Position numbers and translations under genes: made by a program. A DNA stretch of 64,000 nucleotides from Tessaracoccus antarcticus. Its GTDB lineage: Bacteria > Actinomycetota > Actinomycetes > Propionibacteriales > Propionibacteriaceae. Shown piece by piece: positions 1 through 64,000 of this stretch. Under the pieces are notes generated by a model. The model worked only from the letters and a program-made list of their open reading frames with translations. It was not told the origin of the DNA and searched no databases. The stretch lies in the NCBI RefSeq assembly GCF_003688855.1, contig NZ_REFW01000002.1, positions 620,001 through 684,000 on the forward strand, in the 5' to 3' direction. How positions within the stretch are numbered: position 1 is the first letter of the stretch; each line of letters begins with the position of its first letter.

Positions 1-495
1 GAGGTCGAGGCCGCGTCCCGCTCGGCCCGTGCGCTGGGGAGACCCCACGTGGCGGACGCGCTGGTGGCCAAGGGCTACGTGACGGACCGAACGGAAGCCT
101 TCAACAAGTGGCTCGGCGTTGGCATGCCCGCTTGGGTGCCGCGCTACAACACGGATCTTGCCCGCGCCATCACCCTGGTGCACGGATCGGGTGGCGCGGC
201 CGTCATCGCCCATCCGTGGGCACGGGGCAACGCAGACGTCCTCACAGCGCCTCTGCTGGAGAGCCTCGTACTGGGCTACGGGCTGGACGGCATCGAGGTG
301 GACCATGAGGACCACGACGCGGACACCCGTCGTCTGCTGTTCGAGATGGGTGGCCGGCTGGGGCTCGTGCGGACGGGATCCAGCGATTATCACGGCACAG
401 GCAAAAGGGGACACGACCTGGGATGCAACCTGACCCGCAAGTCCGCCTTCATGGAACTGGTGTCACGAATCCGCGCACGCGGGGGAGTTGTCTGA
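1..495 (+). CDS. PHP-domain phosphoesterase, C-terminal part
   Basis: This is the last 164 residues of a gene that begins before the window; the frame is open from base 1. The visible part has the late metal-binding motifs of the PHP (polymerase and histidinol phosphatase) fold: an AHP motif inside GGAAVIAHPW, an acidic/histidine cluster in GIEVDHEDHD and the closing SDYHG. The residues just inside the window, GRPHVADALV, resemble the conserved RPHIA segment of nucleoside-bisphosphate-phosphatase-like PHP proteins. The family hydrolyses phosphoesters with a trinuclear metal centre; the substrate cannot be told from this fragment. TrpRS follows 82 bases downstream on the same strand and has its own ribosome binding site. 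Confidence 0.85.
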   Translation, partial: EVEAASRSARALGRPHVADALVAKGYVTDRTEAFNKWLGVGMPAWVPRYNTDLARAITLVHGSGGAAVIAHPWARGNADVLTAPLLESLVLGYGLDGIEVDHEDHDADTRRLLFEMGGRLGLVRTGSSDYHGTGKRGHDLGCNLTRKSAFMELVSRIRARGGVV

Positions 496-577
496 TGGAC
501 CCGCTGTTGGGGGCACACGTCGGCGGCCGGTAGGGTGTCCTCGGTTGCACCGGAGAAGCCCGAGCAGGAGGAGAGTC

Positions 578-1666
578 ATGGACGCCGAGACGATGGTTGA
601 ACTGGACGCCTCGCTGGCACGCTCGACGGCACGCAGCCATGAGATCGAGCGCGCGATCGCCAAGGACCCGTCGCAGTTCAGGATCCTCACGGGGGACAGG
701 CCCACCGGCAACCTCCACATCGGACACTGGTTCGGCTCGCTGGAGAACCGTGTCAGACTCGCCGACGCTGGCGTGGAGACATTCCTCATCATCGCCGACT
801 ACCAGGTGATCACCGATCGGGACGGCGTCGGTCCCATCCGTGACCGGGTGTACTCGCTGGTGGCGGACTACGTGGCCGCTGGCCTCGATCCGGAGAAGGT
901 CACCATTTTCACCCATTCGTCGGTGCCCGCGCTGAACCAGCTGATGCTGCCGTTCCTGTCGCTGGTGACCGACGCCGAGCTGCGCCGCAACCCCACCGTG
1001 AAGTCGGAGCTCGACGACACGGGAGAGCGCCCCATGTCGGGACTCATGCTGACGTATCCGGTCCACCAGACCGCAGACATCCTCTTCTGCAAAGCGAACC
1101 TCGTCCCCGTGGGCAAGGACCAGTTGCCGCACATCGAGCAGGCGCGGATCGTGGCGCGGCGCTTCGACGAGCGCTACGGCCGTGCGGACGCCACCCATCC
1201 CGTGTTCCCGGAGCCGGACGCACTTCTCAGCCGCTCCGGCACGATCCTCGGTCTCGACGGTACGAAGATGAGCAAGTCGAAGGGCAACACCATCGAGCTG
1301 GGCATGACGGCCGACGAGACAGCCAAGCTCCTGAAGCGTGCCGTCACGGACTCCAACCGTCACATCACCTACGAGCCTGCCGAGCGGCCGGAAGTCTCCA
1401 ACCTCGTCAGTCTTGCTGCCCTGTGTCTGGATCGCGATCCCGTCGACGTTGCTGCGGAGATCGGCGACGGCGGGGGTGGTGGGCTGAAGAAGCTGGTCAC
1501 GGAGGCCGTCAACGAGCGTTTCGCGGGCCACCGTGCCCGCCGGGCAGAGATCGTCGCCGATCCGGGTCAACTCCAGGCCATCCTCGCCGACGGCAACCGC
1601 AGGGCCAACGACATTGCCGACGCCACCCTCGACGAGGTCCGTGCGGCAATGCGCATGGAGTACTGA
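578..1666 (+). CDS. trpS: Tryptophanyl-tRNA synthetase, TrpRS II-like
   Basis: Charges tRNA-Trp with tryptophan; class I Rossmann-fold synthetase of 362 residues. A textbook HIGH signature sits at residues 47-50 in TGNLHIGHW, and KMSKS at 230-234. The start was set at the ATG preceded by AGGAGGAGAG; the frame is open further upstream but that part has no family similarity. The body (GDRPTGNLHIGH, ADYQVITDR, NPTVKSE, GKDQLPHIEQ) resembles what I recall of the Deinococcus TrpRS II branch, which differs from the common GIQPTG-type TrpRS. Whether a second, housekeeping TrpRS exists elsewhere in the genome cannot be seen. TyrRS is the nearest alternative family, but the KMSKS context and the GKDQ motif favour TrpRS. 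Confidence 0.88.
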   Translation: MDAETMVELDASLARSTARSHEIERAIAKDPSQFRILTGDRPTGNLHIGHWFGSLENRVRLADAGVETFLIIADYQVITDRDGVGPIRDRVYSLVADYVAAGLDPEKVTIFTHSSVPALNQLMLPFLSLVTDAELRRNPTVKSELDDTGERPMSGLMLTYPVHQTADILFCKANLVPVGKDQLPHIEQARIVARRFDERYGRADATHPVFPEPDALLSRSGTILGLDGTKMSKSKGNTIELGMTADETAKLLKRAVTDSNRHITYEPAERPEVSNLVSLAALCLDRDPVDVAAEIGDGGGGGLKKLVTEAVNERFAGHRARRAEIVADPGQLQAILADGNRRANDIADATLDEVRAAMRMEY

Positions 1667-1869
1667 CCACAACCCCAACGTCGCGAGCACTGATCGAAAG
1701 ACCGGGCCTGGGTGGTCGTGACGATCATGGCCCCGGGCGTTGCGCCGCACGACGGTTCATTCTGCTCCTCTCCCGGTGGATGCGGGCCTCGCCGCACCCC
1801 CACTGTTCCTCGGATGGGTCGGGAGCATCGCCGGCACCGTGATTGGCAGGGTGGTGGCCGTCCACGTGG

Positions 1870-2628
1870 TCAGACGGGGATTCGCCCTCTCGGGTAGCCG
1901 CCATTGCTGTACAGGAGCTGTCCGTTGATCCACCGGCCCTGCTCTGAGAGCAGGAAGCGGATGAGGTTCGCGGTCTCGTTGGGCGTCCCAAGGCTTCCGC
2001 CGGGCTGCTGCGCAACTCCGGCTGCCCGGATCTCCTCAGTCATCCATCCCGTGTCGATGGGCCCCGGGTTGATGACATTGGCGCGAAGCCCGACGTCAGC
2101 GAGTTCGTGGGCGGAGGCAAGCACCAAACGGTCGAGCCCACCCTTGGTGACCCCGTAGGGCACGTTTCCCACTGTGTGATCACTGGTGAGCGCGATCACT
2201 GACCCCCCGTGGCGTGGCAACTGTCGAGCGAACGCCGCCACCAACAGCCACGTCGCCCGGATGTTGACGGCGTAGTGGCGGTCGAAGCTCTCGACGGTTG
2301 TGTCCAGGATGGAGGAGTCGACTGACTCGGCATGCGACATCACGAGCGCGTCGAGGGGGCCCAGCTGCTCGGCGGCCCGGGCGACCACTGTCGCGGGGAC
2401 GGCAGGATCCTCGAGGTCGCCCGGCACCAGTACGACTCGTCGGCCCTGGCCACGCAGTTCGTCAGCGAGTTGCGCAGGATCGTCCTGGCCCCTCTCCAAA
2501 CCCAGCCGCTGGTCGTAGGGCTCCCAGTAGGACAGTGCGAGGTCCCAGCCATCGGCGGCAAGGCCGGCCGCGATCCCTGCTGCGATGCCGCGCCGCCGAC
2601 CGACTCCCGTGACGAGTGCGTTGGGCAT
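1870..2628 (-). CDS. SDR family oxidoreductase
   Basis: A 252-residue short-chain dehydrogenase/reductase, expected to be cytosolic and NAD(P)-dependent. The nucleotide-binding glycine motif is TGVGRRRGIA at residues 7-16. The catalytic Tyr and Lys are in YGVTK (158-162), with the Ser at 149, so the Ser-Tyr loop is shorter than usual. NPGPIDTGWMT is the typical post-catalytic segment. It resembles the 3-oxoacyl-ACP reductase subgroup with a LTSxxxxG motif; the substrate is unknown. The start is the ATG behind GGAGG; the frame stays open for 84 more codons upstream but those residues are not SDR-like. It lies on the opposite strand to trpS and downstream of the terminator of the helicase gene, so it is probably transcribed alone. 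Confidence 0.85.
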   Translation of the reverse strand: MPNALVTGVGRRRGIAAGIAAGLAADGWDLALSYWEPYDQRLGLERGQDDPAQLADELRGQGRRVVLVPGDLEDPAVPATVVARAAEQLGPLDALVMSHAESVDSSILDTTVESFDRHYAVNIRATWLLVAAFARQLPRHGGSVIALTSDHTVGNVPYGVTKGGLDRLVLASAHELADVGLRANVINPGPIDTGWMTEEIRAAGVAQQPGGSLGTPNETANLIRFLLSEQGRWINGQLLYSNGGYPRGRIPV

Positions 2629-2892
2629 CAATGGTCCTCCGTGGAATGCGGCAACAGTCCTCACAACGTAGCCCAGGAACCAGCGCAGCAGTGAGGGCAA
2701 CCCCTGGGGGCCATGGCCACAGATCGTCGTGGAGGTCGCAGAACGACGGTCAGTGCCCACCACTCCTCGTGACGCAGCGAGAGCTTTCCATGTCGCCTGA
2801 GCGAGGCGAGGCATCCCACGCCGTCCCAGATGTTCCTCCGAGAGCCCACATCTCCAAAATTCGCGGAAGCATGCCAGCATGCGAGGGACGGG

Positions 2893-2923
2893 AAAAAGGC
2901 CCGGTCAATGACCGGGCCCTTTT
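2893..2923 (-). terminator. Rho-independent terminator of the DEAD-box helicase gene
   Basis: Inverted repeat GGCCCGGT/ACCGGGCC with a five-base spacer. It is flanked by five A on the left and four T on the right, so on the minus strand the hairpin is followed by a T run. It lies about 20 bases past the helicase stop codon and would also insulate the SDR gene beyond it. Confidence 0.85.
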
Positions 2924-2941
2924 GTCGTGCACCTCACCACA

Positions 2942-4429
2942 TCAGCTGGCTGACTGCGGGGTTTCCTTGACGTCGACTCCGCTGCGGCGGCGACGCCGCG
3001 TACGAGGCTTGGAGGGGGCTGCTGACGTTGCCTCGTCCTTCGGCCGGTCCCCCGCAGCCTCCGTGGCGGCGTTGCGCCGAGTGCGGTGACGCTGACCACC
3101 CTCGGAGGTGTCGGAGGAGCGTCGATCCGAGTGACGATCTGTGCGCCGCCCCGAGGACTCGCCGTCCCGGCGTTCCTTGCGCTCAACGCGTGGGGCACCG
3201 GGTAGGCGACCGCGGGTACCTTCCGGGATCTCAAGGTCCGAGAACAGATTGGGGGAGGACGAGTACGTCTCCACCAACGGAGGCAGTTCCAACTCCAGTT
3301 CCTTGTCGATGACCTTCCATCGAGTGGAGTCGGCCCAGTCAACAAGCGTCACGGAGACACCCTTGTGGCCGGCGCGGCCGGTACGGCCAATCCGGTGGAC
3401 ATAGGTGTTGGCGGTGTCGGGGCACTCATAGTTGACCACGTGGCTGACGCCGGTGATGTCAATGCCGCGTGCGGCGACGTCGGTGGCCACCAGAATCCTG
3501 ATCTTGTCCGCCCGGAAATCCTTCAGCGCACGCTCTCGCTGCGCCTGGTTCAGGTCGCCGTGGATGGCGGCCGCAGAAAATCCCCGCTCGATCAGTTCGT
3601 CGGTGAGACGCTGCGCGGCCCGCTTCGTGCGGCTGAACACCATCATCTTCGTGGTGTTCGTGCCCTGCGCCAGACGGGCCACGATCTCGGGCTTGTCGAG
3701 GTTGTGGGACTGGTAGGCGAACTGGGTGATGTCCGGGACCGTCGCCTTGGCGTCGTGACCCTCGGCGCGGATGTTCACGGGCCGGTTCAGGGTGGCGCGG
3801 GCGAGGGTCAGGATGGGGGTGGGCATCGTTGCGGAGAACAGCAGCGTCTGCCTGTCCTTGGGAGTCGCCGCCAACAGTCGCTCGATGTCGGGGAGGAACC
3901 CCAGGTCGAGCATCTCGTCGGCCTCGTCGAGGACCAGCACCTGCACCTTGGACAGGTTCAGGGCGCGACGGTTCAGCAGGTCGAGCAGGCGGCCCGGGGT
4001 GCCGACGACCACGTCGACGCCGGACGCCAGCGTGTCGAGCTGTTCGTCGTAGCCGGTCCCGCCGTAGATCGTGAGGACGCGCGCCTTCAACTTGGCGCCA
4101 GCAACTGACAGGTCTCGAGACACCTGCATTGCCAGCTCACGGGTCGGTGCGACCACCAGTGCGCGGGGCTTGCCATGGGTCGGCATCTCGTCCGAGTCGT
4201 CGGGCAGGTTGGTGATGCGGTGCAGCAGGCTGGTCCCGAAGGCCAGCGTCTTGCCGGTACCGGTCCTCGCCTGCCCGATGAGGTCAACCCCGGACAGTGC
4301 CAGAGGGATCGCCAAGGACTGGATGGGGAAGGGGTGGACGATACCCGCTTCCGCCAGTGCGGATGTGATTTCTTCCTTGATGCCGAGATCGGCGAACGTC
4401 TGTTCGCTCGGCTGCTCTAAATCGCTCAG
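2942..4429 (-). CDS. DEAD-box ATP-dependent RNA helicase, probable CTG start
   Basis: About 495 residues. Domain 1 has the Q motif (TFADLGI...PFPIQ), Walker A ARTGTGKT, PTRELA, TPGRLLDLL, DEAD in LDEADEMLDLGF and SAT in LFSATMP. Domain 2 has ARGIDI and HRIGRTGRAG. A basic, low-complexity tail of about 90 residues follows, as in RhlE/DeaD-type helicases that unwind structured RNA. The first ATG, GTG or TTG in frame is a TTG (4315-4313) that would remove the Q motif. Upstream of it, before the stop at 4471, no standard start occurs. A CTG at 4429-4427 sits seven bases after GAAGG and gives SDLEQPSEQTFADLG, a normal N-terminus, so I place the start there. A sequencing or frameshift error is the alternative. 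Confidence 0.85.
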   Translation of the reverse strand: MSDLEQPSEQTFADLGIKEEITSALAEAGIVHPFPIQSLAIPLALSGVDLIGQARTGTGKTLAFGTSLLHRITNLPDDSDEMPTHGKPRALVVAPTRELAMQVSRDLSVAGAKLKARVLTIYGGTGYDEQLDTLASGVDVVVGTPGRLLDLLNRRALNLSKVQVLVLDEADEMLDLGFLPDIERLLAATPKDRQTLLFSATMPTPILTLARATLNRPVNIRAEGHDAKATVPDITQFAYQSHNLDKPEIVARLAQGTNTTKMMVFSRTKRAAQRLTDELIERGFSAAAIHGDLNQAQRERALKDFRADKIRILVATDVAARGIDITGVSHVVNYECPDTANTYVHRIGRTGRAGHKGVSVTLVDWADSTRWKVIDKELELELPPLVETYSSSPNLFSDLEIPEGTRGRLPGAPRVERKERRDGESSGRRTDRHSDRRSSDTSEGGQRHRTRRNAATEAAGDRPKDEATSAAPSKPRTRRRRRSGVDVKETPQSAS

Positions 4430-4555
4430 CGTAAAACCTTCATTCGGGCCGGCCCGGGACTGATGCCCTCACAGGCGGCGGGGAGTTGGCGCATGGCGCC
4501 GTGCGTGGATTTCCCACGTCCACGGGCCATGCTACTCCACTCGGCCACCCAAAGC

Positions 4556-4780
4556 TCAGACGGCGCCGAAACCCACGGCGCGGACGTCAGAGGAGCCGAG
4601 GTCCAGGTAGGCGACCTTGGCGGCGGGCACGACCACGCGACGTCCCTGCAGGTCAACCACCTCGAACAGCGTGTTGTCGGCGACGGCCCTGCTGAGCTTC
4701 TCGATGAGATCGTCGGCACTCGACTCGGTGCGCAGAGTCACCTCGCGGGCCACGTCGCTGACGCCAATTCGTACTTCCAT
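4556..4780 (-). CDS. DUF3107 family protein
   Basis: A 74-residue small protein that matches the actinobacterial DUF3107 family: MEVRIGVSDVAREV at the start and an end rich in beta-strand residues, VVVPAAKVAYLDLGSSD. The function is unknown. The usual length of the family is about 75 residues, so it is complete. The chosen ATG is preceded by GAGG at seven bases. A TTG two codons upstream in frame has no better site and was not used. It lies between the PP2C phosphatase and the DEAD-box helicase on the same strand. The helicase begins about 130 bases downstream, so joint transcription is possible. Confidence 0.8.
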   Translation of the reverse strand: MEVRIGVSDVAREVTLRTESSADDLIEKLSRAVADNTLFEVVDLQGRRVVVPAAKVAYLDLGSSDVRAVGFGAV

Positions 4781-4832
4781 CGTCAAACCTCAATCTTCTC
4801 AGGTGCTGGAGGCACCCACAGTAGCGCGGTGC

Positions 4833-5642
4833 TCAGGGGGTCTCGTGGCGGGCGACGGCCACGGTGATGTTGTCCCGGCCACCTTGCCCCAGCGCCCACT
4901 GCGTCAGTGCCTCCGCGATCGCTGCGGGATCGCGGTCTGCCTCGGAGGCACCGGCGAAGATGTGGAACATCTCCTCGGGCGAGCTGGCGTAGTTCCACAA
5001 TCCGTCCGTGCACACGAGGAGCCATCCATTGCCGGTGGGCTGGAGTGTGGTGACCGAGGGCGTGACGTCGGTGGCGTCGCGGCCCAGCCACTTGGTGATG
5101 GAGTGCGCCTGGCTGGACTGTTCCGCGTCGATGCGGGACATCCCGAGCATGATCCGCGCCTGTGCCATGGAGTCATCAGTGGTGAGGAGCTGGCAGGACT
5201 TGTCGTCCCCGATCCAGTAGGCCCTGGAGTCGCCCACGCTGCCCACTGCGATCTGCCCGGGCTCCATGACGACAGCCACGAGGGTGCATGCGGACGGCTC
5301 TCCGCCATGGGCAACTTCGAGGACCGCGTCGTTGGCGATGGAAAATGCCTGCACCAGGGCGATGTTGAGGGCCGTGCCGTCGTTGAGTCGGGACGTGAGG
5401 TGCGAACAGGCGGCTTCGCTGGCTGCCACGGAGGCAACCTCGGCGCCGAGTGCCGTGCTGACCCCGTCGGCGAGCACGATCACCGCCACCCTCTCAGGTT
5501 CCCTACGCGCCGCGAGGCACATGGCATCCTGATTGGTGCGGTGCTTGAGTCCGATGTCGCTGCAGCCGGCCAGCCAGGGGGCGGGGGTGCGCACGTAATG
5601 GGCCCGGTCGCTGCGCGAGGGCTGTCCGTCGGGGGAGGTCAT
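4833..5642 (-). CDS. PP2C-family serine/threonine protein phosphatase
   Basis: A 269-residue soluble phosphatase of the PPM/PP2C family, which dephosphorylates Ser/Thr on proteins with two bound Mn or Mg ions and opposes Hanks-type kinases. Metal ligands are recognisable: Asp39 in TNQDA, Asp59-Gly60 in VLADGVST, an Asp in VCTDGLW and the final Asp-Asn pair in GGRDNITVAV. VGSVGDSRAY is the conserved core strand. There is no transmembrane segment or sensor domain, unlike PstP, so it is a cytosolic stand-alone enzyme. The start is the ATG preceded by GAAGGA. The kinase partner is not in this window. Confidence 0.88.
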   Translation of the reverse strand: MTSPDGQPSRSDRAHYVRTPAPWLAGCSDIGLKHRTNQDAMCLAARREPERVAVIVLADGVSTALGAEVASVAASEAACSHLTSRLNDGTALNIALVQAFSIANDAVLEVAHGGEPSACTLVAVVMEPGQIAVGSVGDSRAYWIGDDKSCQLLTTDDSMAQARIMLGMSRIDAEQSSQAHSITKWLGRDATDVTPSVTTLQPTGNGWLLVCTDGLWNYASSPEEMFHIFAGASEADRDPAAIAEALTQWALGQGGRDNITVAVARHETP

Positions 5643-5736
5643 GGGTGTCCTTCGGACTCAGATTTGAAACGACAAGCAGAAATGCTGAAGGGGGCCCAGC
5701 GTACCGGACCCCCTCCACCAACTAGTCGTCGGTCAA

Positions 5737-5943
5737 TCAGATGGGACGGACGTGGTCCGCCTGCATGCCCTTTTGGCCCTGGACGATGTCGAACTCCACG
5801 CGCTGGTTTTCCTCCAGCGAACGGAAGCCACTGGAGTCAATGGACTTCCAGTGTACGAATACGTCTTCACTTTCGCCGCCGTCCACGGCGATGAAACCGT
5901 AACCCTTTTCGGCGTTGAACCACTTGACGGTTCCCTGTGCCAT
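5737..5943 (-). CDS. cspA: Cold shock protein, CspA family
   Basis: A 68-residue single-domain OB-fold protein that binds single-stranded RNA and DNA and melts RNA structure. RNP1 is KGYGFI at residues 13-18 and RNP2 is VFVHW at 28-32; the N-terminus TVKWFN is diagnostic. GAGGAG lies just before the ATG. A longer in-frame reading exists upstream but does not resemble a cold shock domain. A candidate promoter about 120 bases upstream would give a long 5' leader, as is usual for csp genes, so post-transcriptional temperature control is plausible. Confidence 0.95.
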
Positions 5944-6062
5944 TACTGCTTCTCCTCTTGCAACTCCCGGACGCACCTCGCGCCGCGGTTTCGCCACCCG
6001 CCCAAGCGGGGATCCAAGCGTCAGCTTTGCATAGGTTGCGCGGCCGTTGACTTGGTGGCAAT

Positions 6063-6092
6063 GCATTAACTCTCGCACAGGAAGTGGGTCAA
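6063..6092 (-). promoter_or_regulatory. Candidate promoter of the csp gene
   Basis: On the minus strand TTGACC is followed 18 bases later by TAATGC. This would leave a leader of about 110 bases before the csp ATG. The -10 match is imperfect. Confidence 0.4.
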
Positions 6093-6153
6093 ATGCACAC
6101 GGCGCCGCGATTTGTGCCTCACAAAGGTGAAAGTGTCGGCCCGGACTGCTTGC

Positions 6154-9100
6154 ATGGGACCTGTGAACGAGACGACGACGCAGGGCTGGCAGCTGGTGCG
6201 GCAGAGGCCTGCAGAACTGCCCACACTTGTGCCCTGGCAACGGGTGGCGGCGCATCCGGCCCCCGGCGTGCGACTCGTGGTGGGGGGTCCCGGCACGGGC
6301 AAGACCCTGGCCCTCGTGGAGTCCGTGGCGGCCCGATTGGCCGCGGGAGGATCTCTTGAAAGAATCGTGGTGCTGGCCGCATCACGGTCCGCCGCGCAGC
6401 TGGTACGCCGGGAGATCGCCCGTCGTGTGGACAGGGCGCAGGTGTCCCCTCGGGTGACCACGGTTCACGGTTTCAGCCTCGGCCTCCTGCGGGACATGGC
6501 GGAGCCTGACACTGACCTCCGGTTGCTCCGGGCGCCGGAGCAGGAATTCCGGATACGAGAGCTGATGGCGGGCCTGCCAGCGGACTTCTGGCCCAAGGAC
6601 ATTCGTGAGGCGGCGCCGACGCGGGCGTTTGCCAGCCAGATGCGGGAGTTGCTGTCGCGAGCACGTCACCACGGGCTTGATCCGGTGCTCATGGAGGAGC
6701 TTGCGCGCGACTCCGGCGATGAACTGCTGGCCGACGCCGCACGCTTTTTCGAGCAGTACCTCACGGTCACTGACTTCGAGGGGACCCTCGACTACGCGGA
6801 GCTGGTGCATCGCACCCGGCTGCTCCTCATGGAGGAGGACGTGCAGCGCAGTGTCCTATCCCGCTTTGATGCCGTGGTGGCCGATGACGTGCAGGAGCTG
6901 GATCCCGCCCAGGCGCGACTGCTGGCGGATCTGGCGCACATGGGGGTGCCACTCCACGCCTTCGCTGACCCCCAGCAACGCACCAACTCGTTCCGGGGTG
7001 CCACCGGGGATGCACTGGGGATCCTCACCGCTGTGCCCGGTGCCACCACGCTCGTTCTGCGTGACGGCTTCCGCAACGCCCCGGCCATCCGCGGGGCCCT
7101 CGACGCCCTGCGTCTGCGGTTGGACGCCACCGGCGCCCCCACAACGCCCACTCCGGCTCCGGGCCCGGATGGGCTCGTGGCCTGCCGCGTCTTCGATGAC
7201 GAGCCCGCCGAGCTTGCTCACGTCGCCCAGCAGTTGCGTCACGCAGTCCTCACCGACGGCCTCCGCTGGTCGGATCTCGCCGTCATCGTCCGCTCGGGAC
7301 GGGCACAGCTCCCCGTCATGGCCCGCGAGTTGAGCCGTTACGGTGTCCCCGTCGAGGTGGCGGGGGACGAGGTTCCACTGGCCGGGCAGATGGCCGTCCA
7401 GGTTCTCCTGCTGGGGCTTGCCGTGGCTGCCAGCGGGGGACGGCCGGACCCGGACCAGGCCCACCGGCTTTTCACGTCACCGCTGTGTGGCATGGACAGC
7501 GTCGCGTCAAGGCGACTGGGGAGGGCGCTGCGGGCCGCACACCCGGACCAGGGCCATTCCGCCCAACTCCTCGGCCGCAGCCTCTCCGAGCCGTTGCTGC
7601 TGGAGGGCATCGAGGGTGAGGACGCAACCGCTGCCCGTGCACTCGCGGATCTCCTGGGGCGTGCCGCTGGTCTCCTCGAGGAGGGCAGACCCGTGCAGGA
7701 GGCGCTGTGGAGCCTGTGGGACGGCACGCCGTGGCCCGAACAGCTGCGGCGCGCCGCCCTCGGTGGTTCGCGGCGCGCGAACCATGACCTGGACTCCGTG
7801 GTGGAGTTGTTTGACCTCGCCGAGCGACGTGAGGATCTCGTCGGGGGCGCCGGTGCCCGTGCCTTCGCGGCAGAGATCGCCGGCCAGGACATCCCCGCGG
7901 ACACGGGACGCGAGCTGGATCTCGTGGGGCGTGGGGTGCGTCTTCTGACGGCGCACCGGGCGCACGGGGGACAGTGGCGCCGGGTGTGGGTGGTGGGCGT
8001 CGCCGAGGGGCGGTGGCCACAGCTGGCGCGGCGCGGTCTCCTGCTCGACCCGCGTCGGCTCGCCGACGACCAGATCCATTCCGAGGTTGCCGGCCAGCTC
8101 GGTGACGAGCGCAGGCTGTTCCATGTGGCGTGCAGCCGGGCGGCGGAGCAACTGCACGTCAGCTCCGCCCAGGGGATCGAGGGGGAGTCCGGCAGGCCTT
8201 CCCGGTTCCTTCACGAACTGGGTGTCGCACCGGAACGTGTCCACGGCCGTCCACTGCAGCGGTTGACGGCGGCCTCGCTGGTGGCCGAACTGCGCCGGGT
8301 GGCCACCGACCCCACCCGGGACGAGGCACTCAGGCGAGCTGCAGCGTTGCGGCTTGCGCGACTGGCGGCTGTGGAGGACGCCGACGGTTCCCGCCCCTTC
8401 ACCTCAGCGGACCCCGCCACGTGGTGGGGCCTGCGGGAGCTGTCCACCGTCGCGGCACCCCGTCCGGAAACCATCAGATTGTCCGGGTCGAGGCTGGGCG
8501 CGCTCCTGGCCTGCCCTCGTCACTGGTTCCTCTCGTCCCGGGTGGGGGCGGAGGCGGGTAGGGCCACACGCGCCTCCATCGGGGACGTTGTCCACCTGCT
8601 GGCGCAGAGGGTCGCCACGGACCACCTCACGCTGGAGGAGGTGACCGGAGAGCTCGACAGGGTCTGGCACAAGGTGCCGTTCGAGGCTGAGTGGTTGTCC
8701 GCCACCGAACGGGTGACAATCGGGGCGGCACTGGCCAGATTCTGCGAATGGCACGACACGAACCCCCACCAGTTGCTGGCCGTGGAGGAGAAGTTCAGCG
8801 TCCCCCTCGAGGTCAGGGGCAGGGCCGTGGAACTCACCGGCACCGTCGACCGGCTCGAACTGGCGGATGGACGCCTCAAGGTGGTGGACATCAAGACCGG
8901 CAAGCACATGCCGGATGTGAAGGACATGGCGGGGTTCGAGCAGCTGGGCGTCTACCAACTGGCGGCGCAGTGCGGCGCCTTCGACCACGTGGCACCGGGC
9001 GTCCGGGCGGTGGCACCACCCAGCCTGCTGTTCCTCCGGCACGGCGACACACTGCCCGAGGTGCGGGAACAATCATCCATCGACGACGTCCCCGCCCCCG

Positions 9101-9270
9101 AGGGCGAGTTGGTGGTGGGCCCCACGTGGGTGCACGACAAACTGGCAGAGGCTGTGGCCATCATCGACTCAGGCGAGTACGACGCCCGTCAGTGCAGCAT
9201 GTGCAGGTTCTGCCAGTTCGCGGATTCATGCCCTGCCCTGCACGCAGGCAAGAACGAGGTGGGGGCGTGA
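6154..9270 (+). CDS. adnA: AdnA-type subunit of the AdnAB helicase-nuclease
   Basis: A UvrD/RecB-like protein of about 1038 residues, the first subunit of the actinobacterial AdnAB machine that resects double-strand breaks. Walker A is GGPGTGKT (44-51). The other motor motifs are degenerate: Walker B reads VVADDVQE, motif [11 protein letters not shown] and motif VI HVACSRA. The C-terminal RecB-type nuclease has GTVDRLE and VDIKTGK plus QLGVYQ. Cys787 with C1017-x2-C1020-x5-C1026 reproduces the AddB-type iron-sulfur staple. The motor therefore looks weakened and the nuclease intact, as I recall for mycobacterial AdnA. The start is uncertain: ATG here or GTG nine bases on; neither has a good ribosome site. 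It overlaps adnB by GTGA. Confidence 0.85.
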
Positions 9271-12200
9271 GGACACTGCGCGACCGTGAGGAGCTGTGCA
9301 CGGTGCTCGGCGTCCCCTTCTCCGACGAGCAACTGGACGCCATCACGGCCCCCCTCGAGCCGGCCGTCATCATCGCGGGCGCCGGCACCGGGAAGACCAC
9401 CGTCATGGCCGCCCGCGTGGTCTGGCTCGTCGGCACGGGGCAGGTGCGCCCTGAGGAGGTTCTGGGACTCACCTTCACCCGCAAGGCCGCTGCTGAGCTT
9501 GCAGGGCGCGTCGCGTCCGCGCTGGAGAACGCCGGGGTCCTCACGGGTGACGACACGGAAGGAGCCGAACTGATCCTCACCTACGACTCCTTCGCGGCGC
9601 GGCTCGTGTCCGAGTTCGGCCTGCGGATCGGCCTCGACACCGACCCCGTCATGCTGACGGGGGCTTCCCGCTACCGGTTGGCGGCCCGTGCCGTGGCAGC
9701 AGCGCCCGGCCCGTTCCAGAGCATCAGTCGGCTGGGCCACGCGAGCATCCCCGAGAGGGTGCTGGAACTCGACGCACAGATGCAGTCGCACCTCGTGGAG
9801 CCGGGAGACGTGGTTGCTTTCACCCGACGCGCTGCTGCGTCCTTCGACGCGGCGCCGTTGTGGCGCGGCAAGCACACCGCCGCCGTCAGTGCCTCGCTGG
9901 CTGCTCTGGACGAACGGTTGGAACTACTCACGCTGGTCTCGGACTACCAGGAACTGAAACGGGGCCTCGGGCTCGTCGAGTACGCCGACCAGCTCCGGCG
10001 AGCCGTGCAGCTGGCGCGCACAGCACCTGCCGTGGGTGCCGCGATGCGCTCCCGTTTCAAGGTGGTCCTGCTGGACGAGTACCAGGACACCTCCGCAGCC
10101 CAGGCGATCCTGCTGCGCACCCTGTTCTCCGGGGACGATCCAGCCACCGGCAGGGGATTCCCCGTCATGGCCGTCGGTGATCCCCACCAGGCCATCTACG
10201 GGTGGCGGGGCGCTGCGGCCAACAACATCCTCGACTTCCCGCAGCTGTTCCCACGAACTGACGGCTCCCCGGCGCCACGCCTGACGCTGCGCACCAACCG
10301 ACGCAGTGGCCAACGGATTCTTGACGTGGGCAACACCGTCGCCTCCTCCCTCGACGGGGGCGACGGCGTCAAGCTCGTGGCGCCACCGAGCACCCCTGCC
10401 GGCACGGTCGAGGCCATGCGCTTCGGCACGCAGGACGAGGAACTGGACTGGTTGGCGGGGGAGGTCATCCAGCGGCGCTCGGAGGGCACGCCATGGCCCG
10501 ACATCGCCGTGCTGGTACGCCGCAACAGCACCCTCGCCGACGTGTTCGAGGCCTTCCGGGACCGGGACATCCCCACCGAGATCGTCGGCCTGGGTGGCCT
10601 GCTGCACCTGCCCGAGGTGGCCCCCATCGTCGCCACGCTCCGGATACTCGACGACGTCGCTGCCAACCCCGACGTCGCCGCCGTCCTGTCCGGCCCCCGA
10701 TGGCGCCTCGGACTGGCCGACCTCGAAGCGTTGGGGCGACGCGCGCGGGACCTCGTCGGTGACCACCGCATCGCCGAGGCCCACGGGGTACTCACCGACG
10801 AGCTGGCGCAGGTGATGACCGAGGCCGATCCGGCAGAAGTGGCGTCGCTCCTCGACGCCGTCAACAACCCCGGCGAGGCCACGCTGAGCCCTAGCGGTCG
10901 CTCCCGCGTCACGGAGTTCGGCAGGGAACTGGCCGAACTCCGCCGCCACGCCCACGAACCGGTGGTGGACCTGGTTCGGCGCATCGTTTCGCGGCTGGGC
11001 CTGGAGGTGGAACTTCTCGCACGCGATGGTGGCGACACGTCGCAGCTGGCCCGCTTCATCACGGCCATCAGCGACTACGTGGACGTCGACGGCGACGGGA
11101 GCCTGTCGGGGCTCCTCGCCTGGCTGGAGGCCGAGGACGACCATGGCGTCGGGCTCGAACAGGCCGTCCCCAGCGACGAGGACTCCGTGAAGCTGCTCAC
11201 GATCCACCGTGCAAAGGGCCTCGAGTGGAACACGGTATTCCTCCCCGCGCTCGGTGACGGCTACTTCCCCGCCGGGGATCGCGGAGGGATCTGGCCCACG
11301 AGGGCCGCCAGCCTCCCATCACCACTGCGCGGCGACGCCCAGGGCATCCCGCAGCTGGAGGAGTACTCCAAGAAGGGCATCGACGGCTTCAAGGCCGACT
11401 CGAAGGCTGACCACAGGGCATCGGAGGACAGGCTCGCCTACGTGGCGCTCACTCGAGCCAAGCAGGTACTGGTGGCCAGCATGCATGCCTGGCCTCCCGG
11501 GCTGAAGAACCAGCGGAAGCCCTCCGCCTACTTCACCATCATCGAACAGGCCCGGACACGGGCGCAGGTGGCGCAGGCTCAGGTGCCTGACACGAACCCC
11601 GTGCCCACCACCGAGATCAGTGCCCACTGGCCACTCCAGCTCGACCCGTCGCGGGTGGCGGAACGACGCGTGGCCGCCGACCTGGTGGCGGAGGCGGGAC
11701 GACTGCTCGACGACGGCTCCACCACGGAGGCGCACGACGAGTGGGTGTGGCAGTCGGGCACCGCCGGTCCGGCGGACGCTGCGCTTCTACGAGGATGGGA
11801 CGAGGACGCCAACCTGCTCATCGAGCAGCAGTCCCGCCGGCGGGCACGCCGGGTGGCGCTCCCCGAGGGCCTGTCTGCCACTGCGCTGATGGCCATGCAC
11901 CGCGACCCCTCCGCGTTCGCACAGCAATTGCTGCGGCGCATGCCCAGACGGCCCTCCGCCGCCGCCACCCTCGGGACGCGCTTCCATGACTGGGTGCAGC
12001 GTCGCTTCGATTCCACGGCCTCGTTCGAGGAACTCGAGCCGCACCGTGGCGCGGAGCCACCCGGCCTGACCCGCCTCATCCAGGCGTTCGAGCGGGGACA
12101 GTTCGGCCAGCGCAGCCCACGAGGCGTTGAGGTGCCGTTCCTGTTGCGCTGGGAAGACCAGGTGCTGCGGGGCCGCATTGACGCCGTCTACGACTGGGAC

Positions 12201-12422
12201 GCTCAGGAGTTCGACCACCTCGTTGTGGACTGGAAGACCTCCAACCAGCCCGCCGATCCTCTCCAGTTGGCGGTGTACCGGCAGGCCTGGGCACAGGCCA
12301 TGGGAATCGACGTCGCACGAGTGGGGGCGGGGTTCTACCATGTGTTGGCGGACCGGTTGAGCCTCGTGGAGGCGCCGACGTCACTCATTCGGGAGGCGCT
12401 CGCGGTCGCGGAGGAGGATTGA
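9267..12422 (+). CDS. adnB: AdnB-type subunit of the AdnAB helicase-nuclease
   Basis: A 1051-residue SF1A helicase plus RecB-family nuclease, the partner of AdnA. All motor motifs are canonical: Walker A GAGTGKTT near residue 38, LLDEYQDTSAAQ, GDPHQAIYGWRG, TIHRAKGLEW and YVALTRAKQVL. The C-terminal nuclease keeps GTRFHDWV, RGRIDAVYDWD, VVDWKTS and QLAVYRQA, but has no iron-sulfur cysteines. It therefore probably supplies the ATPase power of the complex. The start is GTG inside a GTGA overlap with adnA, behind GAGGTGGGGG. nudC follows with no gap, the same order (adnA-adnB next to nudC) as I recall around Rv3199c-Rv3202c of M. tuberculosis. Confidence 0.9.
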   Translation: MRTLRDREELCTVLGVPFSDEQLDAITAPLEPAVIIAGAGTGKTTVMAARVVWLVGTGQVRPEEVLGLTFTRKAAAELAGRVASALENAGVLTGDDTEGAELILTYDSFAARLVSEFGLRIGLDTDPVMLTGASRYRLAARAVAAAPGPFQSISRLGHASIPERVLELDAQMQSHLVEPGDVVAFTRRAAASFDAAPLWRGKHTAAVSASLAALDERLELLTLVSDYQELKRGLGLVEYADQLRRAVQLARTAPAVGAAMRSRFKVVLLDEYQDTSAAQAILLRTLFSGDDPATGRGFPVMAVGDPHQAIYGWRGAAANNILDFPQLFPRTDGSPAPRLTLRTNRRSGQRILDVGNTVASSLDGGDGVKLVAPPSTPAGTVEAMRFGTQDEELDWLAGEVIQRRSEGTPWPDIAVLVRRNSTLADVFEAFRDRDIPTEIVGLGGLLHLPEVAPIVATLRILDDVAANPDVAAVLSGPRWRLGLADLEALGRRARDLVGDHRIAEAHGVLTDELAQVMTEADPAEVASLLDAVNNPGEATLSPSGRSRVTEFGRELAELRRHAHEPVVDLVRRIVSRLGLEVELLARDGGDTSQLARFITAISDYVDVDGDGSLSGLLAWLEAEDDHGVGLEQAVPSDEDSVKLLTIHRAKGLEWNTVFLPALGDGYFPAGDRGGIWPTRAASLPSPLRGDAQGIPQLEEYSKKGIDGFKADSKADHRASEDRLAYVALTRAKQVLVASMHAWPPGLKNQRKPSAYFTIIEQARTRAQVAQAQVPDTNPVPTTEISAHWPLQLDPSRVAERRVAADLVAEAGRLLDDGSTTEAHDEWVWQSGTAGPADAALLRGWDEDANLLIEQQSRRRARRVALPEGLSATALMAMHRDPSAFAQQLLRRMPRRPSAAATLGTRFHDWVQRRFDSTASFEELEPHRGAEPPGLTRLIQAFERGQFGQRSPRGVEVPFLLRWEDQVLRGRIDAVYDWDAQEFDHLVVDWKTSNQPADPLQLAVYRQAWAQAMGIDVARVGAGFYHVLADRLSLVEAPTSLIREALAVAEED

Positions 12423-13271
12423 GTGAACCACTGGATGGGCAAGTCGGCGCTGGAGCGCAACGTGGGTGTCCGCGGTGACGCGGACCTGGACGCCGCCTGG
12501 CAGGACGCGTTCGTCCTCGAGGTGGACGACCAGGGGCGGTTCTCCGCGGTGGGGTCCCTCCCCGTGGAACTGTCACCCCGCGACGGGCGACGGGCCTCCG
12601 ACATCCTGCTCGGTAGCTTCGACGGCAGGCCCTGGTTCGCCCGGCCGGTGCTCGAGATCGAGCAGGGAGACTCCGCCACGTGGCGGGAGGTGGACGATCC
12701 GTGGCAGGCACCGGTGGCTTCCGCCGTGGCACTCGTCCGCTGGCACGCCATGACGCCGCACTGTGAACGCTGCGGCGCCGCCACGGTGCCCGACGCGGGA
12801 GGTGTGCGCCGCGTCTGCCCGTCCTGCGGCCTGATGGTGTTCCCGCGCCAGGACCCCGCCATCATCGTCGCGGTGCTCGACCCGGACGATCGGCTGCTCC
12901 TGGCCTCGCACAGCGCGTGGCCCTCGGAACGGATGTCGATCATCGCCGGGTTCGTCGAGGCGGGGGAGTCGCTGGAGCAGGCGTGCTTCCGCGAGGTGTC
13001 CGAAGAGGTGGGACTGGCCCTCGACAGCGTTGCCTACGTGTCCTCGCAGCCGTGGCCGATGCCCCGCTCGCTCATGCTGGGGTTCGTGGCCACCACCCGT
13101 GACCTCACCGTGCATCCCGACGGTGACGAGATCGCCTGGGGGCGTTTCTGGAGTCGGAGCGAGCTCCAGCAGGCGCTCGCAGAGGGCGAGGTCAAACTTC
13201 CGGGAAGCACCTCCATCGCACGTCAGCTGATAGAGGGTTGGCTTGTCGGTACGCTTCCACGACCGGACTGA
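12423..13271 (+). CDS. nudC: NAD(H) pyrophosphatase / decapping enzyme NudC
   Basis: A 282-residue Nudix hydrolase that cleaves NADH to NMNH and AMP and can remove NAD caps from RNA. The order is an N-terminal domain, a four-cysteine zinc ribbon (CERCGA...CPSCGL), then the Nudix box (GFVEAGES...CFREVSEEVG, with the REVSEE catalytic core). The NudC-specific SQPWPMPRSLM follows. Translation starts at GTG immediately after the adnB stop, with GAGGAGGA overlapping the end of adnB, so the three genes form one operon. Confidence 0.93.
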   Translation: MNHWMGKSALERNVGVRGDADLDAAWQDAFVLEVDDQGRFSAVGSLPVELSPRDGRRASDILLGSFDGRPWFARPVLEIEQGDSATWREVDDPWQAPVASAVALVRWHAMTPHCERCGAATVPDAGGVRRVCPSCGLMVFPRQDPAIIVAVLDPDDRLLLASHSAWPSERMSIIAGFVEAGESLEQACFREVSEEVGLALDSVAYVSSQPWPMPRSLMLGFVATTRDLTVHPDGDEIAWGRFWSRSELQQALAEGEVKLPGSTSIARQLIEGWLVGTLPRPD

Positions 13272-13365
13272 CTGATCACGAACCGATAACCCTTGCGCGG
13301 CGGGAACAAACAACGATTGCCGCACGTTGTAGCCTTCGAAGACCCAACGAGAGTGAGAGGCGAGC

Positions 13366-13563
13366 ATGACTGAGACTATTGTCGATCCCACCCTGACCGC
13401 CAGGGACCGTTGCGACCGGTGTGGCGCACAGGCGTACATGCGGGTGATCCTGCGTAGCGGGGGCGAACTCATGTTCTGCGCTCACCACGCTGCGGCACAC
13501 CGCGACAAGCTGACCCAGGTTGCTGAGCGTATTCAGGACGAGACGAATCGTTTGCGCTCCTGA
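13366..13563 (+). CDS. DUF7455 small zinc-binding protein
   Basis: A 65-residue protein with CDRCG near residue 16 and FCAHH near residue 44, a likely single zinc site made of two Cys pairs or a Cys/His set. The C-terminus is a charged helix. The family (DUF7455) is common in Actinobacteria and usually lies near the sigma factor and ParE genes; the ParE gene follows here. The function is unknown. It is followed by a strong terminator, so it ends its own transcript. Confidence 0.85.
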   Translation: MTETIVDPTLTARDRCDRCGAQAYMRVILRSGGELMFCAHHAAAHRDKLTQVAERIQDETNRLRS

Positions 13564-13582
13564 TTCACCGCTGACAACAACA

Positions 13583-13613
13583 GGGGACCCACGTCACACG
13601 TGGGTCCCCTTTT
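13583..13613 (+). terminator. Rho-independent terminator after the DUF7455 gene
   Basis: Perfect 12-bp stem GGGGACCCACGT/ACGTGGGTCCCC with a three-base loop, followed by TTTT. It separates the small gene from the topoisomerase gene downstream. Confidence 0.93.
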
Positions 13614-13742
13614 CAGTGTTCACCTCCTCGCGCAGCCCTTCGGGGTGCGGTGGTGGGTGGTTTGGCGGGTGTGTCTCTCGTTGCGTGGGGCCGATGCGTG
13701 CACTGCCCGCGCGTGCAACGGGCGATTGTCGTGGGGGCTGGA

Positions 13743-13758
13743 TATTGTGGGCGTCGTG
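13743..13758 (+). promoter_or_regulatory. Leaderless -10 of parE
   Basis: TATTGT ends seven bases before GTG 13756, and no Shine-Dalgarno sequence lies in between. This spacing puts the transcription start at the start codon. Confidence 0.5.
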
Positions 13759-15834
13759 CAGACCGGAACGAACGTTGCCCACGCCCCACGGGACTACGAG
13801 GCCAAGAACCTCCTCGTCCTCGAGGGTCTCGAGGCGGTGCGGAAGCGCCCCGCCATGTACATCGGCTCCACCGACACCCGTGGGCTCATGCACTGCCTGT
13901 GGGAGATCATCGACAACTCCGTCGACGAGGCGTTGGCCGGCTACGGCGAGTCCATCGAGATCACGCTCGGAGCCGATGGTTCGGTGCTGGTTGTCGACCA
14001 TGCCCGGGGCATCCCCGTCGACAAGGAACCGCGCACCGGCCTGAGTGGTGTGGAAGTTGTCTACACCAAGCTGCACGCTGGCGGTAAGTTCGGCAACTCC
14101 TCCTACAACGCCACGGGTGGCCTCCACGGCGTCGGTGCATCCGTGGTGAACGCCCTCAGCAGCCGACTTGACGTGGAGGTGGATCGCAACGGCGCCGTGT
14201 GGGCCATGAGTTTCCGCCGGGGGGTCCCCGGTGTCTTCGACGGCGAAGGCCCCGACGCCCCCTTCACGCCCCAGTCCGGTCTCCGCAAGGGCAAGCGTGT
14301 GAACAAGGCCGTCACCGGCACCCGCGTGCAGTACTGGACCGACAAGCAGATCTTCCTTGCCGACGCCGAACTGTCGATCTCCCACCTGCAGGACCGGGCG
14401 CGTCAGACATCGTTCCTGGTGCCGGGCCTCCGGATTGACGTCACCGATGCGCGCCAGGGCGAGGGCGTCACGGAGACGTTCCAGCACGACGGCGGCATCA
14501 CGGAGTTCGCCGACTACCTGGCACACGACGCACCGCTCACCGACGTGCTGCGCCTCCAGGGGCAGGACACCTTCACCGAGACGGTGCCCATGCTGGATGC
14601 CACGGGTGCCATGACGGCCACCGACGTGGACCGGATCCTGGACGTGGACATCGCCGTGCGATGGGGCACCGGCTACGACACGGCCGTCAAGTCTTTCGTG
14701 AACATCATCGCCACGCCCAAGGGAGGCACGCACGTCCAGGGATTCGAGCGGGGACTGACGCGCGCCTTCGTGAAATCACTGGAGGGGACCCGTCTCCTCA
14801 AGAGCGGCGAGGAGATCATCAAGGACGACTGCCACGAGGGCCTCACAGCGGTGGTGACCGTCCGCCTGGCTGAGCCGCAGTTCGAGGGGCAGACCAAGGA
14901 GGTGCTGGGTACGCCACCCGTGCAGAGGCTCGTGGCCCGCATCGTCGAGGCGGAGATGACCGAGTTCCTCACCAGCAACAAGGCCTCCGTGAAGGCTGTG
15001 GCACGCACGCTCATGGAGAAGGTGGTGGGCGCATCCCGGACCCGGGTGCAGGCGAGGGCGCACAGGGAGAACCAGCGTCGCAAGACGGCCCTGGAGTCCT
15101 CCACCCTGCCGCCGAAACTCAAGGACTGCCGCACACCGGATGGTGAGCGCAGCGAGTTGTTCATCGTGGAGGGCGACTCCGCACTGGGCACCGCCAACGT
15201 GGCGCGCAACTCCGAGTTCCAGGCACTGCTGCCCATTCGCGGGAAGATCCTCAACGTCCAGAGGGCGTCGGTCGGTGACATGCTGAAGAACGCCGAGTGC
15301 GCCTCGATCATCCAGGTGATCGGCGCCGGTTCCGGACGGACGTTCGATCTGGACGCCTCCCGCTACGGCAAGGTCATCTTCATGGCCGATGCCGACTCCG
15401 ACGGAGCCCACATCAGGTGCCTCCTTGCAACGCTGTTCTTCCGGTACATGCGCCCGCTCGTGGAGGCCGGCAAGGTGTACTCCGCCGTCCCACCGCTGCA
15501 CCGATTCGAACTCATCAGACCCAAGCGTGGCTACGAGAAGTACGTGTACACCTACACCGATGCGGAGTACCAGCGGAAGGTGGCCGAGTTCACCAAGAAG
15601 GGACAGGCCTTCAAGGAACCGCAGCGCTACAAGGGTCTCGGGGAAATGGACGCACACCAGTTGGCGGACACCACCATGAGTCCCCGCCACCGCACGCTGC
15701 GGCGGCTGACGGTGGACGACGGCGCCGAGGCGGACCGCGTGTTCGAGATGCTCATGGGCAACGACGTGGCCCCCCGTAAGCAGTTCATCGTGCAGGGCGC
15801 CTACTCGCTGGAGTCGGACAGGATCGACGCCTGA
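13756..15834 (+). CDS. parE: DNA topoisomerase IV subunit B (ParE-like)
   Basis: The ATPase/TOPRIM subunit of a type IIA topoisomerase, 692 residues from the chosen GTG. The GHKL ATPase has EIIDNSVDEA, GIPVD and TGGLHGVGASVVNAL. The TOPRIM domain has VEGDSALG (471-478) and DADSDGAH. EGDSALGTA is what I recall for actinobacterial ParE, as opposed to the EGDSAGG of GyrB. The C-terminus KQFIVQGAYSLE is short, without a GyrB insert. The matching A subunit is encoded 11 kb away on the other strand, so this is the second topoisomerase set rather than the gyrase at oriC. An alternative GTG nine bases earlier would have GGGGG as ribosome site. Confidence 0.9.
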   Translation: MQTGTNVAHAPRDYEAKNLLVLEGLEAVRKRPAMYIGSTDTRGLMHCLWEIIDNSVDEALAGYGESIEITLGADGSVLVVDHARGIPVDKEPRTGLSGVEVVYTKLHAGGKFGNSSYNATGGLHGVGASVVNALSSRLDVEVDRNGAVWAMSFRRGVPGVFDGEGPDAPFTPQSGLRKGKRVNKAVTGTRVQYWTDKQIFLADAELSISHLQDRARQTSFLVPGLRIDVTDARQGEGVTETFQHDGGITEFADYLAHDAPLTDVLRLQGQDTFTETVPMLDATGAMTATDVDRILDVDIAVRWGTGYDTAVKSFVNIIATPKGGTHVQGFERGLTRAFVKSLEGTRLLKSGEEIIKDDCHEGLTAVVTVRLAEPQFEGQTKEVLGTPPVQRLVARIVEAEMTEFLTSNKASVKAVARTLMEKVVGASRTRVQARAHRENQRRKTALESSTLPPKLKDCRTPDGERSELFIVEGDSALGTANVARNSEFQALLPIRGKILNVQRASVGDMLKNAECASIIQVIGAGSGRTFDLDASRYGKVIFMADADSDGAHIRCLLATLFFRYMRPLVEAGKVYSAVPPLHRFELIRPKRGYEKYVYTYTDAEYQRKVAEFTKKGQAFKEPQRYKGLGEMDAHQLADTTMSPRHRTLRRLTVDDGAEADRVFEMLMGNDVAPRKQFIVQGAYSLESDRIDA

Positions 15835-16193
15835 TGGAGCCGAAGGGGCTGCTGCGGGTGGGGATCGCCACCTTCGCAGTCGGTCTTGTGTGGGGGATCA
15901 TCGTGCCGTTCGCCCAGTTCCACGGGAAATTTCCGGCCTCCTGGGTGGTGGGTGTGGTGGTGTTGCCCGCCCTGTGGGGTGGACTGTGGTGCTATCTGGC
16001 CCGGCCACGCACATGGCCGCTGTGGCTGGGTGGGCAGTGGCTGAGCCTTGCTCTCGCCTGCTGGCTGTTCATCGGCAGCGTCACGGACTGGGCACCGCAG
16101 GCGGTGCTGGGCGGCGCCGTGTTCGGGGCGTTGCTGCTGTTCTTGTGGATGGTCCCGGTGGGGATCATCACCGTGCTCACCGGGAAGCACTGA
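15834..16193 (+). CDS. Small four-helix membrane protein, unknown function
   Basis: A 119-residue integral membrane protein with about four hydrophobic helices (near residues 8-25, 36-55, 62-80 and 88-113) and short loops, ending in TGKH. No family is recognised. Its ATG overlaps the parE stop codon by one base (TGATG), so translation is coupled to the topoisomerase gene. The functional link, if any, is not evident. Confidence 0.75.
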   Translation: MEPKGLLRVGIATFAVGLVWGIIVPFAQFHGKFPASWVVGVVVLPALWGGLWCYLARPRTWPLWLGGQWLSLALACWLFIGSVTDWAPQAVLGGAVFGALLLFLWMVPVGIITVLTGKH

Positions 16194-16246
16194 CCCCGCG
16201 CGCAACGGCGCTCACGGATGCCGTCGTGTGGCCTGCGGCGCCTGAG

Positions 16247-16261
16247 TATCCTGAGGCCATG
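16247..16261 (+). promoter_or_regulatory. Leaderless -10 of the membrane protein gene at 16259
   Basis: TATCCT ends six bases before the ATG; the GAGG between them is too close to act as a ribosome site. Confidence 0.5.
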
Positions 16262-16882
16262 TCAGATGCGGTCGTCGGGCTGATTGCCCTCGTGGCAGGG
16301 CTCTTCCTGTGTTTCCTCGGCCGTAGCGCTGTCCGGGTCATCCTGTCGGTGTGGGGTGCCTTCGTGGGGTTCGCCCTGGGTGGCGCGCTCGTGTCGGCGC
16401 TCACCGGTTCGTCGCCGTTTGCGACGTGGGTGGGGTGGCTCGTGGGGATCGTGCTGGCCCTGCTGATGGCAGGCCTGGCGCATGCGTTCTACGCGCTCGC
16501 CGTTGCCATCACGATGGGATCGATCGGGTATGGATTCGGCGCTGCCCTCGCCATTGGGCTGGGCTCTGACCCCACCCTGGTCCACGTCGTGGGCGTTGCG
16601 GCCGCGGTGGTACTCGCCGTGGTCGCACTTGTCACCAACCTGCCCGATGCCCTGCTCGTGGTGTTGACGGCTCTGGCAGGCGCTGGCGCCATCGTCGTCG
16701 GTCTCATGCTCGTGACAGGCGCGGCGGAGGCTGCCGACTTCGCCGTGAGCGATGTTCGCACTGTCATCACCCAGCAGCGGTGGTGGTGGGCGGCGATGTA
16801 CGCGATGCTGGCTGCAACAGGGGTGGTTTCACAGTCCCGCTCCTCCCGAACGCAACCCATGAAGGCGGGATGGGGGGCGTGA
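16259..16882 (+). CDS. Multi-pass membrane protein, DUF4203/TMEM198-like
   Basis: A 207-residue protein made of about seven hydrophobic helices rich in Gly, Ala and Val, with Gly-rich segments such as GAFVGFALGGALVSAL. It resembles the DUF4203/TMEM198 group of polytopic membrane proteins; this is a judgement from composition and helix pattern, not from a sharp motif. The last 20 residues are hydrophilic (RSSRTQPMKAGWGA). It stands alone between the small membrane protein and the lipoprotein gene. Confidence 0.65.
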   Translation: MSDAVVGLIALVAGLFLCFLGRSAVRVILSVWGAFVGFALGGALVSALTGSSPFATWVGWLVGIVLALLMAGLAHAFYALAVAITMGSIGYGFGAALAIGLGSDPTLVHVVGVAAAVVLAVVALVTNLPDALLVVLTALAGAGAIVVGLMLVTGAAEAADFAVSDVRTVITQQRWWWAAMYAMLAATGVVSQSRSSRTQPMKAGWGA

Positions 16883-17076
16883 TGACGGGATCGGCTGACG
16901 CCGTTGCGGGGGACACCCCGCCGCCGACGGCCGACGACACTGACACTGACCCGGACCGTCGCCCGGTCACCGCTGTGATGTGATCATCGATCGTTGTCAG
17001 ATCGTGACCCCGCATCGCCGCGCCGCCCCCACATCTGTGGTGTTGTGACATGAAGCGCTCCAGCGAGGGGGTTGTG

Positions 17077-18033
17077 ATGATCACGAGGTTGACGTCTTTC
17101 ATGGCGTGTGTTGCCGTGCTGCTCACCACAGCGCTGCTGGGCAGTTGCAGCGCGAGCAGTGGTTCGAACATGCCGGCCGTGGGGGAACAACTCCCCGCCC
17201 GGGACGGTGGCGGCATGGGACTACCCCAGGAGAACGGCGAGGATGCAGTGGGCGATGAGGGCCGGCTCATCATCCGCACCAAGACCCTGCGCCTGGAAGT
17301 GGAGAAGACTCCCACGGCCGTCGACCAGATCCGCGAACTCACCCGCACGCATTCCGGGACCGTATCGGACCTCCAGGTGGCCACCGACAGCCAGGAGTGG
17401 GTCCATCGCTACAACGAGAACGGTGTCCCTGAGGGCGACGGTGCCGCGTTGCGGGGCTGGGTCACCGTGCGGGTCCCCACGAAGGACTACGAGGACTTCA
17501 TCGCCGCCGTCGCTGAACTCGGGGTCGTGAAGTTCCAGTCGGAGGCCGCCAGCGACGTCACCCAGGAACACCTGGACCTTGCAGCGAGGCTGAAGAACCT
17601 GCGTGCGCAGGAGGTGCGGCTCAGGGAGTTCTTCGACGCGGCCAAGAACGTCGAGGACATGCTGGCCGTGGAGAAGGAACTCGGACGGGTGCGCGGTGAG
17701 ATCGAGTCCCTCGACGCGCAGGTCACCTACCTTGAACGGCAGGCGGCGATGGCGACGGTCACCGTCGAACTCACGGAGCCGCTGGCGGTTGTGCGGCCCG
17801 GCGGCGAGTCATGGGGTTTCGTCGGCGCCATCACCACCGGCATCCGGGGCGCTGCCGCGCTCATGACAGGCCTGCTCACGTTCCTGATCGCGAGCTCACC
17901 CGTGTGGGTCGTGGGTGGCGTGCTGTTCCTCGTCATCCGTGCACTGATGCGGCGCCGTCGCGCCAGGGCGGGGCGGATGTCTCCTGCCACTGCCTCCACG
18001 GTCACGGAGGCAGTGGCAACGCCGGAGGAGTGA
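17077..18033 (+). CDS. DUF4349 lipoprotein
   Basis: A 318-residue predicted lipoprotein. A hydrophobic signal ends in LLGSC, with Cys24 as the likely lipidated residue. The DUF4349 domain runs from about residue 60 and holds a beta region (VTVRVPTKDYEDFIAAV) followed by a coiled coil (about 160-215, LRAQEVRLREFFDAAKNVED). A C-terminal transmembrane helix (SSPVWVVGGVLFLVIRAL) is followed by a basic tail. The helix near the end means the domain faces outward and is anchored at both ends. The start is the ATG after GAGGGGG; an ATG 27 bases earlier has no ribosome site. The function of the family is unknown. Confidence 0.8.
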   Translation: MITRLTSFMACVAVLLTTALLGSCSASSGSNMPAVGEQLPARDGGGMGLPQENGEDAVGDEGRLIIRTKTLRLEVEKTPTAVDQIRELTRTHSGTVSDLQVATDSQEWVHRYNENGVPEGDGAALRGWVTVRVPTKDYEDFIAAVAELGVVKFQSEAASDVTQEHLDLAARLKNLRAQEVRLREFFDAAKNVEDMLAVEKELGRVRGEIESLDAQVTYLERQAAMATVTVELTEPLAVVRPGGESWGFVGAITTGIRGAAALMTGLLTFLIASSPVWVVGGVLFLVIRALMRRRRARAGRMSPATASTVTEAVATPEE

Positions 18034-18123
18034 CCGGTTTCCACGTGGGTGGCTGCTCCTCTGCCCTGTCATCGGTGTCGCCGTCAGGGAGCCGGTGGTG
18101 ACGTCCGCCACTGCGCACGTCAG

Positions 18124-20409
18124 TCAGAAGCGCCGCGGAAACCGCATGCTCTTGAACAGGGCCTTCGCGAGGCGTTCACCTTCGGTGCCGAGGCTGTTGT
18201 CCGTGACGGTGTAGGCCCACGTGGCGCTCGGCCGGTGCAGCCCGGCACCCTCCAGGTCCAGCCGGCCGTCCCTCACCGTCGCCAAGGCCACGATCCGCAG
18301 GGCGTTCTCGATGCTTCCCGGCACGATGGATGGCCACGCCTTGGCCAGGATGCGGTTGAACTCATCCAGCGGGTCCTCCTTCACCAGAACCCTGAGATGG
18401 ATGCCCTCCCGAACAGATGTGGCGTACCCAAGGTGCTCGCTCCACGCACGGTCCACGCTGCTGAGCAGGGCCCTCCGCATGGCTCGCACCATTTCCGCCT
18501 CGGACACAGCGTCGGACAGCCGCTCCTGCAGGGCGGAATCGTGGGAAAGGACCTCAAGGATCGACGTGTCCTGCGTGAGCCACTCCTCACGAAGGCCGAG
18601 CAGCTTGCGTCGTTGGAGGCCGAGTAGTCGCCCGTAGCGCTGCGTAAGTCCCCGCAGGCTCGCGTGCGCTCCGTCGCTGACCTGTTGGGCGTGGTTCGGG
18701 AGTTGACGCAGGCGGGGGTCGAGGACTTCCCCCACGACCGTCACCTGCTGGGGATCCTTGTGCCCGGGCGCCGCCTGATGGATGAGTTCGTCATCAAGGC
18801 CCCACAGGAACACAGAGCGTCCCGGGTCCCCCTGGCGGCCGGAGCGCCCCCGGATCTGGTCCTCGAGCCTCTTGCTCGGGAAGATGCCGAGACCGACGAT
18901 GAGCAGCCCTCCCGAAGTTCGGGATTCGTGCGACGGGCGGATGTCGGTGCCCCGGCCGGCCATCTGCGTGGACACGGTGATGCGACCGGGCTCCCCAGCG
19001 CGGGCAATGATGGTGGCCTCACGTTCGTCGTTGAGAGCGTTCAGGACCGCCACGGGCAACCCGATGTCCACCACGCGGGCCGCGAACGCCTCGGACATGG
19101 CCACCGACTGGGTTGCCACGAGCACCGGCTGACCCGTCGCATGGGCGTCGACGAGGAGGTCCAGGGCAGCGGCATCCCGTTCGGCTGCCGTCCGGAACAG
19201 GCGACCGGGTTCGTCCTGGCGCACGCACGGTTCGTTGGGCGGCAGACGGCCCACCTTGAGTCCGTGGGTTTCCTGCAGTTCCTCGGACGCCGGCACCAGC
19301 GTCGCGCTCATGCCGACGACGCTGCGATACTCCCCCAGGAGGTCGGCCATGGTGATCTGGTCCAGCACGTCGAGTGCCGGACTGGGGGACAGCCCCTCCT
19401 TGGCCTCGATGGCGGACTGGAGCCCCTCCGGCCATCGCTGGAGCTGTTCGATGCGTCCCCGTGCCTGGCTGACCATCCAGGCCCGCCCCCCACGGATGAC
19501 GTAGTCGACGTCACGCACCAGCAAGACTTCGGCGTGCAGTGCCACGTGTGCCTCGGCCAGCACTTCGTGGTCGTCACCGAAAAGGTCCACGCCCGTGAAC
19601 CATTCCTCCAGTGCGACGAAGCCTTCGTCCGTGAAGTGGAGGGACCTGCGATCCACGTCCACCTCGTAGTGCCTGCCCTGCACCAGAGTGGCCACCATCT
19701 CCCCTATGGACGCGGTGGGGCCCGCAGGGGCAGTGTCGGATTCGCCGGCCAACACCAGCGGGGTCCGGCCCTCGTCGAGCAGCACCGCATCGGCTTCGTC
19801 GAGGATTGCCACCCGTGCTGTGGACCTGACGCGTTCGGTCGCGGCATGGGCGAGTCGGTCCCTCAGGATGTCGAAGCCGGCCTCGCTGACCGGCACGTAG
19901 GTGATGTGGGCCCCGTAGGCCCGACGCCGCGCGCTGGGGGTGGTGTCCGCGGTGACCACGCCGACGGTGAGCTGCAGTGACGCGAAGAACGGTGCCATCC
20001 ACGCGGCGTCGCGGCGGGCCAGGTACTCGTTGGCGCTGAGGACGTGGACGATACTGCCGGACAGTGCGTGGCCGGCCGCCACGATGGCCCCCACCAGTGT
20101 CTTGCCCTCGCCGGTGTCCATCTCCATCGAGACCCCACGGAGCATGGCAGCGGCTGCCTGCAACTGCACGTCGAAGGGCCGCAGGCCGACGGTGCGGGCC
20201 GCCAGTTCGCGGGAGATGGCGAGGTAGGCCGCCAGACCCACGCGGGTGTCCACGGACAATTTACGCGAGGCAGCGAGGAGTTGATCCTCGCTCCAGTCCT
20301 CGAAGTTGCTCGCCCCGGATGCACGCACGACGGCGGCCAGTGCCGCGACCTCGGCCGCCGCCGGGCGTTGGTGGAACCAGTCGCGAACAGGTTCGAGCCA
20401 GTCCCTCAT
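18124..20409 (-). CDS. secA2: Accessory preprotein translocase ATPase SecA2
   Basis: A 761-residue SecA-family ATPase, shorter than the housekeeping SecA (above 900) and close to actinobacterial SecA2. It has Walker A MDTGEGKT, DEADAVLLDEGR, the VGMSATL motif and TQMAGRGTDI plus GRSGRQGDPG of the second motor domain. The C-terminal zinc/SecB-binding tail of SecA1 is missing. SecA2 exports a limited set of proteins together with SecYEG. No obvious substrate gene is adjacent; the DUF4349 lipoprotein converges on it with a 90-base gap. The ATG has no clear ribosome site. The upstream region is shared with the divergent monooxygenase gene. Confidence 0.88.
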   Translation of the reverse strand: MRDWLEPVRDWFHQRPAAAEVAALAAVVRASGASNFEDWSEDQLLAASRKLSVDTRVGLAAYLAISRELAARTVGLRPFDVQLQAAAAMLRGVSMEMDTGEGKTLVGAIVAAGHALSGSIVHVLSANEYLARRDAAWMAPFFASLQLTVGVVTADTTPSARRRAYGAHITYVPVSEAGFDILRDRLAHAATERVRSTARVAILDEADAVLLDEGRTPLVLAGESDTAPAGPTASIGEMVATLVQGRHYEVDVDRRSLHFTDEGFVALEEWFTGVDLFGDDHEVLAEAHVALHAEVLLVRDVDYVIRGGRAWMVSQARGRIEQLQRWPEGLQSAIEAKEGLSPSPALDVLDQITMADLLGEYRSVVGMSATLVPASEELQETHGLKVGRLPPNEPCVRQDEPGRLFRTAAERDAAALDLLVDAHATGQPVLVATQSVAMSEAFAARVVDIGLPVAVLNALNDEREATIIARAGEPGRITVSTQMAGRGTDIRPSHESRTSGGLLIVGLGIFPSKRLEDQIRGRSGRQGDPGRSVFLWGLDDELIHQAAPGHKDPQQVTVVGEVLDPRLRQLPNHAQQVSDGAHASLRGLTQRYGRLLGLQRRKLLGLREEWLTQDTSILEVLSHDSALQERLSDAVSEAEMVRAMRRALLSSVDRAWSEHLGYATSVREGIHLRVLVKEDPLDEFNRILAKAWPSIVPGSIENALRIVALATVRDGRLDLEGAGLHRPSATWAYTVTDNSLGTEGERLAKALFKSMRFPRRF

Positions 20410-20558
20410 GCAGATGCCCGGGGGCTCGCAGCGCGGGTGCCAGCCGCCGGTGCCGATGGCATCGTGGTGCGGGGGTCGGCGGTCATGTCACAAGTATGAC
20501 TCCGACCCGATCAGCGGCTCGGAGTCGCGGCGTCATTGACGCGGCCCCGCGCCCGGCA

Positions 20559-20573
20559 TACGGTCGAGCCGTG
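20559..20573 (+). promoter_or_regulatory. Leaderless -10 of the monooxygenase gene
   Basis: TACGGT ends six bases before GTG 20571, with no Shine-Dalgarno sequence between. Confidence 0.45.
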
Positions 20574-21659
20574 ATCTCACGTGCAACGGTGGTGGGCGCC
20601 GGCGTCGTTGGTCTCGCGATGGCGCGGGGTCTCGAGCGACTGGGCTGTGACGTGACCGTCCTGGAGCGGGCGACCGCTCCCCGCCAGGATGGTGCCGGCC
20701 TCACGTTGTGGCCGAATGCCCTCAGCGCCCTGGACACCATCGACGCCGGCGAGGAGGTTCGCGCCATCGGGGAGCCCGTGCGTCGCGCCATGGTCCTGCG
20801 CGACAGCGGTCGGCCACTCACCGAGTTGCCCATCACGGCATTGACGCAGCAGTACGGTCCATTGTTCGCGGTGCTCCGCAGCGACCTCACACGCACGCTC
20901 GCCGAAGGACTGCATGCTCCCGTCCACTACGGCGTCGACGTCACCGTCGTCGGAGGGCAAGCGCTGGTGGATGGACGACCACCGGACACCGAGCTCCTCA
21001 TCGGCGCCGACGGCATCGAATCCACGGTGCGCAGGACCTTCCTCAGAGGGGTGCGTCCACGTGCCAGTGGTCAGTTCGCCGCGCGTGGCGTGGCACGGAC
21101 AGGAGCAGCGACACCGGTGATGATCACCGAGTCCTGGGGCCGGGGACTGCGGTTCGGGATGGTGGGGCTGCAGCACGGACTCACCTACTGGTTTGCCGCG
21201 ACCGGGACGCGTGAGGCTGCGGAGAACCTGCCCGACACATTTGCTCTCTGGCACGCACCCATCGCCGACGTGCTGGCTGCGCCGCAGCTGGGTGGCACGC
21301 CGGTCCTTCCGCTGCTCGAGCTTCCGAAGCTGCGCACCTGGCACAACGGGCTGTCGACCGTCCTCATCGGGGATGCCGCACATGCCATGACACCGAACCT
21401 GGGCCAGGGTGCGGCCCAGGGGCTCGAGGACGTGGCAGTGCTTCTCGCCGAACTCCAGCGACTCCCACTCCCGCAGGCCCTCATCGCCTACGAGCGTCGC
21501 CGGAAACGCCGTGCGGAACAGATGGCGGCACGCTCGCGACTGGTGGGGACTCTCGCCCAGGGCGCCCACCCGATGCTCGCCGCGCTGCGCGATGGCCTCG
21601 CTCCGCTGACCCCCAGAAACGTCATGGCCCACCAACTCTCCGCCATGCTGCGCGGCTGA
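20571..21659 (+). CDS. FAD-dependent monooxygenase (PHBH/UbiH type)
   Basis: A 362-residue class A flavoprotein hydroxylase. The FAD dinucleotide motif is VVGAGVVGLAMARGLE at residues 6-21. The DG motif is LLIGADGIESTVR, and the GD motif TVLIGDAAHAMTPNLGQGA binds the FAD ribityl chain. These three motifs define aromatic-ring or polyketide hydroxylases that use NAD(P)H and O2. The substrate is unknown, and no biosynthetic cluster surrounds it. The GTG start fits the leaderless pattern; upstream extension of the frame has no flavoprotein similarity. Confidence 0.88.
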   Translation: MISRATVVGAGVVGLAMARGLERLGCDVTVLERATAPRQDGAGLTLWPNALSALDTIDAGEEVRAIGEPVRRAMVLRDSGRPLTELPITALTQQYGPLFAVLRSDLTRTLAEGLHAPVHYGVDVTVVGGQALVDGRPPDTELLIGADGIESTVRRTFLRGVRPRASGQFAARGVARTGAATPVMITESWGRGLRFGMVGLQHGLTYWFAATGTREAAENLPDTFALWHAPIADVLAAPQLGGTPVLPLLELPKLRTWHNGLSTVLIGDAAHAMTPNLGQGAAQGLEDVAVLLAELQRLPLPQALIAYERRRKRRAEQMAARSRLVGTLAQGAHPMLAALRDGLAPLTPRNVMAHQLSAMLRG

Positions 21660-21739
21660 GCGACGCCGGGTCCAGTCGGCACCTCGCGCTCCGATTCGCC
21701 GCAACCCACGTCGGAGCTTTCACGAAATTTTCCCCGGGT

Positions 21740-21753
21740 TAGAATGCGGCATG
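21740..21753 (+). promoter_or_regulatory. Leaderless -10 of the winged-helix gene
   Basis: TAGAAT ends five bases before the ATG. The surrounding CACGAAATTTT is AT-rich for this genome. No clear -35 is seen. Confidence 0.5.
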
Positions 21754-22026
21754 ACCCAGTCCTGGACGTTCCTCACCAACCATGGTCATGTACTCGTGCA
21801 ACTCGCACGGGACCCCGAACAGACCATGCGCGACATCGCCGACAAGGTGGGCGTGACGGAACGAGCAGTGCAGCTCATCGTCAGGGACCTTGCCGACGGG
21901 GGCTACATCACGATCGAGCGAGTGGGGCGCCGCAACACCTACACCGTCTCGACCGAGCGACCACTGAGACACCCTGCCGAGAACGCGACCAGCATTGGGG
22001 AGCTCATCGACCTGATCCACGGCTGA
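21751..22026 (+). CDS. Small winged-helix transcriptional regulator
   Basis: A 91-residue DNA-binding protein. LARDPEQTMRDIADKVGVTE followed by RAVQLIVRDLADGGYI is a winged helix-turn-helix of the MarR/ArsR type, with the recognition helix near residues 35-50 and the wing in ITIERVGRRNTYTV. There is no ligand domain and there are no cysteines for metal sensing. It sits 486 bases upstream of, and on the same strand as, the DabB-DabA fusion gene, so it is a possible regulator of that gene or of the monooxygenase; this is inference from position only. Confidence 0.8.
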   Translation: MTQSWTFLTNHGHVLVQLARDPEQTMRDIADKVGVTERAVQLIVRDLADGGYITIERVGRRNTYTVSTERPLRHPAENATSIGELIDLIHG

Positions 22027-22512
22027 CGCAGGATGCCGACGTCCACGCTGGCCCACGCCCAGGACCATGGGCGACGGCGACCTCAAGCGTGGCGAGGTCG
22101 CGCACTGCGTAACGGAGGGTGATGCTCGGCCTCGGTGAGCACGGCCATGACTCCCCGCACCGTGGCCGCGCGGGTGCGCCGTGCGATCAGCACCTCGTGG
22201 AACGTGGGAGCGGCTCTCAGGGTGAGCCCAGGTATGGCGGCCGCCTGGGTCGTTGTTCCGCCGGCAGGAAAGCCCAACGGGTGGTACGGGGCTCACTCCT
22301 CCAGAACCGAATTGCCGAGCCAGGCGTCGCTTGCGAACAGCAGGTGCATGCGGGAACCCTTGAACTCACCACGGTGGGCATGGTCCGTGCCCACGGAGCC
22401 AGTCTCGCGCACCCGAGCCGGCGGCGTACCGTCCCGAGGGTCGACGATGACGACGTGGTCCACGATGTAGACGGTCTTATTCACGAACTAAACTTCATGT
22501 AAATTTCTTCGT
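22027..22512. other. 486-base region without a confident gene
   Basis: The region lies between the winged-helix gene and the DabB-DabA fusion. The only coding-like signal is on the minus strand: a 63-codon frame with high GC at third positions, then an in-frame TGA, then about 65 further open codons. The last 40 bases before the fusion gene are AT-rich and hold its likely promoter. No terminator or repeat was seen. Confidence 0.6.
22293..22484 (-). CDS. Possible 63-residue protein or gene remnant
   Basis: GTG-started frame on the minus strand, beginning NKTVYIVDHVVIVDPRDGTP and ending SDAWLGNSVLEE. Third positions are strongly GC, as in real genes here. It has no clear ribosome site, and no family is recognised. 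After its TGA the same frame stays open to 22083, so the 63 residues may be the intact N-terminal part of a gene interrupted by a stop. It is divergent from the fusion gene and shares its AT-rich upstream region. Confidence 0.3.
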   Translation of the reverse strand: MNKTVYIVDHVVIVDPRDGTPPARVRETGSVGTDHAHRGEFKGSRMHLLFASDAWLGNSVLEE

Positions 22513-22515
22513 ATG
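22500..22515 (+). promoter_or_regulatory. Leaderless -10 of the DabB-DabA fusion gene
   Basis: TAAATT ends seven bases before the ATG, in the most AT-rich stretch of the neighbourhood. No Shine-Dalgarno sequence is present. Confidence 0.5.
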
Positions 22516-25500
22516 TTTATGTGGATTGTGCCGCGCAGCGCGGCGAGCGTGGTGTTCATCAGTGGTGTCTGTGCGGGGGTGGCGGTCGCCATACGGACGT
22601 CCGTGACCTGGGGCGTGGCCGCCGGGGGAGCGACATGGGGTGTCCGCGTCGACGCACTGTCGTCGGTCCTGCTGGTTTTCGTGGGGTTCCTCACCTGGCT
22701 GGTGGCCGGGTATGCGCGAACCAACCTGCACGGCCAGGAACGGCTCGCCAAGTTCTGCCTGACCTTCACCGTTGTCGTGCTCGCACTGGGTCTCATGGTC
22801 GCGGGCTCCAACCTTGTCCTCGTGGCGGCGGGGTTCTCCGTGAGTGGGTGGGGGATTGCTTCACTGATCGCCCATCCCCGCACCGTGTCGGCACTGCGTG
22901 CATCGCGTCTTGTCCGGCGCCGTCTCCTTCTCGGGGATGCGGCACTCTGGGTGGGCGTCGGGATCGCCGCGGTGGCCCTCCCGACGATCGACCGAGAAGG
23001 CCTCCATCCGGGCTCAACGTCAGTCACTCTCGCCGTTGTCGCATGCCTCGTCCTGGCGGGCACGGTGCGCTCCAGCCTGTTCCCGTTCCATCGTTGGCTC
23101 CCCGAGACGGCCGAGGCACCCTCGCCGGTCTCGGCGCTCCTGCACGCGGGGCTCGTCAACGGTGCCGGCATCATCGCCCTTCTCTGCTGGCCCCTGTACC
23201 GTGCGGCCCCCGTGGCGCTGGGGGCGATGGTCCTCATCGGGCTGTGTTCCGTGGTGCTCGGCACCCTCAACGGCCGGGTGCGCACCGACGTCAAGGGCCA
23301 GCTTGCCTGCTCCACGACGGCGCAAATGGGTTACATGACCCTGCAGATCGGCCTTGGTCTGCCTGCCGCGGGACTGCTCCACCTGCTCGGTCACGGCTGC
23401 TACAAGGCGTGGCTGTTCCTCCGCGCCGGTGGCGCCATCACCCGCGGCAGGGCCCTGAACCGCACCGCGGTGACACACCGTGCCGCCAGCTTCGCGGGGG
23501 GTACCACGGCAGCGTGCGTCGCGGTCCTCGTCGGATTCCCGGCCATGCTGATGCAGACGGCAGGGGTGATGGGATTGCTCCCGGGTGCGCTCGCCCTTGC
23601 CGTGGCCGCCGCTGCCGGCGCCGCCATCGGAGGACAGCGAGCCACCGCCGCCCGCCTGGCAGCGGTGGTGGTGGGAGCAGGCGTGGCCTCTGGTGGATAC
23701 CTGTGGCTCCTGCTGGGCTGGGAGCACCTCGTGGGCGCTCCACTGTCGGGCGATCCGATCTGGTCCGGCTGGACGGGGTTCCTGTTGCTGTCCGGTGTCA
23801 TTGCTCTGGGCCTGGTCACGGCACGGCTGGCAACCGATGTCACACGGGCGCCGTCCGGCGTGCTGGCGACCACACTGAGCGGTGCCGGCCTCCCACCGTG
23901 GAGCCGAAGGATCGGCGGGTCACTCACACCCCCTGATGTGTGCGCGCCGGTGGGGACGGGTGATGGAGCGGAGGCGGAGGAGGTGCAGGCGCTCATCCGC
24001 ACCGCCGGTGCCGTCGTGTCGCCCGCCTGGCCCCTGCGCGAGCTCGTGGCTGCCAATCCCCTCGCCGGGCTCACTGTCCTGCCCTTCGACGAGGCCGTGA
24101 CCATCATGGAAGGAGTCCATGGCGCCAGGATGCATCTGCCGCTCCACAGCTACCTCGACCTGTTGGATAGCGGGCGCATCACGGAGCACGGCCTGTCGGC
24201 AGCGCTCGATGAGTACCCCACGGCTGCGAAGACAGGACGCGGGATCTCCGATGTGTCCGGGTTCGTCCGCCGCTGCCGGGAGGCCGCGGACGCGCCCACG
24301 ACTCCTCACGTGAGTGTTGGACGGCGCTTTTCCGAAGTCGGGACCCGCCCTCGGCGTCGGGTCGTCGGGCTCGACGTCCCACTCTCCGAGGTGGTGGACG
24401 ACCATGCGGCCTGGTGGACGCAGCGGGCGTGGGCTCGCGTCGGTGATGTGGAGCGCGGGCCGTGGAGCCTGTGGCGGGAGGCGGCTGTGCGGCCCGTCTA
24501 TGACCGTGTCATCGGGGTACGGGGGGCCTCAGCCTGGGCGGCTGGCCTGCCGCAGGACCCTGCGGCGGCCATCGGGGAGTTGCTGCGGCGGGTCAACGTC
24601 GAGTCGCGTCTGGGCTACGTCTGTGCCCTCCTGGCCTCGGGACCGGGATGGGCGTCCCATGCGCAATGGCGGGGCCGTCAGCATGACACGGAGGTGCCTC
24701 TGCTGGAAGTGGTGGCCCTGCGCATGACCCTGGACATGCTCGCTGCGCTGAGCGTGGGCGGCGGCGCGTTCACCGATGTGGTGGCGACGACGCCAATGGT
24801 CACGGAAGGGAGCATGCCCTGGCGCCCGGAGCGGGTGTGGCAGCGCGCCTGGGAGATCGGGATCCACGAGCGGATGCTGGCGTCGATCGTCCACGGTGCG
24901 TCCGAGGCAAGCATTCCCACCGAAGCACCCACGGCGGACCTCGTGCTGTGCATCGATGTGCGCTCGGAGCGGTTGCGGCGCTCACTGGAGGAGGCAACGG
25001 CCATCCGGACCCACGGTTTCGCTGGATTCTTCGGTGCTGCCATCCGCGTCCAGGACAGTGCGGGGAGGGGGTTCGACCAGTGTCCGGCGCTGATCCGCCC
25101 CTCGGCCGTCGTCCCGACCGGCAGACGCCCCCTCACCCTGCGGCAATTGGCACACCGCGGTGTCACCGGCGCGACGTCGACTCCGCTGCTTGCGCTGCTG
25201 GTGGCCGAAGCGGCCGGTGCGCTCTCCGGTCTGGCCTCTCTGGCCTCTGCCCAACTCCCGGCGCAGTGGCGACGCCAGAGCGAACGCTGGGTGTGGGGAG
25301 GCAGAGTCTGGGACCAGGTGCGTCTCCCACGTGTGGCGCCTGCGGGCCTTCGTGACGGGGCGCAGGTGGGCCCCACGCTGGAAGAGAAGGCGGGGATTGC
25401 CGCCGGGATGCTCCGTGCCATCGGGCTTGTCCAGGGCTTTGCCCCGCTGCTGGTGGTCTGTGGACACGAGGCCGCAGTCGCCAACAATGCGTTCGCCGCG

Positions 25501-26433
25501 GCCTACGACTGCGGTGCCTGCGGTGGCAACAGTGGCCGGATCAACGCCCAGGTGGTGGCCTCCATGCTCAACGAGCCGGCCGTCCGGGAAAGACTGGTCG
25601 AGCAGGGCATCACCATTCCCACGGGGACGTTGGCCATCGCCGCCGTCCACAACACCACCACGGACGTGCTGGAGCTTGATGCCTCATCACCCGGCTGGGA
25701 GAGCCACCGGGCGGAACTGGAGTTGCTGCAGTACCAGGCGCGCCCTGCCGGTCAGCGCTCCGTGGCACAGCGGATGGCCTTCCTGCCCTCGCGGCCGGGA
25801 GACAGCCGATCCCGCACGGCTCAGGAGAACGCCGCCCGCAGGTCAGCTGACTGGTCTGAGCCCATGCCCGAGTGGGGTCTGGCGGGCAACCTGGCCATGG
25901 TCGTCGGTCCTCGCCGCATGACGGCCGGGCTGGACCTGGCGGGGCGGGTGTTCCTGCAGTCCTACGATGCCACTCTGGACACCCCGGAGCACGGGATCCT
26001 TGAGCAGATCCTCACGGCGCCCGTGGTGGTGGGCCAGTGGATCAATGCCCAGTACTACTTCTCGACCATCGCACCGGAGACCTTCGGTGCCGGCGACAAG
26101 ACCACGCACAACGTGGTGGGTGACGTGGGCGTGATCACGGGATCCCACGGTGACCTGCGCACGGGTCTGCCCTGGCAGTCACTGTCGCCGGTCGACCTGC
26201 GCACCGACCCCCTGGCAGCCCGGCACGAACCGGCCCGCCTGATGGTGGTGGTGGCGGCCGCGCCCGAGGCCGTGGCCGCCGTGTTGCGGAGGCAACCTGA
26301 CCTGTACGGGCTGCTCACCAACCGGTGGCTCCGGATCCTCTGCATCACCGACGCGCACCCCGAACCGGTGGAGATGCACCCCGATGAGCTCAGGCGAGCT
26401 GTTCCAGCAGACCAGTGTCGACGTCATACATGA
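22513..26433 (+). CDS. dabBA: Fused DabB-DabA inorganic carbon transporter
   Basis: A single chain of 1306 residues. Residues 1 to about 465 are a NuoL/MrpA-type membrane subunit (DabB-like) with 12 or more helices; proton-path features are LPETAEAPSPVSALLHAG (196-213) and HLLGHGCYKAWLF with His290, His294 and Lys298. A hydrophilic linker near 468-490 leads into a complete DabA (DUF2309/UPF0753) part, beginning SPAWPLRELVAANPL. The four zinc ligands known for Halothiobacillus DabA (C351, D353, H524, C539) appear at C813, D815, H985 and C1000, with spacings of 2, 170 and 15 against 2, 171 and 15. In the family, DabA hydrates CO2 to bicarbonate in a reaction coupled to cation flow through DabB. 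Usually these are two genes. The frame is continuous, without a stop at the junction. Confidence 0.92.
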   Translation: MFMWIVPRSAASVVFISGVCAGVAVAIRTSVTWGVAAGGATWGVRVDALSSVLLVFVGFLTWLVAGYARTNLHGQERLAKFCLTFTVVVLALGLMVAGSNLVLVAAGFSVSGWGIASLIAHPRTVSALRASRLVRRRLLLGDAALWVGVGIAAVALPTIDREGLHPGSTSVTLAVVACLVLAGTVRSSLFPFHRWLPETAEAPSPVSALLHAGLVNGAGIIALLCWPLYRAAPVALGAMVLIGLCSVVLGTLNGRVRTDVKGQLACSTTAQMGYMTLQIGLGLPAAGLLHLLGHGCYKAWLFLRAGGAITRGRALNRTAVTHRAASFAGGTTAACVAVLVGFPAMLMQTAGVMGLLPGALALAVAAAAGAAIGGQRATAARLAAVVVGAGVASGGYLWLLLGWEHLVGAPLSGDPIWSGWTGFLLLSGVIALGLVTARLATDVTRAPSGVLATTLSGAGLPPWSRRIGGSLTPPDVCAPVGTGDGAEAEEVQALIRTAGAVVSPAWPLRELVAANPLAGLTVLPFDEAVTIMEGVHGARMHLPLHSYLDLLDSGRITEHGLSAALDEYPTAAKTGRGISDVSGFVRRCREAADAPTTPHVSVGRRFSEVGTRPRRRVVGLDVPLSEVVDDHAAWWTQRAWARVGDVERGPWSLWREAAVRPVYDRVIGVRGASAWAAGLPQDPAAAIGELLRRVNVESRLGYVCALLASGPGWASHAQWRGRQHDTEVPLLEVVALRMTLDMLAALSVGGGAFTDVVATTPMVTEGSMPWRPERVWQRAWEIGIHERMLASIVHGASEASIPTEAPTADLVLCIDVRSERLRRSLEEATAIRTHGFAGFFGAAIRVQDSAGRGFDQCPALIRPSAVVPTGRRPLTLRQLAHRGVTGATSTPLLALLVAEAAGALSGLASLASAQLPAQWRRQSERWVWGGRVWDQVRLPRVAPAGLRDGAQVGPTLEEKAGIAAGMLRAIGLVQGFAPLLVVCGHEAAVANNAFAAAYDCGACGGNSGRINAQVVASMLNEPAVRERLVEQGITIPTGTLAIAAVHNTTTDVLELDASSPGWESHRAELELLQYQARPAGQRSVAQRMAFLPSRPGDSRSRTAQENAARRSADWSEPMPEWGLAGNLAMVVGPRRMTAGLDLAGRVFLQSYDATLDTPEHGILEQILTAPVVVGQWINAQYYFSTIAPETFGAGDKTTHNVVGDVGVITGSHGDLRTGLPWQSLSPVDLRTDPLAARHEPARLMVVVAAAPEAVAAVLRRQPDLYGLLTNRWLRILCITDAHPEPVEMHPDELRRAVPADQCRRHT

Positions 26434-26881
26434 AACCGCCCACCTCGGCCCGGTCCTTGATGAGGGGGTGGTTGCGGACGGCGCGGACGTCGTGCTGGAG
26501 GCGCTGCACCTGGTCGGGTGTGGTGCCGAACTCCAGCCATGTGGTGTCGAGCCCGCTGCGCTCCGAGATCACCGCACGGATGTCCTCGTCGCTGCCGTTG
26601 GCCATGGCGCACTTGGTGTGGGGGACGATCATGATGCGGTCGACGTTCAGCAACTGCACGCTGAGGGCGAGGCCCGTCATCATCGAGGTGGACACGCGGC
26701 CACCGGGTGAGCGCAGGATCTTCGCCTCCCCGATGTGGAGGCCCACCATGGCCAGCGGCTCAATGCGCGAGTCCATGCAGGTGAGGATGGCGACGCCTGA
26801 GCGGGCAATGCCGTCAAACCCGCCGTGCTCGAAGTCCTGGGCGTACACCCCGTTGGAATCCAGAAGATCAGTGAAGCTCAT
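26390..26881 (-). CDS. Beta-carbonic anhydrase
   Basis: A 163-residue zinc enzyme interconverting CO2 and bicarbonate. The ligands are Cys35 in TCMDSR, with the Asp37/Arg39 dyad, and His88 and Cys91 in PHTKCAM. Its length equals that of the M. tuberculosis Rv1284 type as I recall it. The start is the ATG after AAAGGAG. It converges on the DabB-DabA gene and the two coding regions overlap by 44 bases at their 3' ends. Functionally it would equilibrate the bicarbonate pool that the transporter fills, or feed carboxylases; the pairing is inferred from position. Confidence 0.92.
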   Translation of the reverse strand: MSFTDLLDSNGVYAQDFEHGGFDGIARSGVAILTCMDSRIEPLAMVGLHIGEAKILRSPGGRVSTSMMTGLALSVQLLNVDRIMIVPHTKCAMANGSDEDIRAVISERSGLDTTWLEFGTTPDQVQRLQHDVRAVRNHPLIKDRAEVGGFMYDVDTGLLEQLA

Positions 26882-26943
26882 CAGCGCTCCTTTCTCGCCC
26901 AGATTAGTGCCCCGCGGGGATTCTTGGCACATCACGTCCGTGG

Positions 26944-29481
26944 CTACAGCAGAGGAGCCTGGTCGGGCTCGCGGGGCGCAGCGGTGGCATCGTCCTGCGG
27001 GACGGTACCAATCCCCTCGGGGGAGACATCCGCAGATGCGGCTGTGCGGCCGGAGCCTCGGCCGGCCAGTGATGTCACAGGTTGGGAGACCGGCAGTCCG
27101 GAGCCGTCGCGGCGATCCGTGGTGGGCGGCAACTCCACCGGCGATCCACTGGCTGCGGACGCGATGACGGGGGAGCGGCCGATCCCTGCGGCAATGAGAA
27201 CGTCCTCACCCTTCAGGAAGCGGTGGCAGCGCACCCCACCCGTGGCGCGACCCTTCGCCGGGTAGTGGAGCATGGCGGTCACCTTGGCGGCGCCCACCTC
27301 GGTGCCCGGCAGCGAGGTGCTGGCGCCGGAAACGGTGGCCAGCTCGTCTGCGGCGGGATCGACCGCCCCGAACCACATCACCGACGCGCCGGGCGCCAGC
27401 TTGATGCCCGACATCCCGCCGCCCGCGCGTCCCTGCGGGCGAACGGTGGAGGCGGGAAAGTGCAGGAGCTGGGCATCCGTGGTGATGAAGGCCAGGTGCA
27501 GATTCGGGTCACGGAGTTCGACGGCCCCCACCACCTCGTCGCCGTCGTCGAGGCGTATGACATCCCACGCATCCTTGGACAGGTACTCGGGGGCGACGCG
27601 CTTCACGACACCTCGGCGGGTGCCGATGGCAAGACCGGCCGCCTCGGGGCCCAGCCTGGTCATGCCCAGCGGGGTTTCACCGGGTTCCAGCAGCCACAGC
27701 TCGCTGGCGGGTGACCCGCCCTGCAGGGCGGGTGCGTTGGCCGTGGGGGGAACCGTGGGCAGTTCGATGGCGCGGCACCGTACCAGTCGCCCTCGGTTGG
27801 TGAGGACACCGAATTCGGCGTGCGCGGATGTGTGGATCGCGGAGACAATGACGTCGTGGGCGCTGCGCGGCCCGGTGGTGGGCAGTGCGGAGTCGCCCTC
27901 CATACGGGCCACCAGTCCCGTGCCGGACAGCAGCACCCAGCACGGGTCGTCGGGGACCTCCAACGGCTGGGCCGTTTGCGAGACCTGACCGCTGGAGGCG
28001 AGCAGGATCGTGCGTCGGGGGGTGCCGAACTGTTTGACCACGTCATCCAGTTCACCGGTGAGGACCGACCGGAGGATTGCGTCGTCGTCGAGGATCTCGC
28101 GGAGCCCGGCGATGCGCTCGTTGAGTTCCGCGGCCTCCTTCTCCAACTCGATGGTGGAGTATTTGGTGAGGCGACGCAGCTGCATGTCGAGGATCCAGTT
28201 GGCCTGGATCTCGTCGAGGTTGAAGGCGCCGATGAGGCGCGTGCGCGCCTCGTTGGCGTCCTCGGAGCTGCGGATGATGGCGATGACATCGTCGATGTCG
28301 GCGATGGCGATCATGAGGCCGCGGACCAGGTGGAGCCGATCGGTGGCCTTTGCGAGCTGGAACCGGGTGCGCCGCAGCGTCACCTCGATGCGGTGGTCGA
28401 GGTAGACCTGCAGCATCTCGATGAGAGTCATGGTGCGGGGTTGGCCCTCGACCAGTGCCACCGCGTTGATGGCGAACGTGTCCTCCAGCTTGGTCACCCG
28501 GTACAGCTGTTCGAGGAGCGCTTCAGGATTGATGCCGTTCTTCACCTCGATCACCAGTCGGGTGCCGTGGGCCAGATCCGTGAGGTCCTTGACGTCGGCG
28601 ATGCCGCTGAGCTTCTTCTCGCCCACGGCCTTCTTGATCTGCTCGATGATCTTCTCGGGGCCGATCATGTAGGGCAGTTCCGTGACGACGATGCCCTGGC
28701 GTCGGGGCGTGACCTTCTCAATGCGTGCGGTGGCCCTCACCTTGAAACTGCCACGACCAGTGGCGTAGGCGTCACGGACGCCGTCGAGCCCGATGATCTT
28801 GCCACCGGTGGGCAGATCGGGCCCGGGGAGGAAACGCATCAGCTCGTCGAGTTCCATGGTCGGTGTGACCAGCAACTGCTTCAGTGCCGCAACCACCTCC
28901 ACGAGGTTGTGGGGGGCGATGTTGGTGGCCATGCCGACGGCGATGCCGGTGGCACCGTTGACGAGCAGGTTGGGGAATGCAGCCGGCATGACGGCCGGTT
29001 CGGTCTCCTTGCCGTCGTAGTTGGGCTTGAAGTCGACGGTGTCCTCGTCGAGGCCCGCCGTCATGGCGCGAGCAGCCGGCGCCATCCGGACCTCCGTGTA
29101 GCGCATCGCCGCGGGGCCAGCATCAAGAGAGCCGAAGTTGCCGTGGCCATCCATGAGCGGCAACCGCACCGACCACGGCTGTGCCATGCGTACCAGGGCG
29201 TCGTAGATGGCGGTGTCACCGTGGGGGTGCAGGACACCCATGACCTGCCCCACCACCCGTGCACACTTCACGTGGCTGCGCTCGGGTCGGATCCCCATCT
29301 CGTCCATGGCGTAGAGGATCCGTCGTTGCACGGGCTTGAGCCCGTCGCGGGCGTCCGGCAACGCACGGGAGTAGATGACCGAGTAGGCGTACTCGAGGAA
29401 GCTGGTCTCCATTTCCTCGGTGACGTCGACGTCCAGAATGTTCTCGTCGAAGGTGTCGTCCTCGGTCCTGGTCTTCGCCAT
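26944..29481 (-). CDS. parC: DNA topoisomerase IV subunit A (ParC-like)
   Basis: The 845-residue breakage-reunion subunit of a type IIA topoisomerase. The catalytic tyrosine is Tyr128 in [10 protein letters not shown]. The quinolone-determining region reads [17 protein letters not shown], with Thr90 and Asp94 at the positions of E. coli GyrA Ser83 and Asp87. [18 protein letters not shown] is the conserved core. The C-terminal beta-propeller has only a weak GyrA box ([10 protein letters not shown]) in place of QRRGGKG, which points to decatenation by topoisomerase IV rather than supercoiling. The partner is the ParE-like protein 11 kb upstream on the other strand. GAGGG precedes the ATG. Confidence 0.9.
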
Positions 29482-29515
29482 TGGCCCTCGGCCCTCCTGT
29501 GGTGCGTGCTGTGTG

Positions 29516-30541
29516 TCAGATGATCGTGCGCAGCTTATCGGCTAGTCCATCACCGTCGGGAGCCCGGACCTCCGGAGCCGTGTCGGGGGACCACCTCTCC
29601 GGCTCCCGCTGGTCGAACGGCATGGCGTGGGCCAGCACGTGTTCACCGGGCGTGAGCTGGCGGATTGCTCTGGCCCGCACGTGGCGCGGCTGGAGCGTCG
29701 CGAATTCCGCGTACAGCTCCGGGTCGTGCTGGCCGTCGTCGCCCACCAGCACCCACCGGATGTTCGGCAGGTCGCGGGCCAACTCCCTCAGGCAGGTGCG
29801 CTTGTGGTCGGGCCCCTTGCGGAACCAGCCCGTGTTGGTGGGACCCCAGTCCGTCAGCAGCATCGCGCCCTTCGGGATGCCGTGGCGGGCCAGGAAGCGA
29901 CTGACCATGGGGTAGGTGTTCCAGGCGCCAGTGGAAACGTAGATCACGGGAGCTCCGGGGTGGTCGGCAAGCATCCCCTGGTAGAACCGGGCGATCCCGG
30001 GGACCGCCTGCCTCGCCTGCTCCGTGAGGAAGAAGGAGTTCCAGGCGGCCAGGAAGGGGCGGGGCAGCCACGTCGACAAGATGGTGTCGTCGATGTCGCT
30101 GACGATCCCGAAGGTCTCCTCGGAGTCGATGATCTGCACCTCGACGCCACCGCTGCTGCCGTCGGCGCTGCGCACCTCAATGGTGTGCCAGCCGGGTGCC
30201 AGACCCGGATTTTTCACACGCACGTCGATGTAACCGCTGCGGTCGGCCTGCACGAGCACCGGCGCACCGTTCAGGATGATCCATGCCTGCGCGTTGCCCA
30301 GCGGCGCCGCGATGAAGTTGCGCCACCCCCGGCGATGCAGGAAGTCGTAGGCCGCCTGCACTATTCCCAGTTCCTTGGGTGGCTTCAGGACGACTCGGGC
30401 CAGCACCCGTACCTGCTCGGGAGTACCGAAGCCCGTGTAGCCGACGATGGCCTGGTCCCAGCCGCGCCGGGACAGCATTCTGCTGAGGAGGTTGGTGATG
30501 TGGTCCTCGATGCGGGCAGCGAAGAAGGGGCGAGACTTCAT
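29516..30541 (-). CDS. App1-type phosphatase (DUF2183)
   Basis: A 341-residue protein. The HAD-like phosphatase motif DxDxT is at 149-153 (VSDIDDTILST), followed by VIYVSTGAWNTYP and LVGDDGQHDPELYA, which are hallmarks of the DUF2183/App1 family. In yeast, App1 is a phosphatidate phosphatase; bacterial substrates are not established. An N-terminal domain of about 140 residues, with a beta-rich part, precedes the catalytic part. There is no signal peptide. The ATG has a leaderless -10; a TTG ten codons upstream is the only other option. It diverges from the DUF5998 gene. Confidence 0.85.
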   Translation of the reverse strand: MKSRPFFAARIEDHITNLLSRMLSRRGWDQAIVGYTGFGTPEQVRVLARVVLKPPKELGIVQAAYDFLHRRGWRNFIAAPLGNAQAWIILNGAPVLVQADRSGYIDVRVKNPGLAPGWHTIEVRSADGSSGGVEVQIIDSEETFGIVSDIDDTILSTWLPRPFLAAWNSFFLTEQARQAVPGIARFYQGMLADHPGAPVIYVSTGAWNTYPMVSRFLARHGIPKGAMLLTDWGPTNTGWFRKGPDHKRTCLRELARDLPNIRWVLVGDDGQHDPELYAEFATLQPRHVRARAIRQLTPGEHVLAHAMPFDQREPERWSPDTAPEVRAPDGDGLADKLRTII

Positions 30542-30554
30542 GGCCCACAACATA
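30539..30554 (-). promoter_or_regulatory. Leaderless -10 of the App1-type phosphatase gene
   Basis: On the minus strand TATGTT ends seven bases before the ATG, without a Shine-Dalgarno sequence. Confidence 0.45.
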
Positions 30555-30570
30555 GGGCAAGCGTGGGACA

Positions 30571-31158
30571 ATGAGTCCCGTGACCCATCTCGACCAGACG
30601 CGCACAGTGCTGCCCGCGGACCTCGTCCACCAGATTTCGGAGTGCGGCTTCTACCCCGAGCTGGTGACTGACACGATCGCCAGCGGTCTCGGCAGCCAGC
30701 CCGTGGTGGGGCACCTGGTGCACCACGAAGCCACCTTCGCCGGCCATGAGGTGCAGCGTCACATCACCGTTCTGGTGTTGACGGAACGTCAGTTGCTGAT
30801 CTGCCACACCGACGACGGCGACGACGGCGCCACGGACAGGGCTCTCACGACGTCAGAGGTGGTGGCGCTGCGCGCCATCGACTCCGTGGTGGTGACGCGT
30901 TCGGTCAGCAAGCCCCAGTCCTACGGTGAGGACTCCGAGGTGGTGGAGACCTGGCTGACGTTGGTGTGGGGCGCGGCGCGGCGCCTCGACCTCGGGCCGG
31001 CGTCCTGCGACGACCCGAGCTGCGACGCCGACCATGGCTGGACCGGCATGCAGGTGCCCAACGACCTGACCGTGCGCATGAGCCCCGTCGGTGACGGCGA
31101 CTCCAACACCCGGCGCCTCCTCGACTTCGGCGCCCTGCTGCAGTCCCGGGTGGGTTGA
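30571..31158 (+). CDS. DUF5998 family protein
   Basis: A 195-residue soluble protein matching the actinobacterial DUF5998 family, which begins with a helix (SECGFYPELVTDTIASGL) and a segment LVHHEATFAGHEVQRHITVL. A cysteine/histidine patch (CDDPSCDADHGW) could bind a metal. The function is unknown. It is the first gene of an operon: the AlkP-fold gene starts inside its stop codon (TGATG), and in other actinobacteria these two families also sit together. The start is uncertain: ATG here, or GTG three codons later with GACAAT seven bases upstream. Confidence 0.8.
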   Translation: MSPVTHLDQTRTVLPADLVHQISECGFYPELVTDTIASGLGSQPVVGHLVHHEATFAGHEVQRHITVLVLTERQLLICHTDDGDDGATDRALTTSEVVALRAIDSVVVTRSVSKPQSYGEDSEVVETWLTLVWGAARRLDLGPASCDDPSCDADHGWTGMQVPNDLTVRMSPVGDGDSNTRRLLDFGALLQSRVG

Positions 31159-32276
31159 TGCACGAAGAGTTCATCGCGCCCCGCTACGGCGGTGCGACGC
31201 TCGCCAGCCTGCTCCCCAGCATCGAGGCGTCCCTCTCCGGCACCACCCCGGTGCTGGGGTTGCCGCGCGCGTCCCGGTACGTGCTGCTGCTGGTGGACGG
31301 TCTCGGCTGGTACCCACTGCAGGCTCACGCGGACCACGCCGAAATGCTGGCGGGGCACCTGGATGTGGCCACAGAGCTGACGTGCTCGGTGCCGTCGACC
31401 ACGGCGACGTCTCTGACGAGCCTGGGCTGCGGGGTACCTCCCGGCCAGCACGGCGTGGTGGGGTACACCTTTCTCGACCCGGCCACTGATCGCCTGCTCA
31501 ATGCCCTCACGTGGGACGGGGGACCCGACGACATCCAGGGGTTCCGGTGCCACGACACGGCGTTCCAACGCATGGCCGCCCGTGGCCAGCACTCCGGCGC
31601 TGTCTCACTGTCCCGGTTTGCCGACAGCGCGCTGACGCAGCTGGCCTTCGGCGGCACAGAGCACCTCGGAGTGGAGAAGGAAGGACAGTCCGGCCATTTC
31701 GTTGACCTCGTCCTGCAGTCCCTTTCCACCCATCAGGTGGTCTACTGCTACGAACGCATGCTTGACCACGACGGCCATGGCTACGGAGTGGGTTCGTGGC
31801 AGTGGCTGGACAGGCTGGCGCGCATCGACGACATGGTCGCGGAACTGGCGGACCACCTTCCCGTTGACACCTGTCTGCTCGTCACAGGCGACCACGGCAT
31901 GGTCAATGTTCCGACCCACCGCAAGATCGTCGCCGACGACGAGACGGCCCTGGCGGGCTGCCGCCACATCGGTGGCGAGGCGCGCTTCCGACAGCTGTAC
32001 TGCGACAACCCGCGACGCGTCGCGGCCTCCTGGTCGGAGTTCATGGGGGACCGCGCCCACGTCCTCACGCGGGACGAGGCGCTGGCGGCCGGTTGGTTCG
32101 GCCTCGACGTGGACCCACGGGTGGTACCCCGCATCGGCGACGTACTGGTGGCCATGCGCGCCGACTGGGGGGTCATGACCTCGGCGTTCCCCGGCGAGTT
32201 CTCCCTGGTGGGGATGCACGGTTCCCTCACCGCTGAGGAGATGGTGGTCCCGCTGTTCGCGTTCGGCCCGCAATGA
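31158..32276 (+). CDS. AlkP-superfamily nucleotide pyrophosphatase/phosphodiesterase
   Basis: A 372-residue alkaline-phosphatase-fold enzyme. LLLVDGLGWY carries the first metal Asp, STTATSLTSL the nucleophile region, DHDGHGYG two metal ligands and TGDHGMVNV the last Asp-His pair. The family cleaves phosphodiester or pyrophosphate bonds of nucleotides. There is no signal peptide, so it is probably cytosolic. It is translationally coupled to the DUF5998 gene before it (one-base overlap) and to the glycosyltransferase after it (ATGA overlap). Confidence 0.87.
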   Translation: MHEEFIAPRYGGATLASLLPSIEASLSGTTPVLGLPRASRYVLLLVDGLGWYPLQAHADHAEMLAGHLDVATELTCSVPSTTATSLTSLGCGVPPGQHGVVGYTFLDPATDRLLNALTWDGGPDDIQGFRCHDTAFQRMAARGQHSGAVSLSRFADSALTQLAFGGTEHLGVEKEGQSGHFVDLVLQSLSTHQVVYCYERMLDHDGHGYGVGSWQWLDRLARIDDMVAELADHLPVDTCLLVTGDHGMVNVPTHRKIVADDETALAGCRHIGGEARFRQLYCDNPRRVAASWSEFMGDRAHVLTRDEALAAGWFGLDVDPRVVPRIGDVLVAMRADWGVMTSAFPGEFSLVGMHGSLTAEEMVVPLFAFGPQ

Positions 32277-33505
32277 GGATCGCTTTCATCCTGGACGACT
32301 TCTACCCCTCCTCCGGGGGAGTGGCCCGATCCGTGGAGACCCAACTGGAGTCACTCGTGGCCCTCGGCCACGACGTCACCCTCATCGCCCCGGACCGCCA
32401 TCTGCAGAAGCCCAGGGGGTGCAGGACCATCGAGTGCCCCACGCTCTACATCGAGGGCACGTCCGCGCATCTCAGCGTCCTGCACTTCTCCCAGAAGCGG
32501 GCCGCACTGATCGACAGGTGCGCCACCTTCGACGTGATCCACACGCAGACGGATCGCGGCGCCATGATCCTCGGTGCCCGTCTGGCCAAGCTGCAGTCCA
32601 TCCCGCACGTGCACACCTTTCACGCCAATATTGCGGGCACCCACCAGACGGTGAAGTCCGCCGTCTTCGGGACCCTGTCCTACCAGTGGGTCATCAACCC
32701 TGTCCTGACAGCGGCCAGCGGTCGCCGACCTCCCCGGTCCACACTGCCGGGCAGGGAGAAGGAGACGGGGGGTCTGGCGGCTCGCATGGACTGGGCGTCC
32801 TTCGCCGACCTGGCCGGCAAGGTGGACGCCCACACGGTCCCGTCGCCGTTCATGCTGGAGCTGATCAACGAGGCGGCCGGGAGGGAACTGAACGGGTTCG
32901 TTGTCCCCACCGGGTACAACGAGCGCATGAAGACGACCATCGACCAGGCCGAGCGGACCCGCACCGACGACCGTGTCCGGTTCCTGTCGGTGGGACGGCT
33001 CGCCAAGGAGAAGCGCCTCGACGTCCTCATCAAGGCCTTCATCACGGCCGACAGGCCTGACGCCGAGCTCGTCATCGTGGGAGACGGCGACCAGCGAAAC
33101 GCCCTGCGGGAACTGGCGGCCGGGCACCCACGCATCGATTTTCGTGGCCACCTCGGCTCGCTGGAGGCGATCGCCTCCGAGCTCCGCAACGCCGATGTGA
33201 TGGCGCTCAGCAGCTACCGCTTCGACTCCCAGGGGCTCGTCATCACGGAGGCTGTCGCAGCCGGGCTTCCCGTCATGTACTGCGACGACAGGCTCACCGT
33301 CGGCCTGTCGCCGGAGAGTTCCTATCTCACGGGGCCGGACATCACGTCCATGGCCGCGGGGTTCCGGACACTGTGCGATCCGGTGGTGCGGGGACGGTTG
33401 GCAGCAGCCACGCCTGCACTGCTACCGTCTCTCAGCGCCGATCGGATGGCCGAGAAATACGTCTCGGTGTACCGATCCGTCATCGAAGGGGACAACGTTG
33501 GCTGA
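32273..33505 (+). CDS. GT4-type glycosyltransferase
   Basis: A 410-residue GT-B fold enzyme. The acceptor domain begins MRIAFILDDFYPSSGGVARS, with the Gly-Gly loop. HTFHANIAGTH resembles the conserved histidine segment of GT4 enzymes. The donor domain has FLSVGRLAKEKRLDVLI and SSYRFDSQGLVITEAVAAGL. The usual E-x7-E motif is altered at the first Glu (the aligned residue is Asp or Ser), while the second Glu is kept. GT4 enzymes build mannosides or glycolipids from nucleotide or lipid sugars; the acceptor is unknown here. It overlaps the preceding gene by ATGA and the thymidine kinase by eight bases. Confidence 0.87.
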   Translation: MRIAFILDDFYPSSGGVARSVETQLESLVALGHDVTLIAPDRHLQKPRGCRTIECPTLYIEGTSAHLSVLHFSQKRAALIDRCATFDVIHTQTDRGAMILGARLAKLQSIPHVHTFHANIAGTHQTVKSAVFGTLSYQWVINPVLTAASGRRPPRSTLPGREKETGGLAARMDWASFADLAGKVDAHTVPSPFMLELINEAAGRELNGFVVPTGYNERMKTTIDQAERTRTDDRVRFLSVGRLAKEKRLDVLIKAFITADRPDAELVIVGDGDQRNALRELAAGHPRIDFRGHLGSLEAIASELRNADVMALSSYRFDSQGLVITEAVAAGLPVMYCDDRLTVGLSPESSYLTGPDITSMAAGFRTLCDPVVRGRLAAATPALLPSLSADRMAEKYVSVYRSVIEGDNVG

Positions 33506-34142
33506 GCTGGTCTTCCACACGGGACCCATGGACTGTGGCAAGTCGACGCTCGCCCTGCAGTTCCATCACACCCAGTCCACGCACGGTCGTCAGGGCCGTC
33601 TGTTCACGCAGCAGGATCGCTCCGGGACATCCAGCGTGACATCGCGTCTGGGACTGTCATCCCCGGCCATCGAGGTCACCGAGGAGTTCGACTTCTGGCG
33701 CTACGTCATCGCCGAGCTGACGGGCGGCAAGCGCGTTGACTACCTGGTGTGTGACGAGGCCCAGTTCTACACGGGTGAACACGTCGAGCAGTTGGCGCGC
33801 ATCGTTGACGAACTTCAACTCGACGTCTACACCTTCGGCATCCTTGCCGACTTCCGCACGAAGCTGTTCCCCGGCTCGCAGCGGCTTGTCGAGCTTGCTG
33901 ATCGCACCGAGACCCTGCCGCTCGGACCGCTGTGCTGGTGCTCCGCGAAGGGCACCCACAATGCCCGTACCGTCAACGGGTTGATGGTCACGGAGGGTTC
34001 CCAAGTGGTGGTAGGTGACACCGAGAGTGGGATGGAAGTGCGCTACGAGGTTCTGTGCCGTGCGCACCACCGCCGCCGTATGACGGCGACGCGCGCCAAG
34101 GCCACGCTGTCGCCCGAGCCGCTGCCCTTTGAATTGGGCTAG
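33498..34142 (+). CDS. tdk: Thymidine kinase, TK1 type
   Basis: A 214-residue type II thymidine kinase of the pyrimidine salvage pathway. The P-loop is GPMDCGKST at residues 9-17, the Walker B motif is CDEAQF, and the lasso/zinc region has LCWCSAKG and VLCRAHH. The start is TTG, inside the end of the glycosyltransferase gene; GAAGGGG lies six bases before it and no ATG or GTG is available in the right place. The stop codon is part of an inverted repeat that precedes the hexosaminidase gene. Confidence 0.9.
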   Translation: MAELVFHTGPMDCGKSTLALQFHHTQSTHGRQGRLFTQQDRSGTSSVTSRLGLSSPAIEVTEEFDFWRYVIAELTGGKRVDYLVCDEAQFYTGEHVEQLARIVDELQLDVYTFGILADFRTKLFPGSQRLVELADRTETLPLGPLCWCSAKGTHNARTVNGLMVTEGSQVVVGDTESGMEVRYEVLCRAHHRRRMTATRAKATLSPEPLPFELG

Positions 34143-34158
34143 TACCAAAAAGTACTAG
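34139..34158. promoter_or_regulatory. Inverted repeat, possible operator
   Basis: CTAGTAC and GTACTAG, separated by six bases (CAAAAA), span the thymidine kinase stop codon and lie about 125 bases upstream of the secreted hexosaminidase gene. It has no T run, so it is not a terminator. It does not match the DasR consensus I know (TGGTCTAGACCA). Confidence 0.4.
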
Positions 34159-34281
34159 TCGAGTGGGTGTGCCCGTTTCGGGCAGTCGCAGTGATCGATG
34201 GGTTCCCGGGAGCAAAGAGCGCGTGCGAGGATCACCCGAACAGCGCCGCAGCCGGTGGCGCTCGATGGAGAAGGTGCAACG

Positions 34282-37200
34282 ATGCGCTTACACATGACGT
34301 CACGCGTAGTGGCACTCATGTCGGCAGTGGCCCTGGTCGTCACAGGTTTGGTGACCACGCTGGCCCCCACAACAAGTCAGGCAGCCCCCGGAGTCAACGT
34401 GGCGCTGGCGTCCGCAGGTGCGGTCGTGAGCGCTTCGGGTGATGAATCCGCCACGCAGTGGCGGTTCAGCCTGGCGACCGACGGTGATCCCGGAACCCGG
34501 TGGTCGTCCAACACCGCTGACGATGCATGGTTGCAGGTGAAGCTGGCCAAGGCCACGAACATCGACCACGTCACCATCCTGTGGGAGGTCGCGTGCGCCG
34601 CGAAGTACAAGGTGCAGGTCTCCCATGACGGGACGGCCTGGACCGACGCCACCACGGAGATCCCCAACTCCCCGTGTGCCCCCACCCTGACCCACACCCT
34701 GAACCCTGCCACGGCTGGCACACCCTGGCAGTACGTCCGCATGCAGGGCATTGACCGCACCCCCATCAACGGGACCAAGTACGGCATGAGCCTGTACGAG
34801 TTCCAGGTCTGGGACGGCCCCGAGGCTGCCGTCGTCGACAGCAACGTGAGCCTTGTACCGCTGCCCCAGGAACTGGCCGTCCTCGACACCGAGGCTGCTT
34901 TCGTCCTGAACGCCGACACCACGATTGAGGCCGCCGGCGACGCCGTCGTCGTGGCAAACGTGCTGGCTGAGCGCTGGCGCGTCTCCACGGGGTTCCCGCT
35001 GCGGGTCGTGACCTCCGCCACCGCCAACTCCATCCGCCTCGTGCTGGACACCGATTACGCAGAGCTTTCCACGCCCAGTGTTGGCGAGGGCTACTCGTTG
35101 CAGGTCCGCAGCACTGGCGCTGTCATCACAGCCAAGGCGGCCCATGGCCTCCACAACGGTGTCCAGACGCTGCGCCAGCTGTTCCCGCCGATGATCGAGT
35201 CCGAAGTGACCGTTCTCCGTGACTGGTCTGCACCAGCCGTCGACGTGAAGGACGCCCCCCGCTTCCAGCACCGCGGCATCCAGGTGGACTCGGCCCGCTC
35301 CTTCGTGAGCGTGCCGGAGCTGAAGAACATCATCGACACCATCTCCTCCACGAAGCAGGACCGCCTGCACCTCCACCTCGCAGACGACCAGGGCTGGCGC
35401 ATCGAGATCACGAACGAGGGCAGGGAAGCCGGTGACACCATCGACTACACCAACCTCGTGAAGATCTCCGGCCAGTCCGCCATGCTGACGGACGCCAGGG
35501 GTTACAAGGAGGAGTTCGGCCGGACCGGGTTCTACACGCAGCAGGACTACAAAGACATCGTCACGTACGCCGCCGACCGCTTCATCACCGTGATCCCCGA
35601 GATCGACGTGCCCGGCCACACCAAGGCCATGCTGCACGCCCTCCCCGAGCTCAACGGTGGCAAGGCACGGCCGTTCCCGACGGTGTACGGCACCGTCAAG
35701 GAGCAGAACAACGGCAACGTCGGCGAATCCACCCTGGATGTCGACAACCCGAAGACCTTCGTGGCCATCAAGCACATCTTCGGCCAGATCGCCGAGATGA
35801 CGCCCGGACCGTACTTCCACATGGGTGGCGACGAGTCCCACGTCACGCCCCACGACGACTACGTGGCATTCGTCCAGCAGACCATTGCCATCGTGCGTGG
35901 ACTCGGCAAGAGCACCATCGGCTGGAACGAAGTTGCCGAAGCCGGTCTGGCGCCGGGCGACGTCGTCCAGTACTGGGTGGGAAGCACCGACCCCACGGCC
36001 AAGGCCATCCAGGCCGGCGCCAAGGTCATCGTGTCCAAGTCGGACTCCTCCTACCTGGACATGAAGTACAACGCGAAGACCCCCATCGGCCTCACCTGGG
36101 CCGGCCAGGGCGACGTGGACAAGTACTACAACTGGAACCCCCGCACCGTCGTGCCCATCGCAGAAGAGGATGACATCCTCGGTGTCGAGGCACCCCTGTG
36201 GTCCGAGACCCATCGTGGCGGCAAGCAGAACGAGTTCCTGATCTTCCCCCGCGCCGTCTCGCACGCCGAGATCGGCTGGTCCCAGCAGTCGCAGCGCAAC
36301 GTCAACGACTTCATGAAGCGCCTCAACGCTGTCGGACCGCGACTGCTCGCCATGGAGTCCAACTTCTACGACGGTCCGCTCGTTGCCTGGGGCACCGACT
36401 TGGCCGCGCTTTCGTCCCAGGCGCGCACCAAAGCGTCTCACCGCATCGAGGTGGCACACTTCGCCGCCCCGGGCACCAAGGTCTCCGCTGACGGTAGGAC
36501 CGTCGCCGTGGACGCTGTCAACGACGCCGACGGCACCAGCAAGTCCGCACTGGCGGGGCCGCTGACCGCCACCATCGATTTCGGTGATGGCTCCGCCGCC
36601 GCTGAGGCCACGTTCGTCACCGACAATCCGCGTGGCGTGGTCTCCTCCGGCTCGCTCTACCGCATCGGCGCCGACCACACGTATGGCACCGCTGGCAGCT
36701 ACGACGTCACCGTCACGCTGTCCGACGGTCGCGTCGGCACTGCCAAGGTCACAGTCACCGGCGACTACGTCGTTCCCGTCACGGCAGCCGTCGATGACTG
36801 CCAGGTGCCGAGCATGGTGCTGGGCGCCACGACCGCCAGGGACGACTCCCGCGTGGGCGTGACCCTGGCCGGTCTCACACCCCACGAGTTCCTGGACATC
36901 CTCTGGGATGGCACGCGCATCGGCTCCGTGGTGAGTGATGAGGCCGGCAAGGCCTTCTTCAGTCACTACGTGGCGTACCAGAGCATCAAGGGCGACCACC
37001 TGCTCCGCGTCAAGGACTCCGCAGGTCGGTTCGTCGAGAAGATCCTCACGGTCGACTCGCAGACCACGCCTCCTCCCGGCATCGCGGTGACAGGTGTCAC
37101 GGCCCAGGCATCGTCCGAGGCTCCCAACGAGGGTGCGCCCAACGGTGTCGCCACCGCTCTGGTCGACGGCAACCCGGCCACCTTCTGGCACTCCAAGTGG

Positions 37201-38340
37201 GCCGCCCCCGCAGCCACGTACCCGCACACGCTGACGTTCAACCTCGGCAAGGAGGTTGACCTCAGCCAGATTGTGTGGACCCCGCGCCAGAGCAGCGACA
37301 ACGGTCAGGTCAAGACCATGAGCGTCGAGTTCAGCACCGACGGCACGGCGTGGACAGGTGCGCAGGAAGTGACACTCAACGCCGGTCGTGGCTCCACCGC
37401 CATTGCCGTGGATGCCATGGTCACTCACGTGCGGATCACGGCCACGGCACCGCAGGAGGCGGGAAGCCTCTTCGCCACCGCCGGTGAGGTGCAGTTCCGC
37501 GGGCTGAGCGAGGGCCAGGTGGCGCCCGATGGTCCCGCCTCGGTCGTTGCCGGGACGTGGACTCCTCCCGCCGAGTGCGGGACTGACCCCAACCCCAACG
37601 CGACGGTCACCGTCACCCCGACGGTCACTGTCACGCCCACCATCACGGTGACGCCCACCATCACGGTGACGCCGACGACCACGGTCACGGCCACTGCGAC
37701 GGCGACCGCCACCGCGACGGTCACGTCGACGCCCACCACCACGGTGACGCCGACGACCACGGTCACGGCCACTGCGACGGCGACCGCCACCGCGACGGTC
37801 ACGTCGACGCCCACCACCACGGTGACGCCGACGACCACGGTCACGGCAACGGCGACCTCAACCGTCAGGCCCACGGTGAAGCCGACTGTTGCGCCCTCGT
37901 CAAGCACCACGAGCACACCCGCCAAGGACGTCTACTCCACACCGGGGTACCACACGGTCAACGGCCGCAAGTGGTTCACGAAGTGCGAGCCCTACTCGCA
38001 GACGATGCGATGCCGCACGGACATCTGGGCCACCCAGGTCCAGAACGTCGGCGGCACGTTCGTCTCGAAGACCGGCTGGCATTTCAACAACCTGACGTAC
38101 CTGGAGTCGTCGCGCGCCCTGTGGGCCAACAACCCGCTGGGTAGGGCCGGCAGCTGGACTGCGCTCGACGGTCGTCAGTGGCGCACGGAGTGCGACACCG
38201 CGGTCACCGGTCGCAACGGCTGCCGCAGCTTCATCTGGACGCCGAACACGGTTGTCCCCGTCAGGAACGCCAACGGGACCTACCGCTACGAACTGGATGA
38301 TCTCTGGGTGTTCAACAACATCGTGCGCTTTTCCAACTGA
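34282..38340 (+). CDS. Secreted GH20 beta-N-acetylhexosaminidase
   Basis: A 1352-residue exported protein. The signal peptide covers residues 1 to about 36 (cut near TSQAA). A first F5/8-type C (discoidin/CBM32) domain covers about 37-185, followed by a GH20b domain. The GH20 catalytic barrel begins PRFQHRGIQVD, with the Asp517-Glu518 pair in FHMGGDES. Then come a PKD-like segment (DFGDGSAA...GTAGSYDVTVTLSDG), a linker domain, a second F5/8 domain (ASSEAPNEGAPNG...DGNPATFWHSKW), a Thr-rich repeat linker and a duplicated cysteine domain at the C-terminus. GH20 enzymes remove terminal GlcNAc or GalNAc from chitin oligomers or host glycans. No LPXTG motif or S-layer domain is seen. The ATG follows AAGG by seven bases; an upstream frame extension has no signal peptide. 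Confidence 0.92.
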   Translation: MRLHMTSRVVALMSAVALVVTGLVTTLAPTTSQAAPGVNVALASAGAVVSASGDESATQWRFSLATDGDPGTRWSSNTADDAWLQVKLAKATNIDHVTILWEVACAAKYKVQVSHDGTAWTDATTEIPNSPCAPTLTHTLNPATAGTPWQYVRMQGIDRTPINGTKYGMSLYEFQVWDGPEAAVVDSNVSLVPLPQELAVLDTEAAFVLNADTTIEAAGDAVVVANVLAERWRVSTGFPLRVVTSATANSIRLVLDTDYAELSTPSVGEGYSLQVRSTGAVITAKAAHGLHNGVQTLRQLFPPMIESEVTVLRDWSAPAVDVKDAPRFQHRGIQVDSARSFVSVPELKNIIDTISSTKQDRLHLHLADDQGWRIEITNEGREAGDTIDYTNLVKISGQSAMLTDARGYKEEFGRTGFYTQQDYKDIVTYAADRFITVIPEIDVPGHTKAMLHALPELNGGKARPFPTVYGTVKEQNNGNVGESTLDVDNPKTFVAIKHIFGQIAEMTPGPYFHMGGDESHVTPHDDYVAFVQQTIAIVRGLGKSTIGWNEVAEAGLAPGDVVQYWVGSTDPTAKAIQAGAKVIVSKSDSSYLDMKYNAKTPIGLTWAGQGDVDKYYNWNPRTVVPIAEEDDILGVEAPLWSETHRGGKQNEFLIFPRAVSHAEIGWSQQSQRNVNDFMKRLNAVGPRLLAMESNFYDGPLVAWGTDLAALSSQARTKASHRIEVAHFAAPGTKVSADGRTVAVDAVNDADGTSKSALAGPLTATIDFGDGSAAAEATFVTDNPRGVVSSGSLYRIGADHTYGTAGSYDVTVTLSDGRVGTAKVTVTGDYVVPVTAAVDDCQVPSMVLGATTARDDSRVGVTLAGLTPHEFLDILWDGTRIGSVVSDEAGKAFFSHYVAYQSIKGDHLLRVKDSAGRFVEKILTVDSQTTPPPGIAVTGVTAQASSEAPNEGAPNGVATALVDGNPATFWHSKWAAPAATYPHTLTFNLGKEVDLSQIVWTPRQSSDNGQVKTMSVEFSTDGTAWTGAQEVTLNAGRGSTAIAVDAMVTHVRITATAPQEAGSLFATAGEVQFRGLSEGQVAPDGPASVVAGTWTPPAECGTDPNPNATVTVTPTVTVTPTITVTPTITVTPTTTVTATATATATATVTSTPTTTVTPTTTVTATATATATATVTSTPTTTVTPTTTVTATATSTVRPTVKPTVAPSSSTTSTPAKDVYSTPGYHTVNGRKWFTKCEPYSQTMRCRTDIWATQVQNVGGTFVSKTGWHFNNLTYLESSRALWANNPLGRAGSWTALDGRQWRTECDTAVTGRNGCRSFIWTPNTVVPVRNANGTYRYELDDLWVFNNIVRFSN
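37674..37849 (+). repeat. 78-bp tandem repeat coding a Thr/Ala/Val-rich linker
   Basis: The unit begins at 37674, 37752 and 37830: two full copies and one partial copy, each starting GACGACCACGGTCACGG. It encodes a 26-residue unit of the type TTTVTATATA followed by TSTPTTTVTP. Related shorter TVTPT units precede it from about 37600. It lies in frame, so copy number change would only alter linker length. Confidence 0.93.
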
Positions 38341-38352
38341 GCACACGACACA

Positions 38353-38393
38353 CACGAGGGGCCGGCTTCCATCATGGAGGCCGGCCCCTCGTG
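38353..38393. terminator. Long hairpin between the converging hexosaminidase and sepH genes
   Basis: A 14-bp perfect stem CACGAGGGGCCGGC/GCCGGCCCCTCGTG is extended by four more pairs (one G-T) to a five-base loop. No T tract follows on either strand, so termination is inferred from the position between convergent genes. Confidence 0.6.
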
Positions 38394-38543
38394 CTGTACG
38401 AGGAGTTGTCTCGTGTCGGCCGAGGGCCACAAGTTCCTGAGACACAGCAGCATCCCGCGAGGTGGGGGAGGTCATGCAGGAGGTCTGTCGGCAGGCCTAC
38501 GCCCTCGACGTGCCGCAGTGTGTCCCACACTGCGGCACCGGGC

Positions 38544-39668
38544 TCAGCTGCGGCCGGGCCCGCCGAACATGATCTCGTCCCAGCTCGGGATACTGGCGCG
38601 CTTGCGGGCAGGCTTGCGCTTGGGGGCCGCAGGGGCGACGTCGGGCACCAGCGGATCCTGCTCCGCAGCCTCCGGTGTCGGCTCGGGGCGCGCGGCCCCC
38701 GGCTGAGCGGGGCTGTCGGCCGGTCCGCCGTCAGCGGCAGCTTCGTCTGCCGCATGTGTGTCCTGACCCTGCGCCTCCACGACCGCTGCGCTCGCGTCCT
38801 TCAGGTCGTCGGCCTCGAGGTCGGGATGTTCCGACAGGTCGTCGGCGACCGACTCACCCGATGCGGCAGTATCGACCGCCGCATCCTCGGTGTGAGCATC
38901 TGGCGAGGGTGTCTCCTCAGAAGTCCCAGAGGTCGCCTGGGCAAGCGCAGGCGCTGCAGGTTCATCAGTGGCAGCGGCGGTATCGCCGGATTCCTCGACG
39001 TCGTCCTCGAGACCCAGATAGATCCGGACGGAGTCCTCGCTGACGCCGCTGAGCATGTCGTAGAGCTCATCGAGTTCGGAGGTGTGCGCGGATCCCTCAT
39101 ACGGGGAGTCGAACTGGGGGACGTCATCCCCGGGGGTTCCGGTACCAGTCGTGACGAAGGTGGGATCCTCCGATATTGCCCGCACCAGCGCCAACTCGTC
39201 GTGGAAGTCGATGGTGTTCTCGTTGTCCGGGTCACCCTGGCTTCCGGGCGGCTCCTCACCGATCATCCACCGGGCGTCGGAGTTGTCGGCGACGCTGAAG
39301 CGGCTTTTCGAATCGAAAATGAACTCGGCCGCCCGCGATGCCGCCTGGTCGTCAAGGAGCCCCACGAGCCGCCATTTCAGGTCGTTCTGGCGCCATGAGT
39401 CCCATTCGACGATGTCGGCGTCCAGACCACGCGCCTGAAGGCGCTCACTGATGAGCTCCCCGAGACGTCGGTGGCCGGAGCCGTCGCCACGGCGGCGGAC
39501 GCTGGACGCGAGGGCTGTGCGTGTCATGTGTGCACGCTCCGCCATCACAGGTATCGCGAAACCGGCAATGCGGTCGACGTTCACCCCTGCCTCGGCCGCC
39601 ACCTCTGGGATGGAGGCACCAGCCCGGAGGCGCGCCTGGATCTCGCGCGGGCTCATTCCACTGTTCAT
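38544..39668 (-). CDS. sepH: SepH-like cell division regulator (DUF3071), short N-terminus
   Basis: A 374-residue protein. The DUF3071 helix-turn-helix part is clear: SPREIQARLRAGASIPEVA, then IPVMAERAHM and WDSWRQNDLKWRLV. A long acidic disordered region follows, and a basic end (PKRKPARKRASIPSWDEIMFG) typical of SepH, which binds FtsZ and promotes Z-ring assembly. Compared with Streptomyces SepH as I recall it, the first 55-60 residues (the beta-rich start of DUF3071) are missing: the ATG with GAGG five bases upstream begins directly at the helix-turn-helix. An in-frame ATG 26 codons upstream adds no recognisable SepH sequence. Confidence 0.82.
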   Translation of the reverse strand: MNSGMSPREIQARLRAGASIPEVAAEAGVNVDRIAGFAIPVMAERAHMTRTALASSVRRRGDGSGHRRLGELISERLQARGLDADIVEWDSWRQNDLKWRLVGLLDDQAASRAAEFIFDSKSRFSVADNSDARWMIGEEPPGSQGDPDNENTIDFHDELALVRAISEDPTFVTTGTGTPGDDVPQFDSPYEGSAHTSELDELYDMLSGVSEDSVRIYLGLEDDVEESGDTAAATDEPAAPALAQATSGTSEETPSPDAHTEDAAVDTAASGESVADDLSEHPDLEADDLKDASAAVVEAQGQDTHAADEAAADGGPADSPAQPGAARPEPTPEAAEQDPLVPDVAPAAPKRKPARKRASIPSWDEIMFGGPGRS

Positions 39669-39783
39669 TCTCACCTCTACCTGGAAGCTTGCTGGCGCCC
39701 AACCTATCAGCGGATCGTGCCCCCCATGAGACGTGCCCCGTCGCATCCGGATGTTCGCGTCATGGACATTGACGAGCTACCAC

Positions 39784-39811
39784 TTGCGTGTACGCAGGAA
39801 TGTGGTACACA
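39784..39811 (+). promoter_or_regulatory. Candidate promoter of the DUF4193 gene
   Basis: TTGCGT and TACACA are spaced by 16 bases. An inverted pair GTGTAC/GTACAC lies across the spacer and the -10, which could be an operator. The -10 match is weak. Confidence 0.35.
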
Positions 39812-39868
39812 TACCCCGATCAAGTCGGCTGGGTACGACATGGTGTGGGCCAGAGAAAGGACCGGCGG

Positions 39869-40165
39869 ATGGCTACTGACTACGACGCCCCGCGCAAGAA
39901 CGACGAGGAAACGAACGAGGATTCGCTCGAAGAACTCAAGTCGCGGCGCAATGACAAGAATTCCGGCAAGGTGGACGAGGACGAGGTCGAAGCGGCCGAA
40001 TCGTTCGAACTACCTGGCGCGGACCTCTCGCACGAAGAGTTGACGGTTCGTGTCCTGCCCAAGCAGGCGAACGAGTTCACCTGCGCATCCTGTTTTCTCG
40101 TGAAGGCAACCAGCCAACTCGCGGAGACCAAGAACGGCCAGGGGTACTGCATCGACTGCGTGTGA
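39869..40165 (+). CDS. DUF4193 family protein
   Basis: A 98-residue acidic protein with the DUF4193 pattern: a charged, disordered first half (DYDAPRKNDEETNEDSLEEL) and a C-terminal zinc ribbon formed by CASC and CIDC. The family is restricted to Actinobacteria and usually lies next to DUF3093 and dut, as here; the function is unknown. The ATG follows AAAGG by eight to nine bases. A bidirectional terminator follows. Confidence 0.9.
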   Translation: MATDYDAPRKNDEETNEDSLEELKSRRNDKNSGKVDEDEVEAAESFELPGADLSHEELTVRVLPKQANEFTCASCFLVKATSQLAETKNGQGYCIDCV

Positions 40166-40177
40166 GACGACACACGA

Positions 40178-40215
40178 GGGGGCGGGAACGGATCACATCC
40201 GTTCCCGCCCCCTTT
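40178..40215. terminator. Bidirectional terminator between the DUF4193 and DUF4235 genes
   Basis: Perfect 16-bp stem (left arm 40178-40193, right arm 40197-40212, starting GGGGGCGGGAACGGAT) with a three-base loop, then TTT. It sits between two convergent genes. Confidence 0.88.
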
Positions 40216-40222
40216 CGTGTTG

Positions 40223-40525
40223 TCACTTCTTGGACAGGTCCAGCTTGTTGACGAGCCCGCCGGGAGCCTTCTGCCCCATGTTGGAGATCCACCGACGCTG
40301 CATGAAGCGGTTCATCGCCAGTTGCGCCATGCCGACTCCAAGGCCGCTCGATGCAGCCCAGATCAGGGCCATTGTCAGCGGAGTGTCGGGATCATTGGGA
40401 TCGGGCGGCGTGTCGCCGGTGCTGAGCTCCCACACCTTCGTCACCACCTTCTGAGCGACCAACGTGGTCACCGCACCCAGGACTCCCGCGTACACCTTCC
40501 ACAACACCTTCTCGGACATACCCAT
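40223..40525 (-). CDS. DUF4235 membrane-associated protein
   Basis: A 100-residue protein matching DUF4235: an N-terminal segment SEKVLWKVYAGVLGAVTTLV that is membrane-inserting, a polar middle with DPNDPDTP, a second hydrophobic helix (MALIWAASSGLGVGMAQLA) and a basic end. The function is unknown. GAGG lies seven bases before the chosen ATG. It converges on DUF4193 and diverges from DUF3093. Confidence 0.82.
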   Translation of the reverse strand: MGMSEKVLWKVYAGVLGAVTTLVAQKVVTKVWELSTGDTPPDPNDPDTPLTMALIWAASSGLGVGMAQLAMNRFMQRRWISNMGQKAPGGLVNKLDLSKK

Positions 40526-40577
40526 TGGTTGGCCTCTTTCCTTGTAGACGCGTTTCATTATGCTTCACACCCCGGAC

Positions 40578-40592
40578 TAGATTGGTGGGATG
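40578..40592 (+). promoter_or_regulatory. Leaderless -10 of the DUF3093 gene
   Basis: TAGATT ends six bases before the ATG. The GGTGGG between them is too close to act as a ribosome site. Confidence 0.5.
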
Positions 40593-41042
40593 ACCTATGT
40601 CGAGCGCCTTCGGGTGCCCTCCTGGTGGTGGCTCGTGGCCGCGCTGCTCGTGGCCAGCGTCGCCATGGCGATCCTCGCCTACGTCCCATGGCAGCAGGGT
40701 GTGGTGATCGTGGGCCTGTTCGGGCTCGCCGTTGCGGTCGTCGTCTTCTCCTACGGTCACACGGCCGTCAGTGTCGTCGATGGGGTGCTCCACGTGGGGC
40801 GCTACACACTTGAGGGCCGCTGGATCGCCGGTGTCGAGCCGCTGGACCGCGACGAGAGCGCGCATGCCATGGCGGCCGGCGCCAACCCACGCGACTTCCT
40901 CGTGACACGGCCCTACATCACGGACCTGGTGCGCATCCGGCTGAACGACGCCGCCGACCCGCATCCGCACTGGCTCATCAGCAGTCGTCGGCCCCAGGAG
41001 TTCGCCGCCGCCGTCGAAGCCATCAGCGTGGGCTCGGCATGA
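40590..41042 (+). CDS. DUF3093 membrane protein
   Basis: A 150-residue protein with two N-terminal transmembrane helices (WWWLVAALLVASVAMAILAY and VVIVGLFGLAVAVVVFSYG), then a cytosolic PH-like part with VDGVLHVGRY, DFLVTRPYI and PHPHWLISSRRP. This is the DUF3093 family, of unknown function, almost always upstream of dut in Actinobacteria. The dut gene starts inside its stop (ATGA), so the two are translated together. Confidence 0.9.
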   Translation: MTYVERLRVPSWWWLVAALLVASVAMAILAYVPWQQGVVIVGLFGLAVAVVVFSYGHTAVSVVDGVLHVGRYTLEGRWIAGVEPLDRDESAHAMAAGANPRDFLVTRPYITDLVRIRLNDAADPHPHWLISSRRPQEFAAAVEAISVGSA

Positions 41043-41491
41043 GGATCCCCGTGATGCTGGAGGCCGGGCTGTCAGCGCCGTCCTACGCACGGCAGGGCGA
41101 TGCGGGGGCAGACCTTCGGTGCACCGCCGACGTCCGCCTCGAGCCGGGGGAGCGCGCGCTCGTGGGCACGGGCGTCAGGGTTGCGTTGCCGCAGGGCACG
41201 GTGGGGCTCGTCACGCCGCGCTCCGGACTGGCGGCCCGCCGGGGGCTGGGTATCGTGAACGCCCCCGGTGTCATCGACTCGGGATATCGGGGCGAGATCC
41301 TGGTGTGTCTCATCAATCACGATCCGGCCGAGGCAATCGCCCTGTCGGCGGGTGACCGCGTGGCCCAACTGGTGGTGGTGCCATGCATCACTGCGCAGTT
41401 CGAGGCGGTGCGCTCCCTCGATGAGACGGATCGTGGTTCGGGTGGTTATGGTTCTACTGGCGTGGGTATTGACACGTCTGAGGTCAACTGA
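41039..41491 (+). CDS. dut: dUTP pyrophosphatase
   Basis: A 150-residue trimeric dUTPase that makes dUMP for thymidylate synthesis and keeps uracil out of DNA. The conserved motifs are DAGADLR (motif 1), PRSGLAARRGL (2), GVIDSGYRGEI (3), GDRVAQLVVVP (4) and RGSGGYGSTG (5, the P-loop-like closing tail). It is complete at normal length and overlaps DUF3093 by four bases. Confidence 0.96.
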   Translation: MRIPVMLEAGLSAPSYARQGDAGADLRCTADVRLEPGERALVGTGVRVALPQGTVGLVTPRSGLAARRGLGIVNAPGVIDSGYRGEILVCLINHDPAEAIALSAGDRVAQLVVVPCITAQFEAVRSLDETDRGSGGYGSTGVGIDTSEVN

Positions 41492-41505
41492 GAGAGGCTG
41501 CAACC

Positions 41506-42183
41506 GTGGATGTCGGACGCACGAAGGACGTCGACGCAGAAGTCGACGACGTGACCGAGGAGCTGGTCGGGGAATCCGCCGGCGACGAGGCGGCCACCTG
41601 GGATGCCTGGGACGCTGCCTTCGATCGCGAGGAGGGCCCGTTCGACGTCGCGGAGGTCGATCTCGACGCCGATGAGGTCAAGCGCCTCGATCTTGGCACT
41701 CTCGTCATCACCCCCTTTGACAAGATGAACCTCCAACTTCAGGTGGACAAGGCCAAGGAGAAGGTGCAGGCGCTGCTCATCTCCGACGGCACCTCCGCCA
41801 TGGAGGTTGCCGTGTTTGCCGGCCCCACCAGATCGTCGATGCTGGGTGAGATCCGTGAGGAGATCATCAAGGCCACAGAAGAAGCCGACGGCAAGGTCGA
41901 ACTGGTCCAGGGCCCCTTCGGGGCAGAGCTGCGCCGCCGCCTCCCGGTGACAACCCCCGATGGCAAGCCCGCCACGCATCTGTCGCGGACCTGGCTGTGC
42001 CAGGGGCCCGGGTGGGTGCTCCGAGGTGTCGTCATGGGCAAGGCGGCTCTCGAACCGGACAACCAGGACGCCGACCTGGCCATGTGGGAATTCTTCACCA
42101 ACCTCGTGGTGCGCCGAGGCCCGGAGCCGGCGGTTCCCGGCAGCGTGCTCCTCATGGAGATTCCGCAATTGGACGAGAAATGA
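41506..42183 (+). CDS. DUF3710 family protein
   Basis: A 225-residue soluble protein. After an acidic N-terminus (VDDVTEELVGESAG) it shows the DUF3710 core (GPFDVAEVD, LDLGTLVITP, LLISDGTSAMEVAVFAGP, GPGWVLRGV). It is actinobacterial and of unknown function. The start is GTG behind GAGAGG. The OB-fold gene begins in its stop codon (ATGA). It is part of the conserved dut block. Confidence 0.88.
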   Translation: MDVGRTKDVDAEVDDVTEELVGESAGDEAATWDAWDAAFDREEGPFDVAEVDLDADEVKRLDLGTLVITPFDKMNLQLQVDKAKEKVQALLISDGTSAMEVAVFAGPTRSSMLGEIREEIIKATEEADGKVELVQGPFGAELRRRLPVTTPDGKPATHLSRTWLCQGPGWVLRGVVMGKAALEPDNQDADLAMWEFFTNLVVRRGPEPAVPGSVLLMEIPQLDEK

Positions 42184-42548
42184 CCGACCAGCAGCGCAAG
42201 CGTCGAACGGTGGGGGAGCGCTTCCGGCGCTTCCTCTCCACGGCGGAACAACTGGAGGCAGAGGACCTTGCCGACCAGGCCCGCGAGGCGGGTGCCGTGC
42301 CGTTGAGTGAGTGCGCATCCCGTCAAAAGGTGACAGTGCGGGGCACCATCACGTCGGTGACCGCATCCAACACCTCGTGGCTCGAGGCCGACCTCACCGA
42401 CGGCACCGGCACCGTGAGCCTGATCTGGATGGGCCGTCGACGGCTGGAATGCATCATCCCGGGTCGTCACGTCATCGTGTCGGGTCGGCTCACGGAGGAG
42501 GAGGGCCGCAGGGTCATCTTCAACCCCGAGTTCGAGGTCCTCTCCTAG
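42180..42548 (+). CDS. OB-fold nucleic-acid binding protein
   Basis: A 122-residue protein. The C-terminal 75 residues form an OB fold of the tRNA_anti/RecG-wedge type: KVTVRGTITSVTASN, LEADLTDGTGTVSLIWMGRR, GRHVIVSGRL and RRVIFNPEFEVL. The N-terminus is a basic helix (RKRRTVGERFRRFL). Proteins of this kind lie downstream of DUF3710 in many actinobacteria (Rv2694c type, from memory). The partner nucleic acid is unknown. Confidence 0.85.
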   Translation: MTDQQRKRRTVGERFRRFLSTAEQLEAEDLADQAREAGAVPLSECASRQKVTVRGTITSVTASNTSWLEADLTDGTGTVSLIWMGRRRLECIIPGRHVIVSGRLTEEEGRRVIFNPEFEVLS

Positions 42549-42605
42549 GAATTGCGTGACGCACGTTAAGACGACGGCGCGATCCGGGGAACTGGTCCGG
42601 GTCAG

Positions 42606-43271
42606 CTAGTCGTCGTCTGCGGTGAACATGGCCGCCAGTTCGGACTCAGCCTGCTGGCTGACGACGAACAGCAGCTCGTCCTCGCCCTCCAGCGCACCGT
42701 CGCGGTCCGGTACGAGGGGAACGCCGTCACGGATGATGGCCACGAGGACCGCATCCATGGGCAGCTCGATGTCACGAAGGCGGCGCCCGACGTAGGACGA
42801 GTCGGCTGGTAGCCGCATCTCGGACAGGTTCGTCGTCGACTTGTTGAAGGTGAACAGGCGCACCAGATCACCCGTGGCCACCGCCTCCTCGACGAGCGCT
42901 GACATGATCCGTGGCGTCGAGACCGCCACGTCGACGCCCCAGACGTCGTCGAACATCCACTCGTTCCCCGGATGGTTGACCCGACCCACGGTGCGGGGCA
43001 CCCCGAACTCCGTCTTGGCCAGCAGTGAATGCACCAGGTTGGCCTTGTCGTCGCCAGTGGCAGCAATACTGACGTCGCAGTTCTCCAGTTCCGCATCCTC
43101 GAGTGTCTGCAGTTCGCAGGCGTCTGCCTGGAACCACTCGGCACCCGGCACGGACTCCGGCTTGATGGAGTGCGGATCCCGTTCGATCAACAGCACCTGA
43201 TGGCCATTGGCAATCAGTTCACGGGCGATCGACCGCCCCACGTTGCCGGCACCGGCGATGGCGACTCTCAT
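42606..43271 (-). CDS. ceoC: TrkA-type K+ channel/uptake regulator, CeoC-like
   Basis: A 221-residue cytosolic protein. The RCK-N Rossmann domain starts MRVAIAGAGNVGRSIAREL and the C-terminal RCK-C/TrkA-C domain has LPADSSYVGRRLRDIELP and EDELLFVV. The nucleotide-binding GxGxxG is intact, with the acidic end of strand 2 in LIERD. TrkA proteins gate K+ uptake by binding NAD(H) or c-di-AMP. It lies eight bases after its paralogue, forming a two-gene operon as in mycobacterial ceoBC. No TrkH channel is in the window; the divergent permease may be the partner. Confidence 0.88.
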   Translation of the reverse strand: MRVAIAGAGNVGRSIARELIANGHQVLLIERDPHSIKPESVPGAEWFQADACELQTLEDAELENCDVSIAATGDDKANLVHSLLAKTEFGVPRTVGRVNHPGNEWMFDDVWGVDVAVSTPRIMSALVEEAVATGDLVRLFTFNKSTTNLSEMRLPADSSYVGRRLRDIELPMDAVLVAIIRDGVPLVPDRDGALEGEDELLFVVSQQAESELAAMFTADDD

Positions 43272-43279
43272 CTTTCCTC

Positions 43280-43942
43280 CTAATGCCTGGCTGGGGCGGT
43301 GGCGAACAGGGTTTCAATATCGGAGGTTCGGTCGGTCTCACAGCCGACGAAGATCATGTCGCCATCCTGGAACACGGTTTCACTGTCGGGGACCAGACCC
43401 TTGCCGACACGGACCATGAAGGGGATGGGGGCATGGGCGGCCGCGGACAACTCGCGGATGCGTCGTCCCACCCAGCCCTCGTGGACGAACACCTGCAGGA
43501 GGTGGACGTTGCCGGAGGCGTCGCGCCACACCGGCTCGCTGCCCTCCGGCAGCAGACGCCGCAGCACCTGCCCGACGGTCCACCTCACGGTGGCGACGGT
43601 GGGGATGCCGAGGCGCTCGTAGACGGCGGCGCGACCCTGGTCGTAGATCCGGGCCACGACGTTGTCAACGTGGTACCCCTCACGCACCACGCGGGCCGCG
43701 AGGATGTTGGAGTTGTCGCCGCTGGAGACCGCCGCGAAGCCGTCGGCCTGCCGTATCCCGGCCTCCTCCAGCACCTCGCGGTCGAAGCCCACGCCCTTGA
43801 CAGTGGTGCCCTGGAAGTCACTGCCGAGGCGGCGGAACGCTTCGGGGTTGACGTCCACGACGGCCACACTGTGACCACGCTTCTCGAGGCCGCGGGCGAG
43901 CATGGCGCCCACGCGGCCGCAGCCCATGATGACGATGTGCAC
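43280..43942 (-). CDS. ceoB: TrkA-type K+ channel/uptake regulator, CeoB-like
   Basis: A 220-residue paralogue of CeoC. The RCK-N domain starts VHIVIMGCGRVGAMLARGLE with VVDVNPEA at strand 2; the RCK-C domain has VGRRIRELSAAA and DGDMIFVGC. The start is GTG behind AGGAGG; the frame is open 21 codons upstream, without similarity. It probably pairs with CeoC as the two halves of an RCK ring. It diverges from the APC permease gene, with a 109-base region between. Confidence 0.88.
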   Translation of the reverse strand: MHIVIMGCGRVGAMLARGLEKRGHSVAVVDVNPEAFRRLGSDFQGTTVKGVGFDREVLEEAGIRQADGFAAVSSGDNSNILAARVVREGYHVDNVVARIYDQGRAAVYERLGIPTVATVRWTVGQVLRRLLPEGSEPVWRDASGNVHLLQVFVHEGWVGRRIRELSAAAHAPIPFMVRVGKGLVPDSETVFQDGDMIFVGCETDRTSDIETLFATAPARH

Positions 43943-44039
43943 GCGGGTTTCCTCCTCAGGGATTGACACAACAGACGCTATCGCACCCGGACGTCCCCGC
44001 GGCAAGGCGTCCTGTGTAGGAAATGCGGGGGGACAGGTC

Positions 44040-44054
44040 TACCGTAAGCGCGTG
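44040..44054 (+). promoter_or_regulatory. Leaderless -10 of the APC permease gene
   Basis: TACCGT ends six bases before GTG 44052, and no Shine-Dalgarno sequence is present. Confidence 0.45.
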
Positions 44055-46058
44055 AACATCTACTCCGCGTTCAAGCGGGTACTGGTGGGCCGGCGCCTAT
44101 CCAACGAGCAGATGGGCGAAACGCTCCTGCCCAAACGCCTTGCCCTCCCGGTCTTCGCGTCCGACGCGTTGAGTTCGGTGGCGTACGCCCCGGATGAGAT
44201 CCTCATCACCTTGTCCCTGGCCGGCATGACCGGCTACATGTTCTCCTGGCAGATCGGCATCGCCGTGGCCGTGGTGGTCGGAGTGGTGGTGCTGTCGTAC
44301 CGACAGACGGTCCACGCCTACCCGACGGGGGGAGGGGACTACGAGGTGGCGGCCGCGAACCTGGGGCGTCGCGCGAGCCTCACCGTCGCCTCCGCGCTGC
44401 TCGTGGACTACGTCCTGACCGTGGCGGTGTCCGTCTCGGCAGGGGTCCTCAACGCCCAGGCCATCATTCCCGCGCTGGCCGGTCATGAAGCCTCCGTGGC
44501 CATCGTTGTCATCGTGCTGCTGACCCTCATGAACCTGCGGGGCACGCGTGAGTCCGGAAGCTTCTTCGCCATCCCCACCTATGTCTTCATGGTGTCGATG
44601 TTCATCATGCTGGGTGTCGGCTTCTTCCGGATCTTCGCATTGGGGCAGCCATTGGCCAGCGAGACCGCGAACCTGACTGTCATGGCACCCGAGGGCAGCA
44701 AGGAAGCCGTCGGATGGGTCCTCATCGCCGTGCTGGCACGGGCCTTCTCCTCGGGGTGCGCAGCACTGACCGGTGTCGAGGCCATCAGCAACGGTGTGCC
44801 GTCGTTCCGCCCCCCCAAGAGTCGCAACGCCGCCTCGGTGCTGGGCATGCTGGGGCTGATCGCCATCACCCTGCTGGTGGGCATCATCGCTCTCGCGAAC
44901 CTGACGCAGGTGCGGCTCATCGACGAATTGACGGGCGCGCACTACATCGACGGGCAGGGCAATGCGATCCACAGCTCGGCTGTGACAGTGACGGGTCAGC
45001 TGGCGAGGGTGGTGTTCGGGGACTGGTTCGTGCCGGGCGTCTTCGTGGTGGTCATCGCCACCATGGTCATCCTCTTCCTGGCAGCCAACACCGCCTTCAA
45101 CGGCTTCCCGAGCCTGGCGTCGATCCTCGCGAAGGACGCCTACCTGCCACGTCAGCTGCACAGCCGGGGGGACCGCCTGGCCTACTCCAACGGCATCATC
45201 ACACTGGCACTGTGCGCCATCGGCCTGGTGTGGATCTTCGACGCCTCGGTCACGGCGCTCATCCAGCTGTACGTGGTGGGGGTCTTCATCTCCTTCACGC
45301 TGGGCCAGATCGGCATGATCCGGCACTGGACGAAGGAACTGACCACCGAGACCGACCGGCGCGCGCGTCGTCGGATGCAACACTCCCGCATCATCAACAC
45401 CGTGGGCGCGGCTCTCACGGGCCTCGTGCTGGCGGTGGTACTGATCTCCAAGTTCACCCACGGCGCCTACCTGGCGCTCGTCGCCATGGGTGTGATGTAT
45501 CTCATGATGACCTTCATCAGGAAGCACTACGAGGCCGTCACCAGGGAAGTCCACCTCAACGAGGACTCGGACCGCGCCCTGCCCAGCCGGGTGCGCGGCG
45601 TGGTGCTGGTGCAGAACGTGAACCTCCCCACGGCGAAGGCGGTCGCCTTCGCCAAGGCCAGCCGCAGCACCAGCCTTGTCGGCGTACTGGTGGCCCTCGA
45701 CGAGGACGAAACCGCGGTGGCCATCCGGGACTGGAACGCCGAGGACTTCGGCGTGGTCCTCAAGGTGATCGCCTCGCCGTACCGGGAGATCACGACACCC
45801 TTCATCCGGTTCGTCGCGCAGATGCGCTCTGACAATCCCCGTGACGTGGTGGCCGTCTACATTCCGGAATTCGTGGTGGGGCACTGGTGGGAGCAGGTCC
45901 TCCACAACCAGACGGCACTGCTGATCCGCACCCGCCTGCACTTCATGCCGGGCGTGATGGTCATCAGCGTCCCCTTCCAGCTGCAGAGCTCTAAGCGTGC
46001 CAAGGAACGGATGAAGGCTGCGTCCCGCCGCGGCCGCGGCAACCTGGGGGCCCGATGA
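44052..46058 (+). CDS. APC-superfamily permease with cytosolic C-terminal domain
   Basis: A 668-residue membrane transporter. The N-terminal motif LPVFASDALSSVAYAPDEIL (helix 1 of APC/KUP-like carriers) and SYRQTVHAYPTGGGDYEVA are characteristic of this actinobacterial group. About twelve helices run to residue 490. The last 170 residues are a soluble domain starting VRGVVLVQNVNLPTAKAVAF, which resembles a USP-like fold. These carriers sit beside ceoBC in many actinobacteria; K+ or amino acid transport under RCK control is an inference. The TRAM methyltransferase overlaps its stop (ATGA). Confidence 0.85.
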   Translation: MNIYSAFKRVLVGRRLSNEQMGETLLPKRLALPVFASDALSSVAYAPDEILITLSLAGMTGYMFSWQIGIAVAVVVGVVVLSYRQTVHAYPTGGGDYEVAAANLGRRASLTVASALLVDYVLTVAVSVSAGVLNAQAIIPALAGHEASVAIVVIVLLTLMNLRGTRESGSFFAIPTYVFMVSMFIMLGVGFFRIFALGQPLASETANLTVMAPEGSKEAVGWVLIAVLARAFSSGCAALTGVEAISNGVPSFRPPKSRNAASVLGMLGLIAITLLVGIIALANLTQVRLIDELTGAHYIDGQGNAIHSSAVTVTGQLARVVFGDWFVPGVFVVVIATMVILFLAANTAFNGFPSLASILAKDAYLPRQLHSRGDRLAYSNGIITLALCAIGLVWIFDASVTALIQLYVVGVFISFTLGQIGMIRHWTKELTTETDRRARRRMQHSRIINTVGAALTGLVLAVVLISKFTHGAYLALVAMGVMYLMMTFIRKHYEAVTREVHLNEDSDRALPSRVRGVVLVQNVNLPTAKAVAFAKASRSTSLVGVLVALDEDETAVAIRDWNAEDFGVVLKVIASPYREITTPFIRFVAQMRSDNPRDVVAVYIPEFVVGHWWEQVLHNQTALLIRTRLHFMPGVMVISVPFQLQSSKRAKERMKAASRRGRGNLGAR

Positions 46059-47209
46059 CTGAGATTCGTCTGGAAAGGGTCGCGCACGGTGGCTCCGTGG
46101 TCGGCATGACCGACGACAAGGTCGTGTTCGTCACCGGGGGGCTCCCGGGTGAGCTGGTGGTTGTCGACATCACCGAGCATTCACAGCGCTTCGACAGGGG
46201 GCGTGTGCTGGAGGTGGTGGAACCAGTGGCCGGCAGGGTCACGCCCCCGTGCCCCATTGCCGAGCGGTGTGGCGGGTGCGACTGGCAGCACGCGTCGCCG
46301 GAGCTGCAGCTGGACCTGAAGACGGCCGTGGTGGCCGAGCAACTCCACCGCCTCGCAGGTATCACGTGGGAGGGTCGGGTGCAGGCGGTCGCCCCCACCA
46401 CCGGGTGGCGGACCCGCATGCGCTACGCCGTCGACGACGCGGGACGGGTGGGGCTGCGTGCCCGGCGCTCGCACGACGTGGTGCCCCTGCCGGAACAGGG
46501 CTGCCTCGTGGCTGCCCCGGGACCGGACCTGGCGGAACTCACGCGCATGGCGGCCGGGGCGGAGTCACTCGAGGTCGTGGTCTCTGACGACGGCGTGAGC
46601 GTGCTGGCTGATGGGGTTCGTCTCCGGGGCGGCGCCGTCGTGCATCAGAGCGTGTCCGGTCATCGCTTCGCCGTGGACGCGGGAGGATTCTGGCAGGTCC
46701 ATCCCCGCGCTGCGCAGGTGTTGACGGACGCCGTCCTCCACGGGCTGCGGCCGACGACGGGGGAGACGGCGCTTGACCTGTACTGCGGGGTGGGCCTGTT
46801 CGCCGCACCGCTGGCGGCTGCAGGATGCGACGTGCTGGGGATCGAGGGGTCCCGCAGGGCCATCGTTCGGGCGCGGATGAATGTCCCCGGTGCCCGATTC
46901 GTGGCGGGAAGTCTGGAGAAGTCGCTGGCATCCCTGCCGCCCCGCGCTGATGTTGTCGTTCTGGACCCTCCGCGGAAGGGAGCCGGGGCCACGGTGGTCA
47001 AGGCCATCGCGCGCCTGCGTCCGCGCGCCATCGCCTACGTGGCCTGCGACCCCTCGGCCCTGGGCAGGGACCTCTCCACTTTTGCGTCGCTGGGGTTCGA
47101 GCCCACCAGCATTGAGGCCTTCGATCTGTTCCCCATGACGCATCACGTGGAGTGCGTGGCCATCCTGGAGCCCACCAACCGGTCACGTGGTGACACAGCG
47201 GTGATGTGA
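46055..47209 (+). CDS. TRAM-domain class I RNA (uracil-C5) methyltransferase
   Basis: A 384-residue RumA/TrmA-family enzyme that methylates a uracil in rRNA or tRNA. The TRAM domain covers residues 1-58. A [4Fe-4S] site is suggested by C66-x5-C72-x2-C75 (CPIAERCGGCDWQH) and a later Cys. The SAM-binding domain has FWQVHP, LDLYCGVGLFA and VLDPPRKG. The catalytic nucleophile is in YVACDPSALGRDL and the closing Glu in FPMTHHVECV. It is translationally coupled to the permease gene. The target base is unknown. It is shorter than E. coli RumA (433), as is usual for the actinobacterial form. Confidence 0.9.
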   Translation: MTEIRLERVAHGGSVVGMTDDKVVFVTGGLPGELVVVDITEHSQRFDRGRVLEVVEPVAGRVTPPCPIAERCGGCDWQHASPELQLDLKTAVVAEQLHRLAGITWEGRVQAVAPTTGWRTRMRYAVDDAGRVGLRARRSHDVVPLPEQGCLVAAPGPDLAELTRMAAGAESLEVVVSDDGVSVLADGVRLRGGAVVHQSVSGHRFAVDAGGFWQVHPRAAQVLTDAVLHGLRPTTGETALDLYCGVGLFAAPLAAAGCDVLGIEGSRRAIVRARMNVPGARFVAGSLEKSLASLPPRADVVVLDPPRKGAGATVVKAIARLRPRAIAYVACDPSALGRDLSTFASLGFEPTSIEAFDLFPMTHHVECVAILEPTNRSRGDTAVM

Positions 47210-47288
47210 CCTCGAGCGCCCGTGGCGGCTCCGTCGGGCTCTAGACTTGAGCCGCCACCGTCAAGGAACGCGGGAGCGTACCGTGATA

Positions 47289-47302
47289 TCTTGACGTCAA
47301 GA
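47289..47302. promoter_or_regulatory. Perfect 14-bp palindrome upstream of acnA
   Basis: TCTTGACGTCAAGA is its own reverse complement and lies 33 bases before the aconitase ATG, overlapping a TTGACG that could be a -35. This is the layout of an operator for a dimeric repressor. It differs from the Corynebacterium AcnR site as I recall it. Confidence 0.6.
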
Positions 47303-47335
47303 CAAATCATCAGGTGTGCGGGACAAGGAGAGTCG

Positions 47336-50170
47336 ATGAGCATCAACAGCTTCGGGGCCAAGGCCAATCTGGACGTGGAGGGAACCACCTACGAGATCTT
47401 CCGGGTCGACGCGGTGGAGGGGCACAACAAGCTGCCCTTCAGCCTGAAGGTCCTGCTCGAGAACCTGCTGCGCACCGAGGACGGTGCCAACATCACGGCG
47501 GAGCACATCAGTGCGCTCGGCAACTGGGATGCTGGCGCACAGCCCAACCAGGAGATCCAGTTCACGCCGGCTCGTGTCATCATGCAGGACTTCACCGGCG
47601 TGCCGTGCGTGGTCGACCTCGCCACGATGCGTGAGGCCGTGGAGGCGCTCGGCGGCGACCCCGCCAAGATCAATCCGCTCTCGCCCGCAGAGATGGTCAT
47701 CGACCACTCGGTGATCGCCGAGGTCTTCGGCACTGCGGGGGCGTTCCAGCAGAACACCGACATCGAATACCAGCGCAACCGTGAGCGTTACCAGTTCCTG
47801 CGCTGGGGCCAGACGGCCTTCGATGACTTCAAGGTGGTGCCCCCGGGCACCGGCATCGTCCACCAGGTCAATATTGAGAACCTGGCCCGCGTGATCTTCC
47901 CCCGCACCGTCGACGGCGTACTGCAGGCATACCCGGACACCTGCGTGGGCACCGACTCCCACACCACCATGGTCAACGGACTTGGGGTCGTCGGCTGGGG
48001 CGTGGGTGGTATCGAGGCCGAGGCGGCCATGCTGGGCCAGCCCGTCTCCATGCTCATACCGCGCGTCGTGGGCTTCAAGCTCACCGGCAGTCTTCCCGAG
48101 GGCACCACCGCGACGGACCTCGTCCTCACCATCACCGAGATGCTGCGCGAGCACAAGGTTGTGGGCAAGTTCGTCGAGTTCTACGGCGAGGGAGTCTCGC
48201 AGGTGCCGTTGGCCAACCGCGCCACCATCGGCAACATGAGCCCGGAGTACGGCTCCACCATCGCCGTCTTCCCCATCGACGAGAAGACCATCGACTACAT
48301 GCGCCTCACGGGCCGTGACGAGCACCAGCTCGCCCTCGTGGAGGCCTACTCGAAGGAGCAGGGCCTCTGGCACGACGCCAGCAACGAGCCCACCTTCTCC
48401 GAGTACATCGAACTCGACCTCGCCACCGTGGTGCCCTCCATCGCCGGCCCCCGTCGTCCGCAGGACCGCATTCGCCTCGACGAGTCCAAGGCATCCTTCC
48501 GCGAGGCCGTCGCCGCATTCGTGGGCGAGCCCGAGCACGAGCACACGCACGACTACTCGGGCTATGACGACTCCGTCGAGTCCACCATGATCGCCTCAGA
48601 CCCCACGGGTGCCAACCCCACGGACGTCGACGACTCGCCGGCGCCCGCCGGCCACGACCACCCGGGCCCGGGTGTGAAGGACAGGGTGTACAAGAAGGTT
48701 CCCGTCACCCTGGCCGACGGCACCACATTCGAACTCGACCACGGCGCCGTCACCATCGCGTCCATCACCTCCTGCACCAACACCTCCAACCCGAGCGTCA
48801 TGATCGGCGCTGCGCTGGTTGCCAAGAAGGCCGTCGAGAAGGGCCTCAACCGCAAGCCGTGGGTCAAGACGTCCCTGGCTCCGGGGTCCCAGGTGGTGAC
48901 CGACTACTACAACAAGTCCGGACTCACGCAGTACCTCGATGCCCTGGGCTTCAACCTTGTCGGCTACGGCTGTACCACGTGCATCGGCAACTCCGGCCCG
49001 CTGATTGCCGAGGTGTCGGAGGCCATCAACGAGCACGACCTCGCCGTGTCTGCCGTGCTGTCGGGCAACCGCAACTTTGAGGGTCGCATCAACCCCGACG
49101 TCCAGATGAACTACCTCGCCTCCCCGATGCTCGTCATCGTGTATGCGCTGGCCGGGACCATGGACATCGACCTGTTCAACGAGCCCATCGGTCAGGACAC
49201 GGACGGCAACGACGTCTTCATGCGCGACATCTGGCCCTCGGGTGCGGAGATCGAGGAGGTTGTCGGCAGCTCCATCAGTGCCGAGATGTTCACCACTCGC
49301 TACGCCGACGTGTTCGCCGGCGACGAGCGCTGGCAGTCCCTCCCCACCCCTGACGGCGAGACCTTCGCCTGGGACGAGGACTCCACCTACGTCCGCAAGC
49401 CCCCGTACTTCGACGGCATGCCGGCCCATCCGGAGCCAGTCGTCGACATCACGGGTGCGCGCGTGCTGCTGAAGCTGGGGGACTCGGTCACCACCGACCA
49501 CATCTCTCCGGCCGGCAGCATCAAGGCTGACTCCCCGGCGGGCGTCTACCTGAGCGAGAACGGCGTGGAGCGTCGCGACTTCAACTCCTACGGCTCCCGC
49601 CGTGGCAACCACGAGGTCATGATCCGGGGCACGTTCGCCAACATCCGTCTGCGCAACCAGATCGCACCGGGCACCGAGGGCGGCTTCACGCGTGACTTCT
49701 CGGCCGACGGTGCACCGGTCACCACGGTCTACGATGCCTCCGTGGCCTACGCCGAGGCGGGCGTGCCGCTGGTGGTGCTGGCGGGCAAGGAGTACGGCTC
49801 CGGTTCGTCGCGTGACTGGGCGGCCAAGGGCACAGCCCTGCTGGGTGTCCGGGCGGTCATCGCTGAGAGCTACGAGCGGATCCACCGCTCCAACCTCATC
49901 GGCATGGGCGTGCTGCCACTCCAGTTCCCCGAGGGGGAGACTGCGGACTCACTGGGGCTGACGGGGGAGGAGACGTTCTCCTTCGAGGGCGTGACCGCCC
50001 TCAACGATGGTTCGACACCCGAGAACGTGAAGGTCTCCGCCAGCAGGGCCGACGGATCCATCGTCGTTTTCGACGCTGTGGTGAGGATCGACACCCCAGG
50101 CGAGCGCAGCTACTACCTCAACGGCGGGATCATGCAGTACGTGCTGCGGAACCTGGCAGCGGCTGCCTGA
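47336..50170 (+). CDS. acnA: Aconitate hydratase A
   Basis: The TCA-cycle enzyme that isomerises citrate to isocitrate, 944 residues, IRP1/AcnA type. The [4Fe-4S] ligands are the Cys in [11 protein letters not shown] and the pair in [13 protein letters not shown]. The active-site strands include [11 protein letters not shown] and [14 protein letters not shown]. The swivel domain has [13 protein letters not shown] and [17 protein letters not shown] hydrophilic His/Asp-rich insert (HEHTHDY...[10 protein letters not shown]) lies between domains 2 and 3, as in other actinobacteria. The ATG follows AAGGAG. Regulation through the upstream palindrome is likely. A strong terminator ends the transcript. 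Confidence 0.96.
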
Positions 50171-50182
50171 CACTGCATGTAA

Positions 50183-50225
50183 CTGCTGCCCCGTACCCCG
50201 GTTGGGTGCGGGGCAGCAGCATTTT
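50183..50225 (+). terminator. Rho-independent terminator of acnA
   Basis: Stem CTGCTGCCCCG/CGGGGCAGCAG, extended inwards by about six more pairs (one wobble) to a five-base loop, followed by CATTTTC. It starts 12 bases after the acnA stop codon. Confidence 0.85.
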
Positions 50226-50272
50226 CTCGTGACGGAGACCCGGTCTTGGAATTGTCGGCCCGCAGGAGTGTA

Positions 50273-50671
50273 ATGGAACACATGTTCGATGAAGAGGCTG
50301 TCATCAGGGTCTGGGTACCACCGGGTTGGCCTGCCGTGGTGCGGCCGCCCAGTTCGCCGGGATGGGTCAGGAGTGCCACATCGTTCCTCCTGGACTGCTG
50401 CCCCCCGGACTACCGCGGGTACCCCGTGCTACTGCGTCAGCCCGTGGTGCTCGCACGCTTCGCGCGGGAGTTCGCGTCCAGCCAGTTGGCGGCCACACGG
50501 GCGAACCTGGCGGGGGCCCGCCCGGACCTGGCCGGATGGGTGGATACCGCCACGGTGGATGCCGCGGTGGCTGTCCTGCACGCGGAGGAAGCGCGCATGG
50601 TGCGGCAGGTGCGGGCCGTGTCGTTGGTGCAGGATGCGCTGCGCGATGTGCGGTTCACGCCCAAGCTCTGA
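50273..50671 (+). CDS. Uncharacterised 132-residue protein between acnA and dxs
   Basis: A soluble protein with a proline-rich start (VWVPPGWPAVVRPPSSPGWV), a short motif LLDCCPPDYRGYPVLLRQP and a helical second half (FAREFASSQLAATRANLAGA, then EEARMVRQVRAVSLVQDAL). The pattern fits a small actinobacterial family with a Pro/Trp N-terminus and a helical bundle, but I do not recognise it. CAGGAG precedes the ATG by about five bases. Codon use is normal for the region, so it is a real gene. It has the acnA terminator before it and the dxs promoter after it. Confidence 0.75.
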   Translation: MEHMFDEEAVIRVWVPPGWPAVVRPPSSPGWVRSATSFLLDCCPPDYRGYPVLLRQPVVLARFAREFASSQLAATRANLAGARPDLAGWVDTATVDAAVAVLHAEEARMVRQVRAVSLVQDALRDVRFTPKL

Positions 50672-50714
50672 CGGCACGCGCCGATCGTTCACCCCGGCCT
50701 TGGGAACGAGCCTC

Positions 50715-50730
50715 TACTATTGGACGCATG
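50715..50730 (+). promoter_or_regulatory. Leaderless -10 of dxs
   Basis: TACTAT ends seven bases before the ATG, without a Shine-Dalgarno sequence; the best -10 match among the leaderless set. Confidence 0.6.
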
Positions 50731-52650
50731 CCGTTGTTGGACAGGATCTCGACCCCCCAGGACCTCCGAACACTGACCCGTCGTCAGCTCGAGGAGCTCG
50801 CTGAGGAGATCCGGGCGTTTCTCATCACCAAGGTCAGCCGCACGGGGGGCCATCTCGGCCCCAATCTGGGTGTGGTGGAACTGACGCTGGGTCTTCACCG
50901 CGTTTTCGACTCCCCGCACGACCCCATCATTTTCGACACCGGACACCAGAGCTACGTCCACAAAATGCTCACCGGACGCCAGGCCGGCTTCGACACGCTT
51001 CGCCAGCGCGGCGGCCTCTCGGGGTACCCGGAGCCGCATGAGTCGGAGCATGACTGGGTTTCCAATTCCCACGCCTCCACCTCTTTGTCCTGGGGCGCTG
51101 GACTGGCGCAGGGCTTTCAGCTGCGGGGCGAGGACCGCACCGTCGTCGTGGTGGTGGGCGACGGCGCCCTCACCGGTGGCATGGCCTGGGAAGCACTCAA
51201 CAACATCCCGATCCGCCCCGGCGTGAAGCTCGTGATCGTGGTCAACGACAACGGCCGCTCCTACACCCCCACGGTCGGGGGCCTCGCCAACCAGTTGGCA
51301 GGGCTGCGGACCCACAAGAAGTACGAGAAGACGCTCAGTTACATCAAGCGTCGCGTGAGCAGCCTTCCCGTCGTCGGACGCCCCGCCTACGACCTCCTGC
51401 ACGGTTTCAAGACGGGCGTCAAGGACGTCCTGGTGCCCGAGGGCATGTTCACCGACCTCGGCATCAAGTACATCGGCCCCATTGACGGGCACGACATCGG
51501 CGCCGTCATCAGCCATCTCGAGCAGGCGCGCCAGTTCGACGGGCCGGTGATCGTGCACTGCATGACCCGCAAGGGCAAGGGCTTCAAGGCGGCGGAGGAG
51601 AACGAGGAGGACCGGTTCCACGCGGTCGGCAAGATCAACGAGTTCACCGGTGAGCCGTTGACGGCGTCGGTACAGGCGACGTGGACCGACGCCTTCGCGG
51701 AAGCCATGGTGCAAATCGGTCAACGCCGTGAGGACGTCGTCGCCATCACGGCCGCCATGCTGTACCCCGTTGGGCTGGGCCGGTTCGCCGCAGCGTTCCC
51801 GGAGCGCGCGTTTGATGTCGGCATCGCCGAACAGCACGCGGTGGTGTCCGCCGCAGGACTGGCCGCGGCCGGCCTGCACCCTGTCGTGGCGCTCTATGCC
51901 ACGTTCGTCAACAGGGCGTTCGACCAGGTGCTGATGGACGCGGCCCTGCACGACAAGGGCGTGACGTTCGCGCTCGACCGTTCCGGCGTCACGGGCACCG
52001 ACGGACCCAGTCACAACGGCATGTGGGACATCTCACTGCTCGGCCTGGTGCCCAACCTCGAGATTGCCGCGCCGCGCGACCAGCCCCGCATGGTGGAAGC
52101 GCTGGAGCGCGCCGTGACCGTCGACGACCGACCCACTGTGGTGCGCTACTCCAAGGAGCGGCTGCCCGACGACATGCCTGCGGTTTCCCACCGCGGGGAG
52201 GGCCGCGACCGCGTCGACCTGCTGCGCGCCGACCAGTTGGCCACCGTCATGGTCGTCGGCTATGGCCAGTTCGCCGGCATGGGGATGGCGATCGCCGAGC
52301 GCCTGGCGCAGCAGGGGATCACCTGCACCGTGGCTGACCCGCTGTGGTGCGTCCCCGTCAGCAGCGAGCTCGTGGCGCTGGCTTCCCAGCACCGCATGGT
52401 GGTCAGCATCGAGGACAACATGGTCGTGGGTGGTCTGGGGGAGCGTCTGCGCTCGCGCCTGGTTGCCGACGATGTCGCGACGGAGCTGATGTGCTTCGGT
52501 ATCCCCCAACGCTTCCTGGCGCACGGCAGCCGCGACGAGGTCCTCACCGAACTGGGCCTGACAGCACGTGACGTGGCTCGCCAGGTGTTGGAGCGGTTGG
52601 TGAATGACCGCAGCATCTCCGCCGAGCCCCAGCCGGCGGACGGACGCTGA
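50728..52650 (+). CDS. dxs: 1-deoxy-D-xylulose-5-phosphate synthase
   Basis: The first enzyme of the non-mevalonate isoprenoid pathway (pyruvate plus glyceraldehyde-3-phosphate to DXP), 640 residues, with thiamine diphosphate as cofactor. GHQSYVHKMLTGR carries the conserved His. GDGALTGGMAWEALNN is the TPP/Mg motif, followed by VNDNGRSYTPTVGGL. The pyrimidine domain has FDVGIAEQHAVVSAAG with the catalytic Glu. The transketolase-C domain ends with GSRDEVLTELGL. Complete and normal in length. Longer open reading upstream of the chosen ATG is out of family. Confidence 0.96.
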   Translation: MPLLDRISTPQDLRTLTRRQLEELAEEIRAFLITKVSRTGGHLGPNLGVVELTLGLHRVFDSPHDPIIFDTGHQSYVHKMLTGRQAGFDTLRQRGGLSGYPEPHESEHDWVSNSHASTSLSWGAGLAQGFQLRGEDRTVVVVVGDGALTGGMAWEALNNIPIRPGVKLVIVVNDNGRSYTPTVGGLANQLAGLRTHKKYEKTLSYIKRRVSSLPVVGRPAYDLLHGFKTGVKDVLVPEGMFTDLGIKYIGPIDGHDIGAVISHLEQARQFDGPVIVHCMTRKGKGFKAAEENEEDRFHAVGKINEFTGEPLTASVQATWTDAFAEAMVQIGQRREDVVAITAAMLYPVGLGRFAAAFPERAFDVGIAEQHAVVSAAGLAAAGLHPVVALYATFVNRAFDQVLMDAALHDKGVTFALDRSGVTGTDGPSHNGMWDISLLGLVPNLEIAAPRDQPRMVEALERAVTVDDRPTVVRYSKERLPDDMPAVSHRGEGRDRVDLLRADQLATVMVVGYGQFAGMGMAIAERLAQQGITCTVADPLWCVPVSSELVALASQHRMVVSIEDNMVVGGLGERLRSRLVADDVATELMCFGIPQRFLAHGSRDEVLTELGLTARDVARQVLERLVNDRSISAEPQPADGR

Positions 52651-52895
52651 GATGAGCACCCCGGCTGCACGGGCAATGGCTCCCTGAGTCACAGCCGTGC
52701 TCGATTCCGGGGTCTGGGCAGCGAACCGACCCGTGGCGACTGCTGCAGTGGCGGCCCCGAGCAAGGAGCTGCCGTACGAGGTCCCCTCCGTGTGCCGCGA
52801 TACGTCCCTCACAACGCCGCGTTTGAGCCTCATCCGGGCCGCGTTTGACCCGATCTCCCGCGCTGCGCCGATTCTCAGTCGCTCCGCGTCGAACC

Positions 52896-54119
52896 TCAGA
52901 CGCGGCCGGAGACCTCATTCAGCAGTGGTGCCAGGAACTCCACCTGCCAACTGCGGGCGCCCAGACGCTGCAACGCGACCGTGAAGTCGGGCTCCTTCGC
53001 GTGATCGAACACCACCTGCTGGATGATCGCCGGAGGTGCCACGAGGCTGGGCTGCATCGCGAGGTCGCATCCCAGTTCGTCAACGGCAGGCTTGACCTTC
53101 CACCACAGCTCCGCGGCACCGGGATGGTGCCGATCCCAGTTGCGTGGATGCGGCAGGCCGTTCGACGGCGGCCGGCGCGACGGGTACGAGGTGGTGTCCA
53201 TGCCCTCGACGGTGGCAATGGCGCGCAGCCAGTTCGACCGGTACCGCTGTCCTGAACGGTTCTGAAAACCCCGGATGGTGGCGAAGTCGGAGGGGCCGGG
53301 CAACGGTCCGCTCGGGCTCACGCGCTGGGCAAGTTCGACAATGGCGGGGTCTGGCAGGATACGGCCCGGCGGCCTGTCGCGCGTGCGTCCGATGGTGTCG
53401 CGCTCCTCCCACAGCGCCCTCGCCACGGCCAGCTGCCTGGGGGACTTCAACGACGTGACCCCTGTCAGACGTCGCCACGGGTCAATCCGCGGCGCCGGTT
53501 CCTTGCTGAACTGCACGAGTGTGGCGGCGAACTCTTCTTCCGCCCACGACAGCCGACCCATCGCCTGCAGTTCGTCGCGCAGGATTTCGTGGAGTTCCAG
53601 GAGGTAGTCCACGTCCAGTGCGGCGTAGTCGAGCCATGACTCCGGGAGCGGGCGGGTGGCCCAGTTGTCTGCCGAGTGCGCCTTCTCCAGGCTGATCCCG
53701 AGTTTGCGCTCCAGCAGGGGGGCAAGACCGGCAGACGGCTCACCCAGCAGCCGTGCTGCCAGCTCCGTGTCGAACAGGTGGCCCGGCCGGATGCCCGCGT
53801 CCCGCATGCACGGCAGGTCCTGGCTGGCGGCATGCACCAGCCACAGGGCGTCGCCGCAGCAGTCGCCCAGACCTTCGAGACGGGCGACTCCGTCAACCTC
53901 GAACGGAAGCGGGTCCACCAGCCACGTGCCAGCGCCTCGCCGGCGAATCTGGAAGAGGTAGGCCTTGGGCCAGTAGCGGTGGCCATGGGCCCGTTCGGCG
54001 TCGAACGCCACGGGGCCCTCGCCACTGGCCAACGATGCCATGCATTCCGCCAAGGCTTCGGGGGTGGCAACCACCTCGCGCAACGGCTCGCGGGAATGCT
54101 CGACGTAGCCGGCGCTCAC
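52896..54119 (-). CDS. rnd: Ribonuclease D-like 3'-5' exonuclease with HRDC domain
   Basis: A 407-residue DEDDy-type exoribonuclease. The catalytic residues are in VAFDAERAHGHRY (ExoI, DxE), LVHAASQDLPCMRDAG and LFDTELAARLLG (ExoII) and LDYAALDVDYLLEL (ExoIII, Tyr-x3-Asp). An HRDC domain follows (SPRQLAVARALWEERDTIG...RGRILPD-like) and a helical C-terminus. The role is in tRNA and stable RNA 3' trimming. The start is GTG in a GTGA overlap with the DUF3000 gene; the frame is open further but inside that gene. The order DUF3000-rnd near dxs resembles Rv2680-Rv2682c as I recall it. Confidence 0.9.
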   Translation of the reverse strand: MSAGYVEHSREPLREVVATPEALAECMASLASGEGPVAFDAERAHGHRYWPKAYLFQIRRRGAGTWLVDPLPFEVDGVARLEGLGDCCGDALWLVHAASQDLPCMRDAGIRPGHLFDTELAARLLGEPSAGLAPLLERKLGISLEKAHSADNWATRPLPESWLDYAALDVDYLLELHEILRDELQAMGRLSWAEEEFAATLVQFSKEPAPRIDPWRRLTGVTSLKSPRQLAVARALWEERDTIGRTRDRPPGRILPDPAIVELAQRVSPSGPLPGPSDFATIRGFQNRSGQRYRSNWLRAIATVEGMDTTSYPSRRPPSNGLPHPRNWDRHHPGAAELWWKVKPAVDELGCDLAMQPSLVAPPAIIQQVVFDHAKEPDFTVALQRLGARSWQVEFLAPLLNEVSGRV

Positions 54120-54703
54120 GAGGTGTGCCGCGGAAAGTTCACGATGCCCTCTGGCATGGACGGCATACCTGCCACCATGCCCAGAAGGTCCTGCCAAGCA
54201 TTCAAATGTCCCATCAAACGATCCTCATCCGAGAGCCGGGGGGTCCAGGAGCATCGCAGCTCCACCTCGGCTCGGTTGTCTGCATCCTCCATGTCGCCAA
54301 AGCCCTTGCCGTAGGAGGCTGTGACGGTTCCGGCAAGGTGCCGGTGCAGGGCATTGTGGTGTGCCAGGGCATCCGTCATCCAGGACCACGCCACATCCGG
54401 CAGCAGTGGATCCGTGACCATGTCGCGGTCGACGTCCGCCCGGGCATAGGAGACGATCCTGAAGTTCCCACCCCAACCCTCGTTACCAGCGGGGTCGTGC
54501 AACAGGATGAGCCTGCCGTTGCCCAACACGTCGTCGTCATCGCCGTAGCTGCACAGCTCAGCGGACAGGGCGATGCTGTGGGGCGCAATCCGCTGGGGCG
54601 ACCCAATCTCCTCGACAACCAAGCCGGGACGCCAGTGCATTTCGTGCAACTCGGCCAGAGCTCGGCTGAACTCGAGGGGGATGATGTTCCGGGTTTCGGC
54701 CAC
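54116..54703 (-). CDS. DUF3000 family protein
   Basis: A 195-residue soluble protein of the actinobacterial DUF3000 family: FSRALAELHEMHWRPGLVVE, GRLILLHDPAGNEGWGGNFR, PLLPDVAWSWMTDAL and YGKGFGDMEDADNRAEVELR. The function is unknown; it is always seen next to the RNase D gene, so a role in RNA turnover is possible. The GTG start has a leaderless promoter. It overlaps rnd by GTGA. Confidence 0.9.
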   Translation of the reverse strand: MAETRNIIPLEFSRALAELHEMHWRPGLVVEEIGSPQRIAPHSIALSAELCSYGDDDDVLGNGRLILLHDPAGNEGWGGNFRIVSYARADVDRDMVTDPLLPDVAWSWMTDALAHHNALHRHLAGTVTASYGKGFGDMEDADNRAEVELRCSWTPRLSDEDRLMGHLNAWQDLLGMVAGMPSMPEGIVNFPRHTS

Positions 54704-54715
54704 GGATCGAGACTA
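54701..54715 (-). promoter_or_regulatory. Leaderless -10 of the DUF3000-rnd operon
   Basis: On the minus strand TAGTCT ends six bases before GTG 54703; no Shine-Dalgarno sequence. Confidence 0.5.
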
Positions 54716-54763
54716 GGTGACACTGCGTCGGGGCTGTGGGAAGCGCGCCGACCACCCCCGTAC

Positions 54764-55189
54764 CTACGCCTTGGGCTGCAGTGTCAGAGAGACTGAGTTG
54801 ATGCAGTAGCGCAGGTCGGTGGGGGTGTCGTAGCCCTCGCCCTCGAATACGTGACCGAGGTGGCCGTCGCATGCTGCGCATCGCACCTCGACGCGTGCGG
54901 GCCCGGGGACGGATGTGTCCTTCAGGTATCGGACTCGCTCCTCGGCCAGCGGCTCGAAAAAGCTCGGCCACCCGCAGGAGGAGGAGAACTTCTGGTCGCT
55001 GCGGAACAGTTCAGTGCCACAGCCACGGCATGCGTACACGCCTTCGGTCTCCGTGTTGGTGTACTCGCCGACGAACGGCCGCTCGGTTCCGCCGTGCCGC
55101 AGCACCTGGTACTCCAGGTCGTTGAGTTGCTGGCGCCACGAGGCGTCAGGCTTGTTCAGGGGCGCGACGTGGGTCTCTTCCTGTGTCAT
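54764..55189 (-). CDS. msrB: Peptide-methionine (R)-S-oxide reductase MsrB
   Basis: A 141-residue repair enzyme that reduces methionine-R-sulfoxide in proteins. Structural zinc cysteines are in YACRGCG and RCAACDGHLGHVF. The active site has GWPSFFEP and the catalytic Cys in LRYCINSVSL. Complete, cytosolic. The ATG has a leaderless -10. It diverges from the LigD-type polymerase gene, with both promoters packed in 48 bases. Confidence 0.95.
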   Translation of the reverse strand: MTQEETHVAPLNKPDASWRQQLNDLEYQVLRHGGTERPFVGEYTNTETEGVYACRGCGTELFRSDQKFSSSCGWPSFFEPLAEERVRYLKDTSVPGPARVEVRCAACDGHLGHVFEGEGYDTPTDLRYCINSVSLTLQPKA

Positions 55190-55201
55190 GGGCCAAGTTT
55201 A
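55187..55201 (-). promoter_or_regulatory. Leaderless -10 of msrB
   Basis: On the minus strand TAAACT ends six bases before the ATG. Confidence 0.5.
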
Positions 55202-55224
55202 GGTCCACGGACAAGTCGCCCGGA

Positions 55225-55240
55225 TACGCTTGCCGTCATG
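55225..55240 (+). promoter_or_regulatory. Leaderless -10 of the LigD-type polymerase gene
   Basis: TACGCT ends seven bases before the ATG. It is divergent from the msrB promoter 24 bases away. Confidence 0.45.
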
Positions 55241-56296
55241 GCCAGCAATGATGCGATCATGCTTGAGGTCGACGGTCGCGACGTCCGATTGTCCAGTCCC
55301 TCGAAGCTGTACTTCCCCGAACTGGGGCTGACGAAGCTCGACGTGGCGCACTACGTCATGACGGTGTCCCCCGGGATGCTGCCGGCCCTGCAGGATCGCC
55401 CAACCACAATGGAGCGATGGCCCGGCGGGGTGGTGGAGGGGGCGGTCGTCTCGACGGGGAGCGGCTCGCGCGGCGACGCCTTTTACCAGAAGCGCACCCC
55501 ACAAGGCACGCCGGAATGGGTACAGCAGGCCACCATCACCTTCCCGTCCGGTCGAACAGCGCAGACACCTGCGCCCGCGGATGCGGCGACGCTGGTCTGG
55601 ATGGTGAACCTGGGGACCTTGCGCTTCCATGCGTGGCCAGTGAGGGCATCGGACCCCAATGGTGTCGACCAGTTGCGCATCGACCTCGACCCGCAACCCG
55701 GCACCGATTTCGGCGACGCGGCGAAGGCGTCGATGGAACTGCGGGCGGTACTGGCCGAGGCGGGGCTCGTGGGATTCCCCAAGACCAGCGGCGGTCGCGG
55801 GCTCCACGTCTTCGTGCCCATCCGGAGAATGGATTTCATTGACGCCCGACACGCCACCATCGCGATCGGTCGTGAGTTGGCGCGGCGCATGCCTGAGCAG
55901 GTCACCGTGAACTGGTGGAAGGAGGAGCGGGGCGAGAGGATCTTCGTCGACTTCAACCAGATGGCCAGGGACCGGCTCATGGCCTCGGCGTATTCGATCC
56001 GCCCCACCCCCGCAGCGCGGGTGTCGGCACCGCTGGCCTGGGACGAGGTGGAGCACGTGCAGCCCGATGACTTCACCATTGTCAGCATGCTGGAGAGGTT
56101 CGCGGAGCGGGGTGACGTGTGGGCTCCCTACTATGAGACCCCGCCGGGTGATCCCGCGACAGCTCTCGACTGGTACGACAGGGATGCGGCGCAGGGCGAG
56201 GGGGAGATGCCCTACCCGCCCGAATATCCGAAGATGGAAGGCGAACCGATGCGGGTCCAGCCTTCGCGGGCCCGGACGTCGCCGCCCGGGACCTGA
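55238..56296 (+). CDS. Stand-alone LigD-type polymerase/primase (PrimPol)
   Basis: A 352-residue archaeo-eukaryotic primase-fold protein like the polymerase domain of bacterial NHEJ ligase LigD. LSSPSKLYFPELGLTKLDV is the typical start. Catalytic acidic residues are in LRIDLDPQPGTDF (DxD). The SGGRGLHVF motif binds the nucleotide phosphates, and VDFNQMARDR carries the last region. No ligase or phosphoesterase domain is fused and no Ku or ligase gene is adjacent. It may act in gap filling, priming or translesion synthesis, like the mycobacterial PolD proteins. Confidence 0.88.
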   Translation: MASNDAIMLEVDGRDVRLSSPSKLYFPELGLTKLDVAHYVMTVSPGMLPALQDRPTTMERWPGGVVEGAVVSTGSGSRGDAFYQKRTPQGTPEWVQQATITFPSGRTAQTPAPADAATLVWMVNLGTLRFHAWPVRASDPNGVDQLRIDLDPQPGTDFGDAAKASMELRAVLAEAGLVGFPKTSGGRGLHVFVPIRRMDFIDARHATIAIGRELARRMPEQVTVNWWKEERGERIFVDFNQMARDRLMASAYSIRPTPAARVSAPLAWDEVEHVQPDDFTIVSMLERFAERGDVWAPYYETPPGDPATALDWYDRDAAQGEGEMPYPPEYPKMEGEPMRVQPSRARTSPPGT

Positions 56297-56300
56297 TCGG

Positions 56301-57083
56301 TCAGTCGGCGTCGGTGGGGGGAGTGTCGTCCTCGGGGAAGCTGGCGTCGAGCAGTTCCATGGCGGCAAATGCATACCGGGCCAGAATCAGTTCCACGAGG
56401 TGGTCGTGGTCCTCAATGGGCTGGGTCACCGCCATGGCACCCGCCTTCAGGGCTGCTTGCTGGTGTGCACGAAACAGCGGTCCGCTGGTCAGGAACATGG
56501 ACCCGACGGCGATGTGGCGACGGCCCTGCGTGCGGAGCGCCGCGATGGCCTGGGCAGTCCCGCGCCCCGTGAGGTCGTTGACCGCCAACTGGACGGGCAG
56601 TTTGTGGTGCGCTGCCCACTGTCGGGCGCGACGTGCAAGGAGCGACGCGCCCCGCACGTCTCCCCCTTCCGGTGCGCCCAGCACGAGGGCATCCACCTCC
56701 ACGGCGTTGGTCTTGTGCAGTGCCTCACGCATGCGGGCGTCCATGACGTTCAGCAGCTCAGTGGCCGGGCCGATGGGGCGCGCGATGACCACTTTGACGC
56801 CGGGGTTGGCGGCCTGGACAGCACCCTGTGCCCGGCTGATCTCGGGGGAGTGATCCATGGCTGACACGAGGTCGAGGGGCACGATGGCGATCTCTGTGGA
56901 CCCGAGCGCCGCGAGCTTCGACACTGACTGGCCCACTCCGGGCTTGCCGTCGGAGAGGAACCCGTAGGTCACCAGGAGGTCGGGGCGCAGGCCCTTGAGC
57001 TTGGCCGAGAGTGAAGCCAGTGCGACCGCGACGGCCGGGTCATCGTCACCGTCGGCAATGAGCACGATCGCTGGCGCGGCCAT
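56301..57083 (-). CDS. CbiX/SirB-like chelatase-fold protein
   Basis: A 260-residue protein with the two-half layout of the CbiX/sirohydrochlorin ferrochelatase family: VTYGFLSDGKPGVGQSVSKL, IAIVPLDLVSAMDHSPEI, ALVLGAPEGGDVRGAS and HIAVGSMFLTSGPLF. The usual N-terminal metal-site motif (VGHGSR with its His) is replaced by LIADGDDD, so chelatase activity is uncertain. No cobalamin or siroheme genes are nearby. The start is the ATG behind a weak GAG; the frame is open 32 codons upstream. It converges on the polymerase gene with a five-base gap. Confidence 0.7.
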   Translation of the reverse strand: MAAPAIVLIADGDDDPAVAVALASLSAKLKGLRPDLLVTYGFLSDGKPGVGQSVSKLAALGSTEIAIVPLDLVSAMDHSPEISRAQGAVQAANPGVKVVIARPIGPATELLNVMDARMREALHKTNAVEVDALVLGAPEGGDVRGASLLARRARQWAAHHKLPVQLAVNDLTGRGTAQAIAALRTQGRRHIAVGSMFLTSGPLFRAHQQAALKAGAMAVTQPIEDHDHLVELILARYAFAAMELLDASFPEDDTPPTDAD

Positions 57084-57298
57084 GTCGTCTCGCTTTCGAT
57101 CGGGGGATGATCCCAGAACAAGGATCTTTTGTCCCACATTGTGGGACGTTTGGGCCCAGAGCGCAAGGCGGGAGTCCATGTGCTAATCAAATGACAATTG
57201 AGGGATTCTTGCCTCGGGTGACGGCCTCTGACCTGCCACGCTCCCAGGGGGCGTCACCGGGAGGTGGATGTGCGGGCACATGAGACCCGGCACGGGAG

Positions 57299-57370
57299 TG
57301 GGCGATACTGGGTTCGAACCAGTGACCTCTTCGGTGTGAACGAAGCGCGCTACCACTGCGCCAATCGCCC
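57299..57370 (-). tRNA. tRNA-Val (CAC)
   Basis: A full cloverleaf on the minus strand: acceptor GGGCGAT/ATCGCCC, anticodon stem CTTCG/CGAAG with loop TTCACAC (anticodon CAC), and T-arm GGTTCGAACCC. CCA is not encoded. It faces away from the other tRNA genes and is nearly identical to tRNA-Val (GAC) 0.5 kb away. Confidence 0.95.
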
Positions 57371-57382
57371 GTGCGAAACGAG

Positions 57383-57412
57383 ACTTTAGCGCACTGCGGA
57401 CCCCTGCGCCAA
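57383..57412 (-). promoter_or_regulatory. Candidate promoter of tRNA-Val (CAC)
   Basis: On the minus strand TTGGCG, 18 bases, then TAAAGT, which ends 12 bases before the tRNA. Confidence 0.55.
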
Positions 57413-57614
57413 ACGGCGCCACCAGGGACCTTGTCCGGGTGGGGTGCATGTCGGGTCTTGCCTCCCCGGGTACGCGGATCAGGGCGGAATGGAGGTGCTG
57501 GTCCCGGTGATCGCGGTGAGTTGTGGCCGACTCGTCCCGTCCGGCTGCTGGCACCGCCACCTGCCCGCGGTGTAGCCCGCGGGGGCGTGTGCAAGGCACG
57601 CCTGACTGCGGGTT
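57413..57614. other. Non-coding stretch between divergent tRNA promoters
   Basis: I see no gene in this stretch. Open frames on both strands here run into the tRNA genes and are not protein-like. Confidence 0.6.
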
Positions 57615-57643
57615 TTGCATCCGTCGAAACCCTGCGCTAATGT
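57615..57643 (+). promoter_or_regulatory. Promoter of the tRNA Gly-Cys-Val cluster
   Basis: TTGCAT and TAATGT with the ideal 17-base spacer, 47 bases before the first tRNA of the cluster. Confidence 0.65.
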
Positions 57644-57690
57644 TCTCAACGCGTCGGAAACGAGGCCTTCGGGTCGAGGATCAGCGCAGT

Positions 57691-57763
57691 GCGGACGTGG
57701 CTCAGTTGGTAGAGCATCACCTTGCCAAGGTGAGGGTCGCGAGTTCGAATCTCGTCGTCCGCT
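57691..57763 (+). tRNA. tRNA-Gly (GCC)
   Basis: Acceptor GCGGACG/CGTCCGC, anticodon stem TCACC/GGTGA with loop TTGCCAA (anticodon GCC), T-arm GAGTTCGAATCTC, discriminator T. CCA is not encoded. Confidence 0.96.
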
Positions 57764-57813
57764 CGGAGAAGACTCTTTCCCAGCCCCGGTTGGGCAGGTT
57801 TTGTCCTCTACTC

Positions 57814-57884
57814 GGTGGAGTGGCCGAGAGGCGAGGCAACGGACTGCAAATCCGTGTACACGGGTTCAAATCCCGTCTCCACCT
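57814..57884 (+). tRNA. tRNA-Cys (GCA)
   Basis: Acceptor GGTGGAG/CTCCACC, anticodon loop CTGCAAA (anticodon GCA), T-arm CGGGTTCAAATCCCG, discriminator T. It ends one base before the next tRNA. CCA is not encoded. Confidence 0.96.
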
Positions 57885-57885
57885 C

Positions 57886-57957
57886 GGGCGATTGGCGCAG
57901 TGGTAGCGCGCTTCCCTGACACGGAAGAGGTCACTGGTTCAAACCCAGTATCGCCCA
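57886..57957 (+). tRNA. tRNA-Val (GAC)
   Basis: Acceptor GGGCGAT/ATCGCCC, anticodon stem CTTCC/GGAAG with loop CTGACAC (anticodon GAC), T-arm GGTTCAAACCC. Unlike its three neighbours it is followed by an encoded CCA (57958-57960). Last gene of the cluster, with a terminator right behind it. Confidence 0.96.
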
Positions 57958-57967
57958 CCAGCAGATG

Positions 57968-57997
57968 AGGAGCGGCCACGTGTGGCCGCTCCTTTTT
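57968..57997 (+). terminator. Rho-independent terminator of the tRNA cluster
   Basis: Stem AGGAGCGGCCAC/GTGGCCGCTCCT with a minimal loop, followed directly by a run of T. Confidence 0.93.
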
Positions 57998-58033
57998 TGT
58001 GTTGTCCATCGCCCATGTGTGGCGGTGCCCCGC

Positions 58034-58048
58034 TACGTTGGCGTCATG
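58034..58048 (+). promoter_or_regulatory. Leaderless -10 of the YbaK-like gene
   Basis: TACGTT ends six bases before the ATG; no Shine-Dalgarno sequence. Confidence 0.45.
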
Positions 58049-58534
58049 CGTATCAACCGCTCCTCCGGTACCCCGGCGACAGTGGCCCTCGAACACGCAG
58101 GCGTGGCGCACACCGTCCATGCCTACGAGCACAACCCTCGGGCTGAATCCTTCGGGTTGGAGGCGGCCGCGGCCCTCGATGTGGATCCCCACCGTGTGTT
58201 CAAGACACTTCTGGTGGACACCGGTGACGGACTCGCTGTCGGTGTTGTGCCCGTGACGGGGTCCCTGGATGTGAAGGCTCTGGCACTGGCGCTGGGTGTC
58301 AAGAAGGTGGCAATGGCTGCCCCGGCCAGCGCGGAACGCAGCTCCGGGATGGTGGTGGGCGGCATCAGTCCCATTGGTCAGAAGCGTCCCCTCCCCACGG
58401 TCCTGGACAGCACCATGCAGCAGCACGGGACGGTGCTGGTGTCCGGGGGACGGCGAGGGCTCGATGTCGAACTGTCGCCATGCGACCTGGCGCACCTCAC
58501 CAACGCCACCTTCGCCCAGATCAGCCGCCCCTGA
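58046..58534 (+). CDS. ybaK: YbaK/EbsC-type aminoacyl-tRNA deacylase
   Basis: A 162-residue editing enzyme that hydrolyses mischarged Cys-tRNA-Pro. Family marks are the N-terminal STGTP-like SSGTPATVAL, DPHRVFKTLLVD with the conserved Lys, DVKALALALGVKKVAMA, and VVGGISPIGQKRPLPTVLD, which carries the GGxSPxGxK segment. Complete and cytosolic. It lies just after the tRNA cluster; the closeness of a tRNA-Cys gene is probably chance. Confidence 0.92.
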   Translation: MRINRSSGTPATVALEHAGVAHTVHAYEHNPRAESFGLEAAAALDVDPHRVFKTLLVDTGDGLAVGVVPVTGSLDVKALALALGVKKVAMAAPASAERSSGMVVGGISPIGQKRPLPTVLDSTMQQHGTVLVSGGRRGLDVELSPCDLAHLTNATFAQISRP

Positions 58535-58666
58535 GGTGGTGCACAACAGGTACACCGAAAATCGCTGGTGCACGGGGAATCCCCGAGGCTTGGGTCGCAG
58601 ATGGCTGCCACTCACAGCCGGCACCGTTGGGGCAACCAACCCCACACACGCCGCACGATGGCGGGC

Positions 58667-58681
58667 TAGAGTCCCCCCATG
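58667..58681 (+). promoter_or_regulatory. Leaderless -10 of the MazG-like/helicase module
   Basis: TAGAGT followed by six C and then the ATG; no Shine-Dalgarno sequence. Confidence 0.5.
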
Positions 58682-58999
58682 CCTAGCACCGAACTGTTGG
58701 TCGAACTCCGTGAATTCGTTCGTGAGCGGGACTGGGGACAGTTCCACTCGCCAGAAAACTTGGCGAAGAGTATCTCCATAGAGGCGGCCGAGTTGTTGGA
58801 GTGTTTTCAATGGGGTGGGGACGCTGACCGATCCCGAGTGATCGGCGAACTCGCCGACGTCCTGACTTATTGCTACTTGATGGCTGAGCGGCTCGGGATA
58901 GATGCCGACGAGGCTGTGGCGAACAAGCTCCTCGTGACCCGCGGCAAGTATCCGGTGGACACTGCCCGCGGGACGAGCACGAAATACGATGAGCTTTGA
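58679..58999 (+). CDS. MazG-like nucleotide pyrophosphohydrolase
   Basis: A 106-residue all-alpha NTP pyrophosphohydrolase (MazG/dCTPase type). The metal-binding pattern is in SIEAAELLECFQW (ExxE) and ELADVLTYCYLM (ExxD), followed by KLLVTRGKYPVD, as in the dCTP/dUTP pyrophosphatase group. Such enzymes cut NTPs to NMP and pyrophosphate. Base composition drops at this gene relative to its neighbours, with more A/T-ending codons. The next gene starts 11 bases before its stop, so both are one translational unit. Confidence 0.88.
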   Translation: MPSTELLVELREFVRERDWGQFHSPENLAKSISIEAAELLECFQWGGDADRSRVIGELADVLTYCYLMAERLGIDADEAVANKLLVTRGKYPVDTARGTSTKYDEL

Positions 59000-60725
59000 A
59001 ATCCGCGAGGTCGACTTCTCTCGAAGTCGAGTTCTCGCGTGGGCCGATACAGACTCGCGTCTGAGGAATTGGCCCGTGGTCTATGCCCTCGACGGGCTGG
59101 GACAGATGTACGTCGGGGAATCCTTGAACGTCGCCATGCGCTTCAAGCAGCATCGTGAAAGCCCTGGCAAGTCGGTACTCGGGCGGGCCCGCGTTGTGGT
59201 CGACGACACCTTCAACAAGTCGGTGTGCCTCGATCTCGAGTCCTTTCTGATACGACTGTTCGCGGGGGACGGCCAGTACGCCGTCATCAACGGCAACGCA
59301 GGCATTACGGACGCGGACTACTACAGACGGGAGTCGTATCAGGAGACCTTCGCCGAGGTCTTTGAGGCTTTGCGGGAGCGTGGCCTGTTCACCCAGAGCA
59401 TGGCCGACATCGAGAACAGTGATCTGTTCAAACTCTCCCCCTTCAAAGCGCTCTCTGAAGACCAGTTGGCCGTGGTCGTCGATATCGTGGAGGGCTTGGT
59501 CGCTGACCTCGACGGCGGCGTTTCCAGCAGGATCGTGGTCCAGGGGTCGCCGGGAACCGGGAAGACCATCGTCGCCATCTTTCTCATCAAGCTCCTTCGC
59601 GACATCCAGGACTACGATGCGCGCCAGCCCATGCAGGAAGTCTCGGTGTTCGATGAGTTCTTCACAGAGGAGTTCGCACGATCGTTCGAGGGATTCCGGG
59701 TTGGTCTGGTGGTGCCGCAGCAATCACTGCGGCGATCCATCCAGAGGGTTTTCCGCCGAACTCCCGGGCTGGACGCCGGCATGGTGCTCTCAGCATTCGA
59801 CGTGGGTCAGGATCAGGGTCGCTTTGATCTGCTGATCGTGGATGAAGCGCACCGCCTGACCCAGCGTGCCAGTCAGGGCTCCGGCCCCATGAACCGGCGG
59901 TACGCCGACATCACGACACAGCTGTTCGGATCCGACGACATGAGCAAGACCCAACTGGACTGGATCATGGCAAAGAGTGCCAACCAGTTGTTCCTGTTGG
60001 ACCGTGACCAGAGCATTCGACCCGCAGACGTTCCCAGTGGCGTCTTCGATGCGCTCGTCGATGAAGCCCACGTGACGGAACGGCACTACCGCCTGACAGC
60101 GCAGCACCGTGTCCGGGCTGGCTCCGACTACGTCGGCTACGTACGAGGGGTCCTCGCCGGCGTGCCGATGGTCCCCCGGGACTTCGGCGAGTACGACCTG
60201 CGGTTCTTCGACGATTTTGCTGCGATGCGCCGAGCCGTCCTTGACCGCGACGCAGAATTCGGATTGGCTCGACTTGTCGCCGGTTATGCGTGGGAATGGG
60301 TCAGCAAGACGGACCGCAGCGCATATGACATGGAAATTGACGGTGAACTGATGCGGTGGAACACGCGAGCCGTCGACTGGGTGAACTCACGAACATCTCG
60401 GGATGAAATGGGGTCCATCCATACCATCCAGGGGTACGACCTCAATGTCGCAGGGGTCGTGATAGGTCGCGACCTTCGGTACGACGCCGACGTCGGCCAG
60501 ATTGTCTTCGACCGTTCGCACTACCGTGATCGCAATGGAAAAGCCAACAACAATCAACTGGGTATCAAGTATTCTGATGAGCAACTGCTCACCTATGTGC
60601 GAAACATCTATGCTGTGCTGCTCACACGGGGAATTCGCGGCACCTACGTCTACGTCTGCGACCCTCTTCTACGTGATTATCTTCGACCGTTCTTCTCCTT
60701 CACCGGAGGTGGTCGCGCTGTATGA
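58989..60725 (+). CDS. GIY-YIG nuclease fused to DUF2075 (Schlafen-like) helicase
   Basis: A 578-residue fusion. Residues 30-115 are a GIY-YIG-like nuclease domain (VVYALDG...MYVGESLNVAMRFKQH, with the tyrosines and an Arg in place). The helicase part follows: Walker A QGSPGTGKT, Walker B LLIVDEAHRL, LFLLDRDQSIRP, YRLTAQHRVR, SIHTIQGYDL and YAVLLTRGIRGTYVYVCD, which are the motifs of DUF2075. Codon use is clearly less GC-rich than the rest of the window (ATT, TCT, AAT and CAA codons near the end). With the MazG-like gene it forms a candidate defence module; the biochemical role has not been shown for this pair as far as I know. Confidence 0.87.
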   Translation: MSFEIREVDFSRSRVLAWADTDSRLRNWPVVYALDGLGQMYVGESLNVAMRFKQHRESPGKSVLGRARVVVDDTFNKSVCLDLESFLIRLFAGDGQYAVINGNAGITDADYYRRESYQETFAEVFEALRERGLFTQSMADIENSDLFKLSPFKALSEDQLAVVVDIVEGLVADLDGGVSSRIVVQGSPGTGKTIVAIFLIKLLRDIQDYDARQPMQEVSVFDEFFTEEFARSFEGFRVGLVVPQQSLRRSIQRVFRRTPGLDAGMVLSAFDVGQDQGRFDLLIVDEAHRLTQRASQGSGPMNRRYADITTQLFGSDDMSKTQLDWIMAKSANQLFLLDRDQSIRPADVPSGVFDALVDEAHVTERHYRLTAQHRVRAGSDYVGYVRGVLAGVPMVPRDFGEYDLRFFDDFAAMRRAVLDRDAEFGLARLVAGYAWEWVSKTDRSAYDMEIDGELMRWNTRAVDWVNSRTSRDEMGSIHTIQGYDLNVAGVVIGRDLRYDADVGQIVFDRSHYRDRNGKANNNQLGIKYSDEQLLTYVRNIYAVLLTRGIRGTYVYVCDPLLRDYLRPFFSFTGGGRAV

Positions 60726-60791
60726 GGCCGAGCCCTCCACAGCGCCGGGCGACGCCGATCAGGCGGCTGCGGAACACCGACCAGCCCCGAC

Positions 60792-61424
60792 TCACACCCT
60801 CGCCGTGACCAGGAACAAGGTGTAGGGCACGGGGCCGTCATCACCGTCGCGCACCAAGGCGATGTCGTCATGCCACGTGATGTCCCGGAACCCTGCCGCC
60901 GCCAGACGCTGCTCCAGGTCGTGGGGGTCCAGGCCGTCGAGGTGGGGGTTGTCGGCATGGTTGTGCTTGCTGCCTCGGTGGAAGCCGGCGGAGCCGACGG
61001 GAAGGTCGATGATGGCCAGCTGCCCCTTGGCGCGCAGGGCCGTGGCCATGTTGGTGAAGGCGGTGTCCAGGTCGTCGACGTGGTGGAGAACCTGCAGGGA
61101 GAAAATCAGGTCGGTGATGGCCACCGGGTGGTCGGGGGAGTGCGCGGCGAAGCTGCGTCGCTCCGTGTCCCACGGCAGCGCCCTCTCGGCAATTCCCCGC
61201 TCTGCCACCTTGAGCATCTCCACAGAACTGTCCATCAATAGGCAGTGGGGGAGCACGTCTGCCAATGCGAAGCTGAGCTGGCCCGTGCCGCAGCCGTATT
61301 CCAGAGCGGACTCGATGTCCGTGAAGTCCAGTGCGGCGCGGAGCCTTTGCGCCACCGTCCGCGTGCGCTCCACGCGGTCGGGTTTGTCGTCCCAGGTGTC
61401 AGCCATGTCGTCGAAAATGCTCAT
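60792..61424 (-). CDS. Class I SAM-dependent methyltransferase
   Basis: A 210-residue Rossmann-fold methyltransferase. Motif I is ALEYGCGTGQLSFALAD, then LLMDSSVEMLKVAE (motif II) and DLIFSLQVLHHVDDLDTAF (motif IV region). It resembles UbiE/COQ5-like or small-molecule methyltransferases; the substrate is unknown. The start is the ATG behind AGGA; an open frame of 32 codons upstream is not family-like. It converges on the helicase gene with a 66-base gap, and its GC content is back to the genome norm. Confidence 0.85.
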   Translation of the reverse strand: MSIFDDMADTWDDKPDRVERTRTVAQRLRAALDFTDIESALEYGCGTGQLSFALADVLPHCLLMDSSVEMLKVAERGIAERALPWDTERRSFAAHSPDHPVAITDLIFSLQVLHHVDDLDTAFTNMATALRAKGQLAIIDLPVGSAGFHRGSKHNHADNPHLDGLDPHDLEQRLAAAGFRDITWHDDIALVRDGDDGPVPYTLFLVTARV

Positions 61425-61505
61425 GGGTCCATCCTGTCGGGCTCCAACCGTTCCGCGGGGCCAAACCGCACACACGCGGTCAGCCGGTTGCGGGACGCCC
61501 GGCGG

Positions 61506-61521
61506 TAGGCTGAGGTACATG
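61506..61521 (+). promoter_or_regulatory. Leaderless -10 of the small GNAT gene
   Basis: TAGGCT ends seven bases before the ATG. A GAGG three bases from the ATG is too close for ribosome binding. Confidence 0.45.
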
Positions 61522-61803
61522 TCAGAACCTGAACTGGTGAAGAACGACGACGAGAACCGCTATGAGCTGCGTGCCGAGGGTGAGCGCATTGGCTTCATTG
61601 ACTGGGTCCGCGACGGGCACATCGTGGAGTTGACCCACACCGAGGTGGACCCCGCCCACGGTGGCAAGGGGTATGCGGCCATGCTGGCTGACTTCGCACT
61701 CGCAGACATCCGTGACGCGGGCCTCAATGTCAAAGCCACGTGCTCCTTCGTGGCACGACACATCGAGAACAATCCCGAGTTCGGGAGCATTCACGTCGCC
61801 TGA
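61519..61803 (+). CDS. Small GNAT-like N-acetyltransferase (YidJ/GTNAT type)
   Basis: A 94-residue protein of the short GNAT group (COG2388 type): ENRYELRAEGERIGFIDWV, IVELTHTEVDPAHGGKGYAA (acetyl-CoA pyrophosphate loop), MLADFALADIRDAGLNVKAT and CSFVARHIENNPEF. These proteins hold only the acetyl-CoA core of the fold; the substrates are unknown. Transcribed ahead of thrS. Confidence 0.9.
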   Translation: MSEPELVKNDDENRYELRAEGERIGFIDWVRDGHIVELTHTEVDPAHGGKGYAAMLADFALADIRDAGLNVKATCSFVARHIENNPEFGSIHVA

Positions 61804-61918
61804 GGGCGTCGACGCTTCATACCCGTCGCATCTGCGGCACAATGCTCAACGAAGAATGCTCGTCCACCACGGCCGAGCGATCTTCACCCTGTGAACCCTG
61901 CCCGAGAGGATCTCCCCA

Positions 61919-63937
61919 GTGAGTGGCGCCATCACCATCAGTCGGCCCAACGGAGAAGAGGAGGTCGGCCTGAGCGCCACCACCACAGGGCTGGACCTCT
62001 TCGGCACCGACAGGACCGTGGTGGCCATGCGCCGCCGTGGTGAGCTCGTCGACCTGGCGCATGAACTCCAGGACGGTGACGTCGTCGAACCCGTCCTCAT
62101 GGGTGAACCCGACGGCCTCGCCATCGTCCGCCACTCCGCTGCCCACGTCGCCGCCCAGGCCGTCCAGCACTTGGTGCCGTCCGCGAAGCTGGGCATTGGC
62201 CCACCGATTGTGGACGGTTTCTACTACGACTTCCAGACGGAGCCGCTCACTCCCGAGGACCTGACCGCCATCGAGAAGCAGATGGGCCAGATCGTCCGCG
62301 AGAAGCAGAAGTTCGTACGCCGTCCCGTCAGCGACGACGACGCCCGCGTGGAACTCGCAAACGAACCGTTCAAGCTGGAGCTCATCTCCCTGAAGGGCAG
62401 TGCCTCCGACGCTGACGGCTCATCCGTGGAGGTCGGCGCCGGCGAACTGACCATCTACGACAACGTCCGCCGTGACGGCAGCGTCGCGTGGAAGGACCTG
62501 TGCCGGGGCCCGCACGTGCCGCACACCGGCTACATCCAGGCTGTTGCCCTCACCAAGGTGTCGGCCGCCTACTGGCGCGGCGATCAGCGCAACGCGACGC
62601 TGCAGCGGGTCTACGGCACTGCCTGGGCCACCCGCGACGACCTCAAGGCCTACCAGACCCGCATGGTGGAGGCCGCCAAGCGCGACCACCGCAAGTTGGG
62701 CGCCGAACTGGACCTGTTCAGCTTCCCCGACGAGATCGGCTCGGGCCTGGCGGTGTTCCACCCCAAGGGCGCCACCATCCGGATGGAGATGGAGGACTAC
62801 TCCCGCCGCCGCCACGTCGCCGAAAACTATTCCTTCGTCAACACCCCGCACCTGACGAAGTCGAAGTTGTACGAGACGTCCGGACACCTCGAGTGGTACG
62901 CAGACGGCATGTACCCGCCCATGCGCATGGATGCCGAGTACGACGCTGACGGCAACCTCACCAAGCAGGGTGCGGACTACTACATGAAGCCCATGAACTG
63001 CCCCATGCACAACCTCATCTACGCCTCCCGCGGCCGCTCCTACCGTGAGCTGCCGCTCCGGCTCTTCGAGTTCGGCACGGTGTACCGGAACGAGAAGTCG
63101 GGTGTGGTGCACGGCCTCACGCGGGCCCGCGGATTCACGCAGGACGACGCGCACATCTACTGCACCCGCGACCAGATGCGCGACGAGCTGGAACGCCTTC
63201 TGCAGTTCGTGCTCGAACTGTTGAAGGACTACGGCCTGGACGACTTCTACCTCGAGGTTTCCAGCAAGAACCCGGAGAAGTTCGTCGGTGACGACGCCAC
63301 CTGGGAGGAGGCCACCTCGACATTGCGTGAAGTGGCCACGGCTTCCGGGCTGGAGCTCGTGGAGGATCCCGGCGGCGCTGCGTTCTACGGCCCCAAGATC
63401 TCCGTGCAGGCCAAGGACGCCATCGGCCGCACCTGGCAGATGTCCACCATCCAGCTCGACTTCAACCTGCCTGAGTTGTTCGAGCTCGAGTACCAGGCCT
63501 CCGACGGCACCCGGCAACGGCCCGTCATGATTCACCGCGCCCTGTTCGGCTCCATCGAGCGGTTCTTCGGGGTTCTCACCGAGCACTACGCCGGGGCGTT
63601 CCCGGCATGGCTGGCGCCCGTCCAGGTGCTGGGCATCCCCGTCGCTTCGGAGTTTGACGATTACCTCGGCGAGATTCTGTCGACGTTGCACCAGCGGGGG
63701 ATCCGCACGGAACTGGACACCTCCGACGACAGGTTCGGCAAGAAGATCCGCAACGCCCAGAAGCAGAAGGTGCCGTTCATGCTGATCGCCGGTGGCGACG
63801 ACCGCGACGCAGGGTCGGTGTCCTTCCGGTACCGAGACGGTTCACAGCGCAACGGCGTACCCAAGGACCAGGCGATCGACGAGATCGTCGCGTTCGTCGG
63901 CTCCCGGGTCAACGAGGGTCCCAGCGCTGATGCCTGA
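61919..63937 (+). CDS. thrS: Threonyl-tRNA synthetase
   Basis: A 672-residue class II synthetase. The N-terminal TGS-like domain is followed by the editing (SAD) domain with [14 protein letters not shown] and [12 protein letters not shown]. The catalytic core has motif 2 in [20 protein letters not shown]. The zinc ligands are in [10 protein letters not shown] and [20 protein letters not shown] (motif 3). The anticodon-binding domain ends [11 protein letters not shown]. The GTG start has GAGAGGA about eight bases upstream. No T-box or long leader is present in the 115 bases upstream. Confidence 0.96.
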
Positions 63938-64000
63938 TCCCGTCGTGCAGGACCCGGCGGAACTGGCGGGCGCACCGGACGCCTTCCAGAGGCTCTGGAC
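63930..64000 (+). CDS. HIT-family protein, N-terminal fragment
   Basis: The ATG overlaps the thrS stop by eight bases. The 23 visible residues end PDAFQRLWT, the usual start of the actinobacterial HIT-domain protein (AP4A phosphorylase-like) that follows thrS. The rest lies beyond the window. Confidence 0.7.

Follow-up and report, generated by a model that had tools for sequence, protein, structure and literature searches.

The window, a stretch of 64,000 nucleotides of Tessaracoccus antarcticus DNA, contains a fused dabBA gene (22513..26433, forward strand) that runs in a single frame, with no internal stops, from an ATG at 22513 to a TGA at 26433 and encodes a protein of 1306 amino acids and 137.4 kDa. 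Pfam places both DAB families on this one chain: PF00361 matches residues 172-314 (93.7 bits against a cut-off of 21.5) and the DabA family PF10070 matches residues 495-1273 along its entire profile (1-747 of 747; 624.6 bits, E 3.7e-187), with a further match to PF00662 at residues 40-81 whose 23.8 bits fall slightly below the cut-off of 24.5. In the PDB the protein matches best to the two chains of DAB2, 9rd0_A and 9rd0_B (E 5.4e-31 for the latter). The initial annotation had claimed one 3.9 kb frame carrying both DabB and DabA, which the open frame and the two Pfam matches confirm; both families were indeed found on one protein, and the clade described below holds 17 such in-frame genes.

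Immediately upstream, a -10 hexamer, TAAATT (22500..22505, forward strand), occupies positions -13 to -8 relative to the start codon. This placement is conserved across DAB loci, with TANNNT found at exactly this place in 17 of 31 loci compared to 23 of 465 shifted placements, and it suggests a leaderless dabBA transcript. The inverted repeat GAA-N6-TTC at 22485..22496 is a candidate operator whose offset is likewise conserved: GWA-N6-TWC stands at exactly -28 in 17/31 loci, its arms being complementary throughout in 13 of these, and the next best offset reaches 9/31. Further upstream lies a gene for a winged-helix regulator of 91 amino acids (21751..22026, forward strand; HTH_24/MarR_2 by Pfam), which has a single match in its own genome and is linked to DAB loci, a homologue being present in 22 of 32 others.

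Comparison with the same-genus genome G180, at the DNA level with locus L085 and by protein synteny, revealed that a segment of about 6.0 kb (20411..26389) is missing there, with about 75 bp in its place. The segment also carries a FAD-dependent monooxygenase-like gene (20496..21659, forward strand), for which PF01494 matches the longer frame 20064-21659 and the 25 listed NCBIfam matches to 20496-21659 all score under their cut-offs. Convergent to dabBA, and overlapping it by 44 bp at its 3' end, is a beta-carbonic anhydrase gene (26390..26935, reverse strand; PF00484 and translation), the sole PF00484 match in the genome. A functional link between the two genes by synteny was considered and rejected, as no carbonic anhydrase was found near the DAB genes in 12 other loci examined. 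Since homologues of the enzyme are found genus-wide (36/39 genomes) yet never near DAB genes in those 12 loci, its position beside dabBA looks like an accident of insertion. The genome thus already has a beta-carbonic anhydrase, so the benefit of DabBA is non-obvious. Searches of the same genome for the RuBisCO large chain gave no match (the same search was positive in 5 of 14 control genomes), in agreement with the earlier proposal of an actinobacterial host in which RuBisCO is not involved, and PEPC gave none either.

Parts and conserved residues of the DabBA chain

The DabB part (residues 1-443; 22513..23841, forward strand) is a NuoL-like membrane subunit without the first transmembrane helix (TM1) of DabB2, as delimited by phmmer against 9rd0_B, the key-residue table and comparison of N-termini. 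It is followed by a linker of 45 amino acids (residues 444-488; 23842..23976, forward strand), extending from the end of the last hydrophobic segment to the start of DabA homology at residue 489, and by the DabA part (residues 489-1306; 23977..26430, forward strand), placed by PF10070, phmmer against 9rd0_A and the key-residue table. A linker had been predicted at 468-490; it is present but, at approximately 444-488, longer than claimed.

According to the available text of the DAB2 structure paper (PMC13144422), the zinc in DAB2 is held by two cysteines, one histidine and a water, next to an Asp-Arg dyad. C813, D815, H985 and C1000 align with C351, D353, H524 and C539 of DabA2, which assigns C813, H985 and C1000 as zinc ligands and D815/R817 as the dyad. 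Of the four ligands named in the initial annotation three therefore stand, whereas D815 is a dyad residue and no ligand in the solved structure. The finger glutamate is E899, aligned to DabA2 E444 and situated inside a hydrophobic segment. On the DabB side, seven NuoL-type proton-path residues are kept (S207, H211, K261, S267, H290, H294 and K298), among them the H290, H294 and K298 picked out earlier, which correspond to H339, H343 and K347 of DabB2. Identity extends to C351, D353, R355, S356, A376, H524, C539, H585, D590 and the finger E444 of DabA2, and to D185, S256, H260, K310, S316, H339, H343 and K347 of DabB2. In DAB2, replacing the zinc ligands, the dyad, the finger glutamate or the S256-K347 set is described as leading to poorer CO2-limited growth (PMC13144422, available text).

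At other positions the proteins differ. DabB2 I151, R182 and K235, in the ion-pair region, are replaced by S109, L139 and R186, and the DabA2 tunnel residue R653, described as conserved, corresponds to M1118. The split actinobacterial rows without the insert, 10/10 of them (9 different DabB sequences), likewise have other residues in place of R182 and K235, and these two differences therefore look like lineage traits. Because the split rows share the replacement, and because alanine variants of R182 and K235 in DAB2 are described as retaining complementation with reduced yield (PMC13144422, available text), this mismatch does not disqualify DabBA as a pump of this type.

The N-terminus is short, with 71 residues from start to anchor in DabBA versus about 113 in DabB2, and the frame extends just 6-7 codons upstream of the start. 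Fused clade members with a promoter-pinned start lack the first DabB helix; the five split loci with a pinned start have 94-106 residues from DabB start to anchor. A strict tie between TM1 loss and fusion had to be rejected, as the split locus L133 also seems to lack the hydrophobic TM1 despite its 94 residues, and the Acidimicrobium ferrooxidans fusion keeps a longer N-terminus. TM1 loss is thus a clade trait that goes along with fusion and no consequence of it; the missing helix could alter coupling.

A clade of fused genes and alternative readings

Counting fusions only where DabB and DabA matches share one frame, we found 17 in-frame fused genes that, together with one out-of-frame relative, form one clade in the trees of both halves (SH-aLRT 94 for DabA, 99 for DabB) with both DabBA halves inside. 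The DabA part of the row nearest to DabBA is 52% identical. Frame length alone proved unsuitable for counting, since frames of approximately 1300-1390 amino acids in several members of the phylum are long-insert DabA with DabB-like genes in other frames; DabB nested inside DabA was likewise rejected, with no DabB matches within the long inserts (blastp, E 1e-4). A scan of genome contigs found one relative. AU tests reject a single fused clade that takes in the A. ferrooxidans protein (p-AU 7e-40 for DabA, 2.6e-5 for DabB); for L095/L120 (G954), a possible third independent fusion, the values are 0.105 (DabA) and 0.0175 (DabB). Natural fusion happened separately at least twice, and DabB comes first in each of the 19 aligned fused proteins, which supports the view that both parts act as one machine.

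DabBA could instead be made as one chain and work as two subunits, through proteolysis or internal translation starts at the linker. The linker sequence is variable among fused proteins, and in 12 of the 13 split Actinomycetota operons compared (L081-L083 and L130-L139) a candidate dabA start overlaps the dabB stop by 4 nt, which makes it probable that two proteins were translated from a single mRNA in the ancestor; the halves have nevertheless stayed in frame in 17/18 clade members over the long divergence that the 52% identity reflects, and we regard this reading as unlikely. Slightly less likely still is a role mainly as an ion translocator, in antiport of H+ or Na+ or the generation of membrane potential, with DabA as a gate and no CO2 hydrase. 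Homology of the N-terminal half to NuoL/MrpA agrees with such a role, but the zinc ligands and Asp-Arg dyad are invariant in 19/19 fused proteins (14 positions checked), and the equivalent DAB2 residues are described as required for low-CO2 growth (PMC13144422, available text). A sequencing or annotation artefact, brought to mind by the clade member L075 (G295) with its halves in different frames, is highly improbable given the in-frame fused homologues from other genomes and a coding-type GC3 on either side of the junction (0.81 in the DabB part, 0.82 in linker plus DabA); the sequence shows neither the stop nor the frameshift near the junction that the initial annotation had named as contrary evidence.

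Proposed function and comparison with known systems

The best explanation as a whole, and one we consider probable, is that the dabBA product is a single-chain inorganic carbon pump of the DAB (DAC) type. The founding paper on DAB is reportedly that of Desmarais et al. in 2019. The two separate subunits usual for DAB are absent from this one-frame gene; this is not disqualifying, given that single-chain forms, both natural and engineered, count as DAC. A buried beta-carbonic-anhydrase-like zinc site in the DabA part (C813, H985, C1000 and a water, with D815/R817) would hydrate CO2 on the cytoplasmic side, and the finger helix carrying E899 would insert into the NuoL-like DabB part, which may let protons flow down the membrane potential. 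Hydration would thereby become effectively one-way and HCO3- could build up in the cytoplasm, the single chain presumably fixing a 1:1 DabB:DabA assembly. The likely function is to hydrate CO2 vectorially and supply a heterotroph with bicarbonate, probably for biosynthetic carboxylases under scarce CO2. From the locus comparison we infer a gain, in which dabBA would have been acquired together with the winged-helix regulator, beside the resident beta-carbonic anhydrase.

A broader proposal is more tentative, possible but short of probable: single-chain pumps may have evolved independently a second time, as a class of their own in Actinomycetes, with a 14-helix DabB whose lack of TM1 would leave the N-terminus cytoplasmic, a palindromic operator at a leaderless promoter, and a dedicated winged-helix regulator sensing carbon supply, pump and regulator being mobile as a unit between heterotrophs. 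With this regulator and candidate operator, bicarbonate sensing and supply in heterotrophs becomes directly testable.

The initial annotation knew of no characterised fused form; the novelty that this implies is not supported. The available text of Fan et al. 2019 (PMC6689103) describes dabB and dabA of the iron-oxidising A. ferrooxidans as fused into one gene, and that of the DAB2 structure paper (PMC13144422) names this protein a naturally occurring single-subunit system. The same text describes wild-type DAB2 as unstable and falling apart in cryo-EM preparation, which made an artificial fusion necessary; the structure was obtained with an engineered B-A fusion without significant change in growth yield. 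The fused architecture itself is therefore not new. Within the literature searched, actinobacterial DAB fusions were seen only in the mentions of A. ferrooxidans, and what seems new is the lineage, a separate and apparently uncharacterised fused group of Actinobacteria.

The A. ferrooxidans protein (L080) shares part order and catalytic residues with DabBA but is a fusion of separate origin by the AU tests of both halves; it groups with Halothiobacillus neapolitanus DAB2, has a lysine at the K235 position and carries an extra hydrophobic stretch in its longer N-terminus that DabBA lacks. DAB2 itself (9rd0) agrees with DabBA in domains, zinc site, dyad, finger glutamate and proton-path residues, but naturally comprises two genes, has TM1 and differs at I151, R182, K235 and R653. 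The split Actinomycetota operons have the same B-A order in two genes, with a longer DabB N-terminus than DabBA; zinc site, dyad, finger glutamate and proton-path residues equal those of DabBA in the 8 loci, of 13, that were tabulated, and 10/13 have a homologue of the regulator. MpsAB of Staphylococcus, likened to DabBA from its published description, belongs to the same two families and supplies bicarbonate in a heterotroph (PMC6689103, available text), but from two genes; according to the available text of PMC13144422, it has been argued to run on a sodium gradient. The natural single-chain family is promising material for structural and mechanistic work on carbon uptake and for its engineering.

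Domain structure and conserved residues of the fused protein

The frame at 22513-26433 (+) runs for 1306 codons without a stop, and Pfam places PF00361 at residues 172-314 and the DabA family PF10070, over its entire profile length, at residues 495-1273, which bears out the single-chain DabB-DabA frame of the initial annotation. Of the 48 NCBIfam families that match the fused protein, the 25 listed are NuoL-, NuoM- and Mrp-type models over residues ~6-440, none of which reaches its curated cut-off. The nearest solved structures are the two subunits of Halothiobacillus neapolitanus DAB2, DabA2 for the C-terminal half (query 489-1281, E 8.1e-87) and DabB2 for the N-terminal half (query 40-399, E 5.4e-31). 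The gene, dabBA, holds the only DabA match in its genome, an assembly of 3.65 Mb in 13 contigs with a completeness of 100. Judged from sequence, it is a real, well-conserved single-chain DAB pump of predicted function.

Residue equivalences were read from an alignment of the window protein to DAB2 (PDB 9rd0). The zinc ligands C351, H524 and C539 of DabA2 correspond to C813, H985 and C1000, the Asp353-Arg355 dyad to D815/R817 and the finger Glu444 to E899; D185, S256, H260, K310, S316, H339, H343 and K347 of DabB2 correspond to D142, S207, H211, K261, S267, H290, H294 and K298. The 2026 structure paper describes Cys2His(water) coordination of the DAB2 zinc plus an Asp-Arg dyad, and reports impaired CO2-limited growth when zinc-site, dyad and related residues are replaced (PMC13144422). 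C813, H985 and C1000 therefore stand among the four ligands first proposed, and D815 is a dyad residue. At four positions discussed in that paper the window differs from DAB2 (I151 to S109, R182 to L139, K235 to R186 and the tunnel R653 to M1118). The K235 position is arginine in 10/10 split (two-gene), non-insert actinobacterial rows of our residue table and in its fused rows, A. ferrooxidans excepted, and the R182 position is arginine in none of the same 10 split rows; the differing positions look like lineage traits, not fusion defects. Zinc ligands and dyad are unchanged in all 19 fused proteins, with single substitutions of the finger Glu to D (L127) and at the S316 position to G (L129).

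In five phylum-level relatives (L014-L017, L021), DabA carries several hundred inserted residues and its gene stands between two NuoL-like genes; the finger Glu is His or Gln, Ser356 is Glu and Leu658 is His; this insert type is possibly DAB1-like or functionally different.

Distribution and ancestry of the fusion

DabA is patchily distributed, being present in 5/197 family-sample, 12/391 order-sample, 31/394 class-sample and 23/396 phylum-sample genomes, these samples overlapping. When genomes with both domains on one protein were counted, as the initial annotation had proposed, in-frame fusions were found at all four levels: 2 of the 5 DabA-bearing genomes for the family, 8 of 12 for the order (a ninth, G295, has the halves in different frames), 12 of 31 for the class (two unclassed, G870 being cut and G964 without a locus) and 2 of 23 for the phylum, several of the 23 being partial. 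One relative is Nocardioides pinisoli (Propionibacteriales, Nocardioidaceae), its matches identical to those of G222, a genome of the same order as the window; this makes Propionibacteriales the most likely order of the window, with Propionibacteriaceae as its probable family.

In first trees (27 rows), nine fused-type Propionibacteriales rows, including the out-of-frame locus L075 of G295, formed one clade (SH-aLRT 99 for DabA, 100 for DabB) and A. ferrooxidans grouped with H. neapolitanus; forcing all 10 fused-type rows together was rejected (p-AU 7e-40 for DabA, 2.6e-5 for DabB). Larger trees (47 and 46 rows) united the out-of-frame L075 with 17 in-frame rows, 18 in all and under seven family labels (support 94 for DabA, 99 for DabB). 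The trees are quick ones without bootstrap, with odd composition in some rows and a long branch for L119. G954 lay outside this clade and may be a third fusion (p-AU 0.105 for DabA, 0.0175 for DabB). The trees omit insert-type or partial loci of the phylum (L018, L023, L027-L029, L032-L040) and class (L102, L104-L108, L118) samples, and the cut L115 stands, unlabelled, in the DabA tree only.

The split loci point to a probable route to the fusion: in 12 of 13, the end of dabB and a candidate start of dabA share 4 nt, where a slight shift of frame would put both genes on one chain. The junction of L075 lacks a DabB stop, and its frame break may reflect sequencing error, decay or frameshifting. 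The split DAB genes of G163 (L081, 7052-10857) and G055 (L004, 1-3806), genomes assigned to different genera, are 99.87% identical over 3806 bp, through either recent transfer or contamination.

Locus context, start site and candidate operator

In G180, of the same genus, a carbonic anhydrase and a SecA-like gene lie ~75 bp apart; in the window the same two genes are separated by segment 20411-26389, containing an FAD monooxygenase-like gene, a winged-helix regulator and dabBA. The simplest reading is that the window lineage gained the segment, the alternative being loss elsewhere. G163, the only other same-genus DabA genome in the family sample, has split-type DAB genes distant from its carbonic anhydrase gene. 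The SecA-like protein (761 aa; 18124-20409, -) adjoins the insertion and is syntenic in the close relatives L084 and L085. The beta-carbonic anhydrase gene is convergent with dabBA, overlapping it by 44 bp, and its product, read by eye, keeps what we take to be the CxDxR and HxxC motifs. Elsewhere, 25-27-residue stretches of a frame at 57866-58810 (-) match L078 and L079 (same order) at 85-96% identity, perhaps as a mobile element end or an RNA gene read as protein.

A palindrome, GAA-N6-TTC or GTA-N6-TAC, adjoins a -10 hexamer upstream of dabB or dabBA in the window and other DAB loci; in the window the abutting pair spans 22485-22505. TANNNT lies at exactly -13..-8 of the candidate dabB start in 17/31 loci vs 23/465 shifted placements, and GWA-N6-TWC exactly at -28 in 17/31 (runner-up offset, 9), with arms fully complementary in 13; the 31 are 33 loci including the window, minus two cut at contig ends. 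Since visual inspection of a subset of these sequences had revealed both patterns before they were counted, the counts are descriptive, and the match at L132, far inside the frame, is probably due to chance. Together, hexamer and palindrome fix the dabBA start of the window at 22513 and suggest a leaderless transcript.

Taken as the stretch between the pinned start and an anchor column (N71 in the window), the N-terminus measures 71 residues in the window, 60-77 in 13 other in-frame clade members and 72 in L075, against 94-106 in five pinned split loci and ~113 in DabB2. The remaining members of the clade are L123 and L129, both truncated by a contig end, and the unpinned L124. The 8/13 unpinned split loci have their most upstream possible starts at 93-104, and the window frame stays open at most 6-7 codons upstream of 22513. 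The lacking part corresponds to TM1, the first transmembrane helix of DabB2; hydropathy would then predict a DabB part of 14 helices whose two ends both lie in the cytoplasm. Split locus L133, with a hydrophilic N-terminus, is a counter-example.

The 91-aa winged-helix protein (21751-22026) matches only itself in its own genome, which suggests a dedicated regulator. Of 32 other DAB loci, 22 carry a homologue (E <= 1e-6), separated from the DAB frames by 0-2615 bp and often divergent: 11/18 fused loci (two of the 18 cut at contig ends), 10/13 split loci and L075. Locus L041 has the palindrome, and no regulator was found within 8 kb on either side. We hypothesise that the regulator binds the candidate palindrome.

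Host physiology and comparison with known DAB systems

Searches of the host genome returned no RuBisCO large-chain match (same search positive in 5/14 control genomes), no PEPC match (7/14) and one PF00484 match, so that a role for dabBA in supplying bicarbonate to other carboxylases of a heterotroph would fit.

The novelty that the initial annotation implied for the fused form is not borne out by two papers. Fan et al. report a natural DabB-DabA gene fusion in Acidimicrobium ferrooxidans (PMC6689103), and the structure paper describes a protein made by fusing DabB2 to DabA2, said to mirror that natural single-subunit system, with growth yield not significantly affected (PMC13144422). The fused architecture itself is already known. 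As far as the papers searched show, the present lineage seems not to have been described before, nor do the loss of TM1 and the regulator/operator unit that go with it. The A. ferrooxidans fusion retains the longer N-terminal form, whereas that of the window clade is shorter.
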